Source of the DNA: Maricaulis alexandrii
Lineage (GTDB): Bacteria; Pseudomonadota; Alphaproteobacteria; Caulobacterales; Maricaulaceae
Assembly (NCBI RefSeq): GCF_005871165.1
Contig: NZ_SWKP01000006.1
Coordinates: 324,001-388,000 of the forward strand
DNA: 64,000 bases
Direction: 5' to 3'
The stretch's first letter is position 1. Every line of letters begins with the position of its first letter. The translations under genes and the position numbers were made by a program. Positions 1 to 64,000 of this stretch are shown here, in pieces. Below the pieces are notes generated by a model, which was not told where the DNA came from, did no database searches, and worked only from the letters and a program-made list of their open reading frames with translations.

Positions 1-956
<956 letters not shown>

Positions 957-2654
957 TCAGGCCTCGACGGCCATCAGCGCATCAGCCTGGGCCCGCGCGG
1001 CATCCGTGACTTCGGCCCCCGACAGCATGCGGGCGATCTCTTCGCGGCGTTCGGCGCCTTCCAGGCGGATGAGCGTGGCGCGCATGCCGCCCTGCCCGTC
1101 CTCATCCTTGACGATCTTCCAGTGATGATCGGCGACGGCAGCGACCTGCGGCGAGTGGGTAACCACGAGTGTCTGGCCCTGCTCTGCCAGGCGCTTGAGA
1201 CGGCGGCCGACCGCATCCGCGACAGCGCCGCCCACACCCTGGTCGACCTCGTCAAAGACCAGGACCAGGCCCTCATCCTCACCGGCCAGGGCGACCTTCA
1301 GCGCCAGACCGAAACGCGACAGCTCGCCGCCCGAGGCGATCTTGTCCAGCGGGCCGAAAGGTGCGCCCGGATTGGTCGCGACTTCGAAAACGATCTGGTC
1401 GCGCCCGTCCGGACCGGCCTTCTCATCATCGGACTGGATGGACACGCGGAAGCGCGCCCGTTCCATCTTCAGCGGCGGCAATTCGGTGGCCACAGCCTCG
1501 GCCAGGTTTTCGGCGGCGCGGGTCCGGCTGCGGCTCAGCGCATGGGCGGCGTCATCATAGCGCGCCCGGGCGGCCGACATGGCGCGTTCAGCCTCGGCGA
1601 TCCGGTCTGCAGCATTCTCAATCGCGTCCAACTGCTCGGCGAGCCGACCATGCAAGGCCGCCAGGTCATCGACATCGACATTGTGCTTGCGCGCCAGCCC
1701 GCGCAGGGCGAAGAGGCGTTCCTCGACCGCGTCCAGCTGGCCCGGTTCGACATCAAAGGCCTGCGCCGCATCAGACAGGGCGTCTTCGGCCTCGGTAAAC
1801 TCGATCAGCGCCCGGTCAATGGCACCGGAAGCGCGTTCCAGCGCTTCACCGGCCGCGCCGCCGCCATCGCCGATATGAGAGCGCACCCGTTCCAGCCCGC
1901 GCAGGGCCGCATTGAGCCGGCCTTCCAGACCGCCACCATCGCCGGCCAGGGCGTCCTGGGCTTCCTGGAGATCGCCCAGCGCGCGCTCGGCGCCTTGCAG
2001 GAACTGGCGCTCCTCGGCGAGCGCTGCCTCTTCACCGGCACGCGGAGACAGGGTTTCCAACTCCTCCAACGCATGGGTGAGAAAGGCTTTCTCCTCATCG
2101 GAGGCCTTGTTGGCCCGGATCAGCTCCTCATGGCGCTTGCGGGCCTCGGCCAGTCCGGACCAGGTCTCACGGCAGGCCTTGAGCAGATCGGCATGATCCG
2201 CATAGGCGTCGAGATAGCCGCGATGGGTCTTGGGATCCATCAGGCCCCGGCCGTCATGCTGGCCGTGCACTTCCACCAGGACATCACCCAGGGCGCGAAG
2301 CAGGCCGATACTGGCGGGCTGGTCATTGATATGGGCGCGTGAGCGGCCATCCTCGGCCAGGCGCCGCCGCAGGATCACCGGTTCGCCCGGCTCGACCAGG
2401 ATGTCGGCCTCGTCGAGCAAGGCGCGGGCCGGATGGGAATCGGGCAGGTCGAATTCGGCAATGGCCTGGGCTTCACCGGCCCCGGCCCGGACCTGGGCCC
2501 GGTCGGCGCGTTCACCTGCGGCCAGACCCAGTGCGCCCAGAAGAATGGATTTACCAGCCCCGGTTTCACCGGTCAGGGCGCAGAGTCCGCTTTCGAAAGC
2601 CGCATCAAGCGCGTCGATCAGGACGACGTTGCGAATGGAAAGGGAGAGCAGCAT
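957..2654 (-). CDS. recN: DNA repair protein RecN
   Basis: SMC-like ATPase of recombinational double-strand-break repair, 565 aa, the usual RecN length. Walker A GETGAGKS lies at residues 29-36 in the characteristic N-terminal context LSIRNVVLID...LCALTGETGAGKS. The middle is a long charged coiled coil. The C-terminal half has the ABC signature SGGELSRFGLAL and Walker B LVLVFDEVDQGVGG. It starts 24 bases after bamD stops, so it is probably in the lpxC-bamD-recN transcription unit. Nothing in it looks broken. Confidence 0.96.
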   Translation of the reverse strand: MLLSLSIRNVVLIDALDAAFESGLCALTGETGAGKSILLGALGLAAGERADRAQVRAGAGEAQAIAEFDLPDSHPARALLDEADILVEPGEPVILRRRLAEDGRSRAHINDQPASIGLLRALGDVLVEVHGQHDGRGLMDPKTHRGYLDAYADHADLLKACRETWSGLAEARKRHEELIRANKASDEEKAFLTHALEELETLSPRAGEEAALAEERQFLQGAERALGDLQEAQDALAGDGGGLEGRLNAALRGLERVRSHIGDGGGAAGEALERASGAIDRALIEFTEAEDALSDAAQAFDVEPGQLDAVEERLFALRGLARKHNVDVDDLAALHGRLAEQLDAIENAADRIAEAERAMSAARARYDDAAHALSRSRTRAAENLAEAVATELPPLKMERARFRVSIQSDDEKAGPDGRDQIVFEVATNPGAPFGPLDKIASGGELSRFGLALKVALAGEDEGLVLVFDEVDQGVGGAVADAVGRRLKRLAEQGQTLVVTHSPQVAAVADHHWKIVKDEDGQGGMRATLIRLEGAERREEIARMLSGAEVTDAARAQADALMAVEA

Positions 2655-2678
2655 TCAGCCGTTCGCACCCCCGCTCGC

Positions 2679-3515
2679 CTAGCCGAAGATACGCCGCCAG
2701 GCGCGATCGAAATAGGACGGATCCTCTTGCTCGATGGCTTCATCGATGGCGATGCCTTCGCGCGAGAGCAGATCATAGCTGTCCTGATACCATTCGCTGC
2801 CCGGGAAGTTGTAGCCGAGCACGGCGGCGACCTGACGGGCTTCCTCGTCGATGCCGAGGGCGACATAGGACTCCACCAGGCGATGCAGCGCCTCCGGCAC
2901 GTGCGAGGTCGTGCCGTAATCATTCACGACATTGCGGAAACGGTTGATCGCTGCGAGATGGAAATTGCGGCGCAGATACCAGCGGCCAATGCTCATTTCC
3001 TTGCCGGCCAGATGGTCGCGCGTCATGTCGATCTTCAGGCGGGCATCGGTCGCATAGCGGCTTTCCGGATAGCGGCGCACAACCTGCTGCAGCGCGTCCA
3101 GGGCCTGCTGGGTGGCGGCCTGGTCACGGCCGACATCCATGATCTGCTCGAAATAGCAGATCGCGACGAGATAGTAGGCATAAGCGGCGTTGCGGTTACC
3201 CGGGTGCAGCGAGATGAATCGCTCGGCATCCGAGATCGCTTCCTCATAATTCTGCGACTGATAGTTCGCGAAAGCCGCCATCAGCATCGACCGGCGCGCC
3301 CATTCCGAATAGGGGTGCTGGCGCTCCACTTCGTCGAAGATCTGGGCCGCCGTGCGATAGTCGCCCCGATCCATGCGCTGGATCGCCGTCGCGTAGATCG
3401 TTTCGGCCGGACGCTCGACATAGGCAACAGCCGTATCGGGCCGGTTCCCGGCGCATCCCGCCAGAACAGCGGTGGACAGGACAAGCGAAAACAGGGAACG
3501 CAACGGAAGGGTCAT
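2679..3515 (-). CDS. bamD: Outer membrane assembly lipoprotein BamD
   Basis: BamD is the essential lipoprotein of the BAM complex that inserts beta-barrel proteins into the outer membrane. The 278-aa product has a lipoprotein signal with lipobox LAGC (lipidated Cys21) and then TPR-like helical repeats: ETIYATAIQRMDRGDYRTAA, YSEWARRSMLMAAFANYQ, and RYPESRYATDARLK with the family segment LAGKEMSIGRWYLRR. Length and repeat order match ComL/BamD. It lies between lpxC and recN as in many alphaproteobacteria. Confidence 0.95.
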   Translation of the reverse strand: MTLPLRSLFSLVLSTAVLAGCAGNRPDTAVAYVERPAETIYATAIQRMDRGDYRTAAQIFDEVERQHPYSEWARRSMLMAAFANYQSQNYEEAISDAERFISLHPGNRNAAYAYYLVAICYFEQIMDVGRDQAATQQALDALQQVVRRYPESRYATDARLKIDMTRDHLAGKEMSIGRWYLRRNFHLAAINRFRNVVNDYGTTSHVPEALHRLVESYVALGIDEEARQVAAVLGYNFPGSEWYQDSYDLLSREGIAIDEAIEQEDPSYFDRAWRRIFG

Positions 3516-3629
3516 TGGACACAGGGCTCAGCAGCTGTGGCGGCCCGGCGGCCACCCGTTCGCAAACGTTGTAGCGGATGATTTGCCACGGCAAAAGTGC
3601 CGCGTCAGCACTGTGTTGAAATCAGCCGC

Positions 3630-4529
3630 TCAGGAATGGGCCAGAGCGACGTCCTGGCGGGCATCATCCCGCATGTTGATCCATTTCCAGCTGGTCGGAT
3701 CATCAAGCAGGGCACGCAAAGCCAGATTGTTGATGGCATGACCCGGGCGCTCGGCCGAATAGCGGCCGATGATCGGCGCGCCGGCCAGACTCAGATCGCC
3801 CAGAGCGTCGAGTGCCTTGTGACGGACGAATTCATCCTTGAAACGCAGACCCTCGGGATTCGCGACGCCCTCATCATCGAGCACCACGGCATTGTCCATG
3901 GAACCGCCGCGCGCCAGACCGGCTGCGAGCAGGGCGTCATAATCCTTCTGGAAACCGAACGTGCGCGCACCGGCGATGTCGTCGGAGAAAATGTCCGGCG
4001 TCACGTCGAAGACGCAGGCCTGGCGACCGACGGCGGCATGCTCGAAGGCAATCTCCACCTCGATCATCGGCTTCAGCGCCGGCAGGAAGCTGGCGCGGCG
4101 CTCATCCATTTCGACCGTTACCGGCTTGAGCACCTGGATCGCGCGACGCGGAACCGCATGCGCTTTCAGACCCACCTGACGGATGAGTTTGACGAAGGGC
4201 GCGGAGGAGCCGTCCATGACCGGGATTTCCGATCCGTCGACCTCAATCACGGCATCGTCGACACCGAGGCCGGACAGGGCCGCCATCAGGTGTTCGATCG
4301 TCGCGATGGTCGCGCCGGCCGCATTGCCGATCGTCGTGCCCAGGCGCAATTCGCAAACAGCGTCCGCCTTGGCCGGGATACGGTTGTCGATGTCGGAGAT
4401 ATCGGTGCGGACGAAGCTGATACCAGCGCCGGCGGAAGCCGGTTGCATCACCATGCGGACACGTTCGCCAGAGTGGAGACCAATGCCTGCGCAAACCACG
4501 GGGGCCGCCAATGTGTGCCGGTTAATCAC
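3630..4529 (-). CDS. lpxC: UDP-3-O-acyl-N-acetylglucosamine deacetylase LpxC
   Basis: Zinc deacetylase that commits UDP-GlcNAc derivatives to lipid A synthesis. Zinc-binding and catalytic motifs are intact: EHLMAAL (His), RHKALDALGDL (His and Asp) and GHAINN (general-acid His). The open frame reaches a GTG at 4601, but the GTG at 4529 is preferred because VINRHTLAAPVVCAGIGLHSG then aligns with the normal LpxC start (M-I-x-x-x-T-L before G-I/V-G-L-H-S-G); this gives about 299 aa. It is separated from ftsZ by a terminator, so it probably has its own promoter within 4530-4670. Confidence 0.95.
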   Translation of the reverse strand: MINRHTLAAPVVCAGIGLHSGERVRMVMQPASAGAGISFVRTDISDIDNRIPAKADAVCELRLGTTIGNAAGATIATIEHLMAALSGLGVDDAVIEVDGSEIPVMDGSSAPFVKLIRQVGLKAHAVPRRAIQVLKPVTVEMDERRASFLPALKPMIEVEIAFEHAAVGRQACVFDVTPDIFSDDIAGARTFGFQKDYDALLAAGLARGGSMDNAVVLDDEGVANPEGLRFKDEFVRHKALDALGDLSLAGAPIIGRYSAERPGHAINNLALRALLDDPTSWKWINMRDDARQDVALAHS

Positions 4530-4671
4530 TGTTACGCGCCGTCTGCTCTTGTTTACCCTAACGGACCGGCGAAAACGCCAATCCACGCCTGCACACAACA
4601 CCAGGCGATGTCTGCATTCAATTAAAGCATTGTTGCGGTTTGTTACGCGTTTGCAGCAAACCCGGAAACGA

Positions 4672-4704
4672 CAAGGCCCGCCCGGTTGTCCCGGACGGGC
4701 CTTG
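4672..4704 (-). terminator. Rho-independent terminator downstream of ftsZ
   Basis: A 14-base stem (4672-4685 with 4691-4704, one mismatch) closes a 5-base loop. Read on the minus strand it is a GC-rich hairpin followed by GTCGTTT. It begins about 22 bases after the ftsZ stop and ends the long division/wall transcript before lpxC. Confidence 0.8.
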
Positions 4705-4726
4705 CCATGAATTCAGATAGTTGGAC

Positions 4727-6361
4727 CTAGTTGGCCTGGCGACGCAGGAAGGCCGGGATCTCCAGATCCCCCTCTTCCAGACTGTCCCCGAACAGATCAC
4801 CCGATTGCGGGCGCGGCGCAGAGGTCTGGACCGGTGCCGTCTTGGTCACCGGCGCTGCTTTCGGGGCCGGCTCGGCCGGCTTGCGACGACGGCCGAACAG
4901 GGAGAATCCGCCCCGCTTGGGCTCTTCTTCCCGGGGTTCCGGCGCGGACGGAGCCTGCGACTGGGTCCGGCGCTCTTCATAGCGGGCATTCAGCTGCGCA
5001 GCCTGCTCGGCGAGACGCGCCTGGTCCTGGACAACGCGCGGGGCTTCGACCGAACCGGTCTGAACGTCGGTGCGGACTTCCGCAACATAGGGGTCGTGTT
5101 CGGTTTCCGTCTCGATATGCGTGTTGGACACGGCATCGCTGAGGTCCTCAGCGCCCACCGCCCGTTTCATCGGCTCGGCTTCAAGCTCGGTTTCGGCCGC
5201 TTCGACTTCCGGTTCGGCGCGACGGACCAGCGGTTCATGGCGCACGGGCGTGCGCGGCATCTCCGCGGCCAGACGTCCCGGACGGTCCGAATTGGTGCGT
5301 TTCCAGGGCAGGATGGCGTCGTTCGGGCTGGACGCCGCCGGAGCCGCTTGCGGCTGGCTGCGCTGGCGCGAACGCGGGTCGGCCTGGATCTGGATTTCCG
5401 CATCGATACCGGTTGCCACCACGGAGACACGCATGGACCCTTCCATGGTCTCGTCGAAGGTGGAGCCGACAATGATATTGGCTTCCGGATCGACCTCGGC
5501 GCGGATTTCATTCGCCGCCTCGTCGACCTCGTAGAGGGTCATGTCATAGCCGCCGGTGATGTTGATCAGCACGCCGGTGGCGCCCTTCATCGAGACATCG
5601 TCGAGCAGCGGGTTGGAGATGGCAGCCTGGGCGGCCTCGACGGCGCGCTTTTCGCCGCCGGCTTCGCCCGTGCCCATCATCGCCTTGCCCATTTCGTTCA
5701 TCACGGCACGAACGTCCGCGAAGTCGAGATTGATCAGGCCCGGCATGACCATGAGATCGGTGATGCCGCGAACGCCGGAATGCAGGACCTGGTCCGCCAT
5801 GGAGAAGGCTTCGGCAAAAGTCGTCTTTTCCGTGGCGATGCGGAACAGGTTCTGGTTCGGGATCACGATGAGCGTATCGACATGCTCCTGGAGCTGTTCG
5901 ATCCCGCTCTCGGCCAGCTTCATCCGGCGCGAACCTTCAAAGTGGAACGGCTTGGTGACCACGCCAACGGTTAGGATACCCATGTCACGCGCGGCGCGGG
6001 CCACGACCGGTGCCGCACCCGTGCCGGTGCCACCGCCCATGCCGGCCGTGATGAAGACCATGTGAGCGCCGCCCAGATGCTCGCGGATTTCCTCCATGGA
6101 ATCCTCGGCGGACTGTTCGCCCACTTCCGGACGGGCCCCGGCACCGAGACCTTCGGTGATGGCGGCTCCCATCTGGATGCGTTTTTCCGCGGAAGAGCGC
6201 TGCAGGGCCTGGGCATCCGTGTTGGCCACGACAAAGTCGACGCCTTCCAGATTGGCCTCGATCATGTTGTTGACCGCGTTGCCGCCGGCTCCGCCCACCC
6301 CAAAGACGACAATGCGCGGACGCAATTCAGTGGTTTCAGGGATGGAAAGATTGAGTGTCAT
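4727..6361 (-). CDS. ftsZ: Cell division GTPase FtsZ
   Basis: Tubulin homologue that polymerises into the Z-ring. With the ATG at 6361 (GAGG 8-11 bases upstream) the product is 544 aa. An in-frame start 24 bases earlier lacks that support. The GTPase signature GGGTGTG is at residues 109-115 and the nucleotide-binding segment [12 protein letters not shown] near 22. The T7-loop region reads [11 protein letters not shown]. After the core (about residue 320) comes a long acidic/Pro-rich linker of ~200 residues, typical of alphaproteobacteria, ending in the conserved tail [13 protein letters not shown] that binds FtsA and other partners. It follows ftsA after 143 bases. Confidence 0.98.
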
Positions 6362-6397
6362 CTCAGACCTCGTGCACGGGTACAATGGGTTAACGGC

Positions 6398-6442
6398 GAT
6401 TCACCATGCAGTGTCGCTCCGAGACGCTTAATCAGGCGTTAA
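6398..6442. promoter_or_regulatory. CtrA-type box and GANTC methylation site in the ftsZ leader
   Basis: TTAATCAGGCGTTAA at 6428-6442 is a perfect TTAA-N7-TTAA, the full recognition sequence of the cell-cycle regulator CtrA. GATTC at 6398-6402 is a CcrM (GANTC) methylation site. Both lie between ftsA and the ftsZ start, 37-81 bases upstream of the ftsZ ATG. In Caulobacter crescentus CtrA represses ftsZ and CcrM methylation affects its transcription. The same wiring here is inferred from motif and position. Confidence 0.65.
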
Positions 6443-6504
6443 ACTCATCAGATATTCGGCAAGGATAGGTTTACCGCTTGCAGTGCAATGGGTTGCGTAA
6501 CGCT

Positions 6505-7836
6505 TCAGAAGCTTTCCGCGAACCAGCGCCACATTGAACCGGCGCCCTGCTGGCGTTCCTCGCGGGCCCGGCGGCCCTGTGCCACAAAGCCACCCAGGCG
6601 CGGCGGACCGGCGATCGCCTCGGCGGCGCCCCGGGTTTCCCGACGCACAATCCCGGCGGCCGCCGAGAAGGCCGGGCCGGACACGGCGTCGCCCAGACCG
6701 GACACACCGCTGGGTCCGGCGATACGAACTTGTTTGCCGAACACGCGTCCGGCGAGCTCCGCCGTTCCGGGCAGTTGCGCCCCGCCCCCGGTCAGCACGA
6801 GACGGCGGCCGGAGGATTTCTCCACCCCGGCAGCATCGAGCCGGTCGCGGATCAGTTCGAAGGTTTCTTCCAGACGCGGCCGGATGATCGAGTTCAGCAG
6901 GGAGCGCGGCGCACTGTCATAGGCCGCGCCGTTTTCGCCCGTGACCGACGGCACTTCGATCATTTGCTGATCGTCTTCCGGACTGTCGAGCACGGAGCCG
7001 TAGAGGATTTTCAGGCGTTCGGCCGAGGACAAGGGCGTCGACAGGCCGCGTGCCACATCCGAGGTGACATGCGAGCCGCCGACCGGCACGGCGTCGATAT
7101 GCAGGAGCGCGCCTTCCGCGAAGACGGCCGCCGTGGTGGCACCGGCCCCCATGTCGATGATCGTGGCGCCCAGCTGGACCTCATCATCATGCAGGGCGGA
7201 CAGGCCGGAGGCATAAGGCGTCGCGACCACGCCGCGCAGGTCATAGTGACAGCGCTCGACGCAGGTCAGCAGATTGCGCAGCGGGCCGATGGCGGCCGTG
7301 ATGACATGCACTTCCACGCCCAGCGTGCGGCCGAACATGCCGCGCGGATCGCGGATGCCGCGATGGTCATCCACCGACCAGGCCAGCGGGATGGCGTGCA
7401 GGACGACACGGTCCTCGGCGTCGAATTCGGACAGGGCGCCATTGAGCAGGCGGCTGAGTTCACGCTCGGTGACCTCGCGCTGCGGCAGGTCGATCTCGGC
7501 GGCAATGCGCGTCGAGGTGGGCTGTCCGGCAGACAGGGTGACCGTCACGGAGTTGACGGCCAGCCCGGCCATGCGCTCGGCCTGTTCCACGGCGGTGCGG
7601 ATCGCGTCTGCCGCCCCGTCCATGTCGACGACGGCGCCGGCGCGAACCCCGCGCGAGGACTGGTGACCCACACCAACAACCCGCGGGCGCGGCCCGGCAA
7701 TGGTCTGGTCGGTCTTGGCAATGAAGCAGGCAATCTTGGAGGAACCCACATCCAGGGCGGCACAGACACCCCCGGACGCCTTGCCGCCGGTCACCCCGGT
7801 GGACTGACGCGGGCGCAGAAAATCAAACACACTCAC
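6505..7836 (-). CDS. ftsA: Cell division protein FtsA
   Basis: Actin-fold ATPase that tethers FtsZ to the inner membrane, 443 aa. Visible: phosphate-1 motif AALDVGSSKIACFI (about residues 26-39), the FtsA-specific 1C subdomain with VTLSAGQP, phosphate-2 IIDMGAGATTAAVF, and VLTGGGAQLPG near the C-terminus. The last residues, MWRWFAESF, form the short amphipathic membrane-targeting helix. Its start overlaps the ftsQ stop by 4 bases, and 143 bases of regulatory DNA separate it from ftsZ. Confidence 0.97.
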   Translation of the reverse strand: MSVFDFLRPRQSTGVTGGKASGGVCAALDVGSSKIACFIAKTDQTIAGPRPRVVGVGHQSSRGVRAGAVVDMDGAADAIRTAVEQAERMAGLAVNSVTVTLSAGQPTSTRIAAEIDLPQREVTERELSRLLNGALSEFDAEDRVVLHAIPLAWSVDDHRGIRDPRGMFGRTLGVEVHVITAAIGPLRNLLTCVERCHYDLRGVVATPYASGLSALHDDEVQLGATIIDMGAGATTAAVFAEGALLHIDAVPVGGSHVTSDVARGLSTPLSSAERLKILYGSVLDSPEDDQQMIEVPSVTGENGAAYDSAPRSLLNSIIRPRLEETFELIRDRLDAAGVEKSSGRRLVLTGGGAQLPGTAELAGRVFGKQVRIAGPSGVSGLGDAVSGPAFSAAAGIVRRETRGAAEAIAGPPRLGGFVAQGRRAREERQQGAGSMWRWFAESF

Positions 7837-8744
7837 GCTTCACGCTCCTGCAGACCAACTGCCGCCGCCCGGTCCGGGCGAATTCTCAAAATCAGCTCGC
7901 CCTCGCTGCCGCGAAGGTCGAAACTCTCGGCCGCCAGGCGCAGAACACCGCGCTCGGCCTGGAGACGGGCGAGGACGGCGATCGAGGCGACCACTTCACC
8001 CTCGGGCAATTTCACATCGGCACCACTGTCCAGACGCAGATTCCAGCGACGCTCACCGACACGGACAGCGCCGACCACACGATCGCGCACCAGCGGGTAA
8101 TGGCCGAGGGCCTCGACGATCTCGGTGACATGTTCATTGGCACCGGCGGCCACAACCAGCGGCAGCTCCGGCGGATCCATCGGATCGGCCTGGGCCAGAA
8201 CCACGCCTTCGCGATCGATCACATTGAGGGCGCCATCCACCTGCCAGAGCGCATAAGCTTCGCGGGTTTCCACGACGATGGCGACACGATTGGGCAGGAG
8301 ACGGGCAACGCGGGCCGCGCGCACGCCGGGCAGGGCTTCCACACGGTCGCGGATGCGGGCCGGGTCGACCGCAAAGATGGGATCACCGACATGCAGCTCG
8401 GTGGCAGCAACAATGGCGTGGGCATCCGCTCCGTAGGCGCCAGTGACATCGACCGCCTGGACCGCAAAACCGGCGCGGGCCAGCTGGTTGCCGGCACCCT
8501 CCCCGATTTCGGACACAACATCATCGAGCTGGCCGAACAGGGCCAGTCCGCCGACCGCGAGGGTCAGCAGGCCAGCCACGGCCAGTCCGCCCAGCCGGGC
8601 GGCATTCGCCATTCGATATCTCACACCCCGGATCTGGGCCTCGGCCCAGTTACGCAAACGCCGCGGTGCGGACACCGCGGCGGATCGGGATTGGGACTTG
8701 CGCCGGACCGCTTTACGCGACCCGCCACGCCTCACCTTCGACAC
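7833..8744 (-). CDS. ftsQ: Cell division protein FtsQ
   Basis: Bitopic divisome protein linking cytoplasmic and periplasmic division proteins. A basic cytoplasmic tail ([19 protein letters not shown]) is followed by one membrane helix ([20 protein letters not shown]) and a periplasmic POTRA domain ([20 protein letters not shown]), then the beta domain. The GTG at 8744 has GGAGA about 8 bases upstream. Alternatives are an ATG at 8765 and a further in-frame start at 8795; all overlap the end of ddl. The 4-base overlap with ftsA suggests coupling. Confidence 0.92.
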
Positions 8745-9646
8745 GACGCATTCTCCGCCATCCATTGAACGAGATCGGCAAACCCGATCCCGCAATACTG
8801 CGCCTGTTCCGGCGCCAGTGATGTCGGAGTCATGCCCGGTTGGGTGTTAATTTCGAGTAACCATAGCGGCGTCGCATTTGCCGGATCGTAACGGAAATCC
8901 GAGCGCGTGAGACCCCGGCATCCCAAGGCCTTATGGGCTTTCACGGCCAGATCCATGGCCTGCTCGGCAATGTCAGCCGGAATATCCGCGGGTAAAATAT
9001 GATCCGATCCGCCCGCGGAATACTTCGCCTCGTAATCATAGAATTTGGTGTTGGGAACGATCTCGGTGACGCAGAGCGGCTTGTCTTCCATCACCGCCAC
9101 GGTGAGCTCCCGCCCCGGGATGTAGCGCTCGATCAGCACCTCATCGCCCAGCGCCCAGGCCGTCGATCCCAGCTCGGCCGGCGGACGATTGGCGCCTTCC
9201 AGCACGATATGCACACCCACTGACGAGCCCTGGTCATTGGGCTTGGCCACATAGGGCGGATCCATCGCATGGGCCTTGGCCGCCTCGAACCGGTTGGCGA
9301 TCAGGCCGTCCGGACAGGGAATGCCGGCCTCGCGCAGCACGGATTTCGCCATCTGCTTGTTCATGGCCAGGGCCGAGGCCAGCACGCCGGAATGCGTGTA
9401 GGGCTTGCCGAAATGCTCCAGCACGCCCTGGACCAGACCATCCTCGCCCCACTCGCCATGAAGCGCGTTGAAGACAATGTCCGGATCAGCCTCGACGAGC
9501 TGTTCATAGAGATTGGCCGCCGCATCGATCTCGACCACGTCATAGCCGGCATCCCGCAACCCCTTGGCGCAAGCCGCACCCGAGACGAGGGAGACATCAC
9601 GCTCGGGGGACAGGCCTCCCAGAAGAACGGCAATACGCTTTGTCAT
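8732..9646 (-). CDS. ddl: D-alanine--D-alanine ligase Ddl
   Basis: ATP-grasp ligase forming D-Ala-D-Ala for the peptidoglycan stem peptide. At 304 aa it is the normal length. Visible: [16 protein letters not shown] at the start (catalytic Glu in SPERDVS), [12 protein letters not shown], the ATP-grasp loop [14 protein letters not shown], and the metal/phosphate region [15 protein letters not shown]. The ribosome binding site GAGGTGA lies just upstream of the ATG. It starts 4 bases after the phosphatase-like gene stops. Confidence 0.97.
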
Positions 9647-9650
9647 GGCT

Positions 9651-9974
9651 TCACCTCAAGAATGGCCCGGCGTTGGCTTCCAGCAAGCGGATCAGGTCCG
9701 GGTCCATGCATTCATACTCGTCTGGAATGCCCAAGCAGATTATCCGCTTTCCGTTCAGGGCGTCCCGGTACTTTTTCCGCAGCTTGTTCTTGTGGGTCTG
9801 CTCCATCACGAAGATGACCGTCGCCCACTCGATCTGGTCGCGCGACAGTTCGACCACGGCATCCTGGTTCAGACCCGCCGAGTCGGTTTCGACGCCCGAC
9901 CAGCTCGAGAACACGTGTTCCGCTGTCGGGCTCCGCAACTTGTTCGCCGAACAGATGAAGAGCGCCCGTATCAA
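9651..9974 (-). CDS. Low-molecular-weight tyrosine-phosphatase-like protein inside the dcw cluster
   Basis: A 107-aa protein whose N-terminus, [17 protein letters not shown], has the CX5R(S) P-loop (Cys8, Arg14) of small protein tyrosine phosphatases. A downstream DP pair (CMDPDL) could give the general-acid aspartate. It is shorter than classical LMW-PTPs (~150 aa) and resembles the predicted-phosphatase group COG4551. It sits between an uncharacterised gene and ddl, 4 bases from ddl, so it is probably co-translated with the wall genes. Substrate unknown. A link to wall or division control is inferred from position only. Confidence 0.75.
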
Positions 9975-10000
9975 ATTCCGTCAGCCCGGTTCGTCATGGC

Positions 10001-10594
10001 TCAGTTCAACGCAGCCGTATCAGCCGGCGGCGGCGTGTAGGCGACGTCCCGGATCACGACGGTCGACGCCCCGCTCTGCTGGCCGACCTTGATCAGTTCC
10101 AGCAGAGCCAGAGAGGGTGCGCTGCCCAGATCCAGGCGCAGCTGGCCCGGCTCGACCCAGGCGCAGATGTGGATGTGCTCGCCCGGCTTGTCCTTGGGCG
10201 ACCGGACCGGAGACCCGTTCACGAAGCCGAACCATTTGTTGAACCAGGCGATGGTCAGGTCCTTGTCCCAGATGGCGTCGGGGATTTCGACGATCACATT
10301 GTCCCAGCGGAAGGGCTGGAGCTGGACCTGGACGCCGTCCACCTCGCCTTCCATCGGCGGGAAGCCGACGATCTTGCCGGTGGAGAATTCCTCGCGCGCC
10401 GCATTGTCGCCGCTGGTCAGCACGAAATCGACGCGGCAGAGCTTGCGCGCAAAATTCGTCTCGGCCTGGATTTCGAACAGATGCTCGCCAGCGCCCAGCG
10501 GGTTGGCGGCGACCTGCTCCTTCAGCCAGCGCGCATAAGCCTCCACATGCGGGGTGCGGACGCGGTCGATCAGGGCCAGAAAATCCCGGGACAT
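10001..10594 (-). CDS. Uncharacterised protein between murB and the phosphatase-like gene
   Basis: 197-aa soluble protein with no recognised family. The ATG at 10594 is supported by GAGGAG about 10 bases upstream; the open frame continues to 10621, inside murB. It has no signal peptide or membrane helix. It is Trp-rich in the middle (IWDKDLTIAWFNKWFGF) and has GEHIHICAWVEPGQLRLDLGS near residue 145. It lies 4 bases after murB and 26 before the phosphatase gene, so it is firmly inside the wall operon. Function unknown. Confidence 0.8.
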   Translation of the reverse strand: MSRDFLALIDRVRTPHVEAYARWLKEQVAANPLGAGEHLFEIQAETNFARKLCRVDFVLTSGDNAAREEFSTGKIVGFPPMEGEVDGVQVQLQPFRWDNVIVEIPDAIWDKDLTIAWFNKWFGFVNGSPVRSPKDKPGEHIHICAWVEPGQLRLDLGSAPSLALLELIKVGQQSGASTVVIRDVAYTPPPADTAALN

Positions 10595-10598
10595 GGCT

Positions 10599-11522
10599 CT
10601 ACTCCTCTGCCGGCTCGCCAATGCGCCGCACTTCCCAGCGCAGATCGATGCCGTGTTGCTCGCGGACCCTGGCCCGCACTGTCTCGCCTACCTGTTCCAG
10701 ATCAGCGGCACTCGCGGAACCGTCATTGATCAGGAAATTGCAGTGTTGTTCGGAAAAATGCGCGCCACCGACCGTGAAACCGCGGCCGCCGACACTGTCG
10801 ATCAGCACCCAGGACTTGCGCTGGTCGGGCGTGCCGGGCGGATCGGGATTGGCGAAGGTGGAACCGGACGTCTTCTCGCGGATCGGCTGCGTGGTCTCGC
10901 GCCGGGCCGTGATGGCCTCCATGCGCTCGGTGATGGCAGCCGGTTCGTCCGGCGTGCCCTGGAAGACGGCTTCGGTGAAGATCCAGTCTTCGGGCGCGGA
11001 ACAATGGCGATAGGAAAAGGCCAGCTCCTCCGGCGACACGACGATACGGCGGCCGGACCGGTCCAGCGCGACGGCCTCGACAAGAATATCAGCGGTTTCC
11101 TGGTCATAGCAGCCCGCATTCATGCGCAGCGCACCGCCGATGGTGCCAGGCACGCCGACCAGGTATTCCATCCCGGCCAGGCCCGCCTTGGCGGCCGCCT
11201 TCGCGACCATCTTGTCCAGCGCCCCGGCCCCGGCTCGCAGCCGGTTGCCGTCGAGCGCCTCGGTCTTCGCAAAGCCCGGCCCCAGCCGGATCACGACCCC
11301 ACGCACCCCGCCATCGCGGACCAGCGTGTTGGAGCCGGCGCCGAGCACATGTACCGGAACTTCATCCGGTGTCTCGGCCAGGAAGCGAGCCAGGTCGGCT
11401 TCATCAGCGGGGATAAAGAGCACGTCCGCCGGTCCACCCACGCGCAGCCAGGTGATGTCCTTGAGCGGAGCGGCCTCAATGTATTTGCCTCGCACAGATG
11501 GGAGTTGGGTGATGAAGCTCAT
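10599..11522 (-). CDS. murB: UDP-N-acetylenolpyruvoylglucosamine reductase MurB
   Basis: FAD enzyme that reduces UDP-GlcNAc-enolpyruvate to UDP-MurNAc. 307 aa with the FAD-binding segments TWLRVGGPADVL and VLGAGSNTLVRDGG, then YLVGVPGTIGGALRMNAG. The catalytic-serine motif GSTFANP follows, and AHFSEQHCNFLIND near the end is characteristic. Its start overlaps the stop of the membrane-protein gene by 4 bases. Confidence 0.97.
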   Translation of the reverse strand: MSFITQLPSVRGKYIEAAPLKDITWLRVGGPADVLFIPADEADLARFLAETPDEVPVHVLGAGSNTLVRDGGVRGVVIRLGPGFAKTEALDGNRLRAGAGALDKMVAKAAAKAGLAGMEYLVGVPGTIGGALRMNAGCYDQETADILVEAVALDRSGRRIVVSPEELAFSYRHCSAPEDWIFTEAVFQGTPDEPAAITERMEAITARRETTQPIREKTSGSTFANPDPPGTPDQRKSWVLIDSVGGRGFTVGGAHFSEQHCNFLINDGSASAADLEQVGETVRARVREQHGIDLRWEVRRIGEPAEE

Positions 11523-12016
11523 GGATTGGACATTCCCTCAGCTTGATCCACCGCGCTGTGTCGCCCCGGGTTGCGCAACCAGAAGACCAGTGCCCATGCC
11601 AGACCCGCCGGCACAAAATTCAACGACACCATCAATACACTGCCTGGTGTGAGTTCAAGCGGATGCCCGGGCCGGACAGTCACGATCACGATCGTGATGA
11701 TGGCGCTCACCACGGCAAAGCCGACGGCGCCTACACTCAACGCGCCGCTGAGGCGCCGAACCGCCCGGGCAACCGGAGCGAAGCGGTTGGGGAAACCCCA
11801 CGCCAAGACGCCAATAGTCAGAAGCATTGGCAAACCCAGCGCGAAAACCAACAGCCCGTTCAGCATGCCTTCCAGAGAAAACGGGCGCGCAGCACTCAGG
11901 GTTTGGTAAGGGGCCGGGGCGCCCAGCAACGCGTCAATACAGGCATTCAGAGCGTTGGCGGCACAGGCCGCCAAGAACCAGGTCGTCAGGCCGTGGACCA
12001 CGCGCGAGCCTGTCAC
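11519..12016 (-). CDS. Uncharacterised integral membrane protein between murC and murB
   Basis: 165-aa hydrophobic protein with about four membrane segments (near residues 8-25, 50-72, 92-116 and 128-148) and no recognised domain. It overlaps the murC stop and the murB start by 4 bases each, so it is locked into the translational chain of the dcw operon. Murein clusters usually have murC directly followed by murB, so this gene is an insertion relative to that order. Composition is like its neighbours. Function unknown. Confidence 0.78.
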
Positions 12017-13419
12017 CCCAACGCCTCCAGCTCACCCGGCAGGGCATAGGCCCATTGGGTGATGTCACCGGCACCGAGACAGACCACGACATCGCCGGCT
12101 TCGGCGCGCTTGGCGACTTCCGGCGCGACGGAAGCACGGGAAATGGCGACAGCATCACGGTGACCGTGGGAAATGAGACTGTCGACGAGATGATCCCGGT
12201 CGGCGCCTTCAATCGGGTCCTCACCGGCCGTATAGACCGGCGCGACCAGCACACTGTCGGCATCGTTGAAACAGGTCGAGAAATCCTCGAACAGATCGTG
12301 CAGGCGCGAATATCGGTGCGGCTGCATGACGGCAATCACCTTGCCGGTCGAGGCCTGGCGCGCGGCCTTCAGCACGGCCGCGATCTCGACCGGGTGGTGG
12401 CCGTAATCATCAATGATGGTTGCGCCCTTCCAGGAGCCGGTCTGAGTGAAACGGCGCTTCACCCCACCGAACCCGGACAGCGCCGCCTTCGCGGCGTCCT
12501 CGGTCAGACCCAGTTCGCGGGCCGTGGCCAGCGCGGCGACAGCGTTAAGAACATTGTGCTCGCCCATCATCGGCAGGACGATATCGCTCCAAGTAACGAC
12601 CTCCTGACCGCGCAGGCGGAAAGTGATGTCAAAGGTCGATGCGGCGGGCTCCATGCGCACATTGGACAGGCGCACATCGGCTTGCGGATTGGCACCATAG
12701 GTGATGACCCGGCGATCCTCGATCCGACTGGCCAGGGCCTGCACTTCCGGGTGGTCCGTGCACAGGACCGCAAAGCCGTAGAAGGGCAGGTTCTCGACGA
12801 ATTGCACGAAGGCTTTCCGCAGTGTGTCGAAATCGCCGTAATGCTCCATGTGCTCCGGGTCGATATTGGTGACGATCGCCACGGTGGAGCGCAGTTTCAG
12901 GAAAGAGCCGTCGCTCTCATCCGCTTCCACGGCCATCCAGTCACCCAGACCGACTTTCGCGTTCGAGCCATAGGCGGAAATGATGCCGCCATTGATCACG
13001 GTCGGGTCGACACCGGCGGCATCCATCAGCACGGCCACCAGCGAGGTCGTGGTGGTCTTGCCGTGTGTGCCGCCCACGGCGACCGCGAATTTCAGGCGCA
13101 TCAGCTCGGCCAACATTTCCGCCCGGCGCACGACCGGGATCTTGGCGGCGCGGGCTGCCACGAGTTCCGGATTGTCCGGCTTGATGGCGGAGGAGACGAC
13201 GATGGCCCCGGCACCCGTCACATTCTCACCGGCATGGCCGATATGGATGGTCGCGCCGAGACCTTCCAGGCGTTCCACATTCGGATTGGCACGGATGTCC
13301 GAACCCTGGACCTGGTAGCCCAGATTGAGCATGACTTCGGCAATACCGCTCATGCCGATCCCGCCAATACCGACGAAATGGACAGGGCCGACCGGGAATG
13401 GCAGGGCGGAAAACTTCAT
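12013..13419 (-). CDS. murC: UDP-N-acetylmuramate--L-alanine ligase MurC
   Basis: First amino-acid ligase of the cytoplasmic murein pathway, adding L-Ala to UDP-MurNAc. 468 aa: Rossmann-like N-terminal domain ([18 protein letters not shown]), ATP P-loop [10 protein letters not shown] at 116-125, central motif [11 protein letters not shown], and [10 protein letters not shown] preceding the C-terminal domain with MQPHRYSR. It starts 4 bases inside the end of murG. Confidence 0.97.
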
Positions 13420-14522
13420 AACAGGGCTCCGGTGACCAGGCCGTCGACGGATTTGGCCAGCGTTTCCGCGGCATCCGGACGTCCCAGCGAGCGCGCCGCG
13501 GCGGCGCGTTCAGCCAGGTCCTGGGGATTGGACAAACGGGTTTCGAGAAGGTCGGCAATATTGTCGGGCGTGAACTCGGACTCCGGAACACGATCCGCGG
13601 CGAGCGCATTCACCAGCCCGTCCACATTGGCGGTCTGGTGATCATCAGCGGCAATGCCCAGCGGGCAGAAAATGGCGGGTCGACCGACACCGGCCACTTC
13701 GGACACGGTGGACGCCCCGGCCCGGCCGATCACCAGGTGCGAGGCCGCATAGAGCGACCCTACATCCTCGAAGAAGGGCTCACACGTCGCTTGGACGTCG
13801 GCCAGCCGGTAAATATCACGCGCCATTGACAGGGATTCCTCCCGGGTCTGTTGGACGACATCAAGGCGGGATCGCAGCGATTTCGGGAGTTTTGCCACCG
13901 CTTGCGGCACGGTTTCGGACAAAATTCGAGCCCCGAGCGACCCGCCCAGAACCAAAAGATTGATCCGTCCGTCCGCGCCCAGTGCGGGATAGCCCGCCTT
14001 GCGGGCCTTCAGGATCGGAGCCCGCAGCGGATTGCCGGTCAGGATGTGATGCTTGCGGGCCTTGGCCGGCAAACGATCCAGGCGTTCAAAGCCCGACGCG
14101 ATGAAACCGGCCTTGGCCGAAAACACCCGATTCACGCGTCCCAGGACAGCGTTCTGCTCATGGATGGCGAAGGGAATCCCCTGCGCCTGGGCCACAGCCA
14201 GAGCCGGAAAGGCGGGGTAGCCGCCGAAGCCGGCGATGACATCCGGCTTCCAGCCCTTCACGATCGAACGGGCCTGGGCGAAGCCCTGGGTCAGTTCCAA
14301 AGCCGCCTTGGCGAGCTTGATCGGGTTCTTGGTGGACGGGCTGGCGGCATGGATCTCGTCGATAGCCACGGCCGGGAAACCCTCCGTGTGCTTGAGCCCC
14401 CTAGCATCGGTCACCAGACGCACCTGCCAGCCGCGCGCGATCAGGGCCTCGGCCGCGGCGCGCGCAGGAAACATGTGTCCGCCCGTCCCGCCGGCGGCAA
14501 TCAGACAACGACGCGGCGTCAT
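13416..14522 (-). CDS. murG: Lipid II synthase (GlcNAc transferase) MurG
   Basis: Peripheral membrane GT-B glycosyltransferase that adds GlcNAc to lipid I to form lipid II. 368 aa. The N-terminal loop [12 protein letters not shown] (about residues 9-20) binds donor and acceptor; [13 protein letters not shown] and [14 protein letters not shown] are typical. The C-terminal donor domain has [11 protein letters not shown] and [12 protein letters not shown]. Four-base overlaps on both sides (ftsW, murC). Confidence 0.97.
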
Positions 14523-15646
14523 GAAGTATGCCGCAGGGCGTAGGCGCCGGGGCGGCGGCGCGTGAAAGCCAGCAAGAGGCCGGCGCCGAAGGCGAGCGCA
14601 AGCATGGAGGACCCTCCGTAGGACACGAAGGGCAAAGTCATGCCCTTGGGCGGGATGAGGTTCAAGTTCACACCGATGTTGACGAGTGCCTGAAGCGCAA
14701 ATTGCAGCGCCAGACCGGTGACGGCGAGTTGGGCGAAACTGTCCTGCAGACGCATCGCCTGGGTCCAGGCCCGGGCCACAAGCAGGGCAAACAGGCCGAT
14801 GATCGCCAGCGAGGCCATCAGCCCGAATTCCTCGGCCGCCACCGCAAAGATGAAGTCGGTATGAGCGTCGGGCAAGAAGTTCTTCACCTCCCCCTCACCC
14901 GGCCCCGCCCCGGCAATCCCGCCGTGGGAGATGGCCTCCATGGCGCGGTCGATCTGGTAGGTGTCGCCACTCTCCGGGTCGATGAATCGCTGCACGCGGG
15001 ACGCGACGTGCGGAAAGGTGAAATAGGCCAGGGTCGAACCGGCCGCCGCGAGGCTGGACAGCACGGCCACCCAGATCCAGGACAGTCCGGAGGCAAAGAA
15101 GACACCGCCGAAACACAGGGTCAGCAGGACAGACTGGCCGAAATCCGGCTGGATCATCAGCAGGCCAATCGACAGGATGTAGAGGCCAAAGGCGATCACC
15201 CGGCCGGGGATCGGCGCACCGCGCTGCTCTTCCGCGAACAGCCAGGCCGCTGTCACGATCAAGGCCGGTTTGAGGAATTCGGACGGTTGCAGTCCGAAGG
15301 AGCCGATCCGGATCCAGCGCGTCGCGCCTTTCACCTCATAGCCGATCAGGGGCAGGACCATCATCAGGGCCAGTGCGCCCAGCAGGGCCAGCACGGCCAA
15401 GCGTCGGGCCCCTTTCGGATTGAGGGCGGAGATGCCCAGCATGCCGATCACGCCCAACAGGGCAAACGCGCTCTGGCGGTAGAGGAAGTAGAAGGGGTCT
15501 TCAATGCCCAGCCGGTCGGTCATCGCCGGGCTGGCAGCCATCGCCAGCACCAGGCCGATCACGATCAGGGCGAGAATGATGACCAGGAGCGTGCGGTCCA
15601 CACCCCGCCACCAAGTGGCCAGTCCCCGGGACAGATCCTGGATCAC
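14519..15646 (-). CDS. ftsW: Septal SEDS glycosyltransferase FtsW
   Basis: Polytopic SEDS protein that polymerises lipid II at the septum with FtsI. 375 aa, about ten membrane helices. Conserved features include KGATRWIRIGSFGLQPSEFLK, QPDFGQSVLLTL, and PFVSYGGSSMLALAFGAGLL near the C-terminus. Its start overlaps the murD stop by 4 bases. The position between murD and murG is the classical FtsW place, which separates it from RodA. Confidence 0.96.
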   Translation of the reverse strand: MIQDLSRGLATWWRGVDRTLLVIILALIVIGLVLAMAASPAMTDRLGIEDPFYFLYRQSAFALLGVIGMLGISALNPKGARRLAVLALLGALALMMVLPLIGYEVKGATRWIRIGSFGLQPSEFLKPALIVTAAWLFAEEQRGAPIPGRVIAFGLYILSIGLLMIQPDFGQSVLLTLCFGGVFFASGLSWIWVAVLSSLAAAGSTLAYFTFPHVASRVQRFIDPESGDTYQIDRAMEAISHGGIAGAGPGEGEVKNFLPDAHTDFIFAVAAEEFGLMASLAIIGLFALLVARAWTQAMRLQDSFAQLAVTGLALQFALQALVNIGVNLNLIPPKGMTLPFVSYGGSSMLALAFGAGLLLAFTRRRPGAYALRHTS

Positions 15647-17067
15647 AGGGCTGCCTCCGGCGCCACCGGTTCGGTGGGAAGCGCCTGGACCAGATCGCGG
15701 AACGCATCGCCGCGCGCCTCGTAGGAACTGTATTGGTCAAAGGAGGCACAGGCAGGCGACAGGAGAACCACTTCGCCCTCTCGCCCCTCGGCCCAGGCGT
15801 CCCGGGCCGCTGCCTTCAGGGCCGTTTCCAGATCCCCGCACCGCTCATAGGGCAGGACACCGTCCAGTTCAGCGGCAAACCGGTCCTCGGCCTCACCGAT
15901 GAGATAGGCCTTGGCGATACGGTCCTTGGCCCCCAGGGCCGGCTGCAGGCCGCCCGCCTTGGGCACACCGCCGATGATCCAGCGAATGCTGTCATAGCAG
16001 GTCAGCGCCTGCACGGCCGCTTCGGCATTGGTCGCCTTGCTGTCATTGATGAAGCGCACGCCCCGGATCGTGCCGACCAATTCCTGGCGGTGCGGCAGGC
16101 CGGGGAAGGTGTAGATTGCTTCGGCTGCAGCCTTGGCCGCAACACCCAGCAACCTTACCGCGGCCAAGGCCGCCGCAACATTCTGGGCATTGTGACGTCC
16201 GGGCAGTGCGCTGGCCCGCGCCAGGTCGACGGCGGGATGGGAGGCGGAGTCGAGGGCATCATAAACCCGGTCGCCCAGGGCATAGACCCCGCGGGCGAAC
16301 ACACGCCCGGCCGAGATCGGCACAACCCGGTCCTCGCGCCGCGTTTTGCGCAGACGGGAATAGAAGGCATTGGTCTCGTCATCATCAATGCCGATGACCG
16401 CATCACTGTTCGGCCCCTGCATTTCGAACAGGCGCTGCTTGGCGTGGAAATAGCCGGTGAAATCGCCATGCCGGTCGATATGGTCCGGCGAGATGTTGAG
16501 CAGGACCGCCACATCGCAATCAAGCGTCTGCGTCAAATCGATCTGATAGGAGGAGAGCTCAATCACATAGATCGTGCCCGGTCGCGGTGTATCCTGGGCC
16601 AGGATGGCCTCACCTATATTGCCGCCGACCACGACCTTGCGTCCGGTCTCGCGCAGGATATGGCCGATCAGCGCGGTCGTCGTGGATTTGCCATTGGTCC
16701 CGGTAATGCCGATGACCTTGGGCCGCCGCTTTTCCGGCATTTGATTGATCGCGGCCGCAAAGAGTTCGATATCCCCGATCACCGGCGCCCCGACCGCCTG
16801 GGCCAGCTCGACCACGCGATGCGGCTTGGGATGGGTGAGCGGAATGCCCGGCGACAGGATCAGGGCGGCGATATCGCCCCAGTCACGACGGTTGAGATCA
16901 TCCAGGGTCAGGCCTTCGGCCGCGGCGCGCACGCGAGCGGCCTCGGTATCGTCCCAGCACGACACCTTGGCGCCTCCGGCCTCCAGGGCCTTCGCCGTGG
17001 CTATGCCTGTGCGCCCCAATCCGAACACAGCCACACGGCGGCCTTCATATTGATGGATCGGGATCAT
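15643..17067 (-). CDS. murD: UDP-MurNAc-L-alanine--D-glutamate ligase MurD
   Basis: Adds D-Glu to UDP-MurNAc-L-Ala. 474 aa: N-terminal uracil-binding domain (VAVFGLGRTGIATAKALEAGG), P-loop GITGTNGKSTTTAL, VIELSSYQIDLTQTL, NISPDHIDRHGD, and a C-terminal domain with VRFINDSKATNAEAAVQAL and LLSPACASFDQYSSYEARGD, a MurD hallmark. It follows mraY after 9 bases. Confidence 0.97.
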   Translation of the reverse strand: MIPIHQYEGRRVAVFGLGRTGIATAKALEAGGAKVSCWDDTEAARVRAAAEGLTLDDLNRRDWGDIAALILSPGIPLTHPKPHRVVELAQAVGAPVIGDIELFAAAINQMPEKRRPKVIGITGTNGKSTTTALIGHILRETGRKVVVGGNIGEAILAQDTPRPGTIYVIELSSYQIDLTQTLDCDVAVLLNISPDHIDRHGDFTGYFHAKQRLFEMQGPNSDAVIGIDDDETNAFYSRLRKTRREDRVVPISAGRVFARGVYALGDRVYDALDSASHPAVDLARASALPGRHNAQNVAAALAAVRLLGVAAKAAAEAIYTFPGLPHRQELVGTIRGVRFINDSKATNAEAAVQALTCYDSIRWIIGGVPKAGGLQPALGAKDRIAKAYLIGEAEDRFAAELDGVLPYERCGDLETALKAAARDAWAEGREGEVVLLSPACASFDQYSSYEARGDAFRDLVQALPTEPVAPEAAL

Positions 17068-17076
17068 ATGAGGCGT

Positions 17077-18180
17077 TTATCTCAGCTTCAGCGTGGCAAG
17101 TCCAATCAGGGCGAGGATGACGGCAATGATCCAGAAGCGGATCACGATCGTCGGCTCGGCCCAGCCCTGCTTTTCGAAATGGTGGTGGATCGGCGCCATC
17201 TTGAAGACGCGCTTTCCGGTGAGTTTGAAACTGGCGACCTGGACCATGACGGACACCATTTCCAGCACGAAGAGACCGCCGACAATGGCCAGCACGATCT
17301 CGTGCTTCACGGCCACGGCGATGGTGCCCAGCGCGCCGCCGAGGGACAGGGAACCGGTATCGCCCATGAAGATCATGGCCGGCGGTGCATTCCACCAGAG
17401 AAAGCCCAGCCCGGCGCCCAGCAAGGCGCCACAGAAGACCAGGAGTTCACCCGTCCCCGCCGTGTAATGGACCTGGAGATACTCGGCGAAGTCGACCCGG
17501 CCCACGACATAGGCGATGGCGCCGAAGGTCGCTGCGGCGATCATCACCGGCACGATGGCCAGGCCGTCCAGACCGTCCGTCATGTTCACCGCATTGCCGG
17601 CGCCGACCACGACGATACAGCCGAAGACGAAGAAGAGCGGTCCCAGATTGAGGACGAAGTCCTTGAAGAAGGGGAAGGCGATGGAGGTTTCCATGCCCGG
17701 CTCGCTGCCCAGGCTGCGCGCCGTGTAGGAGGCCCAGAAGACGGCAATCAGGGCGATGATGAATTCACCGGCCAGTTTGAACTTGCCACCGAAACCCGCC
17801 GTCGATTGCTTGGTGACCTTCATGTAGTCGTCGACGAAACCGATCAGGCCGAACCCTGCCGTCACGAAGATCACGATCCAGACATAGGCATTGGACAGGT
17901 CCGCCCAGAGCAGCGTGCCGACCATCACCCCGATCAGGATCAGGAAACCGCCCATGGTCGGCGTCCCGGCCTTCTCGACCACGTGGCGCTCAATGCCTTC
18001 CGTGCGGATCGGCTGTCCCTTGCCCTGCTTCTTGCGCAGCCAGGCGATCATCGGCTTGCCGAAGGCGAAGGCGATGACCATGGCCGTGAACAGGGCCATG
18101 CCGGTGCGGAAAGTGATGTAGCGGAAGAGATTGGCCAGCTGCAGGTCTTCAGCAAGCGGGGCGAGGAGAAGATAAAGCAT
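17077..18180 (-). CDS. mraY: Phospho-MurNAc-pentapeptide transferase MraY
   Basis: Integral membrane enzyme that transfers phospho-MurNAc-pentapeptide to undecaprenyl phosphate, making lipid I. 367 aa, about ten membrane helices. Motifs: [11 protein letters not shown], the Mg2+-binding aspartates in [36 protein letters not shown], and [16 protein letters not shown] near the C-terminus. It starts 7 bases after murF stops. Confidence 0.98.
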
Positions 18181-18187
18181 GTGCCGG

Positions 18188-19600
18188 TCAGGCCTCCGTC
18201 AGTCCGAACGCGGAACCATCAGCCAGACGTGCGGCAATCCTGTGGAGGCCGGAGGCATTGGATCCTTTGAGCAGAACCACATCGCCCGGCCGGACCGCCG
18301 ATATGATCATCTCCAGCGCTTCGCCCGCATCCCGCGCATAGCCTGCGCGCCGGTTGGAGGGCAAGGCGTCGTGCAAGTGGTGCATGCGTTCTCCGCAGGC
18401 AAACACAGCATCGACCGCAGCCGCATCCAGCGGCTCGGCCAGGTCGGCATGGAGCCGGGCCTCGTCAGGGCCCAGCTCGAACATGTCGCCCAGAACCGCA
18501 ATCCGGCGCCCCTGCCCGGCCGGCTGGGCCGCGCCCAAGGCAGAGATGGCGGCGGCCATGGAGACCGGGTTGGCATTGTAGGCATCGTCCAGAAGCGTGA
18601 AGCTGCCGCCGCCCGGCAGCGTGATCTCCAGCGCCCGTCCTCGGCCGGCTTCGGCATCGACACTGGCCAGCGCATCGGCCACGGCGTGCGCGTCGAGTCC
18701 TGATGCGGCCGCAGCGGCGAAAATCGCCGCGACATTCCAGGCCCAGTGGTCGCCGGAGGCGCGGATGTGGAACCGGGTGCGGATGCCCAGCACATTCACC
18801 AGGCCGGTGGAGCCGGTCAGGCCGGTCTCGAAATCCTCGATCCGGATCGCCGCATCCTTGGAACGGCCGAAATCCAGCATGAAGGCCGCGCAGGAGCGTT
18901 TGGCATGGCGCGCCAGGCGCTCGGCATGATCATCATCAGCCGGGTAAATCGCGACGCCGTCATTCTCCAGCCCTTCAAAAATCTCCGACTTGGCATCCGC
19001 GATGGCTTCCATCGTGCCGAGATGTTCCAGATGGGCCGGCGCGATACGCGTGATCAGGGCGACATGCGGACGGACCAGGCTGGAAAGGTCCCGGATCTCG
19101 CCGGCATGGTTCATGCCCATTTCAAACACGGCCCGCTCGGTCGAGCGCGGCATGCGCGCCAAGGTGAGCGGTACACCCCAGTGATTATTGTAGGATTTCA
19201 CGCTCCAGTGGGCGGGACCGGCGGCGCGGAACACGGCGGCCAGAGCCTCTTTCACGGAGGTCTTGCCGACACTGCCTGTCACGGCGACCCGGATGGCATC
19301 GCACCGGTCGCGTGAGGCCGTGCCCAGCGCCCGCAGCGCGTCGAGCACATCAGGCACCTGCAGAGCCGGCTCCAGCCCCAGATCGCCGCGCGAGACCAGG
19401 CAGGCGGCGGCACCCTTCTCCATGGCCATCGCCGCAAAGTCGTGCCCGTCGCGCACATCCTTGAGGGCGACGAATAGATCGCCCTTTTCCAGAGTGCGCG
19501 TATCGATGGAAATCCCGGAACAGGTCCAGCCCGTATCGCCGATCAGCATGCCGCCCGTGGCAGCGAGCGCCTGGCCGGAGGTCCAGAGCGGATCAGACAT
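18188..19600 (-). CDS. murF: UDP-MurNAc-tripeptide--D-Ala-D-Ala ligase MurF
   Basis: Adds the D-Ala-D-Ala dipeptide made by Ddl. The ATG at 19600 is chosen because GGGAGG lies about 7 bases upstream; it overlaps the murE stop by 8 bases and gives 470 aa. The longer open frame to 19705 lies inside murE and is not needed. Motifs: [15 protein letters not shown]-loop, [25 protein letters not shown], and [15 protein letters not shown]. Confidence 0.96.
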
Positions 19601-21047
19601 GGGCGGCCTCCCGGTCTTGCAGCGCCTTGCGCGCCTCTTCACGGTCATCAAAGGGCAGAACCCTGTCGCCGATGGTCTGGCCGGTTTCGTGCCCCTTGCC
19701 GGCAATCAGCAGGCAATCGCCCGCTTTCAGCGCGGCCACGCCGCGGCGAATGGCTTCGGCGCGGTCGGGAATTTCAATGGCGCCGGGACAGCCTTTCAGC
19801 ACGGCCGCACGGATCGCCGCCGGGTCTTCCGAGCGCGGATTGTCATCGGTGACGATCACCCGGTCCGCCAGAGAGTGGGCGATGGCCCCCATCTTGGCGC
19901 GCTTGGACGGGTCGCGATCACCGCCACAGCCGAAAATGACGAGGATCTCGCCTTCCGTATGCGGCCGCGCCGAGCGCAGCAGCTTGTCCAGACCGTCCGG
20001 CGTGTGGGCGTAATCGACCAGGACCGGCGCGCCTTCTTCGGTCTCGCCGACCTTGTCGAGACGGCCCGGCACACCCCCTAGGCGTTCCAGCGTCCGGCAG
20101 ACGGTTTCCATGTCCACACCCTCGGCGAGTGCAATGGCGGCCGCGCCGAGCGCGTTGAGGATCTGGAATTCACCGACCAGCGGGATGTCCAGGTGCACGT
20201 CCGTGCCCTGCCAGGTGAAAGCGACATCCTGGCTGGCCGGACGCGGGGTGATCTCGCGGATCACCATGTCTTCACCGCGCCAGCCGACCGTGAGCGTTTC
20301 CAGACCACGGGCGCGGGCCGTGTCGGCCATCTTGCGACCCCACTCGCTGTCGACATTGATCACGGCGCGGCCACCCTCGGGCAGACGCTCGGTGAACAAG
20401 AGCTCTTTGGAGGCAAAATAGTCAGCGAAATCCGGGTGATAGTCCAGATGATCCTGGGTCAGATTGGTGAAGGCACCGACGCTGAGGCGGGCGCCGTCCA
20501 TGCGGTGCTGCTTGAGCCCGTGGCTGGAGGCCTCCATCGCCAGATGGGTGACGCCATCGGCCGCCAGCTGGTCCAGGGCGCGGTGCAGCGCCACGGCATC
20601 CGGCGTCGTGTAGCCCAGGCTTTCCAGGCTGTCGCCACGGGTCACGCCAAGCGTGCCGAGGCAAGCGGCATCAAAGCCGGCGGCGGCCCAGATCTGGCGC
20701 AGGAATTCCACGCTGGAGCTTTTGCCATTGGTGCCGGTGATCGCGACGATATGGTCCGGCTGGCGCGGATAAAAGCGCGCAGCCAGCTCGGCCAGCTCGG
20801 CCGCGGGTGCTTCGGACACCAGGACCGGGACCGGCAGGCCTTCGACCGGGATATCGGTGAGAATGACGGCTGCACCCTGTTCCAGCGCCTGCGGGATGAA
20901 GGCACTGCCATGCTGTTTCACGCCCGGCAGGGCCGCGAACAGGAAACCCGGCTTCACCGCCCGGCTGTCCAGCGTCAGACCGGCAATCTCGATGGCGCCG
21001 TCTTCTGCGTCGAACTCGTCATCGGGCATCAGCTCGGACAGTTTCAC
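19593..21047 (-). CDS. murE: UDP-MurNAc-L-Ala-D-Glu--meso-diaminopimelate ligase MurE
   Basis: Adds the third residue of the stem peptide. 484 aa: P-loop AITGTNGKSS, YTTPDAVALHRAL, EASSHGLKQHRMDG, FTNLTQDHLDYH, and the specificity motif DNPR within VTDDNPRSEDP, which marks ligases that use meso-diaminopimelate rather than lysine. The C-terminus has GKGHETGQTIGD. Its start overlaps the ftsI stop by 4 bases. Confidence 0.97.
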   Translation of the reverse strand: MKLSELMPDDEFDAEDGAIEIAGLTLDSRAVKPGFLFAALPGVKQHGSAFIPQALEQGAAVILTDIPVEGLPVPVLVSEAPAAELAELAARFYPRQPDHIVAITGTNGKSSSVEFLRQIWAAAGFDAACLGTLGVTRGDSLESLGYTTPDAVALHRALDQLAADGVTHLAMEASSHGLKQHRMDGARLSVGAFTNLTQDHLDYHPDFADYFASKELLFTERLPEGGRAVINVDSEWGRKMADTARARGLETLTVGWRGEDMVIREITPRPASQDVAFTWQGTDVHLDIPLVGEFQILNALGAAAIALAEGVDMETVCRTLERLGGVPGRLDKVGETEEGAPVLVDYAHTPDGLDKLLRSARPHTEGEILVIFGCGGDRDPSKRAKMGAIAHSLADRVIVTDDNPRSEDPAAIRAAVLKGCPGAIEIPDRAEAIRRGVAALKAGDCLLIAGKGHETGQTIGDRVLPFDDREEARKALQDREAAHV

Positions 21048-22801
21048 GGGATCATCTCCGGCATCAGGGCGGCGCGCACGAGCGCGGCACGTTCCCCGGT
21101 TTCATCTTCTGCGCGTTGCACACCGAGAATGGGGGCAATACGGGACACGATCTCGCCCACGGCCGGAGCCGCCGTCCATCCACCGGTGGCGTAGCCATAG
21201 GTCGATTCAGTGCCGTGCGGTTCGTCCAGCAACACCAGGATCGCATATTGCGGATCGTCGTAAGGGAAGACTGCGGAGAAGGAGGAAATAAGGCGCGAAC
21301 TGTCATACCCGCCGCGGGTCGGCTTTTCCGCGGTTCCAGTCTTGCCCGCGACCTGGAAGCCCGGCGCATCAGCATAGCCGCCCGACCCGTCCAGCACATT
21401 CTCGCGCATCAGGTCGAGCACGGTCTGCGCCGATTCCGAGGACATCACCCGCTCGCCGACAATCGTCTCGTCGGCCGCCACCGGCAGCAGGGTGGGACGG
21501 ACATAAACCCCGTCATTGGCGATTGCCGCGAAAGCCGCAATCGTGGCGATCGGGCTGACCGCAATGCCATGACCATAGGAGATCGTCGCGGTTTCGGTCG
21601 GCCCCCAATTGCGCGGCAGGAGCGGGTCGGCGCTTTCCGCAAGCTCGATGGGCGCGCGCTCCAGAAGACGCAAATCACCCAGGAAGCCCCGCTGGGCTTC
21701 CGCTCCGGCATCCAGCGCAATCAGGCTGGACCCGATATTGGAGGAATGGGTGAAGACTTCCGTCAGAGACAGGCGGCGGTTCTCGGCGTGGTAGTCATTG
21801 ATCTGATAGCCGCCGATTTGCAGCGGACCGGTCGCGTCATAGCCGCTTTCCAGCGTCGCCGTGCCGTTTTCCAGGGCCATCGCGACCGTGAAGGCCTTGA
21901 AGGTGGAACCCATTTCATAGACCGACTGGGCCGCGCGGTTGAGACGCCCGCCCGGCGTGGCGTCCGAGGGGCGGTTGGGATCGAAGTCCGGCAGCGACAC
22001 CATGGAGACAATCTCGCCGGTCCGCACATCCATCACGATGCCGGTCGCCGCTTCGGCCTGGAACTCGGCCACGGAGGCGGCCAGGACTTCAGCGACATGG
22101 AACTGGACCGTCATGTCGATCGACAGGGCCACGGGGCGCCCATCGCCGGCCAGCAGGGACCCGTCAAAGGCGCGCTCGGCACCGGCCAGTCCCTGAAGGT
22201 CACGGTCCGTGTATCCCACAATGTGTGAGGCGAGACGGCCGCGCGGATAGACCCGGCGCGGCTCCATGCGGAAGCCCAGACCGGGCAAGCCAAGCGAGAA
22301 CACGGCCTGGCGCTGACGCGGGGTGAGATTGCGGCGCACCCAGACAAAGCGGCCGCGACCGCCCAGATCCTCGGTCAGGCTGTCCACATCAATATCCGGC
22401 AGGACGCCAGCGAGCGCCTCGGCGGTTTCGCGGGCATCCCAGACCAGGGACGGGTCGGCATAGAGGGAATGCGTTTCCAGCGTGGTCGCCAGCACCTGAC
22501 CCGTCCGGTCGAACAGATCACCGCGCACGATCGCCTGCTGCGCCTGGCGCTGGGACGGCGCGGCATCGGCCGAGCCGAGCACAGCGATATCGATAGCGCG
22601 GGCTCCCAGGAGGGCGAAACCAACCGCAAGGCTGAGCCCCATCACACGCAGGCGCGAGCGGGCCGCGTCGAGCGCCTTGGTTTCATCGCTCTCGATACGG
22701 AGCAGACGCGACATGTCGGCAGGCGCCGCTTCAGCGAGCGGCGGCAGGGCCACGCTGCGAGACTTGGCCGATACCTGTTTTCGGAACGGCCACAGACGCA
22801 T
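21044..22801 (-). CDS. ftsI: Septal transpeptidase FtsI (PBP3)
   Basis: Class B penicillin-binding protein that cross-links septal murein with FtsW. 585 aa: cytoplasmic tail, one membrane helix near residues 50-72, the pedestal domain (RGDLFDRTGQVLATT), and the transpeptidase domain with SxxK (GSTFKAF), SxN (SSN within HSSNIGSSL) and KTG (AGKTGTAEK). The start shares one base with the ftsL stop (TGATG). All catalytic motifs are present. Confidence 0.97.
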   Translation of the reverse strand: MRLWPFRKQVSAKSRSVALPPLAEAAPADMSRLLRIESDETKALDAARSRLRVMGLSLAVGFALLGARAIDIAVLGSADAAPSQRQAQQAIVRGDLFDRTGQVLATTLETHSLYADPSLVWDARETAEALAGVLPDIDVDSLTEDLGGRGRFVWVRRNLTPRQRQAVFSLGLPGLGFRMEPRRVYPRGRLASHIVGYTDRDLQGLAGAERAFDGSLLAGDGRPVALSIDMTVQFHVAEVLAASVAEFQAEAATGIVMDVRTGEIVSMVSLPDFDPNRPSDATPGGRLNRAAQSVYEMGSTFKAFTVAMALENGTATLESGYDATGPLQIGGYQINDYHAENRRLSLTEVFTHSSNIGSSLIALDAGAEAQRGFLGDLRLLERAPIELAESADPLLPRNWGPTETATISYGHGIAVSPIATIAAFAAIANDGVYVRPTLLPVAADETIVGERVMSSESAQTVLDLMRENVLDGSGGYADAPGFQVAGKTGTAEKPTRGGYDSSRLISSFSAVFPYDDPQYAILVLLDEPHGTESTYGYATGGWTAAPAVGEIVSRIAPILGVQRAEDETGERAALVRAALMPEMIP

Positions 22802-23193
22802 CAGTCAGGACCTCCCGTGCGGCGCGGTTCGGCCGAAGCCTGACCCTCCACACGCTCTTCGCGCACCAGAAGCCCGTCCTGGCGCAGGGCGGAACCCTGT
22901 GTGTTCAGATCGGCATCGGCCAGAAGGGGAAGATCGTTCAGGTCCACTTCACGCTCCGGATCCAGCGGCTCGAATCCCAGATAGCGCCGCGCCAGGTGGC
23001 GCAGGCGTTCCGGGTCTTCCAGGTGCGCGATCTCGACATTGAGCACATTGATCTGACGACGTTCCTCGGCCAGCTGGGCCTGAATATCCTCGAGGCGTTC
23101 CTGCGAGCTCTTTGCCTCGGCCTTGGCGATATAGAGCGCCACCGCCAGAGCCGCTGCGACGACGAACGCGATCGCATTGAGCGTGCGGATCAT
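22801..23193 (-). CDS. ftsL: Cell division protein FtsL
   Basis: Small bitopic divisome protein of the FtsQLB complex. 130 aa: a near-N-terminal membrane helix (about residues 5-23, LNAIAFVVAAALAVALYIA), then a coiled coil (SSQERLEDIQAQLAEERRQI, NVLNVEIAHLEDPERLRHLA) and YLGFEPLDP. FtsL is poorly conserved in sequence. The call rests on this architecture and on its fixed place between rsmH and ftsI. The ~50-residue tail after the coiled coil is polar and unconserved. Confidence 0.88.
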   Translation of the reverse strand: MIRTLNAIAFVVAAALAVALYIAKAEAKSSQERLEDIQAQLAEERRQINVLNVEIAHLEDPERLRHLARRYLGFEPLDPEREVDLNDLPLLADADLNTQGSALRQDGLLVREERVEGQASAEPRRTGGPD

Positions 23194-24194
23194 AGCGCGG
23201 CCTCCAGGCGGGCAAGCGGAACAACACTCCGATACAGCTCCGCACCATCCTCGATGGCGGGCGCCTCGGTTCTCACAGCGGCTCGCAGCTTGGCCGAACG
23301 GGCCCGCGGATTGACCGCAGCCTCTTCGGCGCTCGCTTCAACAGCCTTGCGGTGAAGCAGACGGAAGGACGCTTCCGGTCCGGCCTGTTCCACGGGCGCA
23401 TGGCGCGAGCCACCCCCTCCCGCCAGCCCGGCCCGGGCTCGCAGGAAGGTCTTAACCATGCGGTCCTCCAGTGAATGGAAGGTAACCACGACAAGCCGCC
23501 CCAGCGGCGAGAGCAGCCGCTCGGCGGCCTCCAGCGCGCGGGCCAATTCACCCAGCTCGTCATTGACGAAAATGCGCAACGCCTGGAAGACGCGCGTGGC
23601 CGGGTGGATTTTTGAATGTTTTCCGCCAGTTGCGCGGGTGACGATGTCAGCCAGACGATCCGTCGTCTCGATTTTGGCCTCGGCGCGCGCCTTCACGATG
23701 AAGCTCGCGACCCGGCGGGAACGGCGCTCCTCACCATAGACATAAAATATATCTGCTAGCTCCTGCTCGCTGAGCAGGTTCACCGCATCGGCCGCCGTCG
23801 CACCGGTCGCCGCCATGCGCATGTCCAGCGGACCGGCCTTCTGGAAGGAGAATCCACGTTCGGCCTGGTCGATCTGCATGGAGGACACGCCGATATCTAG
23901 AACGATGCCGTCCACGGTGCGTCCGCCACTGGAGAGGATCACCTCCTCCATTGCGGAGAAGGGCGCCTCGACGAAGACGAAACGGCCACCGGAGGCCTGG
24001 GTCAGGCTGTCAGCCGCCGGGCGCACGCTCGGGTCCCGGTCAATCCCGATCAGGCGGCAATCGGCCGCCGACAGGATGGCCCGCGAATAGCCGCCCGCCC
24101 CGAAAGTGCCATCAATGTAGAGAGCCCCGTCACGGGGCTCGAGCGCATGCAGGACCTCATCCAGCATCACCGGAATGTGCGGCTGGGGGCTCAT
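23190..24194 (-). CDS. rsmH: 16S rRNA (cytosine-1402-N4)-methyltransferase RsmH
   Basis: Methylates C1402 N4 in the ribosomal P-site region (formerly MraW). 334 aa. Start HIPVMLDEVLHALEPRDGAL is diagnostic, followed by SAM motif IDGTFGAGGYSRAIL, GIVLDIGVSSMQIDQAERGF, GGKHSKIHPATRVFQALRIF, and VVTFHSLEDRMVKTFL. Four-base overlaps with mraZ and ftsL. Confidence 0.97.
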   Translation of the reverse strand: MSPQPHIPVMLDEVLHALEPRDGALYIDGTFGAGGYSRAILSAADCRLIGIDRDPSVRPAADSLTQASGGRFVFVEAPFSAMEEVILSSGGRTVDGIVLDIGVSSMQIDQAERGFSFQKAGPLDMRMAATGATAADAVNLLSEQELADIFYVYGEERRSRRVASFIVKARAEAKIETTDRLADIVTRATGGKHSKIHPATRVFQALRIFVNDELGELARALEAAERLLSPLGRLVVVTFHSLEDRMVKTFLRARAGLAGGGGSRHAPVEQAGPEASFRLLHRKAVEASAEEAAVNPRARSAKLRAAVRTEAPAIEDGAELYRSVVPLARLEAAL

Positions 24195-24676
24195 GCTCCA
24201 CCTCCCGGGCGCGGGGGAAGCTTCAGGGATTTCTTGTTGTCGCGGGCAAAGCTGCGGGCGCTGGCCTTGCGCTCGGCCAGGCGATCCGGGTTCCAGATCT
24301 CGAAGCGAGAGCCGAGACCGACGAAGGCCGCCTTGCCGTCCAGGCCGGCGAGCTCAATCAAATCCTTGGGCAGGGTGACCCGGCCGGTTCCGTCAAAAGC
24401 CAGGCCGCGCGTGTCCCCGAAAATGGTCTGCTCGAACGCGGCCCGCGCATCATCATACGGGTCCATTTCCTCGAGCAGAGCCAGATAGCGGTCCAGCAGC
24501 GCCTGACCGCCGCCCTCCAGATAACCGCCCTCGAAAGAAGGCCAGACGTAGATTTTCTCTTCGGGATCATTCTTCACGACCGCACGGAATCCCGCCGGGA
24601 CGGAAACCCGTCCCTTGGCGTCAATTCCATTGATGGTCGTCGAAAGAAACAACTGCCCGTCCCCAGAAAAATCCAC
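24191..24676 (-). CDS. mraZ: Transcriptional regulator MraZ
   Basis: Ring-forming DNA-binding protein with two SpoVT/AbrB-type half domains; first gene of the dcw cluster, which it autoregulates in other bacteria. The N-terminal half has INGIDAKGRVSVPAGFR, the C-terminal half FDGTGRVTLPKDLIELAGL. The GTG at 24676 is preferred (161 aa) because the purine-rich GGTGGG lies 4-9 bases upstream; an in-frame GTG at 24685 would add three residues. The ATGGGA array just upstream is its probable binding site. Confidence 0.95.
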   Translation of the reverse strand: MDFSGDGQLFLSTTINGIDAKGRVSVPAGFRAVVKNDPEEKIYVWPSFEGGYLEGGGQALLDRYLALLEEMDPYDDARAAFEQTIFGDTRGLAFDGTGRVTLPKDLIELAGLDGKAAFVGLGSRFEIWNPDRLAERKASARSFARDNKKSLKLPPRPGGGA

Positions 24677-24690
24677 GCAGCCCACCCTGC

Positions 24691-24730
24691 ATGGTTAACG
24701 ATGGGATAACATGGGATTTCATGGGAAACA
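24691..24730. promoter_or_regulatory. Probable MraZ operator: ATGGGA repeats with 10-base period
   Basis: On the plus strand ATGGGA occurs at exactly 24701, 24711 and 24721, with a degenerate copy (ATGGTT) at 24691. TGGGN boxes spaced by 5 bases, just ahead of mraZ, are the known MraZ-binding pattern in other bacteria. The array lies 15-54 bases upstream of the chosen mraZ start. Relative to the gene it reads TCCCAT. Confidence 0.75.
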
Positions 24731-24904
24731 ATGACGAAAGGTTCGTTTTTCATGGATTAACGCGGGTCATGAAGTATTCACGCAACACGAAAAACGGAAC
24801 GAGAAGAGAACATTAAGTTAATATCCACAGGCCCAGACCGTGCACTTCATGGGATCGGGTGGGATTTGACGGTTTCCGTGGATTTTTTTCCGTTTCGGCA
24901 AAAC

Positions 24905-24923
24905 CGGTCGCTTCGCGAGACCG
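24905..24923 (-). terminator. Weak candidate terminator after rnpB
   Basis: On the minus strand an outer CGGT/ACCG and inner CGC/GCG stem around GAA, with a 2-base bulge, is followed by GTTTTGCC. It lies about 55 bases past the 3' end of RNase P RNA and could separate it from mraZ. The stem is short. Confidence 0.3.
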
Positions 24924-24977
24924 CGCGACGGCCGCTCGCGGCGCCAGATGCCGATTAATGCGAAAATGGAAAGAAAG

Positions 24978-25358
<381 letters not shown>

Positions 25359-25365
25359 GAGAGAG

Positions 25366-25394
25366 CCAATGCCTGCATGTCCCGGCGCGGTCAA
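25366..25394 (-). promoter_or_regulatory. Candidate rnpB promoter
   Basis: TTGACC (minus strand, 25394-25389) is 17 bases from CATTGG (25371-25366). The -35 is good and the -10 poor. The predicted start point falls next to the 5' end set by the P1 stem, which supports the assignment. It overlaps no gene; the amidase stop is at 25413. Confidence 0.35.
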
Positions 25395-25412
25395 GCGCCC
25401 TACGCGCCACGA

Positions 25413-26078
25413 TCAGCCGAGACCGGCCACGCGCTCGATCAGGGCGCGCGTCTCGGCGTCGAGCGCCCCGTCAACCCGGGAGGGCCGCCAACGGCGCTGG
25501 AAGGCCTCCACCACGGGCTTGAGACCCGGCTCCAGCGAATACCCGATCTGTTTGAGCAGGGCTGCGGGTTCGCCCTCGGCCTTTTCGTCCGGCAGTGAGG
25601 CGGCACAGCCTTCACGGGCCAGACGGTCCCAGGGGAATTTCTCGCCCGGATCGATCTTGCGGCCCGGCGCCAGGTCGGAATGCCCGATGACGGCTTCCGG
25701 CGGCAAGTCATAACGCGCCAGGATATCGCGCACGAGCGCGATGACGGTCTCGATTTGCGCGTCGGGATAGTCGGGGAAACCGAATTCATGGCCCGGATTG
25801 ACGATCTCGATCCCGATGGAAGCGGAATTGAGATCCCCCTCCCCGCGCCAATAACCGCGACCGGCATGCCAGGCCCGATGGTGTTCATCAACCAGCTGGA
25901 AGAGGCGCCCGTCTTCCTCCACGAGATAGTGGGAAGAGACACTGGCGTCCTTGTCGCGCAAACGGTCCAGTGCCGCCTCGCCTGTCTTCATGCCGGTATA
26001 GTGCAGGACGACATGACGGATCGGACCGCGCCGCTTGTTGAAGTTCGGCGAGGGGGCGGAAATCGGCTTCAGGCTCAC
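25413..26078 (-). CDS. N-acetylmuramoyl-L-alanine amidase (Amidase_2 plus peptidoglycan-binding domain)
   Basis: Zinc amidase of the AmpD/AmiD family that cuts MurNAc-L-Ala bonds. 221 aa. Amidase_2 domain residues ~18-150 with zinc ligands His26 (LHYTG), His133 and Asp143 (GHSDLAPGRKIDPG) and Glu91 in SIGIEIVN. A helical peptidoglycan-binding domain follows (~160-220, VEAFQRRWRPSRVDGALDAE). No signal peptide is visible, which favours cytoplasmic anhydro-muropeptide recycling (AmpD role), although the added binding domain is more typical of AmiD. Its start overlaps the permease stop by 4 bases. Confidence 0.88.
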   Translation of the reverse strand: MSLKPISAPSPNFNKRRGPIRHVVLHYTGMKTGEAALDRLRDKDASVSSHYLVEEDGRLFQLVDEHHRAWHAGRGYWRGEGDLNSASIGIEIVNPGHEFGFPDYPDAQIETVIALVRDILARYDLPPEAVIGHSDLAPGRKIDPGEKFPWDRLAREGCAASLPDEKAEGEPAALLKQIGYSLEPGLKPVVEAFQRRWRPSRVDGALDAETRALIERVAGLG

Positions 26079-26989
26079 AGCGTCTTCTCACGCGCCAGCG
26101 CGGCTGTCGGCAGTTTGCGGTTCGGACGCAGGGCAATGATACCGACCCCGATCAGGGTCAGCGCACCGCCGGCGATCAGGCGCCAGCCGAACGGATCGCC
26201 CGTGACGGTCAGGCCGGCAATCACGCCGATGAAGGGTGCCATCAGGGTCAGTGGCGCAATCAAGGTCGCGTCATAGCGCTGCAGCAGATTGTAGAAGACG
26301 CCATGCCCGAAGACATTCACCAGCAGGACCGTGAAGGCGACCGCCAGGAAGATCAGCCAGCCGCCATCGACCAGGGCCTGCATCTGCCCGGTCTCGAAGG
26401 TCAGGCTCAGGGCCAGAAGGGGCGGTGCCGAGATCAGGCCGATCCAGGCCTGCATGCGGATTGAGTCCAGCGGCATCTGCTTGACCAGGATCATGCCGAC
26501 GGCCGCAGCAAAGGCCGCCCCGATCCCGATCAAAAGGCCGATGGACAGGTCCAGCTCAGCCGGATTGGCGATCACCAGGGCCACGCCGATGAAGGAAACG
26601 ATGATGCCCATCACACGGGGCAGGCCGACCTTCTCCTTGAGGAAGATGACCGAGAGAATGGTGGCAAAGGGCACACCGGTCTGCACCGCAATCGCCATGC
26701 CGGACGGCGTCGCCCAGCGCAGCCCCATGAACATCAGCACGTATTGCGCCGCCCCCATGGTGAGGCCGATCGCAATCATCGTGCCCAGCTTGGCCGGGAT
26801 GGGCCGGATCCAGGGGGCGAGCACCGCATAGAGCAGGGCAAAGCGCATGAAGGCGAAGAAGATTGGCGGCACGCCTTCGAAACCGGGCACCCAACCCGGG
26901 GCACCGGTCACGGAGAATTTCGCCACGATGAAATTGATGCCCCACACGACGCAGACGGCCATCAGGGCGAGGAAATCCCGTAAACGCAT
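26075..26989 (-). CDS. EamA/DMT-family permease
   Basis: Ten-helix drug/metabolite transporter family protein, 304 aa. It starts MRLRDFLALMAVCVVWGINFIVAKF, the usual EamA opening, and contains two EamA repeats (AVCVVWGINF and GIGAAFAAAVGMI regions). The ATG at 26989 is chosen because the frame upstream of it runs antisense-free into the next gene's coding end and lacks membrane character. YedA/RhaT-like exporters include amino-acid exporters, but no substrate can be read from sequence. It is coupled to the amidase by a 4-base overlap. Confidence 0.88.
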   Translation of the reverse strand: MRLRDFLALMAVCVVWGINFIVAKFSVTGAPGWVPGFEGVPPIFFAFMRFALLYAVLAPWIRPIPAKLGTMIAIGLTMGAAQYVLMFMGLRWATPSGMAIAVQTGVPFATILSVIFLKEKVGLPRVMGIIVSFIGVALVIANPAELDLSIGLLIGIGAAFAAAVGMILVKQMPLDSIRMQAWIGLISAPPLLALSLTFETGQMQALVDGGWLIFLAVAFTVLLVNVFGHGVFYNLLQRYDATLIAPLTLMAPFIGVIAGLTVTGDPFGWRLIAGGALTLIGVGIIALRPNRKLPTAALAREKTL

Positions 26990-27027
26990 AAAACCGTCAT
27001 GGACCGCTGCGCCCGGACGGGCAAGCG

Positions 27028-28272
27028 CTAATCCGCGATTGCGGCGGACGGGTCCGGGGAGAAATGCGCATCGAGGAAGGCGAGGAAGTTCTGCCAATCG
27101 ACCGCATTCACCCCATGCAGCCCGCGGCGCATGAAGACGGCCAGGTCCGCGTCCGGCTGAAACGCCCCCAGCGCCTCCTGCTCCAGGCCTTGCGAGCCAT
27201 AGAGCCGGTAGATCGGCGTGGCACCCTGGGCGGCGCGGAAACTGCCGCCCGGGTCGGACCATTGATCCCGCCAGGCGCCGCCAATCAGCAGCGGGCGCGG
27301 CGCCATCAGGGCGATCAGCTGGTGCTGGTCGACCGGGATGTCCGCTTCCCGGCCCGCATAGGCGGCATAGTCCGGGCTGAACCAGTAGGGATAGCTGTCG
27401 GTGATCTGGGCCACGCTCTCGCCGTCATCGGACCGGGTCAGCGTGGTGCCGCCGGTTCCGGCCTGGTGGGCGATGACCAGATCGATACGATCATCGAAAG
27501 CGGCCGCGACCAGGGCTGACTTGCCATTGCGGGAATGACCCCAGACCGCCATCCGGTCGCGGTCGAACCGCGGATCAGCTTCCAGTACATCCACAACCCG
27601 AGAATAGGCCCAGGCCCAGGCAATCACACCCCCGCTTTGCGCGTCAGGCGACAGCTCCGCCAGCGCTGTCTGGGCCGGTCCGTTGGCGTCGGGCACGATG
27701 TCACCGGGATAGTGGAAAACCAGCGCATAGCCGTGGTCGAGAATGTCCTCGACCGGCGGGGTCATGATGTGGCGGCCAAAAATCTGGCGCACGGTGAAAC
27801 TGGCAAATCCGCCCTCTTCGCAGCTCTGGGCGTGGGGTGTGGTCGGGCCTTCAATCCCCTCGCGCCAGCCCAGGGCCGGAACATTGCCGCAGAAGGTCTG
27901 CAGGATGATGGAGGGCACCGGTCCGGCGACATGATTGGGGAGGATGACGGCCAGATGAGTGTCGAGCCCGCCCATTTCCAGCGTGTACTGCTCGATCCGG
28001 CCCGCCCCGTCATAGGCGTCCGTCGCGATCACTTCATGCTCGACGAGACGGACATCGTCCCGTTCCGGCCAGGCACCGTAGACCTCATCCTGGAATTGCT
28101 GCAGCAGCGCCGCCCGGCCGGCCTCCCAGTCGACACGGCTGGTCCCGTCGAGCGCCGGCAGGGCGGCCGCCTGCGGTGTGCGGGCGGAGACTTTGGGCAG
28201 GGCCATCGAAACACAGCCGACCAGCATGAGCGGCATGACGATCAGGACAAAAAGCGGAATGAAGCGGCGCAC
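27028..28272 (-). CDS. Lipoprotein alpha/beta hydrolase resembling CE15 glucuronoyl esterases
   Basis: 414-aa predicted lipoprotein (lipobox LVGC, Cys20). The nucleophile motif GHSRNGKSAL (Ser247) matches the G-x-S-R-x-G-K signature of carbohydrate esterase family 15, which cleaves lignin-glucuronoxylan esters. Further CE15-like segments are HQAGTGGTTLTR after the nucleophile, RPLLIGGAWRDQWSDPGGSF, and a late LHGVNAVDWQNFLAFLDAHF that could give the catalytic His. Family assignment is by motif, so related uncharacterised esterases remain possible. It precedes the permease by 38 bases. Confidence 0.75.
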   Translation of the reverse strand: MRRFIPLFVLIVMPLMLVGCVSMALPKVSARTPQAAALPALDGTSRVDWEAGRAALLQQFQDEVYGAWPERDDVRLVEHEVIATDAYDGAGRIEQYTLEMGGLDTHLAVILPNHVAGPVPSIILQTFCGNVPALGWREGIEGPTTPHAQSCEEGGFASFTVRQIFGRHIMTPPVEDILDHGYALVFHYPGDIVPDANGPAQTALAELSPDAQSGGVIAWAWAYSRVVDVLEADPRFDRDRMAVWGHSRNGKSALVAAAFDDRIDLVIAHQAGTGGTTLTRSDDGESVAQITDSYPYWFSPDYAAYAGREADIPVDQHQLIALMAPRPLLIGGAWRDQWSDPGGSFRAAQGATPIYRLYGSQGLEQEALGAFQPDADLAVFMRRGLHGVNAVDWQNFLAFLDAHFSPDPSAAIAD

Positions 28273-28365
28273 ACATGTCTCCCGGGCCGAGACCGGCAGT
28301 GGAAATGAAGACGGCCCAGACTAGCCGGGCCGTTTCAGGTGAAAAGTCACAATTGCGGGAAGGAA

Positions 28366-28680
28366 CTAGCGGCCGAGGCCTTCGACCGTCCAACCATCAG
28401 GGCCGCGTGTAGCCACCAGGATATCGTCTTCGCCATCGGACTTGCCGCCGCGCGGACCACCGCGCAGCTTGCGCCAGAGCCAGTAGGCACAGCCGGCCAG
28501 AAGCCCGATCCCGGCGAGGACCAGGAAGGCCGCGGTGAGCATGGCGGCCAGGAAGACGACAAGGGCCAGGAAAGCGACGGCGATCAGGGCCGCCAGCAGG
28601 TCGCGGACAATCCGTCCGGCCCGGCTTCCGGTGAAGCGGGTCGAGAAGAACGAAGTCCGGCTATGACGCGTCTCGGTCAT
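28366..28680 (-). CDS. Small membrane protein of unknown function
   Basis: 104 aa from the ATG at 28680, supported by GGAGAG about 8 bases upstream; the longer frame to 28719 is not needed. A Ser/Arg-rich N-terminus (TETRHSRTSFFSTRFTGSR) is followed by a long hydrophobic region (residues ~26-70), probably two helices, then a basic stretch RKLRGGPRGGK and an acidic tail. No recognised domain. Neighbours give no clue. Confidence 0.65.
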   Translation of the reverse strand: MTETRHSRTSFFSTRFTGSRAGRIVRDLLAALIAVAFLALVVFLAAMLTAAFLVLAGIGLLAGCAYWLWRKLRGGPRGGKSDGEDDILVATRGPDGWTVEGLGR

Positions 28681-28898
28681 GATGTCTCTCCGTTTTGCCC
28701 CCTTGGCATGCCACACCATGTTGGCATGACTGAGGCAAAGGTCAATTCACAGCAGGTGCGACACAGGGGCCCTCGCGGGCCTGAAGCGGCTAAGCGTCTC
28801 TGATCGCGCCTGTTTCCGGATACGGAATTAAGAATTCATCGGCCCGGTTTGGAGGGGGAATGGCAGGCGCCGCGTTCCCCCCTGCCCGCGCATCCGCG

Positions 28899-29600
28899 CT
28901 AGCTGGCAATGCGCGCAGCGAGCCCGCGCTCCTGCAGGATCGCCCCGTAAGCCGTGTTGATAGCAGCCATTTTTTCATCAGCCAGACGCTGGATTTCCAG
29001 GGGCGCCCCGCGGGCAATGAGGCGATCCGGGTGATTCTGGGAGGCAATCCGGCGATAGGCGGTGCGCAAATCCGTGTCGGAAATGTCCGCCTGGATGCCC
29101 AGAATGACGTAGGGATCGTCCGCTTCGGGCTCGACATGAGCGGCGCAAATGCGGCGGAACTCGGTCTCGCTGAACCCGAAAATGTCCGCCACCTCTTCCA
29201 GATAGCGCATCTCGTCCGGCGTCACCGCACCATCGGCCTTGGCGACATGGAAGAGCCCGTCCAACACATCTTCCAGAATGGCCGGATAGCAGCGGAAACG
29301 CCGCGCCAGCCGGCGAGCATAACCGTCAAAGCCCAACGTGGTCTGGGTGGCCAGCTGGAAGGCCCGGTCGAGCGGCTCCCGCCCTTCGGGTGGCGGTTTG
29401 AAGACTTCGTAGAAAGCGCGGATTTCCGAGCGGGAGACGATGCCGTCGGCCTTGGCCATCTTGGCGCCAAGCCCGATCAGCGCCATGGCGAAATCGGCAT
29501 CCTCGACATCGTGCTGGGCTGCGCGTTCATCGCACCCGTCACATTCGAGGAAGCAGTCGCGGCCCTTAAGCCGATCTGCCAACCGTCGCCAGAAACTCAT
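28899..29600 (-). CDS. TerB-DnaJ (DjlA-like) co-chaperone
   Basis: 233-aa protein with an N-terminal TerB-type helical domain (about residues 30-155, AKMAKADGIVSRSEIRAF and HVAKADGAVTPDEMRYL acidic repeats) and a C-terminal J domain (~165-233) containing the DnaK-stimulating motif HPD (NHPDRL). Order and length resemble DjlA, but the membrane helix at the DjlA N-terminus is missing, so this is probably soluble. A Cys-rich start (CFLECDGCDERAAQ) is unusual. Divergent from the 5-oxoprolinase gene. Confidence 0.85.
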   Translation of the reverse strand: MSFWRRLADRLKGRDCFLECDGCDERAAQHDVEDADFAMALIGLGAKMAKADGIVSRSEIRAFYEVFKPPPEGREPLDRAFQLATQTTLGFDGYARRLARRFRCYPAILEDVLDGLFHVAKADGAVTPDEMRYLEEVADIFGFSETEFRRICAAHVEPEADDPYVILGIQADISDTDLRTAYRRIASQNHPDRLIARGAPLEIQRLADEKMAAINTAYGAILQERGLAARIAS

Positions 29601-29753
29601 TTCTCCGCCCTCCGGGGCGTCATTTAGGCATCGCGCCCGTCCGGCGCGAGAGGCAAAGCAGCAAAAACTGCGATCTTTGCCAGCTTAAGCCTGTTGAACC
29701 ATGTCACGCCATGGCTACCTTCCTTGCCAATCGCAGCCATGGGCAGAATGACA

Positions 29754-32700
29754 ATGAGCGAGCACGTGCAGGGCGAATGGGAATTCTGGATCGACCGGGG
29801 CGGCACGTTCACGGACGTCATCGGCCGCACACCCGATGGCCGTCTGCAGGCGCTCAAACTCCTCTCGGAAAGCCCCGACTATCCCGACGCGGCCAGTGAA
29901 GGCGTGCGCCGCCTGTCACAGGGCGCGCCGGTGCGGGCGGTGAAGATGGGCACCACCGTGGCCACCAATGCCCTGCTGGAACGCAAGGGCACGAAGACGC
30001 TCTTCCTGGTCACCAAGGGCTTCGGCGACCTGCTTGTCATCGGGGACCAGACCCGACCGGACATTTTCGCGCTCGACCTGAAACGGCCCGATCCGCTTTA
30101 TGACCGTGTGGTCGAGATCGAGGAACGTCTCGATGCCGACGGTATGATCGTCGAAGGCCTCAATATCGAGGCGGCCCGCCAGATCCTCGACCAGGCCCGG
30201 GCCGACGGGTTCGACACGCTCGCCATTGCCCTGATGCATGCCTATGCCAATGACGTTCACGAAGTCCGGCTGGAAGAATTGGCCAAGGAGGCGGGCTTCT
30301 CCACCATTATCCGCTCCTCGATCGCCTCGCCCCTGGTGAAGATCGGCCCGCGCGCTTCCACCAGCGTGCTGGACGCCTATCTCACCCCGGTCCTGCGTGA
30401 CTATGTCGGCCGCGTTGATCGCGGGCTCGACGGCACGCCGCTCTTTTTCATGCAGTCTTCCGGCGGCCTGGCACCGGCCAACAGTTTCCACGCCCGCGAT
30501 GCGGTCCTGTCCGGACCGGCCGGCGGCGTGGTCGGCATGGCCAAGACGGCCAAGCGGGCCGGGCATGACCGCGTCATCGGATTCGACATGGGCGGCACCT
30601 CGACCGATGTGTCGCGCTTTGACGGCGACGCCTATGACCGGGTGCAGGAAACTCTCGTCGCCGGCCACCGGCTGCGCGCGCCGATGATGGCCGTGCATAC
30701 GGTTGCAGCGGGTGGCGGCTCCATTCTGACCTTTGACGGCGAACGCGCCCGGGTCGGCCCGGACAGTGCCGGCGCCATGCCCGGTCCGGCCGGTTATGGC
30801 CGCGGCGGTCCCGCCGCCGTGACGGACGCCAATATCGTGCTCGGCCGGATCCAGCCGGACTGGTTCCCCCACGTCTTTGGCGAAAGCTCCGACCAACCGC
30901 TGGACGTTGAGGCCTCACGCCGCGCCCTGGGTGAACTGGCCGGGCAAATGGGCCTGTCAGGACCGGAAGAGGCCGCCGAAGGCTTCCTCGCCGTCGCTGT
31001 GGAGAGCATGGCCCAGGCGATCAAGCAGATTTCCATCGGCCAGGGTGTGAACCCGTCGCGCTATGCGCTGGCGGCCTTTGGCGGTGCCGGCGCGCAACAT
31101 GCCTGCCGTGTCGCCGATGCCCTCGGAATGAGCACGGTCCTGATCCACCCCTATGGCGGTCTGTTGTCCGCGCTCGGGATCGGTCTCGCCGAAATCCGCG
31201 AAACCCGGCTGGGCGCGGTCGAGGAGACGTTGGACGCGGCGGAAAGCCGGGCCCGATCCCTGACGCAGGAACTGGGTGCGGAAGCGCAAGCCGGCCTCAC
31301 CGCCCAGGGCTTGCCGCAGGACACGATCCGGGTGCACGGGGAGTGGCGCCTCAAGGTCGCCGGGTCGGATACGTCGATTCCGGTCGCCGAGGCGGATCGC
31401 GCGACCATGGAAAAGGACTTCGCCGAGGCGCATCAGCGGCTGTTCGGCTTCATCCCGGCCGGCGAACTCGTGATCGAATCCGTCAGCGTGGAAGCCGAGG
31501 CCGAGCCGCCGGGTTCCAGCGACTGGACCATCGAAATGCCGGATGCCGGCCAGCCCGCCCCTGACCCGGCCGGACAGGTCAGCCTGTTCGACCAGGGCGA
31601 CTGGCAGGACATCCCGGTCTACCGGCTGGACGGGTTTGGACCGGAAGCCCGCATCGCCGGCCCGGCCCTGATCATGGACCCCAATACCACCATCGTCGTG
31701 GACGCCGGCTGGGAGGCTGTGCGCCTGCCGGACGGAACGATGAGCCTGGAGCGCACGGGCGCGCGCCGCGATGACAGCCAGGACACCGAACTCGACCCGG
31801 TCCGGCTGGAGCTCTTCAACAAGCGCTTCATGAGCGTGGCCGAACAGATGGGCGTCGCCCTGGAGCGGACGGCCCATTCGGTGAACATCAAGGAACGGCT
31901 CGACTTCTCCTGCGCGGTCTTTGACGCGCAGGGCGGGCTGGTCGCCAATGCCCCCCACATGCCGGTCCATCTGGGCTCCATGTCGGCCTCCGTTCGCGCC
32001 GCCGCCGACGCGCATCCGGATCTGGGCCCGGGCGACGCCGTCGCCGTCAACGCGCCCTATGATGGTGGCACGCACCTGCCGGACATCACCTTGGTCACCC
32101 CCGTTCATGATCCCGATACGGGCGAGCGGCTCTTCTATGTCGCGGCCCGCGGACACCATGCCGATGTCGGCGGCATCGCACCGGGCTCCATGCCGCCCTT
32201 CTCGCGCACGATCGACGAGGAAGGCGTGCAGTTCCGCAATGTGAAAGTGATGAGCGGCGGCACGTTCGATGAAGAGACCGTGCGCGAGGTGCTGGCCTCC
32301 TCCGCCCACCCGGCCCGCAAGCCGGACCAGAATATTGCCGACATGAAGGCCCAGCTGGCCGCCTGCGCCCGCGGGGCCCAGGAGCTGCACCGCCTGGTCA
32401 GCGATAACGGGCTGGATGTGGTGAAAGCCTATATGGGCCACGTCCAGGACAATGCCGAGCGCGCCGTCCGCCGCGTCATCGAGGCGCTGAATGATGGCCA
32501 TCACACGGTCCGCCTGGATGACGGAGCTCAGATCAGTGTGGCGATCTCCGTCAATCGCGAGGACCGGTCGGCCGTGATCGACTTCACAGGCACCTCGCCC
32601 CAGCGCGACAGCAATTTCAACGCCCCCGCCTCGGTGGCGCGTGCCGCCGTGCTCTACGTCTTCCGCTGCCTGGTGGGCGATGCCATCCCGCTCAATGAAG

Positions 32701-33326
32701 GCTGCCTGAAACCGATCAAGCTGATCATTCCGGAGGGCTGCCTGCTCAATCCGCGCCCGCCCGCCGCCGTCGTGGCCGGCAATGTGGAGACCAGCCAGCT
32801 GGTCGTGGATGCCCTGTTCGGTGCCACCGGACGCCTGGCCGCCTGCCAGGGCACGATGAACAATCTCACCTTCGGCAATGACCGCCACCAGTATTACGAG
32901 ACGATCTGTGGCGGCGCCGGTGCCGGCATTGATGCAGACGGGGACGGTTTCTCCGGTGAGAGCGCCATCCACACCCACATGACCAATTCGCGCATGACCG
33001 ATCCGGAAGTCCTGGAGCGTCGCTATCCGGTGCGGGTCCTGCACCACCGTATCCGGGCCGGCTCCGGCGGCACGGGGCGCTGGCGCGGCGGTGACGGGTC
33101 GGTGCGACGGCTGCAATTCCTGGAACCGATGGAGGTCGCCCTCTTGTCATCGCGCCGGAATGAGAACCCGTTCGGCCTGAATGGCGGCGGCGATGCCCTG
33201 CCCGGCCAGCAACGCGTCTGGCGCAGTGACCAAGTCGAGGAATTGCCCGGCCTGTTCCGCATCGATGTCGAGGCCGGTGACAGTGTGGAAATCGAGACGC
33301 CCGGCGGTGGCGGGTTCGGCGGCTGA
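29754..33326 (+). CDS. 5-oxoprolinase (hydantoinase A/B fusion)
   Basis: ATP-dependent 5-oxoproline hydrolase family, about 1190 aa. The N-terminal HyuA half (to ~residue 670) begins [20 protein letters not shown] and includes [16 protein letters not shown] and [16 protein letters not shown]. The C-terminal HyuB half begins near [20 protein letters not shown] and has HGD-type segments [12 protein letters not shown] and [16 protein letters not shown]. Both halves in one chain is the eukaryote-like OPLAH arrangement and favours 5-oxoprolinase over hydantoinase, which is usually two proteins. Starts at 29694, 29739 and 29748 are also in frame; none has a strong ribosome binding site. Confidence 0.9.
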
Positions 33327-33481
33327 GCCCGGCCGGTTTCCCTGGTGCCACATTAATCATCGGACAGGTTTGATCCACGCCGGGCTGTGACCCGTAACCC
33401 CTTATGTCCATGCATGAGACCACCGATTGATGTCCGGCGGCGGCCGCCGCCGGCACTCCATGAAGCACAAGGGAGTACCCG

Positions 33482-34018
33482 ATGCGTCTCATTTCCCTGG
33501 CGGCCCTGTCTGCCGCCCTGATTTCCGCCCCGGCCCTGGCCGGCGACCATCCGGCACCGGCGCAGACCAAGGCCGACCATCATGGTGGCGGTCACGCCAT
33601 GGCCCAGGCCGATATTGTCGACACCGCGGTCGCAGCCGGCCAGTTCAACACGCTCGTCGCTGCGGTTCAGGCCGCCGGCCTGGTGGACACGCTGAAGGGC
33701 GATGGCCCGTTCACTGTGTTCGCGCCCGTCGACTCGGCCTTCGCCAATCTTCCCGATGGTGAAGTGGAACGCCTGCTGGAGCCCGCCAACCGGCATGAAC
33801 TGGTCGATCTTCTGACCTATCACGTGGTGCCGGGTGCGGTGTCCTCCGACCAGCTGGCCGGGTCCATCCAGACCGTCACGACGGTGGAAGGCACGGATGT
33901 GCTGATCGATGCCACCGATGGCGTCCTCGTCGGCAATGCCGAGGTGATCCAGGCCGATATCGAAACATCGAACGGAATCATTCACGTGGTCGACCGCGTG
34001 ATCATTCCCACCGGCTGA
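33482..34018 (+). CDS. Secreted fasciclin (FAS1) domain protein
   Basis: 178 aa with a signal peptide ([17 protein letters not shown], cleavage before GDH) and one FAS1 domain (~44-176): conserved H1 [16 protein letters not shown]2-region [14 protein letters not shown], and the final [14 protein letters not shown] His-rich linker ([10 protein letters not shown]) precedes the domain. GGGAG lies 7 bases upstream of the ATG. FAS1 proteins mediate adhesion or unknown periplasmic roles. Confidence 0.9.
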
Positions 34019-34030
34019 CTGAGGTTTCGG

Positions 34031-34057
34031 CCCTGCCCTTTGGATCAAGGGGCGGGG
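34031..34057. terminator. Candidate bidirectional terminator between convergent genes
   Basis: CCCTGCCCTT (34031-34040) pairs with AAGGGGCGGGG (34047-34057) with one bulge and one wobble. It lies between the fasciclin stop and the convergent AstE-like gene stop. No clear T-tract. Confidence 0.35.
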
Positions 34058-34069
34058 TCGGCCCTGCCG

Positions 34070-35110
34070 CTAGATGATTTCGTCTTCATCGAAGAAGGAA
34101 TCACTGCCCAGCATGTCGTCGAACTGGGCCAGCGGTTCGTCATTGTGACGATGGATGATCTCCGCGACATGGCAGACGGCATCCCCCTCATTGACGATGG
34201 GCAGCATGGTCCGGCCGATGATCAGGCCGGCGACCGGTGACGGGATTTCGACATCGGCCTCGCCCAGCGGATCGCTGAGCACGCCGATCAGCTCGCCGGC
34301 TTCGACATGCTGACCGACCGAGCGGTACATGCGCAGCACCCCGCCCATCGGCGCGCGCAGCCAGGTGCTCTTCTTGCTCATCTCCGAGACAAGTTTGGAT
34401 TTCAACCCCTTGTCCGCCCGGACCAGGTTGAGCTTGCGCAGGACGCGCAAAATCCCCTTCACGCCCATGCGCAGCGCCATTTCGTCAAAGCGCAGCGCTT
34501 CACCGCTCTCATAGACCAGCACGGGAATATCCCGCGACTGGGCCGCAGCCCGCAGGGACCCGTCCCGCAGGGTTGAATGAACGATGACCGGGCTGGCGAA
34601 TTCGCGGGCCAGGTCCAGCGCCTGGGGCACACCGGTATCGACCCGGATCTGGGGCAGATTGGTGCGGTTCTGGGCAGCCGAGTGCAGGTCGATCCCGGCG
34701 TCGCAGCGTTCCACGATTTCCGTCATGAAAATGTTCGCCAGGCGCGCCGCCAGAGAGCCGCTGGCCGCCCCCGGGAAAGAGCGGTTGAGATCGCGGCGGT
34801 CCGGCAGATAGCGCGAATGGGAAATGAAGCCGTATGTGTTGACGACCGGAATGCAGATCAGCGTGCCGGCAATCGAGCGCAATTGCGGTGTCCGGATCAG
34901 GCGGCGGATGATCTCCACGCCGATGATCTCGTCACCATGGATGGCGGCAGACACAAAGACGGTCGGTCCCGGCCGCCGGCCATGGATGACATGAGCCGAC
35001 AGGGACATGGGCGTGTGATCGGAAAGCACCGAGACCGGAATCTCGACAGTGGCCCGCGTCCCGGCCGCGATTTTGCGGCCGGCAATCTCGAAGGGCTCCC
35101 GGCGGCTCAT
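34070..35110 (-). CDS. AstE/ASPA (M14-like) zinc hydrolase of the RimK set
   Basis: 346-aa succinylglutamate desuccinylase/aspartoacylase family protein. Zinc motif HGDEIIGVE (His and Glu), [11 protein letters not shown], then [16 protein letters not shown] with the third zinc His. The C-terminal part (~250-346, [20 protein letters not shown]) looks like a biotinyl-lipoyl-type beta domain, common in this subfamily. It overlaps the rimK-like gene by 4 bases. Family members hydrolyse amide bonds to acidic amino acids, so it could remove what the ligase adds. That role is inference. Confidence 0.88.
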
Positions 35111-36012
35111 CCCTTTCCGCGCGTCTTCGTCTTGCCGGGCACGGCATTCTTCTCGATGAAATCGATTATCTGTGCAGCGACGTCCACACCGGTGGCATTC
35201 TCGATGCCTTCCAGGCCCGGCGAGGAATTCACTTCCATGATGACCGGGCCGTGATTGGAGCGCAGCATGTCGACACCGGCGACATTCAGCCCCATCACCT
35301 TGGCCGCACGCACCGCCGTGGAGCGCTCTTCCGGCGTCAGCTTGATCTTGCTGGCCGACCCGCCACGGTGGAGGTTGGAGCGGAAATCGCCTTGGGCACC
35401 CTGGCGCTTCATGGCCGCCACGACCTTGCCGCCGACCACGATGGTGCGGATGTCGGCGCCGCCGGCTTCCTTGATGAATTCCTGGACCAGGATATCGACT
35501 TTCGCGCCGCGGAAAGCCTCGATCACGGACTTGGCCGAGCGGCGGGTTTCCGCCAGCACCACGCCGACGCCCTGTGTGCCTTCCAGCAATTTGATCACCA
35601 CCGGCTCGCCGCCGACAATGTCGAGCACGTCATCCGTCATCGAGGTGTCGTGCGCGAAGGCCGTCACCGGCAGGCCGATCCCGGCGCGGGACAGGAGTTG
35701 CAGGGAGCGCAGCTTGTCGCGCGAACGGCCGATGGCGACGCTTTCATTGGCCGCCCACACGCCCATCATCTCGAACTGGCGCACGACGGCCATGCCATAG
35801 CTGGTGATCGACGCACCAATCCGCGGAATGACCGCATCCACTTTCGGTACGGCCCGGCCCTGATAGCGCAGCTCCGGCTTGTGGGACGTGATGTCCATGT
35901 AAAGCTTGAGCGTATCGTAAATATCGATCTCGTGACCGCGCGCCTCTGCTGCCTCCACCAATCGCTTGTGCGAGTAGAGATTGGCGTTACGGGCCAGCAT
36001 GATGAATTGCAT
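35107..36012 (-). CDS. rimK: RimK-type ATP-grasp amino-acid ligase
   Basis: 301-aa ATP-grasp ligase closely resembling RimK, which adds glutamates to the C-terminus of ribosomal protein S6. Start [20 protein letters not shown] is typical, then [20 protein letters not shown], the ATP-grasp core [40 protein letters not shown] and the Mg2+ site [15 protein letters not shown]. It lies 58 bases after the retropepsin-like gene and overlaps the zinc hydrolase. Substrate (S6 or other) cannot be read from sequence. Confidence 0.92.
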
Positions 36013-36070
36013 ATGGGTCTCCGCCTGTGCGGCTAGTGTGAGCTGTTGGATAGCAATGATGGGGGGTTAA

Positions 36071-36553
36071 CTAAAGGGGTGCCGAGCAAAGAAAGGATCG
36101 CGTCGGGTCCACAAGAGCGGCCGGTCGCAAGGCTGTCCGCCCGATCAGCATCCGGAACCCCATCTCGTCCCGGCGTGTCAGGGTCAGTTCGATCGGCCAG
36201 GCGTGCGGCCCGACCGCGAGGCGGGTCGAGACCACATAGCGGGTCTGGACCTGACCATTGGAACTGCGGATCTCGCGACTCTCCAGGACCGGCATTTCGC
36301 AGGGAATCCGGGTCGTGTTGTCATCCTGGTTCGGGTGCAGTTCGAACCGGACCCAGGGCGCGCCCTCCTTCTCGAAGGGCTTGATCTTCCAGGCATGGAT
36401 GGCCGAGGTCCGCGCCCCTGTGTCGATCTTGGCCTTGACCCGAAAATCCCCGAGATCGGGCAGACCGACCCATTCGCGCCAGCCCACAATGATGGACGGC
36501 GCTCCCGCGGGCTGGCGGGCCGATTTGGCAATTTTGCTACGGCGTGTCGTCAC
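36071..36553 (-). CDS. Retropepsin-like aspartic protease (RimB-type, formerly 'ATP-dependent zinc protease')
   Basis: 160 aa from the GTG at 36553; the open frame to 36718 overlaps the next gene and looks non-coding. The family is often annotated as zinc protease, but the sequence shows the retropepsin elements: D-T-G triad in KIDTGARTSAIHA and the late hydrophobic-hydrophobic-Gly motif MLIGRTAL. Upstream VGWREWVGLPDLG is characteristic of the RimK-linked group. It is first in the gene order protease-ligase-hydrolase. Confidence 0.85.
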   Translation of the reverse strand: MTTRRSKIAKSARQPAGAPSIIVGWREWVGLPDLGDFRVKAKIDTGARTSAIHAWKIKPFEKEGAPWVRFELHPNQDDNTTRIPCEMPVLESREIRSSNGQVQTRYVVSTRLAVGPHAWPIELTLTRRDEMGFRMLIGRTALRPAALVDPTRSFLCSAPL

Positions 36554-36668
36554 GGGATACCCGGCCTGTCTGTGGCGCGCACATTCACCGGGATTTCCGC
36601 AAAAGCAAGCGGGAAAATCAAGACTTATCCCGCTGGCTGTACCCGCAAACCGGTCCGGAGGCCGTGTG

Positions 36669-37301
36669 TCAGTCGCCGACCCAGAAGGCCAGACTGACCC
36701 CGTCCCGGGTAACGCCATCCAGCGTGATGTCGGCGATCAGGAGCTCTCCGACCGCGGACTCGCCGGACGTCCAGGCGGCATAACCGGCCGGATCATAGAC
36801 CGCAGACAGGCTGAATTCGCCCAGCTCGGCATGATGCGCCGTGATGGACACCCCCTCCGGCGTCACCGACCAGTCATCCACCCGCAGCGGATAGGCCTGG
36901 TAATAGTCGCCATACTCGTTGGACCCGGCCACCTCACTGGTATCCTCGATCGACAGGAGGACGCGTTCCTCAAATCCGTTCCAGTCCGGCTCCACCATGA
37001 TGGAGGTGAGGACGTAATCCCCGAAACGCACGTCCTCATTTGCCACGAAATAGCCCGGCAGCGTGCCGTCGACCGTATAGCGTGGTGCCACCGTATCCGC
37101 AGCGGTCTCCGGCTCGGCCGGATTGTCCGCCACCGGATCCTCGAGCGCGACATCGGCGCTTTCCTCGATCACCGGTTCCGGGACCCCATCCGCCGACGGA
37201 CTTCCGTCTGCCTGTCCCTGCAAGACATAGATGCCCGCGCCCAGCGCCCCCAGCGCAGCGACACTCACAACATTCAACACGGCTTTCATACTTGCCCCCA
37301 T
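36669..37301 (-). CDS. Anchored periplasmic protein of unknown function
   Basis: 210 aa: a signal-anchor helix (about residues 7-27, LNVVSVAALGALGAGIYVLQ), an acidic Pro/Glu linker (~30-72), then a soluble domain beginning RYTVDGTLPGYFVANEDVRF. Trp and Tyr are frequent (EYGDYYQAYPLRVDDW). No recognised family. An ATG four codons further in (37289) is an equal start candidate. It lies about 115 bases upstream of the retropepsin-like gene on the same strand. Confidence 0.7.
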   Translation of the reverse strand: MGASMKAVLNVVSVAALGALGAGIYVLQGQADGSPSADGVPEPVIEESADVALEDPVADNPAEPETAADTVAPRYTVDGTLPGYFVANEDVRFGDYVLTSIMVEPDWNGFEERVLLSIEDTSEVAGSNEYGDYYQAYPLRVDDWSVTPEGVSITAHHAELGEFSLSAVYDPAGYAAWTSGESAVGELLIADITLDGVTRDGVSLAFWVGD

Positions 37302-37353
37302 GAAACACCCCGGGGCCAGATTAGTGCGAATAATCTGATCGCAAAGCGCGAAA

Positions 37354-38295
37354 TTATGCAGGCTTGGCGGCGACCCAGATTTTCATGGTCAGCTGGCCAC
37401 CGGGCTCTTCCGGGTGCAGGGCGACCTGCTGGCCCAGCTTGAGGCCGGCCGCCTCAATCCAGCTGCGCATCTCCTCGTCGGAGAAGCCGAGGCGTCGGTG
37501 GTAGTGATCCTCGCGCAGGGTTTCCAGCTGGTGCGGGGCGAAGTCCACGATCAGGAGATTGCCACCGGGTTTGAGCACACGGGCGCACTCATCCACCGCC
37601 AGACCGGGATCCTCCAGATAGTGGAGCACCTGGTGCACGGTCACCAGATCCGCCGACGAGGTATCGAACGGCAGGGCCCCGACATCGGCATGGCGCACGG
37701 AGCAATGGCGCAGGCCCGCCTTTTCCAGGTTCAGGCGCGCCATGTTGAGCATGGAGTGGTTGATATCGACGCCGATGCCGCGATCAACCCGGTCGGAGAA
37801 AACCTCCAGCACACGCCCCGTCCCGACCCCGACATCGATCATCAGGCCGAACGGGCCGTCACCGGCCAGTTTGCGCATGGCCGCTTCGACCTCATGATCG
37901 GCCAGGTGAAAGGACCGGATGCGGTCCCAGTCCTCGGCGACGCTTTCGAAATAGGCCTGGGCCGCGTCCGCACGCGTCTGTTTGATGGCTTCCAGACGCG
38001 AGAAATCCCGCGTCATCACCGGATCTTCCTCGGGCAGGAGATCATTGGCCATCTGCGCCAGACGACGCCCACCCCCGGCCTCGCTCAGCCGGTAGAAGAC
38101 ATAGGCGCCTTCCGGCAGGCGCTCGGCGAGGCCCGCCTCGGTCAGGAGTTTAAGATGGCGCGAGACACGCGGCTGGCTCTGCCCCAGGATCTGGACCAGT
38201 TCGGAGACCGTCAGCTCGCCCCGCGACAGCAAGGCGGTAATGCGCAAGCGGGTCGGTTCGGCAAGCGCCTTGAGCTGAGCTACGAGGGAATCCAT
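37354..38295 (-). CDS. ArsR-family regulator fused to SAM-dependent methyltransferase
   Basis: 313 aa. Residues 1-90 are an ArsR winged helix (ALAEPTRLRITALLSRGELT, GQSQPRVSRHLKLLTEAG). Residues ~115-313 are a class I methyltransferase with motif I IDVGVGTGRVLEVF, GVDINHSMLNMARLN and LKPGGNLLIVDF. In several alphaproteobacteria this fusion sits beside metF; here the divergent neighbour is an amino-acid dehydrogenase instead. Typical ArsR metal-binding cysteines are absent from the recognition helix, which argues against metal sensing. Confidence 0.88.
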   Translation of the reverse strand: MDSLVAQLKALAEPTRLRITALLSRGELTVSELVQILGQSQPRVSRHLKLLTEAGLAERLPEGAYVFYRLSEAGGGRRLAQMANDLLPEEDPVMTRDFSRLEAIKQTRADAAQAYFESVAEDWDRIRSFHLADHEVEAAMRKLAGDGPFGLMIDVGVGTGRVLEVFSDRVDRGIGVDINHSMLNMARLNLEKAGLRHCSVRHADVGALPFDTSSADLVTVHQVLHYLEDPGLAVDECARVLKPGGNLLIVDFAPHQLETLREDHYHRRLGFSDEEMRSWIEAAGLKLGQQVALHPEEPGGQLTMKIWVAAKPA

Positions 38296-38393
38296 GACAT
38301 CCAGGTCGGGTGAAGCGCACTAACCCCTTGCTTTTATCTGCATTGTCACGAAGTTCAAACTGACCCGTGTATCTCGTTCCGCCGGAGGCCGCC

Positions 38394-39662
38394 TTGCCCG
38401 CAAAGGATATCCTCATTATCGGCGCCGGCCTGGCCGGCATTGCATCCGCCTGGGCCCTGCGCCAGCGCGGCCACCGTGTGACGGTTTTCGACGCACATGA
38501 CGGACCGGCCGAGGAGACCAGTTTCGCCAATGCCGGCGCGCTGACCCCGTCCGAGCCGGAACCCTGGAATGCGCCGGGTGTGCACTGGCAGCTCCTGTCC
38601 TCGCTGGCCGACCCGCACTCCCCCATGAAGCTGCGCCTGAAGGCCCTGCCCGGACTGACGCCGTGGGGCCTGCGATTCCTGTGGAATTCCCGCCGCCCCC
38701 GCTTCGAGGCGGCCTGCCGGGCCAATTTCGCGCTTTCGCACCACTCGCTGAAACTCACCCAGGCCGTGCGGGATTCCGAGGACCTGTCCTTTGACAGTCT
38801 CAGGCGCGGCACGCTGAAAATCTGCCGCGACGCCCCGCCCCCTGCCGTGCGGGACGGGATCAACAAGACCCTGGCCGACATGGGCCTGACGTCTGAAATC
38901 CTGGATGTCGAGGAAACCCTGGCCCGCGAACCCCTGCTGGAGGCCGTGCGCGACCAGATCAAGGGCTCGGTCTTTCACCCGCTGGACGAGTCGGGCGATG
39001 CCCGCGCCTTCACAAGGGCCCTGGCCGAGGCCGCCGAGGCGGCCGGTGTCCGCTTTGAATGGCAGACACGCGTCCAGGAACTGGTAGACCGGGCCGGACG
39101 GATCGTCGGCGTGCGCACGGAGACGGAAGAGATCGAAGTCGAGGCGATTGTCCTGGCGACCGGGCATGCAAGCTGGAAACTCCTGGCACCGCACGGGCTG
39201 CACCTGCCCGTGCGTCCGGTGAAGGGCTATTCCCTGACCTTGGACATGTCCGGGCTGAATGAACGTCCCGGCCTGCCTGTCGTGGACGAGGCCCTGCACA
39301 CCATCGCCACTCCCATGGGCGATCGGTTACGCATTGCCGGCACGGCGGAATTCACCGGCGAGGATCGCACCCTGCGCGAAGACCGGGTCGACAATCTGCG
39401 CAATCTGCTGCGCTCGCTCTATCCGCAAATCGCCGAACCCCTGCTGGCGGGCGACCAAAAAGCCTGGTGCGGCTTCCGGCCCATGTCGGCGGACGGGCGG
39501 CCCTTCATCGGCGAGACCCGGGCCAGGGGGCTCTGGCTGGTGACGGGTCATGGCCATCTTGGCTGGACCCAGGCCATGGGCTCCGGTGATGTCCTGGCCT
39601 CGCTGATCAGTGATGAGACGCCGGCGATTGACGCCACGCCTTTCGCGGCGACGCGGATCTAG
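38394..39662 (+). CDS. FAD-dependent D-amino-acid dehydrogenase-like oxidoreductase
   Basis: 422 aa from the TTG at 38394, chosen because GGAGG lies 5 bases upstream; an in-frame GTG at 38367 would add nine residues. The N-terminal FAD-binding fold ILIIGAGLAGIASAWALRQR with FD at the end of the second strand is followed by ETSFANAGALTPSEPEPW, a DadA hallmark, and the C-terminal WCGFRPMSADGRPFIGE and TGHGHLGWTQAMGSGD. Family members oxidise D-amino acids at the inner membrane. The neighbouring GNAT gene starts 6 bases later. Confidence 0.88.
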   Translation: MPAKDILIIGAGLAGIASAWALRQRGHRVTVFDAHDGPAEETSFANAGALTPSEPEPWNAPGVHWQLLSSLADPHSPMKLRLKALPGLTPWGLRFLWNSRRPRFEAACRANFALSHHSLKLTQAVRDSEDLSFDSLRRGTLKICRDAPPPAVRDGINKTLADMGLTSEILDVEETLAREPLLEAVRDQIKGSVFHPLDESGDARAFTRALAEAAEAAGVRFEWQTRVQELVDRAGRIVGVRTETEEIEVEAIVLATGHASWKLLAPHGLHLPVRPVKGYSLTLDMSGLNERPGLPVVDEALHTIATPMGDRLRIAGTAEFTGEDRTLREDRVDNLRNLLRSLYPQIAEPLLAGDQKAWCGFRPMSADGRPFIGETRARGLWLVTGHGHLGWTQAMGSGDVLASLISDETPAIDATPFAATRI

Positions 39663-39668
39663 GCGGAC

Positions 39669-40160
39669 ATGACGCTCTCCATCCGCCAGGCCACATCCGC
39701 GGATGCCGACACGGTCTGGACCCTGCTCGAACCCGTGATCCGGCAGGGGGAGACCTATGCCCTGCCGCGTGACATGACGCGTGAGGCAGCGCTCGAATTC
39801 TGGATGGGTGAAGGTCGCTGGTGTTTCCTCGCGGAGCACAAGGGCCAGGCCGTCGGCACCTATCTGATGAAGGCCAACCAGATGGGTGGTGGCGATCATG
39901 TCGCCAATTGCGGCTATGTCACCGCGACCTCGGCCCGGGGCCAGGGCGTGGCGCAAGCCCTGTGCGAGCACTCCCAGGCCGAAGCCCGGCGGCGGGGCTT
40001 CACCGCGATGCAGTTCAATTTCGTGGTCTCGACCAATACCGGGGCCGTCCGGCTCTGGCAAAAGCTGGGCTATGAGATTGCCGGCACCCTGCCGGGCGCC
40101 TTCCTGCATCCGGTGCATGGCCCGGTCGATGTCCACGTCATGTTCAAGACGCTGGTCTAG
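39669..40160 (+). CDS. GNAT-family N-acetyltransferase
   Basis: 163 aa, one GNAT domain: SIRQATSADADTVWTLLEPV at the start, acetyl-CoA pyrophosphate loop ARGQGVAQALCEHSQAEARR (about residues 93-112), then NFVVSTNTGAVRLWQKLGYE. It starts 6 bases after the oxidoreductase gene, so the two are probably one operon. Related proteins acetylate amino acids or antibiotics; substrate unknown. Its stop overlaps the convergent marR-type gene by 4 bases. Confidence 0.85.
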   Translation: MTLSIRQATSADADTVWTLLEPVIRQGETYALPRDMTREAALEFWMGEGRWCFLAEHKGQAVGTYLMKANQMGGGDHVANCGYVTATSARGQGVAQALCEHSQAEARRRGFTAMQFNFVVSTNTGAVRLWQKLGYEIAGTLPGAFLHPVHGPVDVHVMFKTLV

Positions 40161-40660
40161 CCCATCCGCGCGTCGAACCCGCGCTCATCCAGCCGGGCTT
40201 CAAAGGCCCGGGCTGCGGCAAACAGATCAACACCGATCTCGTCAAACAAGTCCCGGTACACGGCACTGGCCCGCTCCATATAGGCGGCGATCCGGTCAGC
40301 CTCTTCCCGGCCGGCCGCCGTCAAACGCAGCGGTTTGCGCCGGGCATCGTCCGGATCCTGGCCGCGTTCGACATAGCCTAGCTTCTCCAGCAGTTTTTCG
40401 GTCTTGATGACGCCGGCATGCGTGACCCCGAGCCGCGGTGCGATCTCGGTCACGGTCAGGTCGGCGCGCGCCAGGAGGGAAATGAAGGAGAAAGCCCGCA
40501 AGGGTGCCTGGATACCGGCCCGTTCAGCGGCCGGACCGCCCTCTTCCACAAGACGATCGACAATCTGCCCGAGGAGCAGGCCGAGAAAGCCCGGGGCCAT
40601 CGCGCCATGAATGAGCGTGTCCACGTCTGTTTTTCCGGATCGTTCCGCGGGGTCTGACAT
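40157..40660 (-). CDS. MarR-family transcriptional regulator
   Basis: 167 aa from the ATG at 40660 (AAGG 6 bases upstream); the adjacent ATG at 40663 is an alternative, and the open frame to 40750 runs through the divergent gene's start. The winged helix (about residues 55-125) contains LLARADLTVTEIAPRLGVTH, AGVIKTEKLLEKLGYVERG and the wing DPDDARRKPLRLTAAG. Divergent from the S41 peptidase gene, with a perfect inverted repeat between them. Confidence 0.88.
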   Translation of the reverse strand: MSDPAERSGKTDVDTLIHGAMAPGFLGLLLGQIVDRLVEEGGPAAERAGIQAPLRAFSFISLLARADLTVTEIAPRLGVTHAGVIKTEKLLEKLGYVERGQDPDDARRKPLRLTAAGREEADRIAAYMERASAVYRDLFDEIGVDLFAAARAFEARLDERGFDARMG

Positions 40661-40688
40661 CATCACCTTGCCTTGCTTCGCACATTCC

Positions 40689-40712
40689 GTTACCAGTAAC
40701 GTAACTGGTAAC
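40689..40712. promoter_or_regulatory. Inverted-repeat operator for the MarR-type regulator
   Basis: GTTACCAGT (40689-40697) and ACTGGTAAC (40704-40712) are perfect 9-base arms around a 6-base spacer. The site lies in the 77-base gap between the divergent marR-type and S41 genes, 29 bases from the regulator start and 26 from the peptidase start. It probably controls both. Confidence 0.7.
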
Positions 40713-40737
40713 ATATAATCAAAACACGGTTTGTCCG

Positions 40738-42069
40738 ATGATGAAAGCACTCACATCTCTTCTCGCCCTCGGCCTCCTCGCCGCGACCCCGGCAACCCAG
40801 GCCCAAAGCGCTCAAACGGACAGCCTGTCCGCGGACCAAGTGGCGGCTGATCTGCAGGAATGGGAGAACTGGCTCTTCGCCACCCATCCCGATCCCGACT
40901 TCTCCATGGATGTCCATGCCGTCCAGGCGCGGTTCGAAGCCCTGCGCAACACGGTTGAGGGACGATACACGCGCCGCGAGGCCTGGCTGGTGATGGCCCG
41001 CCTCAACCCGATGTTCGGGGACGGTCATATCACCCTGCGCCTGCCGGGTGCGGACTATCAGGCCTATCTCGATACGGGCGGTGCCGAATTCACCCTGCCG
41101 GTCGAGCTGACGCCGCACGGGCTGGTCATTGCCGAAACCGTGGCAGACACGTCGCAGTTTGATCCCGGTAGCCGGATCCTGGCCATCAACGGGCTGGCGG
41201 TCGCCCCGCTTCTCGACGATGCCCTGTCCCGCATTCACGGTGATAGTGACGGCTTGCGCCGCCACCTGCTGGAGACCCGCTTCTCTCAGTATCTGTGGGC
41301 GCTCACCGGCGGGGCTGACAGCTGGACGCTGGATGTCACCTGTCCGGACGGGTCGCAGCAGACGATCCGGCTCGACCCGTCCCGCGATGTCGCGGCTGTG
41401 GACCCCGCCACATCCAGTCTGGAATTCCGGGACAATGCCGCCGTGCTGACGCTGAACTCCTTCATGCCGGACCAGACCCCGGATTTCTATGAGTTCGTCG
41501 ATGAGGCCTTCGCCGAAATCGACGCGCGCGGCACGGACATCCTGGTCATCGATATCAGCGAAAACGGCGGCGGCGCCCACATGCTGTCGGACCATTTGCT
41601 CAACTATCTCACCACCGAGCGCCACACCCCACTCTCGGCGGTCACAGCGCGGATCACGCCGGAGAACCAGGCCCTGATCCCGGGCTCGGAAGTCGGCCAA
41701 ATCGTCTCCATGCCCTTCGCGCAATGGGTGGAACCGCCGGCCGACTGGCCGCACCGGTTCGACGGGCGTTTCGCCTTCCTGGTGGGCGCTGGCAGCTATT
41801 CCCAGTCCATTGTGCTGGCCGCCACGGTCCAGGATTTCGGCATCGCGCCGGTGGCGGGCCCCGGTACGGAAGGCCGTGCCAATTCCACCGGCCAGGTCCA
41901 GCTTCACCCTCTGGCTGAAACCGGACTGGAAGCCGTCGCCCCGATCTATGTCTTCACCCGGGCTTCAGGTGATATCTCCAACGCGCCGATCATCCCGGAC
42001 ATTCCGCTAAACGGGACACGAGAGGAACAGGTCGAGGCGTTGATCGACATCCTCCGGACCCAGCCCTAG
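40738..42069 (+). CDS. Secreted S41-family peptidase
   Basis: 443 aa with a signal peptide (ALTSLLALGLLAATPATQA). The C-terminal half resembles tail-specific (S41) proteases: ILVIDISENGGGAHMLSDHL and the likely nucleophile region LVGAGSYSQSIVLAATVQDF, with the expected G-S-x-S arrangement. A PDZ-like segment (GLVIAETVADTSQFDPGSRI, LAINGLAV) precedes it. Close to S41 proteins of unknown substrate rather than to CtpA. A second ATG at 40741 is possible. It ends 4 bases inside the convergent CPBP gene. Confidence 0.82.
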   Translation: MMKALTSLLALGLLAATPATQAQSAQTDSLSADQVAADLQEWENWLFATHPDPDFSMDVHAVQARFEALRNTVEGRYTRREAWLVMARLNPMFGDGHITLRLPGADYQAYLDTGGAEFTLPVELTPHGLVIAETVADTSQFDPGSRILAINGLAVAPLLDDALSRIHGDSDGLRRHLLETRFSQYLWALTGGADSWTLDVTCPDGSQQTIRLDPSRDVAAVDPATSSLEFRDNAAVLTLNSFMPDQTPDFYEFVDEAFAEIDARGTDILVIDISENGGGAHMLSDHLLNYLTTERHTPLSAVTARITPENQALIPGSEVGQIVSMPFAQWVEPPADWPHRFDGRFAFLVGAGSYSQSIVLAATVQDFGIAPVAGPGTEGRANSTGQVQLHPLAETGLEAVAPIYVFTRASGDISNAPIIPDIPLNGTREEQVEALIDILRTQP

Positions 42070-42815
42070 GAGCCTGGAGACAGTCCGGAAACACCAAGGG
42101 CACCGATCACGACACCAAGGGCATTATTGGTCATATGGGCCGCTATGGCGGGCCAGATCGACCCGGTCCGCCAGTACAGCCAGCACAGGACCAGCGCCAT
42201 CAAGGCTGCCGATATCGCTTGCGGAGGGAGGATGTGCATGACCCCGAACATGACCGAGGACAGGCCGGCGGCCAGCCAGACGGGCCGGTGTCCGCTCATC
42301 CATTTGAACAGGAAACCCCTGAAAAAGACCTCTTCGACGACCGGTGTCACAACAAGGGTCGTGACCAGATAAAGTCCGGCCATCCAGACAGTTTGCCCGG
42401 CCCCGAAGATAAAAGGGTCCGGCATGAAGTCAGCCCAGCCAGGCAAGCTCCACCGGATCATGCGGGCCAGCCCCAACCGAAAAAGAAACAGAACCAGCGC
42501 GACACAGATTGCGAGCGCGATCCAGATTCCGGCCACCGGGCGCAGGCCGACGGCCGCCCATCCTAGCCGTTTCGGCCAAAGAGCCAGCAGGACCAGCACA
42601 CCGATCAGGGCCACAGCCTTGATCCATTGCCCGGCGAGCAGGACATGGACTGGCAGACGCGGTCCATTGCCGAGATAGGCCTCCATGCCGACGGTCTGGC
42701 GGACCAGTTCCATATGCCCCCAGCTGAGACCGGTATAGAGTGTCATCGCTGCGGCCAGAACACCGGCCCCGTGCCAGAACCGCCAGGGTGATTGAAAATC
42801 TGTTGTCCGGGACAT
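42066..42815 (-). CDS. CPBP-family intramembrane metalloprotease
   Basis: 249 aa from the ATG at 42815 (GGAGAGGG 4-11 bases upstream); the open frame to 42902 adds a Pro-rich stretch without support. About seven membrane helices. The three CPBP motifs are present: EEVFFRGFLF, FGVMHILPP and HMTNNALG. Family members include CAAX prenyl proteases and bacteriocin-immunity proteins. No bacteriocin gene is visible nearby. Confidence 0.88.
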   Translation of the reverse strand: MSRTTDFQSPWRFWHGAGVLAAAMTLYTGLSWGHMELVRQTVGMEAYLGNGPRLPVHVLLAGQWIKAVALIGVLVLLALWPKRLGWAAVGLRPVAGIWIALAICVALVLFLFRLGLARMIRWSLPGWADFMPDPFIFGAGQTVWMAGLYLVTTLVVTPVVEEVFFRGFLFKWMSGHRPVWLAAGLSSVMFGVMHILPPQAISAALMALVLCWLYWRTGSIWPAIAAHMTNNALGVVIGALGVSGLSPGS

Positions 42816-42905
42816 GGCCCTCTCCTGTTGCGAACCTGGAGAGGCTGGCCGGGGCGCACCGGGTGCGCCATCGACAGATGTTGGCAATGTGTCAGTCGAC
42901 ACATG

Positions 42906-43583
42906 TCAGTCGTCGAGCAAGCCCCACGCTTCTGCCAGTGCGCGCACTTGTGTCCGGCGCTGAATACCGATTTTCAGATAAAGTTCGGAATTATAGGTGC
43001 GGACGGTTGTCGGCGAGAGATTGAGCTCGCGGGCAATATCCTTGTCCGTCAGTCCCTGGGCCAAAAGGCGCAACAACGCCGTTTCTCGCGAGGTCAGCAA
43101 GGGAGCGTCGGACGGCACGCCTTCTCTTGTGGCTGGCCGTCGTGAAATTGACAGGATGGCCTGACTATGACGGCCGAAGCGGACACGATAGCCCAGCCCC
43201 GGCGTAATCTGTTCCGACCAGAAGGGCGGCAATTCAAACTGGCGATTCGCAACATGAAGGACCTGCCGCGAGGGCGCGAACACCCCGATTCCACGACGCT
43301 CCCGGATCTCGATGGAACCGGAGCACTGATCGGCCAGCCCTTCCTGGATATCTTTCCGAGCCAGCCACCAGCGTTTCGGTGACTGTCTGAGCAGAACTGC
43401 CCAGAAAACAAGGGCCGGCACCAAGACGATCCACATGGAGCTGAAGAAACCGGCCGGGTCCACCAGAAGCGACCAAAGCCCGTAAAAAAGGCCCGGAAAA
43501 ACAAACACAACGAGCAGGAAAACAGCGAAGGCCTGGCGGGACTGCCAGGCCTTCAATTCTCGCCGCTCGTCGTCGGTCAGCAT
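42906..43583 (-). CDS. Membrane-tethered LuxR-type transcriptional regulator
   Basis: 225 aa. Two membrane helices at the N-terminus (residues ~18-40 and ~48-66) precede a cytoplasmic linker and a C-terminal LuxR/NarL helix-turn-helix (~160-220): LTSRETALLRLLAQGLTDKD, IARELNLSPTTVRTYNSELY. No receiver or ligand-binding domain is recognisable. Its ATG abuts the stop of ettA, so the two are probably co-transcribed. Signal and targets unknown. Confidence 0.82.
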   Translation of the reverse strand: MLTDDERRELKAWQSRQAFAVFLLVVFVFPGLFYGLWSLLVDPAGFFSSMWIVLVPALVFWAVLLRQSPKRWWLARKDIQEGLADQCSGSIEIRERRGIGVFAPSRQVLHVANRQFELPPFWSEQITPGLGYRVRFGRHSQAILSISRRPATREGVPSDAPLLTSRETALLRLLAQGLTDKDIARELNLSPTTVRTYNSELYLKIGIQRRTQVRALAEAWGLLDD

Positions 43584-45251
43584 CTACCGCGCGAATTTCT
43601 GGAACTTGATGCGCTTGGGCATGTCGGCATCGGGGCCGAGGCGGCGCTTCTTGTCTTCCATGTAGTCGTGGAAATTGCCTTCGAACCATTCCACATGGCT
43701 GTCGCCTTCAAAGGCGAGGATGTGGGTGGCCAGACGGTCGAGGAAGAAGCGGTCGTGCGAGATGACCACGGCGCAGCCCGGATAGACTTCCAGGGCCTGT
43801 TCCAGGGCCGCCAGCGTTTCCACGTCCAGATCGTTGGTCGGTTCGTCGAGCAGGAGGAGGTTGCCGCCGGTCTGCAGCGTCTTGGCCAGGTGGACGCGGT
43901 TGCGCTCACCACCGGACAGGAGACCGACCTTTTTCTGCTGGTTGCCGCCCTTGAAGTTGAAGGCGCCGACATAGGCGCGGCTCGGGACTTCCTTGCCGCC
44001 CAGATCGATCATGTCATGACCGCCGGAGATTTCCTCCCAGACGGTCTTGTTCGGATCGAGCGCATCGCGCGACTGGTCGACATAGGAGAGCTTCACGGTC
44101 TCGCCGAGGCGGATCGTGCCCTCATCCGGCGTGTCCTGGCCGGTGATCATCTTGAACAGGGTGGACTTGCCCGCCCCGTTCGGACCGATCACGCCGACCA
44201 CACCGCCCGGCGGGAGCTTGAAGGAAAGGCCATCAATGAGGAGCTTGTCCTCGAAGCCCTTCTTGAGGTTCTCCACTTCCACGACAACACCGCCCAGGCG
44301 CGGGCCCGGCGGGATGTTGATCTGGGCGTGGTTGATTTCACGCTTCTCGGCGCTCTCACGCAGTTCCTCATAGGATTTGATACGCGCCTTGGACTTGGAC
44401 TGACGGGCTTTCGGAGAGGAGCGGATCCATTCCAGCTCGCGGGCCAGCGCCTTGTCCTTGGACGAGGCTTCGCGGTCTTCCTGGGCCATGCGCTTGGCTT
44501 TCTGTTCCAGCCAGGCCGAATAACCGCCCTCATAAGGCACACCCCGGCCGCGATCGAGTTCGAGCGTCCAGGTGGTGATGCTGTCGAGGAAGTAACGGTC
44601 GTGGGTCACGACCAGAACGGCGCCTTCGAACTTCTCCAGATAGGTCTGCAGCCAGTGCACGCTTTCCGCGTCCAGGTGGTTGGTCGGTTCGTCGAGCAGC
44701 AGCATGTGCGGTTCGGACAGAAGCAGGCGGCACAGGGCCACACGGCGGCGCTCACCACCGGACAGGTCCGTCACACCCCAATCGGAGGGCGGGCAGCGCA
44801 GGGCCGTCATCGCCATCTCGATCTTGCTGTCAATGTCCCACGCGTCCTGATTGTCGATCTGCTCCTGCAGCTCGGTCATCTCGGCCATCAGCTCGTCGGT
44901 GTATTCTTCCGCCAACTGCATGGAAACAGCGTTGAATTTCTCGACCAGCTGCTTCTGCTCGGAGCCCTCGATCACGTTTTCCCAGACCGTCTTGGACTCG
45001 TCGAGAACCGGTTCCTGCGGCAGATAGCCGACCTTCACACCCTTCTCGGCCCAGGCTTCACCGGTGAATTCGGTGTCCATGCCAGCCATGATCTTCAGCA
45101 GGGTGGACTTACCGGCACCGTTGACGCCGACAACACCGATCTTGGCGTCCGGCAGGAAGTGCAGGGAAATGTCCTGGAAGACCGGCTTGGCAGCGCCCGG
45201 ATAGGTCTTCGACAGCTTGTCCATGTGATAGACGTATTTGTAAGCCGACAT
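43584..45251 (-). CDS. ettA: Energy-dependent translational throttle protein EttA (ABC-F)
   Basis: Ribosome-binding ABC-F ATPase that gates entry into elongation according to ATP/ADP ratio. 555 aa, the same length as E. coli EttA. Two ABC domains: Walker A GVNGAGKSTLLKIM and GPNGAGKSTLFKMI, signatures LSGGERRRVALCRLLL and LSGGERNRVHLAKTL, Walker B LLLDEPTNHLD and LLLDEPTNDLD. The arm and linker between them (SSPKARQSKSKARIKSYEEL) are typical of EttA. Confidence 0.96.
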   Translation of the reverse strand: MSAYKYVYHMDKLSKTYPGAAKPVFQDISLHFLPDAKIGVVGVNGAGKSTLLKIMAGMDTEFTGEAWAEKGVKVGYLPQEPVLDESKTVWENVIEGSEQKQLVEKFNAVSMQLAEEYTDELMAEMTELQEQIDNQDAWDIDSKIEMAMTALRCPPSDWGVTDLSGGERRRVALCRLLLSEPHMLLLDEPTNHLDAESVHWLQTYLEKFEGAVLVVTHDRYFLDSITTWTLELDRGRGVPYEGGYSAWLEQKAKRMAQEDREASSKDKALARELEWIRSSPKARQSKSKARIKSYEELRESAEKREINHAQINIPPGPRLGGVVVEVENLKKGFEDKLLIDGLSFKLPPGGVVGVIGPNGAGKSTLFKMITGQDTPDEGTIRLGETVKLSYVDQSRDALDPNKTVWEEISGGHDMIDLGGKEVPSRAYVGAFNFKGGNQQKKVGLLSGGERNRVHLAKTLQTGGNLLLLDEPTNDLDVETLAALEQALEVYPGCAVVISHDRFFLDRLATHILAFEGDSHVEWFEGNFHDYMEDKKRRLGPDADMPKRIKFQKFAR

Positions 45252-45419
45252 GGTGGAGAGGCTCTCTTTGTCCTTGGGGGGAAATCTGAACGGCCCCGTC
45301 TAGCGGAGACAGGCCGCAAGGGCAATCGGCATGGGGAGTATACGCGTCAGAGGAGAGTTAACTTTGACGCGCAGATCGCGCATTTTAATGAAACGGCTCA
45401 CAGCTTTGGGGGAAGCAGG

Positions 45420-46088
45420 GTGATCGAGGGGATTTTCAGCAGCTTCATGGCCTGGCTCACCAGTCACGCCACGCTCTACTGGCTCAGCTGGGCCGGTGTG
45501 GTCCTGGCGCTCGCCGGGGTGACGGCCCTGGTCTGGTCCCTGCTCTCGGTGGTGCGCGATTTCGACGAGGCGCACCTGATCCGCCAGCAGCGCGGACCGA
45601 AGGCGATCCGGGCCAAGACGATCCGGCGCAATATCGCCAAGTTCGAGGCCTATGCCGGACATGCGGTCCGCACGATCGCCCTGCGCACGAGCGGTCTTAT
45701 CCTCGTGGGCATCGGCCTGCCGGGCCTGATCCTCGCCCTGATCGCCTGGAACCAGCCCTGGTTCATCCCGAACGAGGCCGTCCTGCTGGTCGACGGCGCC
45801 CCGGCCAGCGCCCATGACCAATCGGTCGGCCAGTTGGGCATTTTCATCCTCGACCAGGCCCTGCGCGGCGGTCTGAGCGATGTGTTCGAAGTGTTCGGCC
45901 TGCAGCTCTCCGCCTTCCAGAACAATCCGGAGAACATCCTCTTCTCCAGCTTCACCCTGGGCTATCGCCTGATCTGCGGCCTGGTGGTGGCGTCGATCCT
46001 CTATGTGATCGGGCGCATCGTGCTGGGCTATCGCAATCTCAATGCGGCAATCGCGGAATTGAAGGCGGAGCTGGAAACGGCGAGTTAG
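45420..46088 (+). CDS. Membrane protein of unknown function
   Basis: 222 aa from the GTG at 45420 (GGGGGAAG 7-14 bases upstream); an in-frame ATG at 45447 is the alternative. Three membrane helices are visible: WLSWAGVVLALAGVTALVWS, GLILVGIGLPGLILALIAW and LICGLVVASILYVIGRIVLG. Between the first two is a basic loop (LIRQQRGPKAIRAKTIRR). The last ~20 residues form a short coiled coil. No family recognised. Divergent from ettA. Confidence 0.7.
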   Translation: MIEGIFSSFMAWLTSHATLYWLSWAGVVLALAGVTALVWSLLSVVRDFDEAHLIRQQRGPKAIRAKTIRRNIAKFEAYAGHAVRTIALRTSGLILVGIGLPGLILALIAWNQPWFIPNEAVLLVDGAPASAHDQSVGQLGIFILDQALRGGLSDVFEVFGLQLSAFQNNPENILFSSFTLGYRLICGLVVASILYVIGRIVLGYRNLNAAIAELKAELETAS

Positions 46089-46094
46089 ATTTAA

Positions 46095-46118
46095 CCTCCC
46101 CCATCAAGGGGAAGGAGG
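46095..46118. repeat. Imperfect palindromic repeat unit
   Basis: CCTCCCCCATC followed by AAGGGGAAGGAGG forms an imperfect hairpin. The same core (CCCC-x2-CAAGGGGAAGGAGG) recurs at about 48,628-48,649, on the other side of the S9 peptidase gene. This looks like a dispersed REP-type element; it may also end the upstream transcript. Confidence 0.55.
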
Positions 46119-46204
46119 ACCTTACAGGCGAAACACACCCTCGCCCCTCCCCTTCGGTCCGGTCGGGCGCTAGTTTCCCCAGCAGTTCAGTTCGGGGTGC
46201 CCAG

Positions 46205-48454
46205 ATGAAATATGTCCTTCTTGCCGTCACCGGTCTTGCTCTTGCCGCCTGCCAGCCCAGTGCCACGCCGGAGCCGGAGACCGAGACCGGTCCGGCACTG
46301 ACTGTGGAGCGGGTCTATGCCAGCCCCTCCCTGACCGGATCGGCGCCGCGCAATCTGGGCTTCTCGCCGGACGGGACACGGGTGACCTTCCTGCGGCCGA
46401 AAGAAGAGGACGCGAACGTCCTGGACCTGTGGGCGATGGATATCGAGGGCGGCGAGCCCTATCGCCTCGTCGACAGCCGGGTGCTGGCGCCGGAGGAGCG
46501 CGAGCTGTCCGAAGCCGCGCGCCAGCTGCGCGAACGGGCCCGGGTTCGGGGCAGCGGCATTGTCTCGTATCAGTGGGACAGCCAGGGCGAGGCCATTCTG
46601 GTGCCGCTGGACGGCGATGTCTTCCATGTCGAGGTGGAGAGTGGCCGCGCCCGGCGCCTGATGGAAACCGAGGCCTATGAGACCAATGCCCGCATCTCCC
46701 CGCGCGGGAATTTCGTCTCCTTCATCCGCGAGCAGAATCTCTACGAGATCGACCTGGTGACCGGGGCCGAGCGGGCCCTGACCACCGAGGGCGGTGATCT
46801 CATTTCCTGGGGCATGGCCGAATTCGTGGCGCAGGAAGAACTGGGCCGCCGGACCGGATACTGGTGGTCGCCGACCGAGCAATACATCGCCCTGGCCCGC
46901 GTCGATGAGAGCCCGGTCGACAATATCCAGCGCATGGAAATCGCCGCCGATGGCTCGGCCACCGTGGTCGACCAGCGCTATCCGCGCGCCGGCACGGACA
47001 ATGCCATTGTCGAACTCTTCATCCTGGACCGGGACACGGGCGGGACTGTCCAGGTCGAGCTGGCCGACACGGATGACATCTACCTGGCCCGCGTGAACTG
47101 GTCGCGCGATGGCGGCACCGCCTATGTCCAGGTCCTCAACCGGATGCAGAATGAGCTGACCATCCTGGCCGTCGACCCGGCCACGGGCGAAAGCTCGGTC
47201 TGGCTGGAAGAGACGACGGATGTCTGGATCAACCTCACCAATGATTTCCGCGCCCTGCCCGATGGCAGCGTGATCTGGACCAGTGAGGACACGCCCGGCG
47301 GTTATCGCCATATCCAGCACCGCGCCGCCGATGGCAGCCTGATCACCCAGGTCACGCGCGGCGCCTGGCTGGTCAATGAGATCGACGCCGTCGATAGCGA
47401 AAACGGGCTGGTCTATTTCACCGGCTGGATGGACACGCCGCTGGAACGTCACGCCTATGTCGTGCCGCTGGACGGCTCGTCCGCACCGACGCGCATCACC
47501 GAGGGCGAAGGTCGCTGGTCGGTCAGCTATAATCGCGGCGCGACCGCCTTCATCGGCACCTATAATGACAGCGACACCCCCTCCCAGACCGCGCTCTATG
47601 ACCGGGATGGCGAACGTATCCGCTGGATCGAGGAGAATGCCGTCGTCGAGGGCCATCCCTATTTCGACTATGCCGACGACCATATCGTCCCGCAATTCGG
47701 CACGCTGACCGCGGCCGACGGCACCGAGCTGCACTACCAGCTCTACCTGCCGGCCGATTTCGACCCGAACCGGCAATACCCGGCGATCCAGTATCTCTAT
47801 GGCGGCCCGCACTCCCAGCAAGTGCATCGTGGCTGGCAGGGCTTCCGCCCGCAGCTCTTTGCCCAGCGCGGCTATGTCTATTTCACCATCGACAATCGCG
47901 GCGCCTGGAATCGCGGCCGCGAGTTCGAAAGCCATCTCCAGCGCCGCATGGGCTCGGTCGAGGTGGAGGACCAGCTGGTCGGACTGGACTATCTGAAAAG
48001 CCTCGACTTCGTGGATGAGGACCGCGTCGGCATCTGGGGCTGGTCCTATGGCGGCTACATGACGCTGATGACCACGCTGCAGGCGCCCGGGGCCTATGCC
48101 GCCGGCGTGTCCGGTGCCCCGGTCACCGACTGGGCGCTCTATGACACCGCCTATACCGAGCGCTACATGGATCATCCGGACGCCAATTTCGAGGGCTATG
48201 AAGCCTCTTCCGTCTTTGCCCATCTGGAGAATTACGAGACCCCGCTCCTGCTGATCCACGGCATGGCCGACGACAATGTCATCTTCGCCAATTCCGTCCG
48301 CCTCTATGCGGAGATGCAGGAACGCCGCTTCCAGTTCGAAATGATGACCTATCCCGGCCAGCGCCACGGCATCCGCGGCGAAGACCGCTCGGTGCAGCTC
48401 TGGACAATGATCCTGGATTACTTTGATCGTCAGCTGGGGAATGAGGCGGAGTAG
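46205..48454 (+). CDS. DPP-IV-like S9 prolyl oligopeptidase, lipoprotein
   Basis: 749 aa, predicted lipoprotein (lipobox LAAC, Cys16). Residues ~35-490 form the DPP-IV beta-propeller, including the substrate-binding EE motif in VAQEELGRRTGYWWSP. Residues ~500-749 are the alpha/beta hydrolase with catalytic Ser614 (GWSYGGYM), Asp689 (GMADDNV) and His721 (GQRHG). It releases N-terminal X-Pro dipeptides if it follows its family. It probably acts at the cell envelope. Confidence 0.93.
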   Translation: MKYVLLAVTGLALAACQPSATPEPETETGPALTVERVYASPSLTGSAPRNLGFSPDGTRVTFLRPKEEDANVLDLWAMDIEGGEPYRLVDSRVLAPEERELSEAARQLRERARVRGSGIVSYQWDSQGEAILVPLDGDVFHVEVESGRARRLMETEAYETNARISPRGNFVSFIREQNLYEIDLVTGAERALTTEGGDLISWGMAEFVAQEELGRRTGYWWSPTEQYIALARVDESPVDNIQRMEIAADGSATVVDQRYPRAGTDNAIVELFILDRDTGGTVQVELADTDDIYLARVNWSRDGGTAYVQVLNRMQNELTILAVDPATGESSVWLEETTDVWINLTNDFRALPDGSVIWTSEDTPGGYRHIQHRAADGSLITQVTRGAWLVNEIDAVDSENGLVYFTGWMDTPLERHAYVVPLDGSSAPTRITEGEGRWSVSYNRGATAFIGTYNDSDTPSQTALYDRDGERIRWIEENAVVEGHPYFDYADDHIVPQFGTLTAADGTELHYQLYLPADFDPNRQYPAIQYLYGGPHSQQVHRGWQGFRPQLFAQRGYVYFTIDNRGAWNRGREFESHLQRRMGSVEVEDQLVGLDYLKSLDFVDEDRVGIWGWSYGGYMTLMTTLQAPGAYAAGVSGAPVTDWALYDTAYTERYMDHPDANFEGYEASSVFAHLENYETPLLLIHGMADDNVIFANSVRLYAEMQERRFQFEMMTYPGQRHGIRGEDRSVQLWTMILDYFDRQLGNEAE

Positions 48455-48510
48455 GGTTTTCCGGGTCCGCTAACGCGGACGCCCTCCAATTCGGTTCAGC
48501 AGGACTTCTT

Positions 48511-48650
48511 CTCCTCGCCCTTGATGGGCGAGGGGGACCGCGCACATGCGCGGTGGAGTGGGTGACTGTCTGAGAACAGAAAGCGCAAAGCGCTTTCACC
48601 CCTTCCGCCGGGCATTCGCCCGGCACCTTCCCCGTCAAGGGGAAGGAGGG
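48511..48650. repeat. Mosaic of five consecutive hairpins (REP-like element)
   Basis: Five inverted repeats follow one another: CCTCGCCC/GGGCGAGG (48513-48533), ACCGCGCA/TGCGCGGT (48537-48554), AAAGCG/CGCTTT (about 48,579-48,597), GCCGGGC/GCCCGGC (about 48,607-48,624) and CCTTCCCC/GGGGAAGG (about 48,628-48,647). There is no coding potential. It separates two convergent genes and could stop transcription from both sides. Confidence 0.65.
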
Positions 48651-48660
48651 CGCCGCGCTT

Positions 48661-49386
48661 CTAGAACACCACCCAGCGGTCCGCTTCGGCGCGCATGCGG
48701 TGGCGGCGGTCCTGCCAGTCCGGCATCAGGCTTTCGACCACGCGCCAATAGGCGGGGGAGTGGTTGGGTTGGACGAGGTGGGCGGCCTCGTGGGCGCAGA
48801 CATAGTCAATCAGGTCTTCCGGGAAGCCCATCAGGCGCCAGTTGAGACGGATGGTGGCATCCGAGGCGCAGGAGCCCCAGCGGCGTTTCTGGTCGCGGAT
48901 GATGACCTTGCGGACCGGGCGGGAAAGCCGGTCGGCATAGGCCTCCACCTTGGGCGCCATCAGCGCTTCACCCTCGCGCTTGTAGAAGCGCTGCAGGGCG
49001 GATTTCAGCGTGCGCTCGCGCAGCTCGCCGGTCAGGGTCGGGTCGGCCTTGATCACCAGGCGCTCTTCCTCGCGGCGCACCGTTGTGCGTACGCCCTCAC
49101 CGCGGATATCCAGGGTCAGCTCGCCGCCCAGCCAAGGCAGGCTTTCGCCGCTTTCCAGGGCCAGCTCACGGGGCGCGGGACGATTGGACCAGTCCGCCAG
49201 TTTGGTGAGGATCCAGCCCGCCTTGCTCTCCAGCGCCCGGCCGATCTCGCGTTCGGAGACCCGCATCGGCGCGGTGACCGAGAGGCCGTCGCGGGAAATG
49301 GAAAAGCCGATCGTGCGGCGGCGCGACCGTTTCAGCGTGAAGGCAATCTCCTGCCCCGCCAGAATGATCGTGCGCGCCTGGCTCAC
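48661..49386 (-). CDS. YgjP-type M48-like zinc metallopeptidase
   Basis: 241 aa, DUF45/YgjP family. The C-terminal metallopeptidase domain has DQKRRWGSCASDATIRLNWR, the zinc motif HEAAH (YVCAHEAAHLVQPNHSPAYW) and the family segment SLMPDWQDRRHRMR. The N-terminal half begins with a beta-rich domain (TIILAGQEIAFTLKRSRRRT). These proteins often sit near type I restriction systems as bacterial homologues of the WSS1/SprT peptidases, but none is present here. Its start overlaps the msrC stop by 4 bases. Confidence 0.9.
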   Translation of the reverse strand: MSQARTIILAGQEIAFTLKRSRRRTIGFSISRDGLSVTAPMRVSEREIGRALESKAGWILTKLADWSNRPAPRELALESGESLPWLGGELTLDIRGEGVRTTVRREEERLVIKADPTLTGELRERTLKSALQRFYKREGEALMAPKVEAYADRLSRPVRKVIIRDQKRRWGSCASDATIRLNWRLMGFPEDLIDYVCAHEAAHLVQPNHSPAYWRVVESLMPDWQDRRHRMRAEADRWVVF

Positions 49387-49856
49387 TTCACCGTCAGCAG
49401 ATCGGCGCAGATGGCTTCCAGACCGGCCTGGTCGTCCGTATCGAAAGCCCCGAACTCGGTACTGTCGATATCGAGCACGGCGGCCAGCGCGCCGTCGGCA
49501 TCGCGGACCGGGACGACGATTTCCGAATTGGATCGGCTGTCACAGGCAATGTGGCCGGGGAAGGCGTGGACGTCTTCCACCAGCTGGGTTTCACCCGTCG
49601 CTGCTGCGGCGCCGCAGACGCCCTTGGAGAAGGGAATGCGCAGACAGCCCAGCGTACCCTGATAGGGACCGACCACCAGTTCGTCGCCCTTGGCCGGATC
49701 AACTTCGTAGAAGCCGCACCAGAAGAAACGGTCACCGAAGGTCTCGCGCAGCAGGCAGGAGGCGGTGGCATAGCGGGCAGTCCGGCTGGTCTCGCCGGCA
49801 ATCACGGACGCAATCTGCTTGCGGACATCGGCGTAGAGTTCGGATTTGGCGGTCAT
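49383..49856 (-). CDS. msrC: Free methionine-(R)-sulfoxide reductase (GAF domain)
   Basis: 157 aa from the ATG at 49856. One GAF domain with the three conserved cysteines of fRMsr: GPYQGTLGCLRIPFSKGVCG and FPGHIACDSRSNSEIVVPV. It reduces free Met-(R)-sulfoxide in the cytoplasm. MTAKSELYADVRKQIASVI is the usual family start; the longer frame to 49886 is not favoured. Confidence 0.93.
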   Translation of the reverse strand: MTAKSELYADVRKQIASVIAGETSRTARYATASCLLRETFGDRFFWCGFYEVDPAKGDELVVGPYQGTLGCLRIPFSKGVCGAAAATGETQLVEDVHAFPGHIACDSRSNSEIVVPVRDADGALAAVLDIDSTEFGAFDTDDQAGLEAICADLLTVK

Positions 49857-49941
49857 GGTGGGGCTTTCCTGGCTGACGCGCCTCAAATTGGGGGTCGGAA
49901 GCCGCGGATCAAGTCCGGCCCGCAGTCACGCTCCGGTGAGA

Positions 49942-51015
49942 TTACATCCGGACCAGGCCGCGCAGGGATTGGCGGATCTGATGGTCGAGGCGCTGCTTGG
50001 CCTCCTCCCCCGGATCGCCGGAGCGACGCGTATGGCCGCCAGAGGCGCGGCCACCGCCCTCGCCTTCATCATCAGCGCCTTCGGGGCCTTCATATTCCAG
50101 CCGGGTATTAATCATGCGGATGCGGGCATCGACCAGGCCATAGATCGCCTCCGGCACCTTGGCGGAGACATTCATACCCAGATCCTTGGCCTCTTTCGGC
50201 GAGATCGCCTGGCTGTGTGACAGGCGACCGGAGGCGAGATGGTCCGCCAGGGAGTTGTCCTGCGGTTTGCCATGGGGCTTGTGGGCCGGATTGACGATCT
50301 CGCGCGCCACTTTGAGGGCGTACTGGTCGTATTTCTCCGCCTCGTGGGCGAGCATGACCAGCACGTCCTGGGTGGCCAGAACGCCCTTCTGCTCCAGCAG
50401 CGCCTTGTAGGCGTCGGACGGGAAGCCGCCATAGATCGTGTCGATCGGGCCGAGCGAAGCGGTCGGGTCCATCACCACCTTGTCAGCGGCCAGGGCGATC
50501 ATCGTGCCACCGGACATGGCGACATAGGGGATATAGGCCTTGATGCGCGGTTCGCGGCGGCCATTATGGTGACCCTTGATCTTCTTGAGATGCTGTTTCA
50601 GCGCCATGGCGATCATGTGGGCCGGTCGGGCATAGCCGCCCAGCGTGTGCAGGACGACAATGATATTGGCCCGCGCATTGGCCTGGCGGATCGACGCGAC
50701 GGCCTCGAAAGCCTCATCGAAGGCGATCTGCTGCTGCGCGCTGTCGCGGCCGACGAAGTCATCGCCCAGATCATGGATGAGATCGATCAGGACCGTATTG
50801 CCGGTCTCGATCTTCTTGCGCAGACGCTGGTATTCCTGTTTGGCGGCGGCGTAGTCGGCAAAGCGCTTGCGGCGGAGTTTGACGATCTGCTGACGGTCAT
50901 GGGTGGTCTGCTGGCGATTGATATGCGCCATCACGGCAAAACCGATCAGCGCCAGCAGCACCACGACTGCAGCCACGGATCCGATCAGGACAGAAGGATC
51001 GATCCCCTCAAGCAC
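49942..51015 (-). CDS. Membrane-anchored ClpP-like serine protease (SDH/SppA family)
   Basis: 357 aa from the GTG at 51015 (AAGGGGG about 6 bases upstream); an in-frame GTG at 51036 is the alternative. One membrane helix (VLIGSVAAVVVLLALIGFAV) precedes a charged coil and a ClpP/SppA-fold domain of the serine dehydrogenase proteinase family: VVLHTLGGYARPAHMIAMAL and AYIPYVAMSGGTMIALAADK with the likely nucleophile Ser in MSGGT, then MDPTASLGPID. A low-complexity Gly/Glu-rich tail ends the protein. Confidence 0.87.
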   Translation of the reverse strand: MLEGIDPSVLIGSVAAVVVLLALIGFAVMAHINRQQTTHDRQQIVKLRRKRFADYAAAKQEYQRLRKKIETGNTVLIDLIHDLGDDFVGRDSAQQQIAFDEAFEAVASIRQANARANIIVVLHTLGGYARPAHMIAMALKQHLKKIKGHHNGRREPRIKAYIPYVAMSGGTMIALAADKVVMDPTASLGPIDTIYGGFPSDAYKALLEQKGVLATQDVLVMLAHEAEKYDQYALKVAREIVNPAHKPHGKPQDNSLADHLASGRLSHSQAISPKEAKDLGMNVSAKVPEAIYGLVDARIRMINTRLEYEGPEGADDEGEGGGRASGGHTRRSGDPGEEAKQRLDHQIRQSLRGLVRM

Positions 51016-51132
51016 GCAAACCCCCTTGCAGGACACCGGACAGTCCGGCGCCCCCTCAGGGAAATATTAACCGTATCCTAACGGAACCGACAAGCGCCTT
51101 GCCGCGCCTGCGAAACCGGATGTCGTGCCAGC

Positions 51133-52041
51133 CTAGTCGAGCGCGCCGGACCCGCTGAGCGCCGGCGTGGTGCGGGCGGTCTCGGTGCGGCCTTCCACGA
51201 TCTGGTTGAGCAGACCGGCCAGGCGGACCCCGGCAAGGCGCAGACGCTGCTGCGAAATCCGCAGCCCGGTTTCGTAATAATGGTCGCCCGGTTCGATCGG
51301 CTCATGGTCCGGACGGGCCCAGTAATAGGCGAACTCGCGCGAGCGCACGATGTCATGGCTTTCCTGGGCCCAGCCGATCGGATCCAACGGCGTGTAGATG
51401 TCGACCCCGGCCAGCGGAATGCCGGCCGCCAGCTCCTCGGCGAAATAGGCATTCCGCTCGGCAGAAGGGGCCCAGGACCAGGACTCGCTCATATGGTCGA
51501 GGATGATTTCGCTGTCCCAGACCCGGTGCAGATTGGTGCGCCGCTCGCCACGCCAGAGGACATCAATGTCATTGCCGCCGCGATCCCCGTCGATGGAGAC
51601 ATGGAGCGGCTGGTGAATGTCGCCCATCCAGTGGGCGAGGAATTTCAACGCTTCCAGCCGGTCTTCGTCACTGCGCGAACGATCAGCGAAAATTCCGGCA
51701 TGCAGATCGATGGCGGAGGTGATGCAGCCATTCTCCGCGCAATCCTCGGGATCGACCTGCGGATCATCGCGGTCCTGGTTGATATAGTGCCAGGGCGCGG
51801 TGTGTCGGTGCGTGCTGCCACGCACTTCATCGGCCCAGGAGCAGACATCGCGGAAGGCCTCGAATTGCGGGTCGAGGGCGACCAGGCGATCGATCTCGGT
51901 ACGGGCATCGTCGGAGAGATAGCGGTAGGCGAGATCACAGACGATACGGTGCCCGTCGCGGCCATAGGCCTGCGCCGGCTCTGCGCTCACGAAACCCGCC
52001 ACGACGACGGCCATCGCAGCCGTTTGAACAAACCATTTCAT
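51133..52041 (-). CDS. S1/P1-type zinc nuclease, secreted
   Basis: 302 aa from the ATG at 52041 (GGAG about 9 bases upstream). Signal peptide to AQA, then mature start YGRDGHRIVCDLAYRYL. The trinuclear zinc residues are visible: GDGHR-type His, CSWADEVRG, WHYIN, FLAHWMGDIHQPLHV and GGNDIDV, NLHRVWDS. Residue 1 of the mature enzyme is normally Trp, whose backbone and amine bind zinc; here it is Tyr. It probably degrades single-stranded nucleic acids in the periplasm or outside. Confidence 0.9.
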   Translation of the reverse strand: MKWFVQTAAMAVVVAGFVSAEPAQAYGRDGHRIVCDLAYRYLSDDARTEIDRLVALDPQFEAFRDVCSWADEVRGSTHRHTAPWHYINQDRDDPQVDPEDCAENGCITSAIDLHAGIFADRSRSDEDRLEALKFLAHWMGDIHQPLHVSIDGDRGGNDIDVLWRGERRTNLHRVWDSEIILDHMSESWSWAPSAERNAYFAEELAAGIPLAGVDIYTPLDPIGWAQESHDIVRSREFAYYWARPDHEPIEPGDHYYETGLRISQQRLRLAGVRLAGLLNQIVEGRTETARTTPALSGSGALD

Positions 52042-52223
52042 CTGAAACTCCGCCTTGCAACTGGCCCCGCCCGACAGCGGGTTTAGGCGGGCGCATGAGG
52101 CGTGACCACTAGCCAAAAGACGCGCTTTTTCAGATCGCTACCCAAGGATGCAGACGGTGGGCGGAAAGCTTCGCGGAGGCAGTCGCAGTCGGTCGGGCAG
52201 ATGTCTTGTGAAACTTTTACTAT

Positions 52224-52260
52224 ACCGTCTGGACGGTGTTGACTGTACCGTCTGGACGGT
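52224..52260. promoter_or_regulatory. Two identical palindromic operators over the tetR promoter
   Basis: ACCGTCTGGACGGT occurs at 52224-52237 and 52247-52260, 23 bases apart (about two helical turns); arms ACCGTC/GACGGT are perfect. A promoter TTGACT (52239-52244), 16 bases, TTATGT (52261-52266) has its spacer occupied by the second operator, so binding would block polymerase. The likely ligand-binding regulator is the TetR protein encoded just downstream, controlling itself and the efflux genes. Confidence 0.8.
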
Positions 52261-52293
52261 TTATGTGCAGCGCAGCATAGAAAAGGACTGCCC

Positions 52294-52842
52294 GTGCTGG
52301 AAAAGCCGAACACCAAGGATGTCATCCTCGATGCTGCCGAAACCGTTGTCGCCCGCGACGGGTCCGGCCGGCTGACGATCGATGCCGTGGCCGCCGAAAG
52401 CCAGGTGTCGAAAGGGGGCGTGCTCTACCACTACCCCAACAAGCTGGCCCTGCTGGAAGCCATGGTCGCGCGCATGATCGACAGCGTGCTCAACCAGATC
52501 ATCGCCGCCCGGGAAGCCGCTGAAGCCGCAGGCGAACCGGTCCTGCCGCGCGTCGTGGAGGCCCTGCTCGACCGGATGGAAGCGCGTGACAATGTTTCCC
52601 AGGCCCTGCTGGCCGCCTCGGCGGAACAGCCCGGCCTGCTGGAAACCGCCACGGCGCCGATCGCCGTGGAATTCCAGCGCATTGCCGACAGCGCCAATGA
52701 TCCGGTGCTGGCCCAGATCATCCTGCTGAGCCTGGACGGGCTGAAGCTGAGCCAGCTGCTCGGCCTGCGCCATGTCCGCGACACCGAAATCAAACCCATT
52801 CTGGACCGCCTTGTGGCGATGTCCCGGGAGATGCATGCATGA
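52294..52842 (+). CDS. TetR-family repressor of the RND efflux operon
   Basis: 182 aa from a GTG preceded by AAGGA. The N-terminal HTH (about residues 10-55) reads VILDAAETVVARDGSGRLTI, DAVAAESQVSKGGVLYHYPN, KLALLEAM. The C-terminal ligand domain is short. First gene of the tetR-MFP-RND operon, overlapping the adaptor gene by 4 bases. Confidence 0.92.
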   Translation: MLEKPNTKDVILDAAETVVARDGSGRLTIDAVAAESQVSKGGVLYHYPNKLALLEAMVARMIDSVLNQIIAAREAAEAAGEPVLPRVVEALLDRMEARDNVSQALLAASAEQPGLLETATAPIAVEFQRIADSANDPVLAQIILLSLDGLKLSQLLGLRHVRDTEIKPILDRLVAMSREMHA

Positions 52843-53915
52843 CCGCCCGCCTCACCGCCTTCCTCCTGGCGTCTGCCCTCACCCTGGGCGCCTGTTCCGG
52901 GGAAGCCGTCCAGACCGAAACCCCGCCGCGCCTGGTCCAGCTCGGCGAGGTGGAATCCCTGTCCGGCCAGACCAGTCATGAATTCGTGGGCCAGGTGGAG
53001 GCCCGGCTGACAGTGGACATGGCCTTCCAGGTCGGCGGCCAGCTGGCCGAGTTACCCTTGACCGAGGGCCAGCGCATCATGGCCGGCGACCGGGTTGCCC
53101 AGCTTGATCTGGAAGACTTCCGGCGCGCCGAGCGCGAGGCCCGGGTCCAGCTGCAGCAGGCCCGCAATGATCTGGACCGCCAGCGCACCCTGCACGAACG
53201 CGGCATCGCGTCCCAGGCCGCGCTGGACAATGCGCAGACGCAATATGATCTGCGCGCCGTGGCGCTGGAAACCGCCCGCCGCAATCTGGGCTATGCGACG
53301 CTGGAAGCGCCCTTCGACGCGCTCGTCAGCCGCCGCCTCGTCGACAATTACACCATTGTCTCGCCGGGCCAGCCGGTGGTGCGGATCCAGGATGTCGGCG
53401 AATTGCGCGTCTCCATCCCGGTCTCCGAGGACATGATCGCAACCTTCGACCGCTCCAATCTGCGCTCCCTGCAGGCGACCTTCTCCTTCCTGCCGGGACG
53501 GACTTTCGACCTGGAACCGCGCGAACTGGTCTCCGAACCGGATGCCGCCTCGCGCACCTATCGCGCCATCGCGGCCCTGCCTGCTGACCTGCCGGCCAAT
53601 ATCCTGCCGGGCATGACCGCCAGCGTGTCGGCCGAGTTCGAACGGACCGGCAATGCGCCGGAGACAGTCCGGGTGCCGGTCGCCGCCGTTGCGGAACGCC
53701 CGGATGGCACCCGTGTTGTCTGGGTGTTTGACGAGGCGAGCGGCACGGTCACGCCCCGCGCGGTGGAGACCGATGGTCTGAGCGGCGCCCATGTCATCCT
53801 GACCGGCGGCGTCGAGCCGGGAACCCGGATCGTCACGGCCGGCGTCTCGTCCCTGTATGACGGCATGCCCGTGCGTCCCCTGTCGGAAAGCGAGCCGCTG
53901 GACCTGCCGCGATGA
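52839..53915 (+). CDS. RND efflux periplasmic adaptor lipoprotein (HlyD/MFP family)
   Basis: 358 aa, lipobox LGAC (Cys19). Adaptor architecture: first lipoyl half VGQVEARLTVDMAFQVGGQL, AELPLTEGQRIMAGDRVAQL, alpha-hairpin (REARVQLQQARNDLDRQRTL to VALETARRNLGY), second lipoyl half YATLEAPFDALVSRRLVDNY, then beta-barrel and membrane-proximal domains. It links the inner-membrane pump to an outer-membrane channel; no TolC-type gene is in this operon. Overlaps tetR and the pump gene by 4 bases each. Confidence 0.93.
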   Translation: MTARLTAFLLASALTLGACSGEAVQTETPPRLVQLGEVESLSGQTSHEFVGQVEARLTVDMAFQVGGQLAELPLTEGQRIMAGDRVAQLDLEDFRRAEREARVQLQQARNDLDRQRTLHERGIASQAALDNAQTQYDLRAVALETARRNLGYATLEAPFDALVSRRLVDNYTIVSPGQPVVRIQDVGELRVSIPVSEDMIATFDRSNLRSLQATFSFLPGRTFDLEPRELVSEPDAASRTYRAIAALPADLPANILPGMTASVSAEFERTGNAPETVRVPVAAVAERPDGTRVVWVFDEASGTVTPRAVETDGLSGAHVILTGGVEPGTRIVTAGVSSLYDGMPVRPLSESEPLDLPR

Positions 53916-56900
53916 GCCTGCAACAGACATCGGCCCTCTCCCTGGCCCGCCTCTCGATCGAGAAACCGGTCCTGACCTGGCTGGTGATCCTGTTCTGCCT
54001 GCTGGGCGGACTCTACGGTTTCAACAATGTCGGTCGGCTGGAAGACCCGGCCTTCACGATCAAGCAGGCCATCATATTCACCCCCTATCCCGGCGCCACC
54101 GCGGAAGAGGTCGAGCAGGAAGTCACCGAAGCGCTGGAGATCGCCATCCAGCAAATGGATGCGGTCGACACGATCACCTCGGAATCCTCGCCCGGCATGT
54201 CGGAAATCCATGTCGAGATGCAGGACACGATCGACAGTGCCGACATCAATGATGTGTGGACCGAGCTGCGCGCCAAGGTGAGCGACGCCATCTCCCGCCT
54301 GCCGCCGGGCGCCGGCACGCCGATCGTGTTCGACGATTTCGGCGACACCTACGGCCTGTTCTATGCCGTCACGGCGGAGGGCTATTCCGACGACCGAATC
54401 CGCGATGTCGCCCGCATGTTGCGGCGCGAACTCCTCACCGTGGAGAATGTCGCCAAGGTTGCTGTCGAGGGCGAGCCGGAAGAGCGCATCTATATCGAGA
54501 TCCCGCAGGAGAGCCTCGCCCGGCTGGGCCTGTCCTATGAGGGCCTGCTCGCCGAGCTGAACCGCGAGAACACCGTCGTCTCCGCCGGCTCCGTACCGCT
54601 GGACGGGCGCTATGTCCGCATCGAGATTCCCCAGACGCTGGGCGGGGTCGAGGCGGTCCGCAATCTGCTGATCACACCGCGCAATGGCGGCCAGGCCATT
54701 CGCCTGTCCGACTTCGCCGAAGTCACCCGGGCGCCCGTGGAGCGTCCGAACCAGTTCATCTATCACAACAACCAGCCCGCCTTCACGCTGGGCGTGGCCG
54801 GTCTGCCGACCGCGAATATCGTGGATGTCGGACACGCGGTGGAAGCCCGCCTGGCCGAGCTGGAAGCCGGCCTGCCGCTGGGTTTCGAACTCCAGCCCAT
54901 TTACCAGCAGCACGTCGTGGTGGACGAGGCGATCAATTCCTTCCTGTTCAGCCTCGCCCTGTCGATCGCCATCGTGGTCGGCGTGCTCTGCGTCTTCATG
55001 GGCTGGCGCGCCGGACTGACCGTGGGCAGCGCCCTCTTCCTGACCGTGGCCGGCACCGTCTTCTTCATGGACATGTTCGCCATCGAGATGGAGCGCATCT
55101 CCCTGGGCGCGCTGATCATCGCCATGGGCATGCTGGTCGACAATGCCATCGTCGTCGCCGAGGGCATGCTGACCGGCGTGATGCGCGGCAAGCGCCGTCT
55201 CGAGGCCGCCGAGGAAGCAGTGACATCCACCCAATGGCCGCTGCTGGGCGCGACCGTGATCGGCATTCTGGCCTTCGCCGGGATCGGACTGTCGCCCGAT
55301 GCGACGGGGGAATTCCTCTTCTCCCTCTTCGCCGTGATCGGCATTTCCCTGCTACTGAGCTGGGTGATCGCCGTGACCGTCGTGCCGATGGTCGGCTTTC
55401 ACCTCTTCTCCGCCCAGCGCGAAGCCAGCCTGGCCCGCGATGCCGCACCGGAAAGCGATGAGGACATCTATTCCGGCCGCCTGTTCAGCGCCTATCGCAG
55501 CCTGCTGGCCACGGCCCTGAAGCGCCGCTGGCTGGTCCTGGCCGGCCTGATCATCGTGACCCTGGCCTGTTATGTCGGCTTCGGCTCCGTGAAGAATGCC
55601 TTCTTCCCACCCGCCAACACACCCATGTTCTACGTCAATGTGGAGCACCCGGAAGGCACGGACATCCTGACCACGGATGCCACGCTGCGCGATATCGGCC
55701 GCTATGTCGGCGAACAGCCGGAAACGGTGAGTTTCGACACCTTTGTCGGCGCCGGGGCGACGCGCTTCATGCTGACCTATCATTCCGAACAGCCCAATCC
55801 GGCCTATGGCCAGCTGATCGTGCAGACCCGTCACCGCGACCAGATCCCGGCCCTGGCCGAGCGTATCCTGGCGCATATCCGCGGCCGGTATCCCGATGTG
55901 GAAGTTCGCGTGGACCGGATCGTCTTCGGACCGCCGACCGGGGCCCAGCTGGAAGCCCGCTTCATGGGGCCGGATGCCGATATCCTGCGGGACTTGTCCG
56001 AACAGGCGATATCCCGCCTGCATGCGGACGGCCGTTTCATCGATATCCGCACCGACTGGCGCAACCGGACGCCGACCCTGCGTCCCGTCCTGATCGAGGG
56101 CCGCGCCCAGACCATTGGCGTGACCCGCGAGAACCTGGCCAATGCCATGCTGTTCGCGACCGATGGCAGCCAGGTGGGCGTGCACCGCGAAGGCGAGGAA
56201 CTCATCCCGATCATCGCCCGCGCCCCGGCGTCGGAGCGCGACGATCCGGCCTATCTGAGCGAACGCCTGGTGTGGAGCTCCTCCCAGGAAGCCTATGTCC
56301 CGATCGGTCAGGTCGTGTCGGACTTTGCCCTGGATTTCGAGGACGTCCTGATCCAGCGGCGCAATCGGACCCGTACGCTGTCCGTCCGCGCCAATCCGCC
56401 GGAGGGTGAGACCGCCGCCCAGGCCTTCGAACGCTTCCGCCCGCTGATGGAAGAGATCGATTTGCCGATGGGCTATTCCCTGGAATGGGGCGGCGAGCAT
56501 GAAGCCTCGGTCCAGGCCAATGAATCCCTGGGCAGCCAATTGCCGCTCACCTTCATTGCCATGCTGACCATCTCCTTCCTGCTCTTTGCCAAGGTGCGCC
56601 AACCCCTGATCATCTGGGCCGTGGTGCCGATGGCGGTGAACGGCGTGGTGATCGGCCTGCTGGCCACGAATGTCGCCTTCTCCTTCACGGCTCTGCTGGG
56701 CCTGCTCTCCCTGTCCGGCATGCTGATCAAGAATGCGATCGTGCTGGTCGATGAGATCGACATGCGCATCAAGGCGGGTGCCGAGGGACTGGATGCGGTC
56801 CGTGACGGCTCGGTGAGCCGTCTGCGTCCGGTCCTGCTGGCCGCCTCGACCACGATCCTGGGCATGACCCCGCTCCTGTTCGACGCCTTCTTCCAGGGCA

Positions 56901-57010
56901 TGGCGGTGACCATTATCGGCGGGCTGACCTTCGCCACCCTGCTGACCATGATCGCCGTACCGGTGCTCTACGCCCTCTTCTTCGGCATTCGCAGCAACAC
57001 GCCGGCCTGA
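53912..57010 (+). CDS. RND-family efflux permease
   Basis: 1032 aa, the usual RND length, with two six-helix halves. N-terminal LSIEKPVLTWLVILFCLLGG; conserved proton-relay region in helix 4 LGALIIAMGMLVDNAIVVAE; second half GVVIGLLATNVAFSFTALLG and LSLSGMLIKNAIVLVDEIDM. The sequence is closer to the AcrB-related HAE pumps of unknown substrate than to metal exporters, since no CusA-type methionine triad was noticed. Last gene of the tetR operon before a strong hairpin. Confidence 0.94.
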   Translation: MSLQQTSALSLARLSIEKPVLTWLVILFCLLGGLYGFNNVGRLEDPAFTIKQAIIFTPYPGATAEEVEQEVTEALEIAIQQMDAVDTITSESSPGMSEIHVEMQDTIDSADINDVWTELRAKVSDAISRLPPGAGTPIVFDDFGDTYGLFYAVTAEGYSDDRIRDVARMLRRELLTVENVAKVAVEGEPEERIYIEIPQESLARLGLSYEGLLAELNRENTVVSAGSVPLDGRYVRIEIPQTLGGVEAVRNLLITPRNGGQAIRLSDFAEVTRAPVERPNQFIYHNNQPAFTLGVAGLPTANIVDVGHAVEARLAELEAGLPLGFELQPIYQQHVVVDEAINSFLFSLALSIAIVVGVLCVFMGWRAGLTVGSALFLTVAGTVFFMDMFAIEMERISLGALIIAMGMLVDNAIVVAEGMLTGVMRGKRRLEAAEEAVTSTQWPLLGATVIGILAFAGIGLSPDATGEFLFSLFAVIGISLLLSWVIAVTVVPMVGFHLFSAQREASLARDAAPESDEDIYSGRLFSAYRSLLATALKRRWLVLAGLIIVTLACYVGFGSVKNAFFPPANTPMFYVNVEHPEGTDILTTDATLRDIGRYVGEQPETVSFDTFVGAGATRFMLTYHSEQPNPAYGQLIVQTRHRDQIPALAERILAHIRGRYPDVEVRVDRIVFGPPTGAQLEARFMGPDADILRDLSEQAISRLHADGRFIDIRTDWRNRTPTLRPVLIEGRAQTIGVTRENLANAMLFATDGSQVGVHREGEELIPIIARAPASERDDPAYLSERLVWSSSQEAYVPIGQVVSDFALDFEDVLIQRRNRTRTLSVRANPPEGETAAQAFERFRPLMEEIDLPMGYSLEWGGEHEASVQANESLGSQLPLTFIAMLTISFLLFAKVRQPLIIWAVVPMAVNGVVIGLLATNVAFSFTALLGLLSLSGMLIKNAIVLVDEIDMRIKAGAEGLDAVRDGSVSRLRPVLLAASTTILGMTPLLFDAFFQGMAVTIIGGLTFATLLTMIAVPVLYALFFGIRSNTPA

Positions 57011-57026
57011 CCGGATGACGCCTCAT

Positions 57027-57062
57027 CGTGTGGCCGGAATGCTGGACATTCCGCGCCACACG
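57027..57062 (+). terminator. Strong hairpin after the RND operon
   Basis: CGTGTGGC (57027-57034) and GGAATG (57036-57041) pair with CATTCC (57047-57052) and GCCACACG (57055-57062) around the loop CTGGA, a 14-base stem with a small internal loop. CTCTTTCCCC follows a few bases later. It is a probable terminator or attenuator between the pump gene and the ThDP enzyme gene. Confidence 0.55.
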
Positions 57063-57110
57063 CAGGACTCTTTCCCCAAGACGCGAAAACGCGAAGCAAG
57101 GGGAAGGTCG

Positions 57111-58661
57111 ATGTTTGCTGCTGAGAGCCTGGTCAGAACGCTGATCAATCAGGGCGTGGAAGTCTGCTTCACCAATCCGGGCACATCGGAAATGCACATG
57201 GTGGCCGCCCTCGACCGGATTGACGGCATGCAATCCGTGCTGTGCCTGTTCGAGGGCGTGGCGACCGGGGCTGCCGACGGATACGGCCGCATGGCCGGCA
57301 AGCCCGCCTGCACCCTGCTCCATCTCGGCCCGGGCGTCGGCAATGGCCTGGCCAATCTCCACAATGCCCGCCGCGGCTATGTGCCCGTGGTCAACATTGT
57401 CGGCGATCATGCCCGCCACCATCTGGAGCTGGATGCCCCGCTGACCAGTGATGTCGACACGGTGTGCGAACCCATGTCGCGCTGGGTCGGCCGCGTGAAC
57501 GACCCGTCCGAGGTCTCCACCATGGCGGTCGAGGCCGTGCGGCAGTCCTACGGTCCGGAACGCGGCGTCGCCTCGTTGACCCTGCCCGCCGACTGCGCCT
57601 GGTCGGACGCCGAACCGGACGTGCTGGACGCCCAGCCCATGCCGGGCCCCGCCCCGGTTTCGACCGATACGGTGTCGGCGGTGGCCGAAGCCCTGAAGTC
57701 CGCCAAGAACCCAGTCCTCTTTCTCGGCAATGATGCCTGCCTGGATGACGGTCTGGAGGCGGCCGGCCGGATTGCGCAGGCGACCGGGGCCGAGCTGTTC
57801 ATGGACACTTTCGTGCCGCGCATTGCCCGCGGACAGGGCCGGGTTTCGCCGCGCCGCCTGGCCTATTTCGGCGAGCAGGCGCTGGAGGAGCTGTCCGGTT
57901 CCGACCTGATCATCATTGCCGGCTCCAAACCGCCTGTCGCTTTCTTTGCCTATCCCGGCCAGCCCGGCGAGCTGACGCCTCAGGGCACGAAAACCGTCAC
58001 GCTGGGCGGCCCGGCCGATGACATCAGCCGGGCCCTGTCAGACCTGGCCGACGCGCTGGGTGCCACCACCCCCATGGACAAGGCCGATCGCGGCCAGGCG
58101 CCCAAACTCTTTCCCGATGAAAAGCTCAATCCCGGCTATGTCGGCATCGCCCTTTTGCGCCACATGCCCGAAGACTCGATCATCTGCGACGACAGCACCA
58201 CATCCGGCATGGGGGTTTTCCCCTGGATCGACAATGGGCCGCGCCATGACTGGCTGTGCCTGACCGGCGGTGCGATCGGGTCCGGCATGCCGCAAGCCGT
58301 CGGCGCGGCCCTGGCCTGTCCGGACCGCCAGGTCTTCGCCCTGTGCGGTGATGGTGCCGCCGCCTACACGCTGCAGGCCCTGTGGACCCAGGCGCGCGAA
58401 AAACAGAATGTCATCAATGTGGTGTTCGCCAACCATTCCTACCTGGTGCTCAATGTCGAGCTGTCACGCGTCGGCGCCGGCGAGCCGGGACCGGCAGCGC
58501 AGCAAATGCTGTCCCTGGACAATCCGAAGATGGACTGGGTGAAGCTGGCGGAGGGGTTCGGAGTTCCCGGGGTGCGGGCGCGCACGGCCGGCGAGTTCGA
58601 CACTGCGCTCAAGGACGCCATTGCCGCCGGTGGACCGCACCTGATTGTCGCGGAAATCTGA
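57111..58661 (+). CDS. Thiamine-diphosphate enzyme, acetolactate-synthase-large-subunit-like
   Basis: 516 aa from the ATG at 57111 (GGGGAAGG 4-11 bases upstream). Three-domain ThDP enzyme: catalytic Glu48 in LFEGVATGAADGYGRMAG, the central TPP_enzyme_M region, and the C-terminal ThDP motif GDGAAAYTLQAL...VNVVFANHS. Where typical acetolactate synthases have Asn-Asn at the end of that motif, this has Asn-His. No FAD or small-subunit gene is nearby, so an anabolic acetolactate role is doubtful; decarboxylases of the benzoylformate/oxalyl-CoA type are alternatives. Confidence 0.85.
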   Translation: MFAAESLVRTLINQGVEVCFTNPGTSEMHMVAALDRIDGMQSVLCLFEGVATGAADGYGRMAGKPACTLLHLGPGVGNGLANLHNARRGYVPVVNIVGDHARHHLELDAPLTSDVDTVCEPMSRWVGRVNDPSEVSTMAVEAVRQSYGPERGVASLTLPADCAWSDAEPDVLDAQPMPGPAPVSTDTVSAVAEALKSAKNPVLFLGNDACLDDGLEAAGRIAQATGAELFMDTFVPRIARGQGRVSPRRLAYFGEQALEELSGSDLIIIAGSKPPVAFFAYPGQPGELTPQGTKTVTLGGPADDISRALSDLADALGATTPMDKADRGQAPKLFPDEKLNPGYVGIALLRHMPEDSIICDDSTTSGMGVFPWIDNGPRHDWLCLTGGAIGSGMPQAVGAALACPDRQVFALCGDGAAAYTLQALWTQAREKQNVINVVFANHSYLVLNVELSRVGAGEPGPAAQQMLSLDNPKMDWVKLAEGFGVPGVRARTAGEFDTALKDAIAAGGPHLIVAEI

Positions 58662-58667
58662 CGGTTT

Positions 58668-60485
58668 CTAGCCGACGGCGCGGTTGGCCTGGACCGGGGC
58701 GTCATCCTCGGCTGGCACCAGCAGGCGGGCGAGCACATCGCGCAGGAAGGCCAATTCGACCGGCTTGGGCAGATAGGCCACAAAACCCTCGGCCTCGAAC
58801 TGGCGGCGATGGTCTTCCGAGGCCAGGGCCGTGACGGCGACCATTTGCGTATCGACCGCCTTGCGGGTCTCGCGGATGCAATGCATCGCGCTCACCCCGT
58901 CCATTTCGGGCATCTGGATATCCATCAGGATGATGTCGTAATTCGTCGCGGTCGCCTTGTTGACAGCTTCGCGTCCGCCCGAGGCGACATCGATCACCAG
59001 TTCGTCGCCCTTGACGATCTGTTCGACCATGGCGCGCAGGACAAGCTGATTGGTCACCACATCATCGACAACGAGAATGCGCTTGGGCTCGTCCAGAACG
59101 ATCGTGTCCAGGGCTTCGCTGGCCGGCACCGCCACCGGGGCCTTGCCGCTGGCCAGAGCCAATTCGACCGTGAAGGTGGAGCCGCGTCCCGGCTCGCTGG
59201 AGACCGAAATCCGGCCGCCCATCATGGTCAGCAGACGACGGCAGATCGCCAGGCCCAGCCCGGTGCCGCCATATTTTCGGGTGGTGGACGAATCCACCTG
59301 GCTGAATGCGTCGAAGATCGCATCCTGCTTGTCGCGCGGGATCCCGATCCCGGTGTCCTTCACCGTGATCCGCAGCGGGATCAGTCCGTCATCGCCGAGC
59401 TGACCGCAATTCAGTGAAACCGTGATCTGCCCACGATGGGTGAACTTCACCGCATTGCAGATCAGATTGTTGAGCACCTGGCGCACGCGGGTGGGATCGC
59501 CTGTCACATCCAGCCGGTCGCCGGCGCCCTCCCGCTTGACCAGAATGTCGACACCCTTGGTCTTGGCCTGCGCCTGCCAGTGCGCGACCGAGGCGTCCAG
59601 CGTCTCGATCAGGTCGAAATCACGGGTCTCCAATTGCAATGCTTCCGCTTCGATCTTGGACAGATCGAGGACATCATTGAGCAGGCCCAGCAGGGATTTG
59701 CCGGACGTGTCGATCAGGCGCAGGGAATGCTTGTGCTCATTCGAGAGCTGGCCGTCCTGCAGCATGACACTGGTCATACCAAGCACGCCATTGAGCGGCG
59801 TACGCACTTCGTGACTCATATTGGCAATGAATTCGGACTTGGCCCGGTTGGCGGCCTGGGCCGCCTTCAGGGCTGTCTTCAAACGCTCATTATTGCGCGC
59901 CAGCGCATCCTGGGCGTCCTGGGCCGCAGAGCGGAAGCTCGTGCCGAACAGGATGATCCAGATGCAGGAAAACGCCGCGGCGGCCACCAGGATGTTGAGC
60001 ATTTCCTGCGGGCTGAAGGCGAGCTCGCCGCCCGTGGCCTGTTGGGCCGCCCAGGCGATATAGGCGAAATACGCGCCCACCGGCACGATGGCGGCCAGGA
60101 CCGCCCGGAACCCCCAGGCGATATAGGCCCCCAGCACGATGCCGGGTACATAGAGCGTGGCCGGCGGGAAGGATCCGCGATTGGCGTAGGCGGCCAGGAA
60201 GATGACGGTCGAGCCGAGGGCGATCATCAGGGCGATCGTGAAATTGGGCCGGCGCAGTTTCAGCCCGACCCCGCCCAGGACAGCCGCCACGAGTGCGGAT
60301 CCCAGACCGAGTTCCACCATGCCCGGACGTCCCTCGACGACGAAGGCCAGCATGGCCGTGTTCACCAGGCTCATCAGGGTGAAGACACCGGTGAAGGCCA
60401 GCGCAATACGGCAACGCACCGCATGGTCGAGATCGACCTGCGGATTGGCCCCTGTCAGCTGATCTACCCAGCGCCAGAAAATCAT
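58668..60485 (-). CDS. Hybrid sensor histidine kinase
   Basis: 605 aa from the ATG at 60485 (GAGAGG upstream). Six membrane helices fill residues ~25-185, without a recognised extracellular sensor domain. A coiled linker precedes HisKA with phospho-acceptor His225 (ANMSHEVRTPLNG), then HATPase_c (N box VLNNLICNAVKFT, G1 DTGIGIP, G2 GGTGLGL) and a receiver domain with Asp522 (ILMDIQMPEMDG) and Lys574 (YLPKPVE). Ends in an acidic tail. No partner phosphotransferase or regulator gene adjoins it. Confidence 0.93.
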   Translation of the reverse strand: MIFWRWVDQLTGANPQVDLDHAVRCRIALAFTGVFTLMSLVNTAMLAFVVEGRPGMVELGLGSALVAAVLGGVGLKLRRPNFTIALMIALGSTVIFLAAYANRGSFPPATLYVPGIVLGAYIAWGFRAVLAAIVPVGAYFAYIAWAAQQATGGELAFSPQEMLNILVAAAAFSCIWIILFGTSFRSAAQDAQDALARNNERLKTALKAAQAANRAKSEFIANMSHEVRTPLNGVLGMTSVMLQDGQLSNEHKHSLRLIDTSGKSLLGLLNDVLDLSKIEAEALQLETRDFDLIETLDASVAHWQAQAKTKGVDILVKREGAGDRLDVTGDPTRVRQVLNNLICNAVKFTHRGQITVSLNCGQLGDDGLIPLRITVKDTGIGIPRDKQDAIFDAFSQVDSSTTRKYGGTGLGLAICRRLLTMMGGRISVSSEPGRGSTFTVELALASGKAPVAVPASEALDTIVLDEPKRILVVDDVVTNQLVLRAMVEQIVKGDELVIDVASGGREAVNKATATNYDIILMDIQMPEMDGVSAMHCIRETRKAVDTQMVAVTALASEDHRRQFEAEGFVAYLPKPVELAFLRDVLARLLVPAEDDAPVQANRAVG

Positions 60486-60797
60486 TGTCACCCTCTCTTT
60501 GCTTGGCCTTGTAAACGATGAGCGTTTAGAAACCGCCGCACAACCTCAAATCAATTCGAACGATCCCGTTTGCACGGATTTAACGTCTGTCGGCGGCCGC
60601 TGTGTCCGGGGATGATCCCGGCACACGTCCAAGCTGTAGTCGCTCATATAGTATGACAACCTGCTTAACAGGGTGGAAACGCTAATTCGCGAGGCTGTCC
60701 ATCAACAAAACGCGAGCCGGTCGGCCAGAACGGGCCGTCCTTGAAATGCGGACCGGATCAACCGGAACCGCAAGCCAGAGAAGTGGTGGTGAGGCGC
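60486..60797. other. Divergent intergenic region
   Basis: 312 bases between the histidine kinase and the small unknown gene. TAAACG/CGTTTA (60512-60528, loop ATGAG) is an inverted repeat close to the kinase start and could be an operator. Nothing else is recognised; both divergent promoters must be here. Confidence 0.4.
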
Positions 60798-61244
60798 ATG
60801 TATACCGAGGACGGTTTCGAGCTGAGACCTGTCGGCGACACGATGGAAATCTACGCCTCCGGCGAGATTTTCCACGAACCGGAGCCGCATGTCGTCCTCG
60901 CCCTGCGCCGCATGCAGACCTATTTCCCGACCACCAAAATCCTGTCGGACGTCCGCCTGGCCGCCTATGTGCTGGAACCGGACGAGCATGACCACCGGTC
61001 CAGCGCCATTGCCGAGGTGATGAAGGATTTCACGCTGGCCGTGATCTGCCTGTCAGAACAGCGCCCCTTCATCGAGCAGACGGCCGACAAGATCCGTGCC
61101 CGAGGCGGCCGCGTGAAGATTTTCTCATCCAAGGGCGAGGCGCGCGACTGGCTGGAAAGCCAGCCGGCCGGCCCCGTCGAGCCGATGGAAACGGCCGCCA
61201 GCACGGCACACGTCTGGCAGCAGCGAGAACGCCAGGCTGGCTGA
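60798..61244 (+). CDS. Small protein of unknown function, STAS-like in outline
   Basis: 148 aa from the ATG at 60798 (GAGG 6 bases upstream); the frame to 60741 is less likely. The pattern of strands and helices (MEIYASGEIF, ILSDVRLAAY, FTLAVICLSEQRPFIEQTAD, VKIFSSKGEARDWL) resembles SpoIIAA/STAS-like proteins, which is inference from pattern only. A short Pro/Ala tail follows. It is convergent with the haloperoxidase-like gene. Confidence 0.65.
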   Translation: MYTEDGFELRPVGDTMEIYASGEIFHEPEPHVVLALRRMQTYFPTTKILSDVRLAAYVLEPDEHDHRSSAIAEVMKDFTLAVICLSEQRPFIEQTADKIRARGGRVKIFSSKGEARDWLESQPAGPVEPMETAASTAHVWQQRERQAG

Positions 61245-61250
61245 CCGCAA

Positions 61251-62762
61251 TCAGTCCAGGCTGAGCGGATCGTCGATCTGCGCCGTACCGTCGAAATAGG
61301 CCTGGATCACCGGCCAGTCATATTCCGACACACGCCGCCCCATCGCCAGACCTTCCACATTGTCGGCCATGATGTGATAGCCGCCGAGCAGGCGGGATAT
61401 CCCGGCCATCTCAGCCGTTTCGGTGAAGGTCGGAAATTCCAGGATGACCGGTGTGTGCTCATAGCCCGGCTCGGTCATCGCCCCGGCCTGCACCTCGACC
61501 GAATAGCCGAATTCATCATCGCCCGTGAAACGGCGCAGCGTATCGGCCGCGGCGGCGGAAATCGTGGAATGGCCGGACGGATAGCCGCCGAAGGGCGGGG
61601 TCGGGAAGGTGCGCGGGGAATAGGGATGCCATTCCGTGGCGGCCACCTCGACCGTGCCCTGGCCCGGTCCGCCCCAGGCCTCGATCACCTCCTCGCCGCG
61701 ATAATGCCGGATCAGGGTCCAGGGGCGTGACGTGTCGTAATAGATCTTGCTGTCCCAGGAGGCGATGAAGGCATCCATGGAGACATTCGCGACGGCGAAA
61801 TACATCCGCACATCGGTGTCCAGATCATTGCGGTCGCGGCAGGACACGACCTGGGACATCTGCAACCAGTGACCGGACTGGCCGGTGGAGGCCGGCCCGT
61901 CGCGCATGAATTCGACCAGCGCCTTTTCCTCATTGGTCAGATTGGCGTTCATGTCCTCGACCTGAAAGGCCTCGGCTTCCAGCTGCTCGCTGCCGACCAG
62001 GGGCGGCGGCGGCGCCCGGAACTGGTCGCTGCTTTCCAGACCGAAGGTCTCGACCCGGTACCAGTGCGGCGTCAGCCAGGTCTGCACGGCCGTACCGCCC
62101 ATGCCGTCATCGGCCGGGATGGGCTGCCAGCGATCGGCATCCAGGATCACATCGGGATGATTGGACGGGCGGTACATGATGTATTGCGAATAGGGCGTGC
62201 CGTCCGAGCCGGCTTCATCGCCCAGCTGGTTGGCCCCGTCATGATGACGCGCCGCGATCACCGCCTCGGCGGCCAGACGGCCAATGCCCTCGGGCGTCGC
62301 CGGATCGCGGCCCGCAAAGTCCGGATCGAACCCGGCCTCGGCAAAACGGGCGCGGATATGGTCTTCCAGGCTCGGAAACTGGTCGAGCAGGCTGACATAG
62401 CTGGCAAAGGCGATGGCGATCTGCTTGTTCGCCTGGGTCCGCTCGGCCTCCGGACGGCGCAGGGCCCCGCCATAGCGCGTGCCAACGGCCGTATCGTCAT
62501 AGGCGGCCCAGGCATCAAACATCGCGGTTTCCACGATTGCCATCTGCCGCGACAGGACGGTCGGGCGCGCGCCCACCTGCAAGACCTCACGGGCCGACAC
62601 ATCCAGCAGGACGTCCGTCCAGTGATAGGCCGCGCTCGGCTCGAACGCCTCATCCCCGGCCAGGTCCGTGCATTGCTGGATCGCCGCCGCATCCGCCGGC
62701 GGCGGCACCTGCTTCATCAGCGCCGCCCCCAGCCCCAAAGCCATAACCACAGAAATCATCAT
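61251..62762 (-). CDS. Vanadium-dependent haloperoxidase-like protein (PAP2 superfamily), secreted
   Basis: 503 aa from the ATG at 62762 (GGGGAGAG upstream), with a short signal-like N-terminus (MISVVMALGLGAALM). The full PAP2/vanadate active-site set is present: KX6RP (SKIYYDTSRPW), PSGH (GYPSGHSTIS) and SRX5H (SRLLGGYHI), spaced ~47 and ~57 residues apart. Such enzymes are either vanadium haloperoxidases or acid phosphatases. The three motifs cannot by themselves separate the two. Confidence 0.85.
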   Translation of the reverse strand: MMISVVMALGLGAALMKQVPPPADAAAIQQCTDLAGDEAFEPSAAYHWTDVLLDVSAREVLQVGARPTVLSRQMAIVETAMFDAWAAYDDTAVGTRYGGALRRPEAERTQANKQIAIAFASYVSLLDQFPSLEDHIRARFAEAGFDPDFAGRDPATPEGIGRLAAEAVIAARHHDGANQLGDEAGSDGTPYSQYIMYRPSNHPDVILDADRWQPIPADDGMGGTAVQTWLTPHWYRVETFGLESSDQFRAPPPPLVGSEQLEAEAFQVEDMNANLTNEEKALVEFMRDGPASTGQSGHWLQMSQVVSCRDRNDLDTDVRMYFAVANVSMDAFIASWDSKIYYDTSRPWTLIRHYRGEEVIEAWGGPGQGTVEVAATEWHPYSPRTFPTPPFGGYPSGHSTISAAAADTLRRFTGDDEFGYSVEVQAGAMTEPGYEHTPVILEFPTFTETAEMAGISRLLGGYHIMADNVEGLAMGRRVSEYDWPVIQAYFDGTAQIDDPLSLD

Positions 62763-62860
62763 GTCTCTCCCCTGTCGCGCGCAGGTTGGTCCCGTCACGC
62801 GACGCAATCAAGTCCGGGGCTGAGATTGTCGCGGGATGTTCATGGGGGGGTGGGGGGCGC

Positions 62861-62901
62861 TTCGGGTGGCTTGCCACCCGAACCCCGGACCTGATCCGGG
62901 G
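62861..62901. repeat. Two adjacent perfect hairpins
   Basis: TTCGGGTGGC TT GCCACCCGAA (62861-62882 including both arms) is followed at once by CCCCGGA CCTGA TCCGGGG (62883-62901). The second is a palindrome often dispersed in alphaproteobacterial genomes. They lie just before the base composition falls and may mark a boundary. Confidence 0.6.
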
Positions 62902-63027
62902 GAAGAATGGTGGGCCTGAGCGTAGAGACCTTGAACCAACTCGTTGAAACTCTTCTCGAATGGGAAGAGTTGTTGCAGCACTCATCGCTGGCAAAGCCAA
63001 AGCCGCCAGAGTCAGGCTATTAGGCTG

Positions 63028-63894
63028 TTAAAAGGGCAGATCTTCGGACGTTGCGTCCTCTACGTGATCAACGACCGCGATCATGGCATCGATTGTCGAC
63101 CGAACGTAGTCGTCATCAAAATCGGTGAGCTTGTTGCCTTCCTTGTCGCATCCATTGCGATGCACGCAATCATGCCGCTTTCGCATTGCTGGAAATAGAA
63201 TGTCGCTTTGATCCTTCGAGGGGAAAAGTCCGACGCCGAACGCATCACGGTAAAGCACATTCACGACCTCCAGATTGTGATAAAGGATGGCTTTGAGGTC
63301 ATGGACAACGCGAAGCGTTACCGCCTGTGGATTGGCAGCGAGTTCAGCGGCAGAAATCGAAATAGACCCGAGTTTCTGGTTGTTCTTCAATAGTTCGTCC
63401 CGGACCGCCGCTTTGCTCCGCACGGCGTTGATCAAGGTGTCTCCCAAGCAGGCTTCTAGCGATGAAACCGCTCCTGCGAAGATCAGTCGATTTGTGAACT
63501 GTGGGTCGTTTTCGGGGCTTGGCGCACCCACCATAATTGTGAGCTGACGGAAGGACTCTAAAGCGATTGAGTGAGGGTCGGTCGGCGGCTCATAGTCTTC
63601 ATCCGGGCCGTACATCGGCATATCGCCATGCACAGTGAATTGGTGAGGGTCTTCAAGCTCGAACACAGCCTCACCTGCGTTCACCCAAACGTGGCCCATA
63701 TAGACGGTGTCGCAGCCTTCACATTCGATCTCGGCCTGGTCGTCCACTGCCATGTCGGACGTATTCTCGGCGGAGAAATTCAGCTCAGGAACACTGACCT
63801 CTTGATCGTTGGAATGGCCGCATTCAGGGCATTCCCAGTAAATGTGTGATGTGAAGTCCTGCATCTCGGTACCGCCGCTCAATCCATCAGCCAT
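63028..63894 (-). CDS. Zinc-ribbon protein with HEPN-type RX4-6H motif
   Basis: 288 aa; an ATG at 63864 (M11) is the alternative start. The N-terminus has a CxxC...CxxC zinc ribbon (YWECPECGHS and IECEGCDTVY). The C-terminal helical part contains MRKRHDCVHRNG, matching the RX4-6H motif and the RHDxVHRNG form seen in HEPN RNases and HEPN-type toxins. GC is about 50% against ~65% in the rest of the window, so recent transfer is likely. No nucleotidyltransferase partner is visible; the region upstream is cut by the window edge. Function as RNase or defence protein is inference. Confidence 0.65.
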   Translation of the reverse strand: MADGLSGGTEMQDFTSHIYWECPECGHSNDQEVSVPELNFSAENTSDMAVDDQAEIECEGCDTVYMGHVWVNAGEAVFELEDPHQFTVHGDMPMYGPDEDYEPPTDPHSIALESFRQLTIMVGAPSPENDPQFTNRLIFAGAVSSLEACLGDTLINAVRSKAAVRDELLKNNQKLGSISISAAELAANPQAVTLRVVHDLKAILYHNLEVVNVLYRDAFGVGLFPSKDQSDILFPAMRKRHDCVHRNGCDKEGNKLTDFDDDYVRSTIDAMIAVVDHVEDATSEDLPF

Positions 63895-64000
63895 TCAATT
63901 GGCTACGCCTTTGAGGATAACGCCCAGGCAAATACAACCAAGAGATCAGCTCATATTTGTCCACAATGATGGCTTGGCCAAGTTCCACCCTCGATGTTGG
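63887..64000 (-). CDS. Possible 3' end of an upstream gene, cut by window edge
   Basis: An open frame enters from the right edge and ends at a TGA at 63889-63887, overlapping the start of the zinc-ribbon/HEPN gene by 8 bases (ATGGCTGA). The 37 visible residues end LYLPGRYPQRRSQLNG. If real, the two genes are translationally coupled. Its identity cannot be judged. Confidence 0.3.
   Translation of the reverse strand, partial: PTSRVELGQAIIVDKYELISWLYLPGRYPQRRSQLNG

Follow-up and report, generated by a model that had tools for sequence, protein, structure and literature searches.

A RimB-like retropepsin, a RimK ligase and an AstE/AspA-family hydrolase as a probable microbial module for building and dismantling glutamate chains

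Introduction

RimK was named after the ribosomal protein S6, and the RimK literature that we found deals with the enzymes of Pseudomonas and E. coli. It is already known that the modification is reversible. In the RimABK/RimBK system of Pseudomonas, the retropepsin RimB removes the glutamates added by RimK; it requires five to six contiguous glutamates (PMC11957791) and, according to the available sections of PMC7343187, leaves 4-5 of them on RpsF. Since reversal by RimB is incomplete and short products remain, there is a job for a third enzyme. S6 itself ends in DNADE in Pseudomonas and in GDSEE in E. coli (PMC11957791, Table 1) and lacks a Glu end in some bacteria (PMC11957791).

A second pair of retropepsin and ATP-grasp enzyme, RloA and RloC, is known from the RloABC system of Pseudomonas; in the available part of PMC12239564, RloA is described as cutting poly-Glu, as predicted to be secreted and as working with a membrane protein, and no hydrolase is described there. 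In the metabolism of cyanophycin, the dipeptides that cyanophycinase leaves behind are hydrolysed by enzymes carrying the annotation succinylglutamate desuccinylase/aspartoacylase, whose genes adjoin the polymer genes (available parts of PMC10206079 and PMC12661447). Fusions of RimK to DUF785/PF05618 occur in haloarchaea, in certain bacteria and in contigs that resemble phages, and the available part of PMC2530865, which describes them, does not mention the hydrolase alongside. The words desuccinylase, aspartoacylase and M14 are absent from the main texts of PMC11957791, PMC10092738, PMC12239564, PMC7343187 and PMC4741518.

Our search found no title or abstract opening naming an AstE-family partner of RimK, and prediction work from 2009 lay outside that search. 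Iyer et al. 2009 (Mol BioSyst) reportedly predicted links of ATP-grasp ligases with peptidases of several folds, so the triad of RimB, RimK and hydrolase may possibly have been described earlier, for example in that work. N-acetyl- or N-succinyl-amino acids are the substrates of characterised AstE/AspA-family members; in aspartoacylase, polypeptides are barred from the active site by the C-terminal domain; and mammalian NAAG/NAA metabolism employs RIMKL ligases and ASPA.

Here, we present a computational analysis of three genes in a 64,000-nucleotide stretch of the genome of Maricaulis alexandrii, referred to as the window. An earlier note had read them as a candidate reversible amino-acid tagging system.

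Results and Discussion

Layout of the locus

The earlier note had placed three neighbouring genes on the minus strand at 34070..36553, and the positions of the open reading frames (ORFs) confirm the order retropepsin, RimK, hydrolase:

36553..36071, minus strand: RimB-like retropepsin, 160 aa, GTG start; catalytic DTG at 36424..36416
36012..35107, minus strand: RimK alpha-L-glutamate ligase, 301 aa; tail T-x-T-x-G-x-G at 35130..35110
35110..34070, minus strand: AstE/AspA-family (M14-fold) zinc hydrolase, the third gene, 346 aa; catalytic domain PF24827
34939..34937, minus strand: hydrolase catalytic residue H58
34930..34928, minus strand: hydrolase catalytic residue E61
34684..34682, minus strand: hydrolase catalytic residue H143
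34510..34508, minus strand: hydrolase catalytic residue E201
34090..34073, minus strand: acidic C-terminal tail DEDEII of the hydrolase

The ORFs of RimK and hydrolase share a 4-nt overlap. A longer retropepsin ORF with ATG at 36718, which overlaps the upstream ORF 36669..37301 by 50 nt, was rejected and the GTG start preferred; the Maricaulis maris homologue (L009) begins at nearly the same place, a few residues off at most. The genome comprises 3.35 Mb and encodes a RimK 91% identical to that of M. maris, and profile searches of it gave one match each for PF05618, AstE_AspA and S6. Scanning the operon for promoters and terminators revealed no promoter-like site and one terminator-like site inside it on the opposite strand, neither result standing above shuffled sequence.

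A Pfam scan of the flanking genes found a fasciclin gene, an ORF without Pfam match and an ArsR-methyltransferase gene; rimA (EAL phosphodiesterase) was not among the flanking genes scanned. The upstream gene (37354..38295, minus strand) encodes an ArsR-type regulator fused to a methyltransferase, and a similar gene lies near the set in M. maris (L009:1474-2484). Two genes away on the other side, 29694..33326 (plus strand) encodes a 1210-aa fused hydantoinase A/B of the 5-oxoprolinase type, a possible glutamate salvage enzyme; hydantoinase domains turn up a single time in the 75 flanking proteins from other loci.

In the search for a substrate in the neighbourhood, clustering of ORFs around RimK (80 loci and the window, 40 largest clusters listed) gave no widely recurrent fourth gene apart from antisense shadows and locally shared synteny, and no substrate emerged. 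Genes for MgtE, CorA/ZntB, MscS or an antiporter lie near the set in plasmid loci of Vibrio, Salinivibrio, Phaeobacter and Acaryochloris. In a Vibrio europaeus plasmid (L314) the set shares a run of same-strand genes with those for a diguanylate cyclase, MgtE, CorA, an MscS channel and a universal stress protein, and in a Salinivibrio plasmid (L316) it lies near MgtE and a diguanylate cyclase. Judging loosely by organism names and sources, 21 of the 22 plasmid records may come from saline habitats. The Pfam tally of flanks covered 151 of 188 listed proteins of hydrolase-positive and 75 of 114 of hydrolase-negative loci, with near-duplicates among the loci and small or questionable ORFs set aside. 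Among the 25 families listed, ion or osmotic ones were few (MscS in 4 of the 76 proteins of one half; in the other, with 75 proteins, MgtE and CNNM in 2 each), and an ion or osmotic gene context is a lead only.

Family assignment of the three proteins

Assignment of the first protein to the RimB-type aspartic proteases is upheld by PF05618 (138.8 bits), the DTG motif and the retropepsin fold. Its best-scoring NCBIfam model is RimB (NF052261, 142 bits), not RloA; as this score lies below the cut-off of 200, we call the protein RimB-like. R105 and R128 are conserved across 69 sequences and align with the arginines of RloA, with the 23-residue spacing of R114 and R137 given in the available part of PMC12239564. 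Judged by this alignment, they would be the equivalents of these arginines and coordinate poly-Glu. Variants were seen elsewhere: a second, more divergent RimB-like ORF directly follows the hydrolase gene at L015:5940-6458, and three alphaproteobacterial genomes (G161, locus L197; G092; G181) carry RimB and RimK in one open frame, with the hydrolase gene adjacent or elsewhere.

The second protein is a RimK-type ATP-grasp ligase, as the note had stated (PF08443, 226 bits; PF18030, 138 bits), and passes the S6--glutamate ligase equivalog NF007764 (420 bits, cut-off 331). The Pseudomonas RimK structures PDB 7QYR and 7QYS align to its residues 1-301 (7QYR with 443 bits). Its basic C-terminal tail T-x-T-x-G-x-G is found in both structures and, in strict form, in 74 of 81 proteins (L009-L088 and the window), or 80 of 81 in loose form. 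In 60 loci of the phylum sample (L249-L308; sample defined below), the loose tail was present in 0/11 loci with RimK alone, 7/9 with RimB only, 24/34 with RimB and hydrolase, and 4/6 with hydrolase where RimB was not seen. It is perhaps a partner-binding tail.

For the third protein, membership in the zinc amidohydrolase family holds (PF24827 AstE_AspA_cat, 138.5 bits, cut-off 25), and the catalytic-type HxxE...H and Glu (H58, E61, H143, E201) are conserved with 20 other members. Like DoeB (N-acetyl-diaminobutyrate deacetylase), aspartoacylase and AstE it thus has the PF24827 domain with these residues, but it passes no NCBIfam cut-off of a named enzyme (DoeB 81 versus 403, aspartoacylase 28.5 versus 180, PRK05324 (AstE) 20 versus 170) and belongs to a separate clade, set apart from 20 other AstE_AspA proteins of Alphaproteobacteria with support 98/98. 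This clade comprises 43 sequences, 35 from alignment A1 (including one located 2 kb from RimK) and eight from the class sample (defined below), and differs from the named enzymes further in its tight link to RimK and RimB and in arginines of its own. To the family machinery it adds the near-invariant R105, R106, R149, R156, R187, R207 and R252, which are mostly missing in the 20 other members (R156 present in 1, R207 in 2, R252 in 2). Four haloarchaeal relatives (33-36% identity) keep R149, R156, R187, R207 and R252, with R105 lost in 4/4 and R106 in 1/4, and the whole signature is kept in four plasmid copies, from a cyanobacterium, Vibrio, Salinivibrio and Phaeobacter. The signature suggests a polyanionic substrate with several carboxylates, for which oligo-alpha-glutamate would be the obvious candidate beside RimK.

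The acidic end of the hydrolase (DEDE[IVL][ILVT]) recurs in 35 of the 47 proteins that are complete in the first set, which is mostly alphaproteobacterial, and in only 1 of 28 ends from phylum-sample loci; it is preceded by a variable linker, is modelled with low confidence and could be a docking peptide. Over 29 loci, the distances of RimK and hydrolase show a correlation of 0.70, and one of 0.66 once S6 is regressed out, a value matched in 0 of 2000 permutations; RimB gives lower values (0.47 with RimK, 0.39 with the hydrolase).

Distribution of the hydrolase

Among the best 80 of at least 574 confirmed RimK relatives in genome_contigs (L009-L088), 40 loci hold all three genes, 28 RimB and RimK, 11 RimK and hydrolase, and one RimK alone, a tally limited to the fetched flanks, so that RimB or hydrolase may lie farther out in some. 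The hydrolase starts less than 100 bp from the RimK stop on the same strand in 48 of these best 80. Such recurrence argues against a chance gene set.

The genome survey for co-conservation that the earlier note had proposed covered 144 alphaproteobacterial genomes (class sample; RimK E <= 1e-60, hydrolase clade >= 291 bits with the next score at 164) and 259 genomes of a phylum sample (hydrolase E <= 1e-60, RimK E <= 1e-80), some alphaproteobacterial genomes being in both. In the class sample, RimK was found in 27 genomes, PF05618 in 31, both in 26, the hydrolase clade in 19 and all three together in 18 of 144. The clade is present in 18/27 RimK-positive versus 1/117 RimK-negative genomes (p 2e-15; this and the other Fisher p-values are guides only, because the sampled genomes share ancestry and independence is overstated), and all 18 RimK-positive carriers also hold a PF05618 protein. 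The hydrolase lies within 1 kb of RimK in 13 of these 18, own genome included, and elsewhere in five. In the phylum sample it occurs in 66/105 RimK-positive versus 0/154 RimK-negative genomes (p 2e-34), directly downstream of RimK in 46 of 66 (median gap 7 bp) and not so in 20, and RimB was inside the fetched RimK surroundings of 34 of 40 carriers, in several gene orders. Two counted hydrolase copies have an in-frame stop inside the match (G097, TAA; G250, TGA).

The hydrolase is absent from 9/27 RimK-positive class genomes and 39/105 RimK-positive phylum-sample genomes, and it must be dispensable for some RimB-RimK cycles, since Pseudomonas-type genomes have RimB-RimK without it. The only clade member in a class genome devoid of RimK and PF05618 (G180) has an open frame and the lowest score of the 19; at the positions of H58, H143 and E201 it carries Arg, Gln and Gln, and N109 and R110 are also lost, although its alignment is less sure because of a long branch and unlike composition. 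This copy looks inactive, the pattern expected if the enzyme is jobless without RimK. A search of viral_contigs gave 20 pattern matches and no relatives.

A proposed third enzyme for short glutamate chains

The interpretation that we hold to be somewhat favoured by these data is a three-enzyme poly-alpha-glutamate cycle in which the hydrolase acts on short free oligo-glutamate. RimK would use ATP to add alpha-linked glutamates singly to a protein C-terminus and/or to free poly-alpha-glutamate, as shown in other species. RimB, thought to be dimeric, would cut runs of at least five to six contiguous glutamates and leave a stub of about 4-5, as shown for the Pseudomonas enzyme; conserved D44, R105 and R128 point to such cutting in this organism. 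The AstE-family hydrolase would then turn short oligo- and di-glutamate, unusable by RimB, into glutamate, much as CphZ clears the cyanophycinase leftovers of cyanophycin. The acceptor here is probably another protein or the free polymer rather than S6.

The window shares with Pseudomonas RimABK/RimBK the RimK orthologue, the adjoining RimB-like retropepsin and RimB as the glutamate-removing partner, and differs in its AstE-family third gene, the lack of RimA among the neighbours scanned, an S6 without Glu end and a retropepsin below the NCBIfam RimB cut-off. With CphA - cyanophycinase - CphZ there is a likeness of working and of the CphZ fold; membership with CphZ is not claimed. Cyanophycinase is not a retropepsin, the cyanophycin polymer is beta-Asp-Arg as opposed to the alpha-Glu presumed here, and CphZ and the hydrolase model share 16-17% identity.

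The earlier note had likened ligase and hydrolase to the tubulin enzymes TTLL and CCP, which likewise combine an ATP-grasp ligase with an M14-fold hydrolase, here presumably also on glutamate chains. Its writer/eraser scheme is partly supported, and half of it is already known: in published Pseudomonas work RimK adds glutamates and RimB removes them, which makes the retropepsin itself the eraser. A version of the note's scheme in which the hydrolase acts as an exo-carboxypeptidase, stripping RimK-added Glu from the protein stub as CCPs do on tubulin, is unlikely in our view. Its M14 fold and family-wide catalytic residues would suit this role, and the 4-5 Glu stub on RpsF (available sections of PMC7343187) would give such a finisher a job. 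However, the best structural matches of the hydrolase model are small-substrate acylases (DoeB-like) and a dipeptide hydrolase, not CCPs, and nothing specific to CCPs turned up. Moreover, the model includes a C-terminal beta domain, comparable to that of aspartoacylase. The closest match acting on a polymer breakdown product is CphZ, a cyanophycin dipeptide hydrolase of the same fold.

Any acyl-amino acid with several charges, small metabolites among them, would suit the fold and the arginines. In a small-molecule route, RimK would link Glu to a metabolite and the hydrolase would remove the acyl group from N-acyl acidic amino acids. This route is consistent with DoeB as best NCBIfam model, though far under its cut-off, and with the DoeB-like best folds. 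It nevertheless leaves RimB without a role, despite PF05618 in 18/18 RimK-positive class carriers, and leaves aside signature arginines that are mostly absent from the 20 other family members; we regard it as improbable.

S6 as acceptor

Independently of what the hydrolase acts on, RimK may modify S6 (RpsF) here just as it does in Pseudomonas and E. coli, with the hydrolase merely tuning that modification; we give this a low probability as well. RimK lies above the NF007764 cut-off, and the first S6 set of 50 genomes (50 picked from the 80, minus one without match, plus own) contains Glu-ending S6 in 8/40 hydrolase-positive and 0/10 hydrolase-negative genomes. Yet the only S6 match of the own genome ends in ...DDRRGPRRDRN, and, in the available part of PMC4741518, a lysine at the penultimate residue of RpsF (D139K) blocks modification by Pseudomonas and E. 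coli RimK. Comparing all 27 RimK-positive class genomes with 27 of the 117 RimK-negative ones, the Glu end was found in 8/27 versus 6/27 (p 0.76). In 30 picked RimK-positive phylum genomes it was found in 6/19 with versus 9/11 without hydrolase (p 0.02, related genomes being counted separately); among the hydrolase-negative ends are ADE in four genomes of family f144 and GDSEE in three of family f149, matching the Pseudomonas and E. coli ends, and we infer these families to be pseudomonads and enterobacteria. In two of four haloarchaeal plasmid loci read, a RimK-RimB fusion has a relative of the hydrolase as its divergently oriented neighbour, and the S6 profile had no match in four archaeal control genomes, one a haloarchaeon. 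The RimK-family, PF05618 and PF24827 profiles do have matches in Haloferax volcanii, although these may or may not represent this set. Given the RRDRN end, S6 ends that show no link to RimK within the class and the haloarchaeal relatives, S6 is an unlikely target of RimK in this organism.

It may still be the target in places, since among the best 80 of at least 574 RimK loci rimB-rimK lie a few kb from rplI (an L9-like ORF) in eight Erythrobacter-type loci (L061, L064, L068, L071, L077, L079, L080, L086), four of which also show S6 and thus the rpsF/rplI cluster, the hydrolase gene not being in the stretch in any of the eight. The Glu-ending S6 of 8/27 RimK-positive class genomes likewise keeps S6 from being excluded everywhere.

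That the hydrolase merely happens to lie here and has some other function, for which the copies not beside RimK (5/18 class, 20/66 phylum-sample carriers) might speak, can practically be dismissed, as among phylum-sample genomes without an adjacent copy the hydrolase occurs in 20/59 RimK-positive versus 0/154 RimK-negative ones.

Conclusions

The three genes probably represent a widely conserved microbial module that builds and dismantles glutamate chains. New are the hydrolase as a near-constant companion of RimK and, on such a scale, the mismatch of RimK with S6 ends, neither of which we found in print. The hydrolase set is widespread in Proteobacteria, with counterparts in a cyanobacterium and haloarchaea. 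Tentatively, the set may belong to an S6-independent poly-alpha-glutamate economy of ATP-grasp polymerase, retropepsin depolymerase and dedicated oligo-glutamate hydrolase, which would tag other proteins or keep glutamate in reserve as a polymer of low osmotic cost and of which the S6 systems of E. coli and Pseudomonas would be reduced, specialised offshoots. The hydrolase would explain how the stub of 4-5 residues or the released peptides are cleared. If many carriers indeed combine this third enzyme with an S6 end that RimK should refuse, many genomes are misleadingly annotated with a "30S ribosomal protein S6--L-glutamate ligase".
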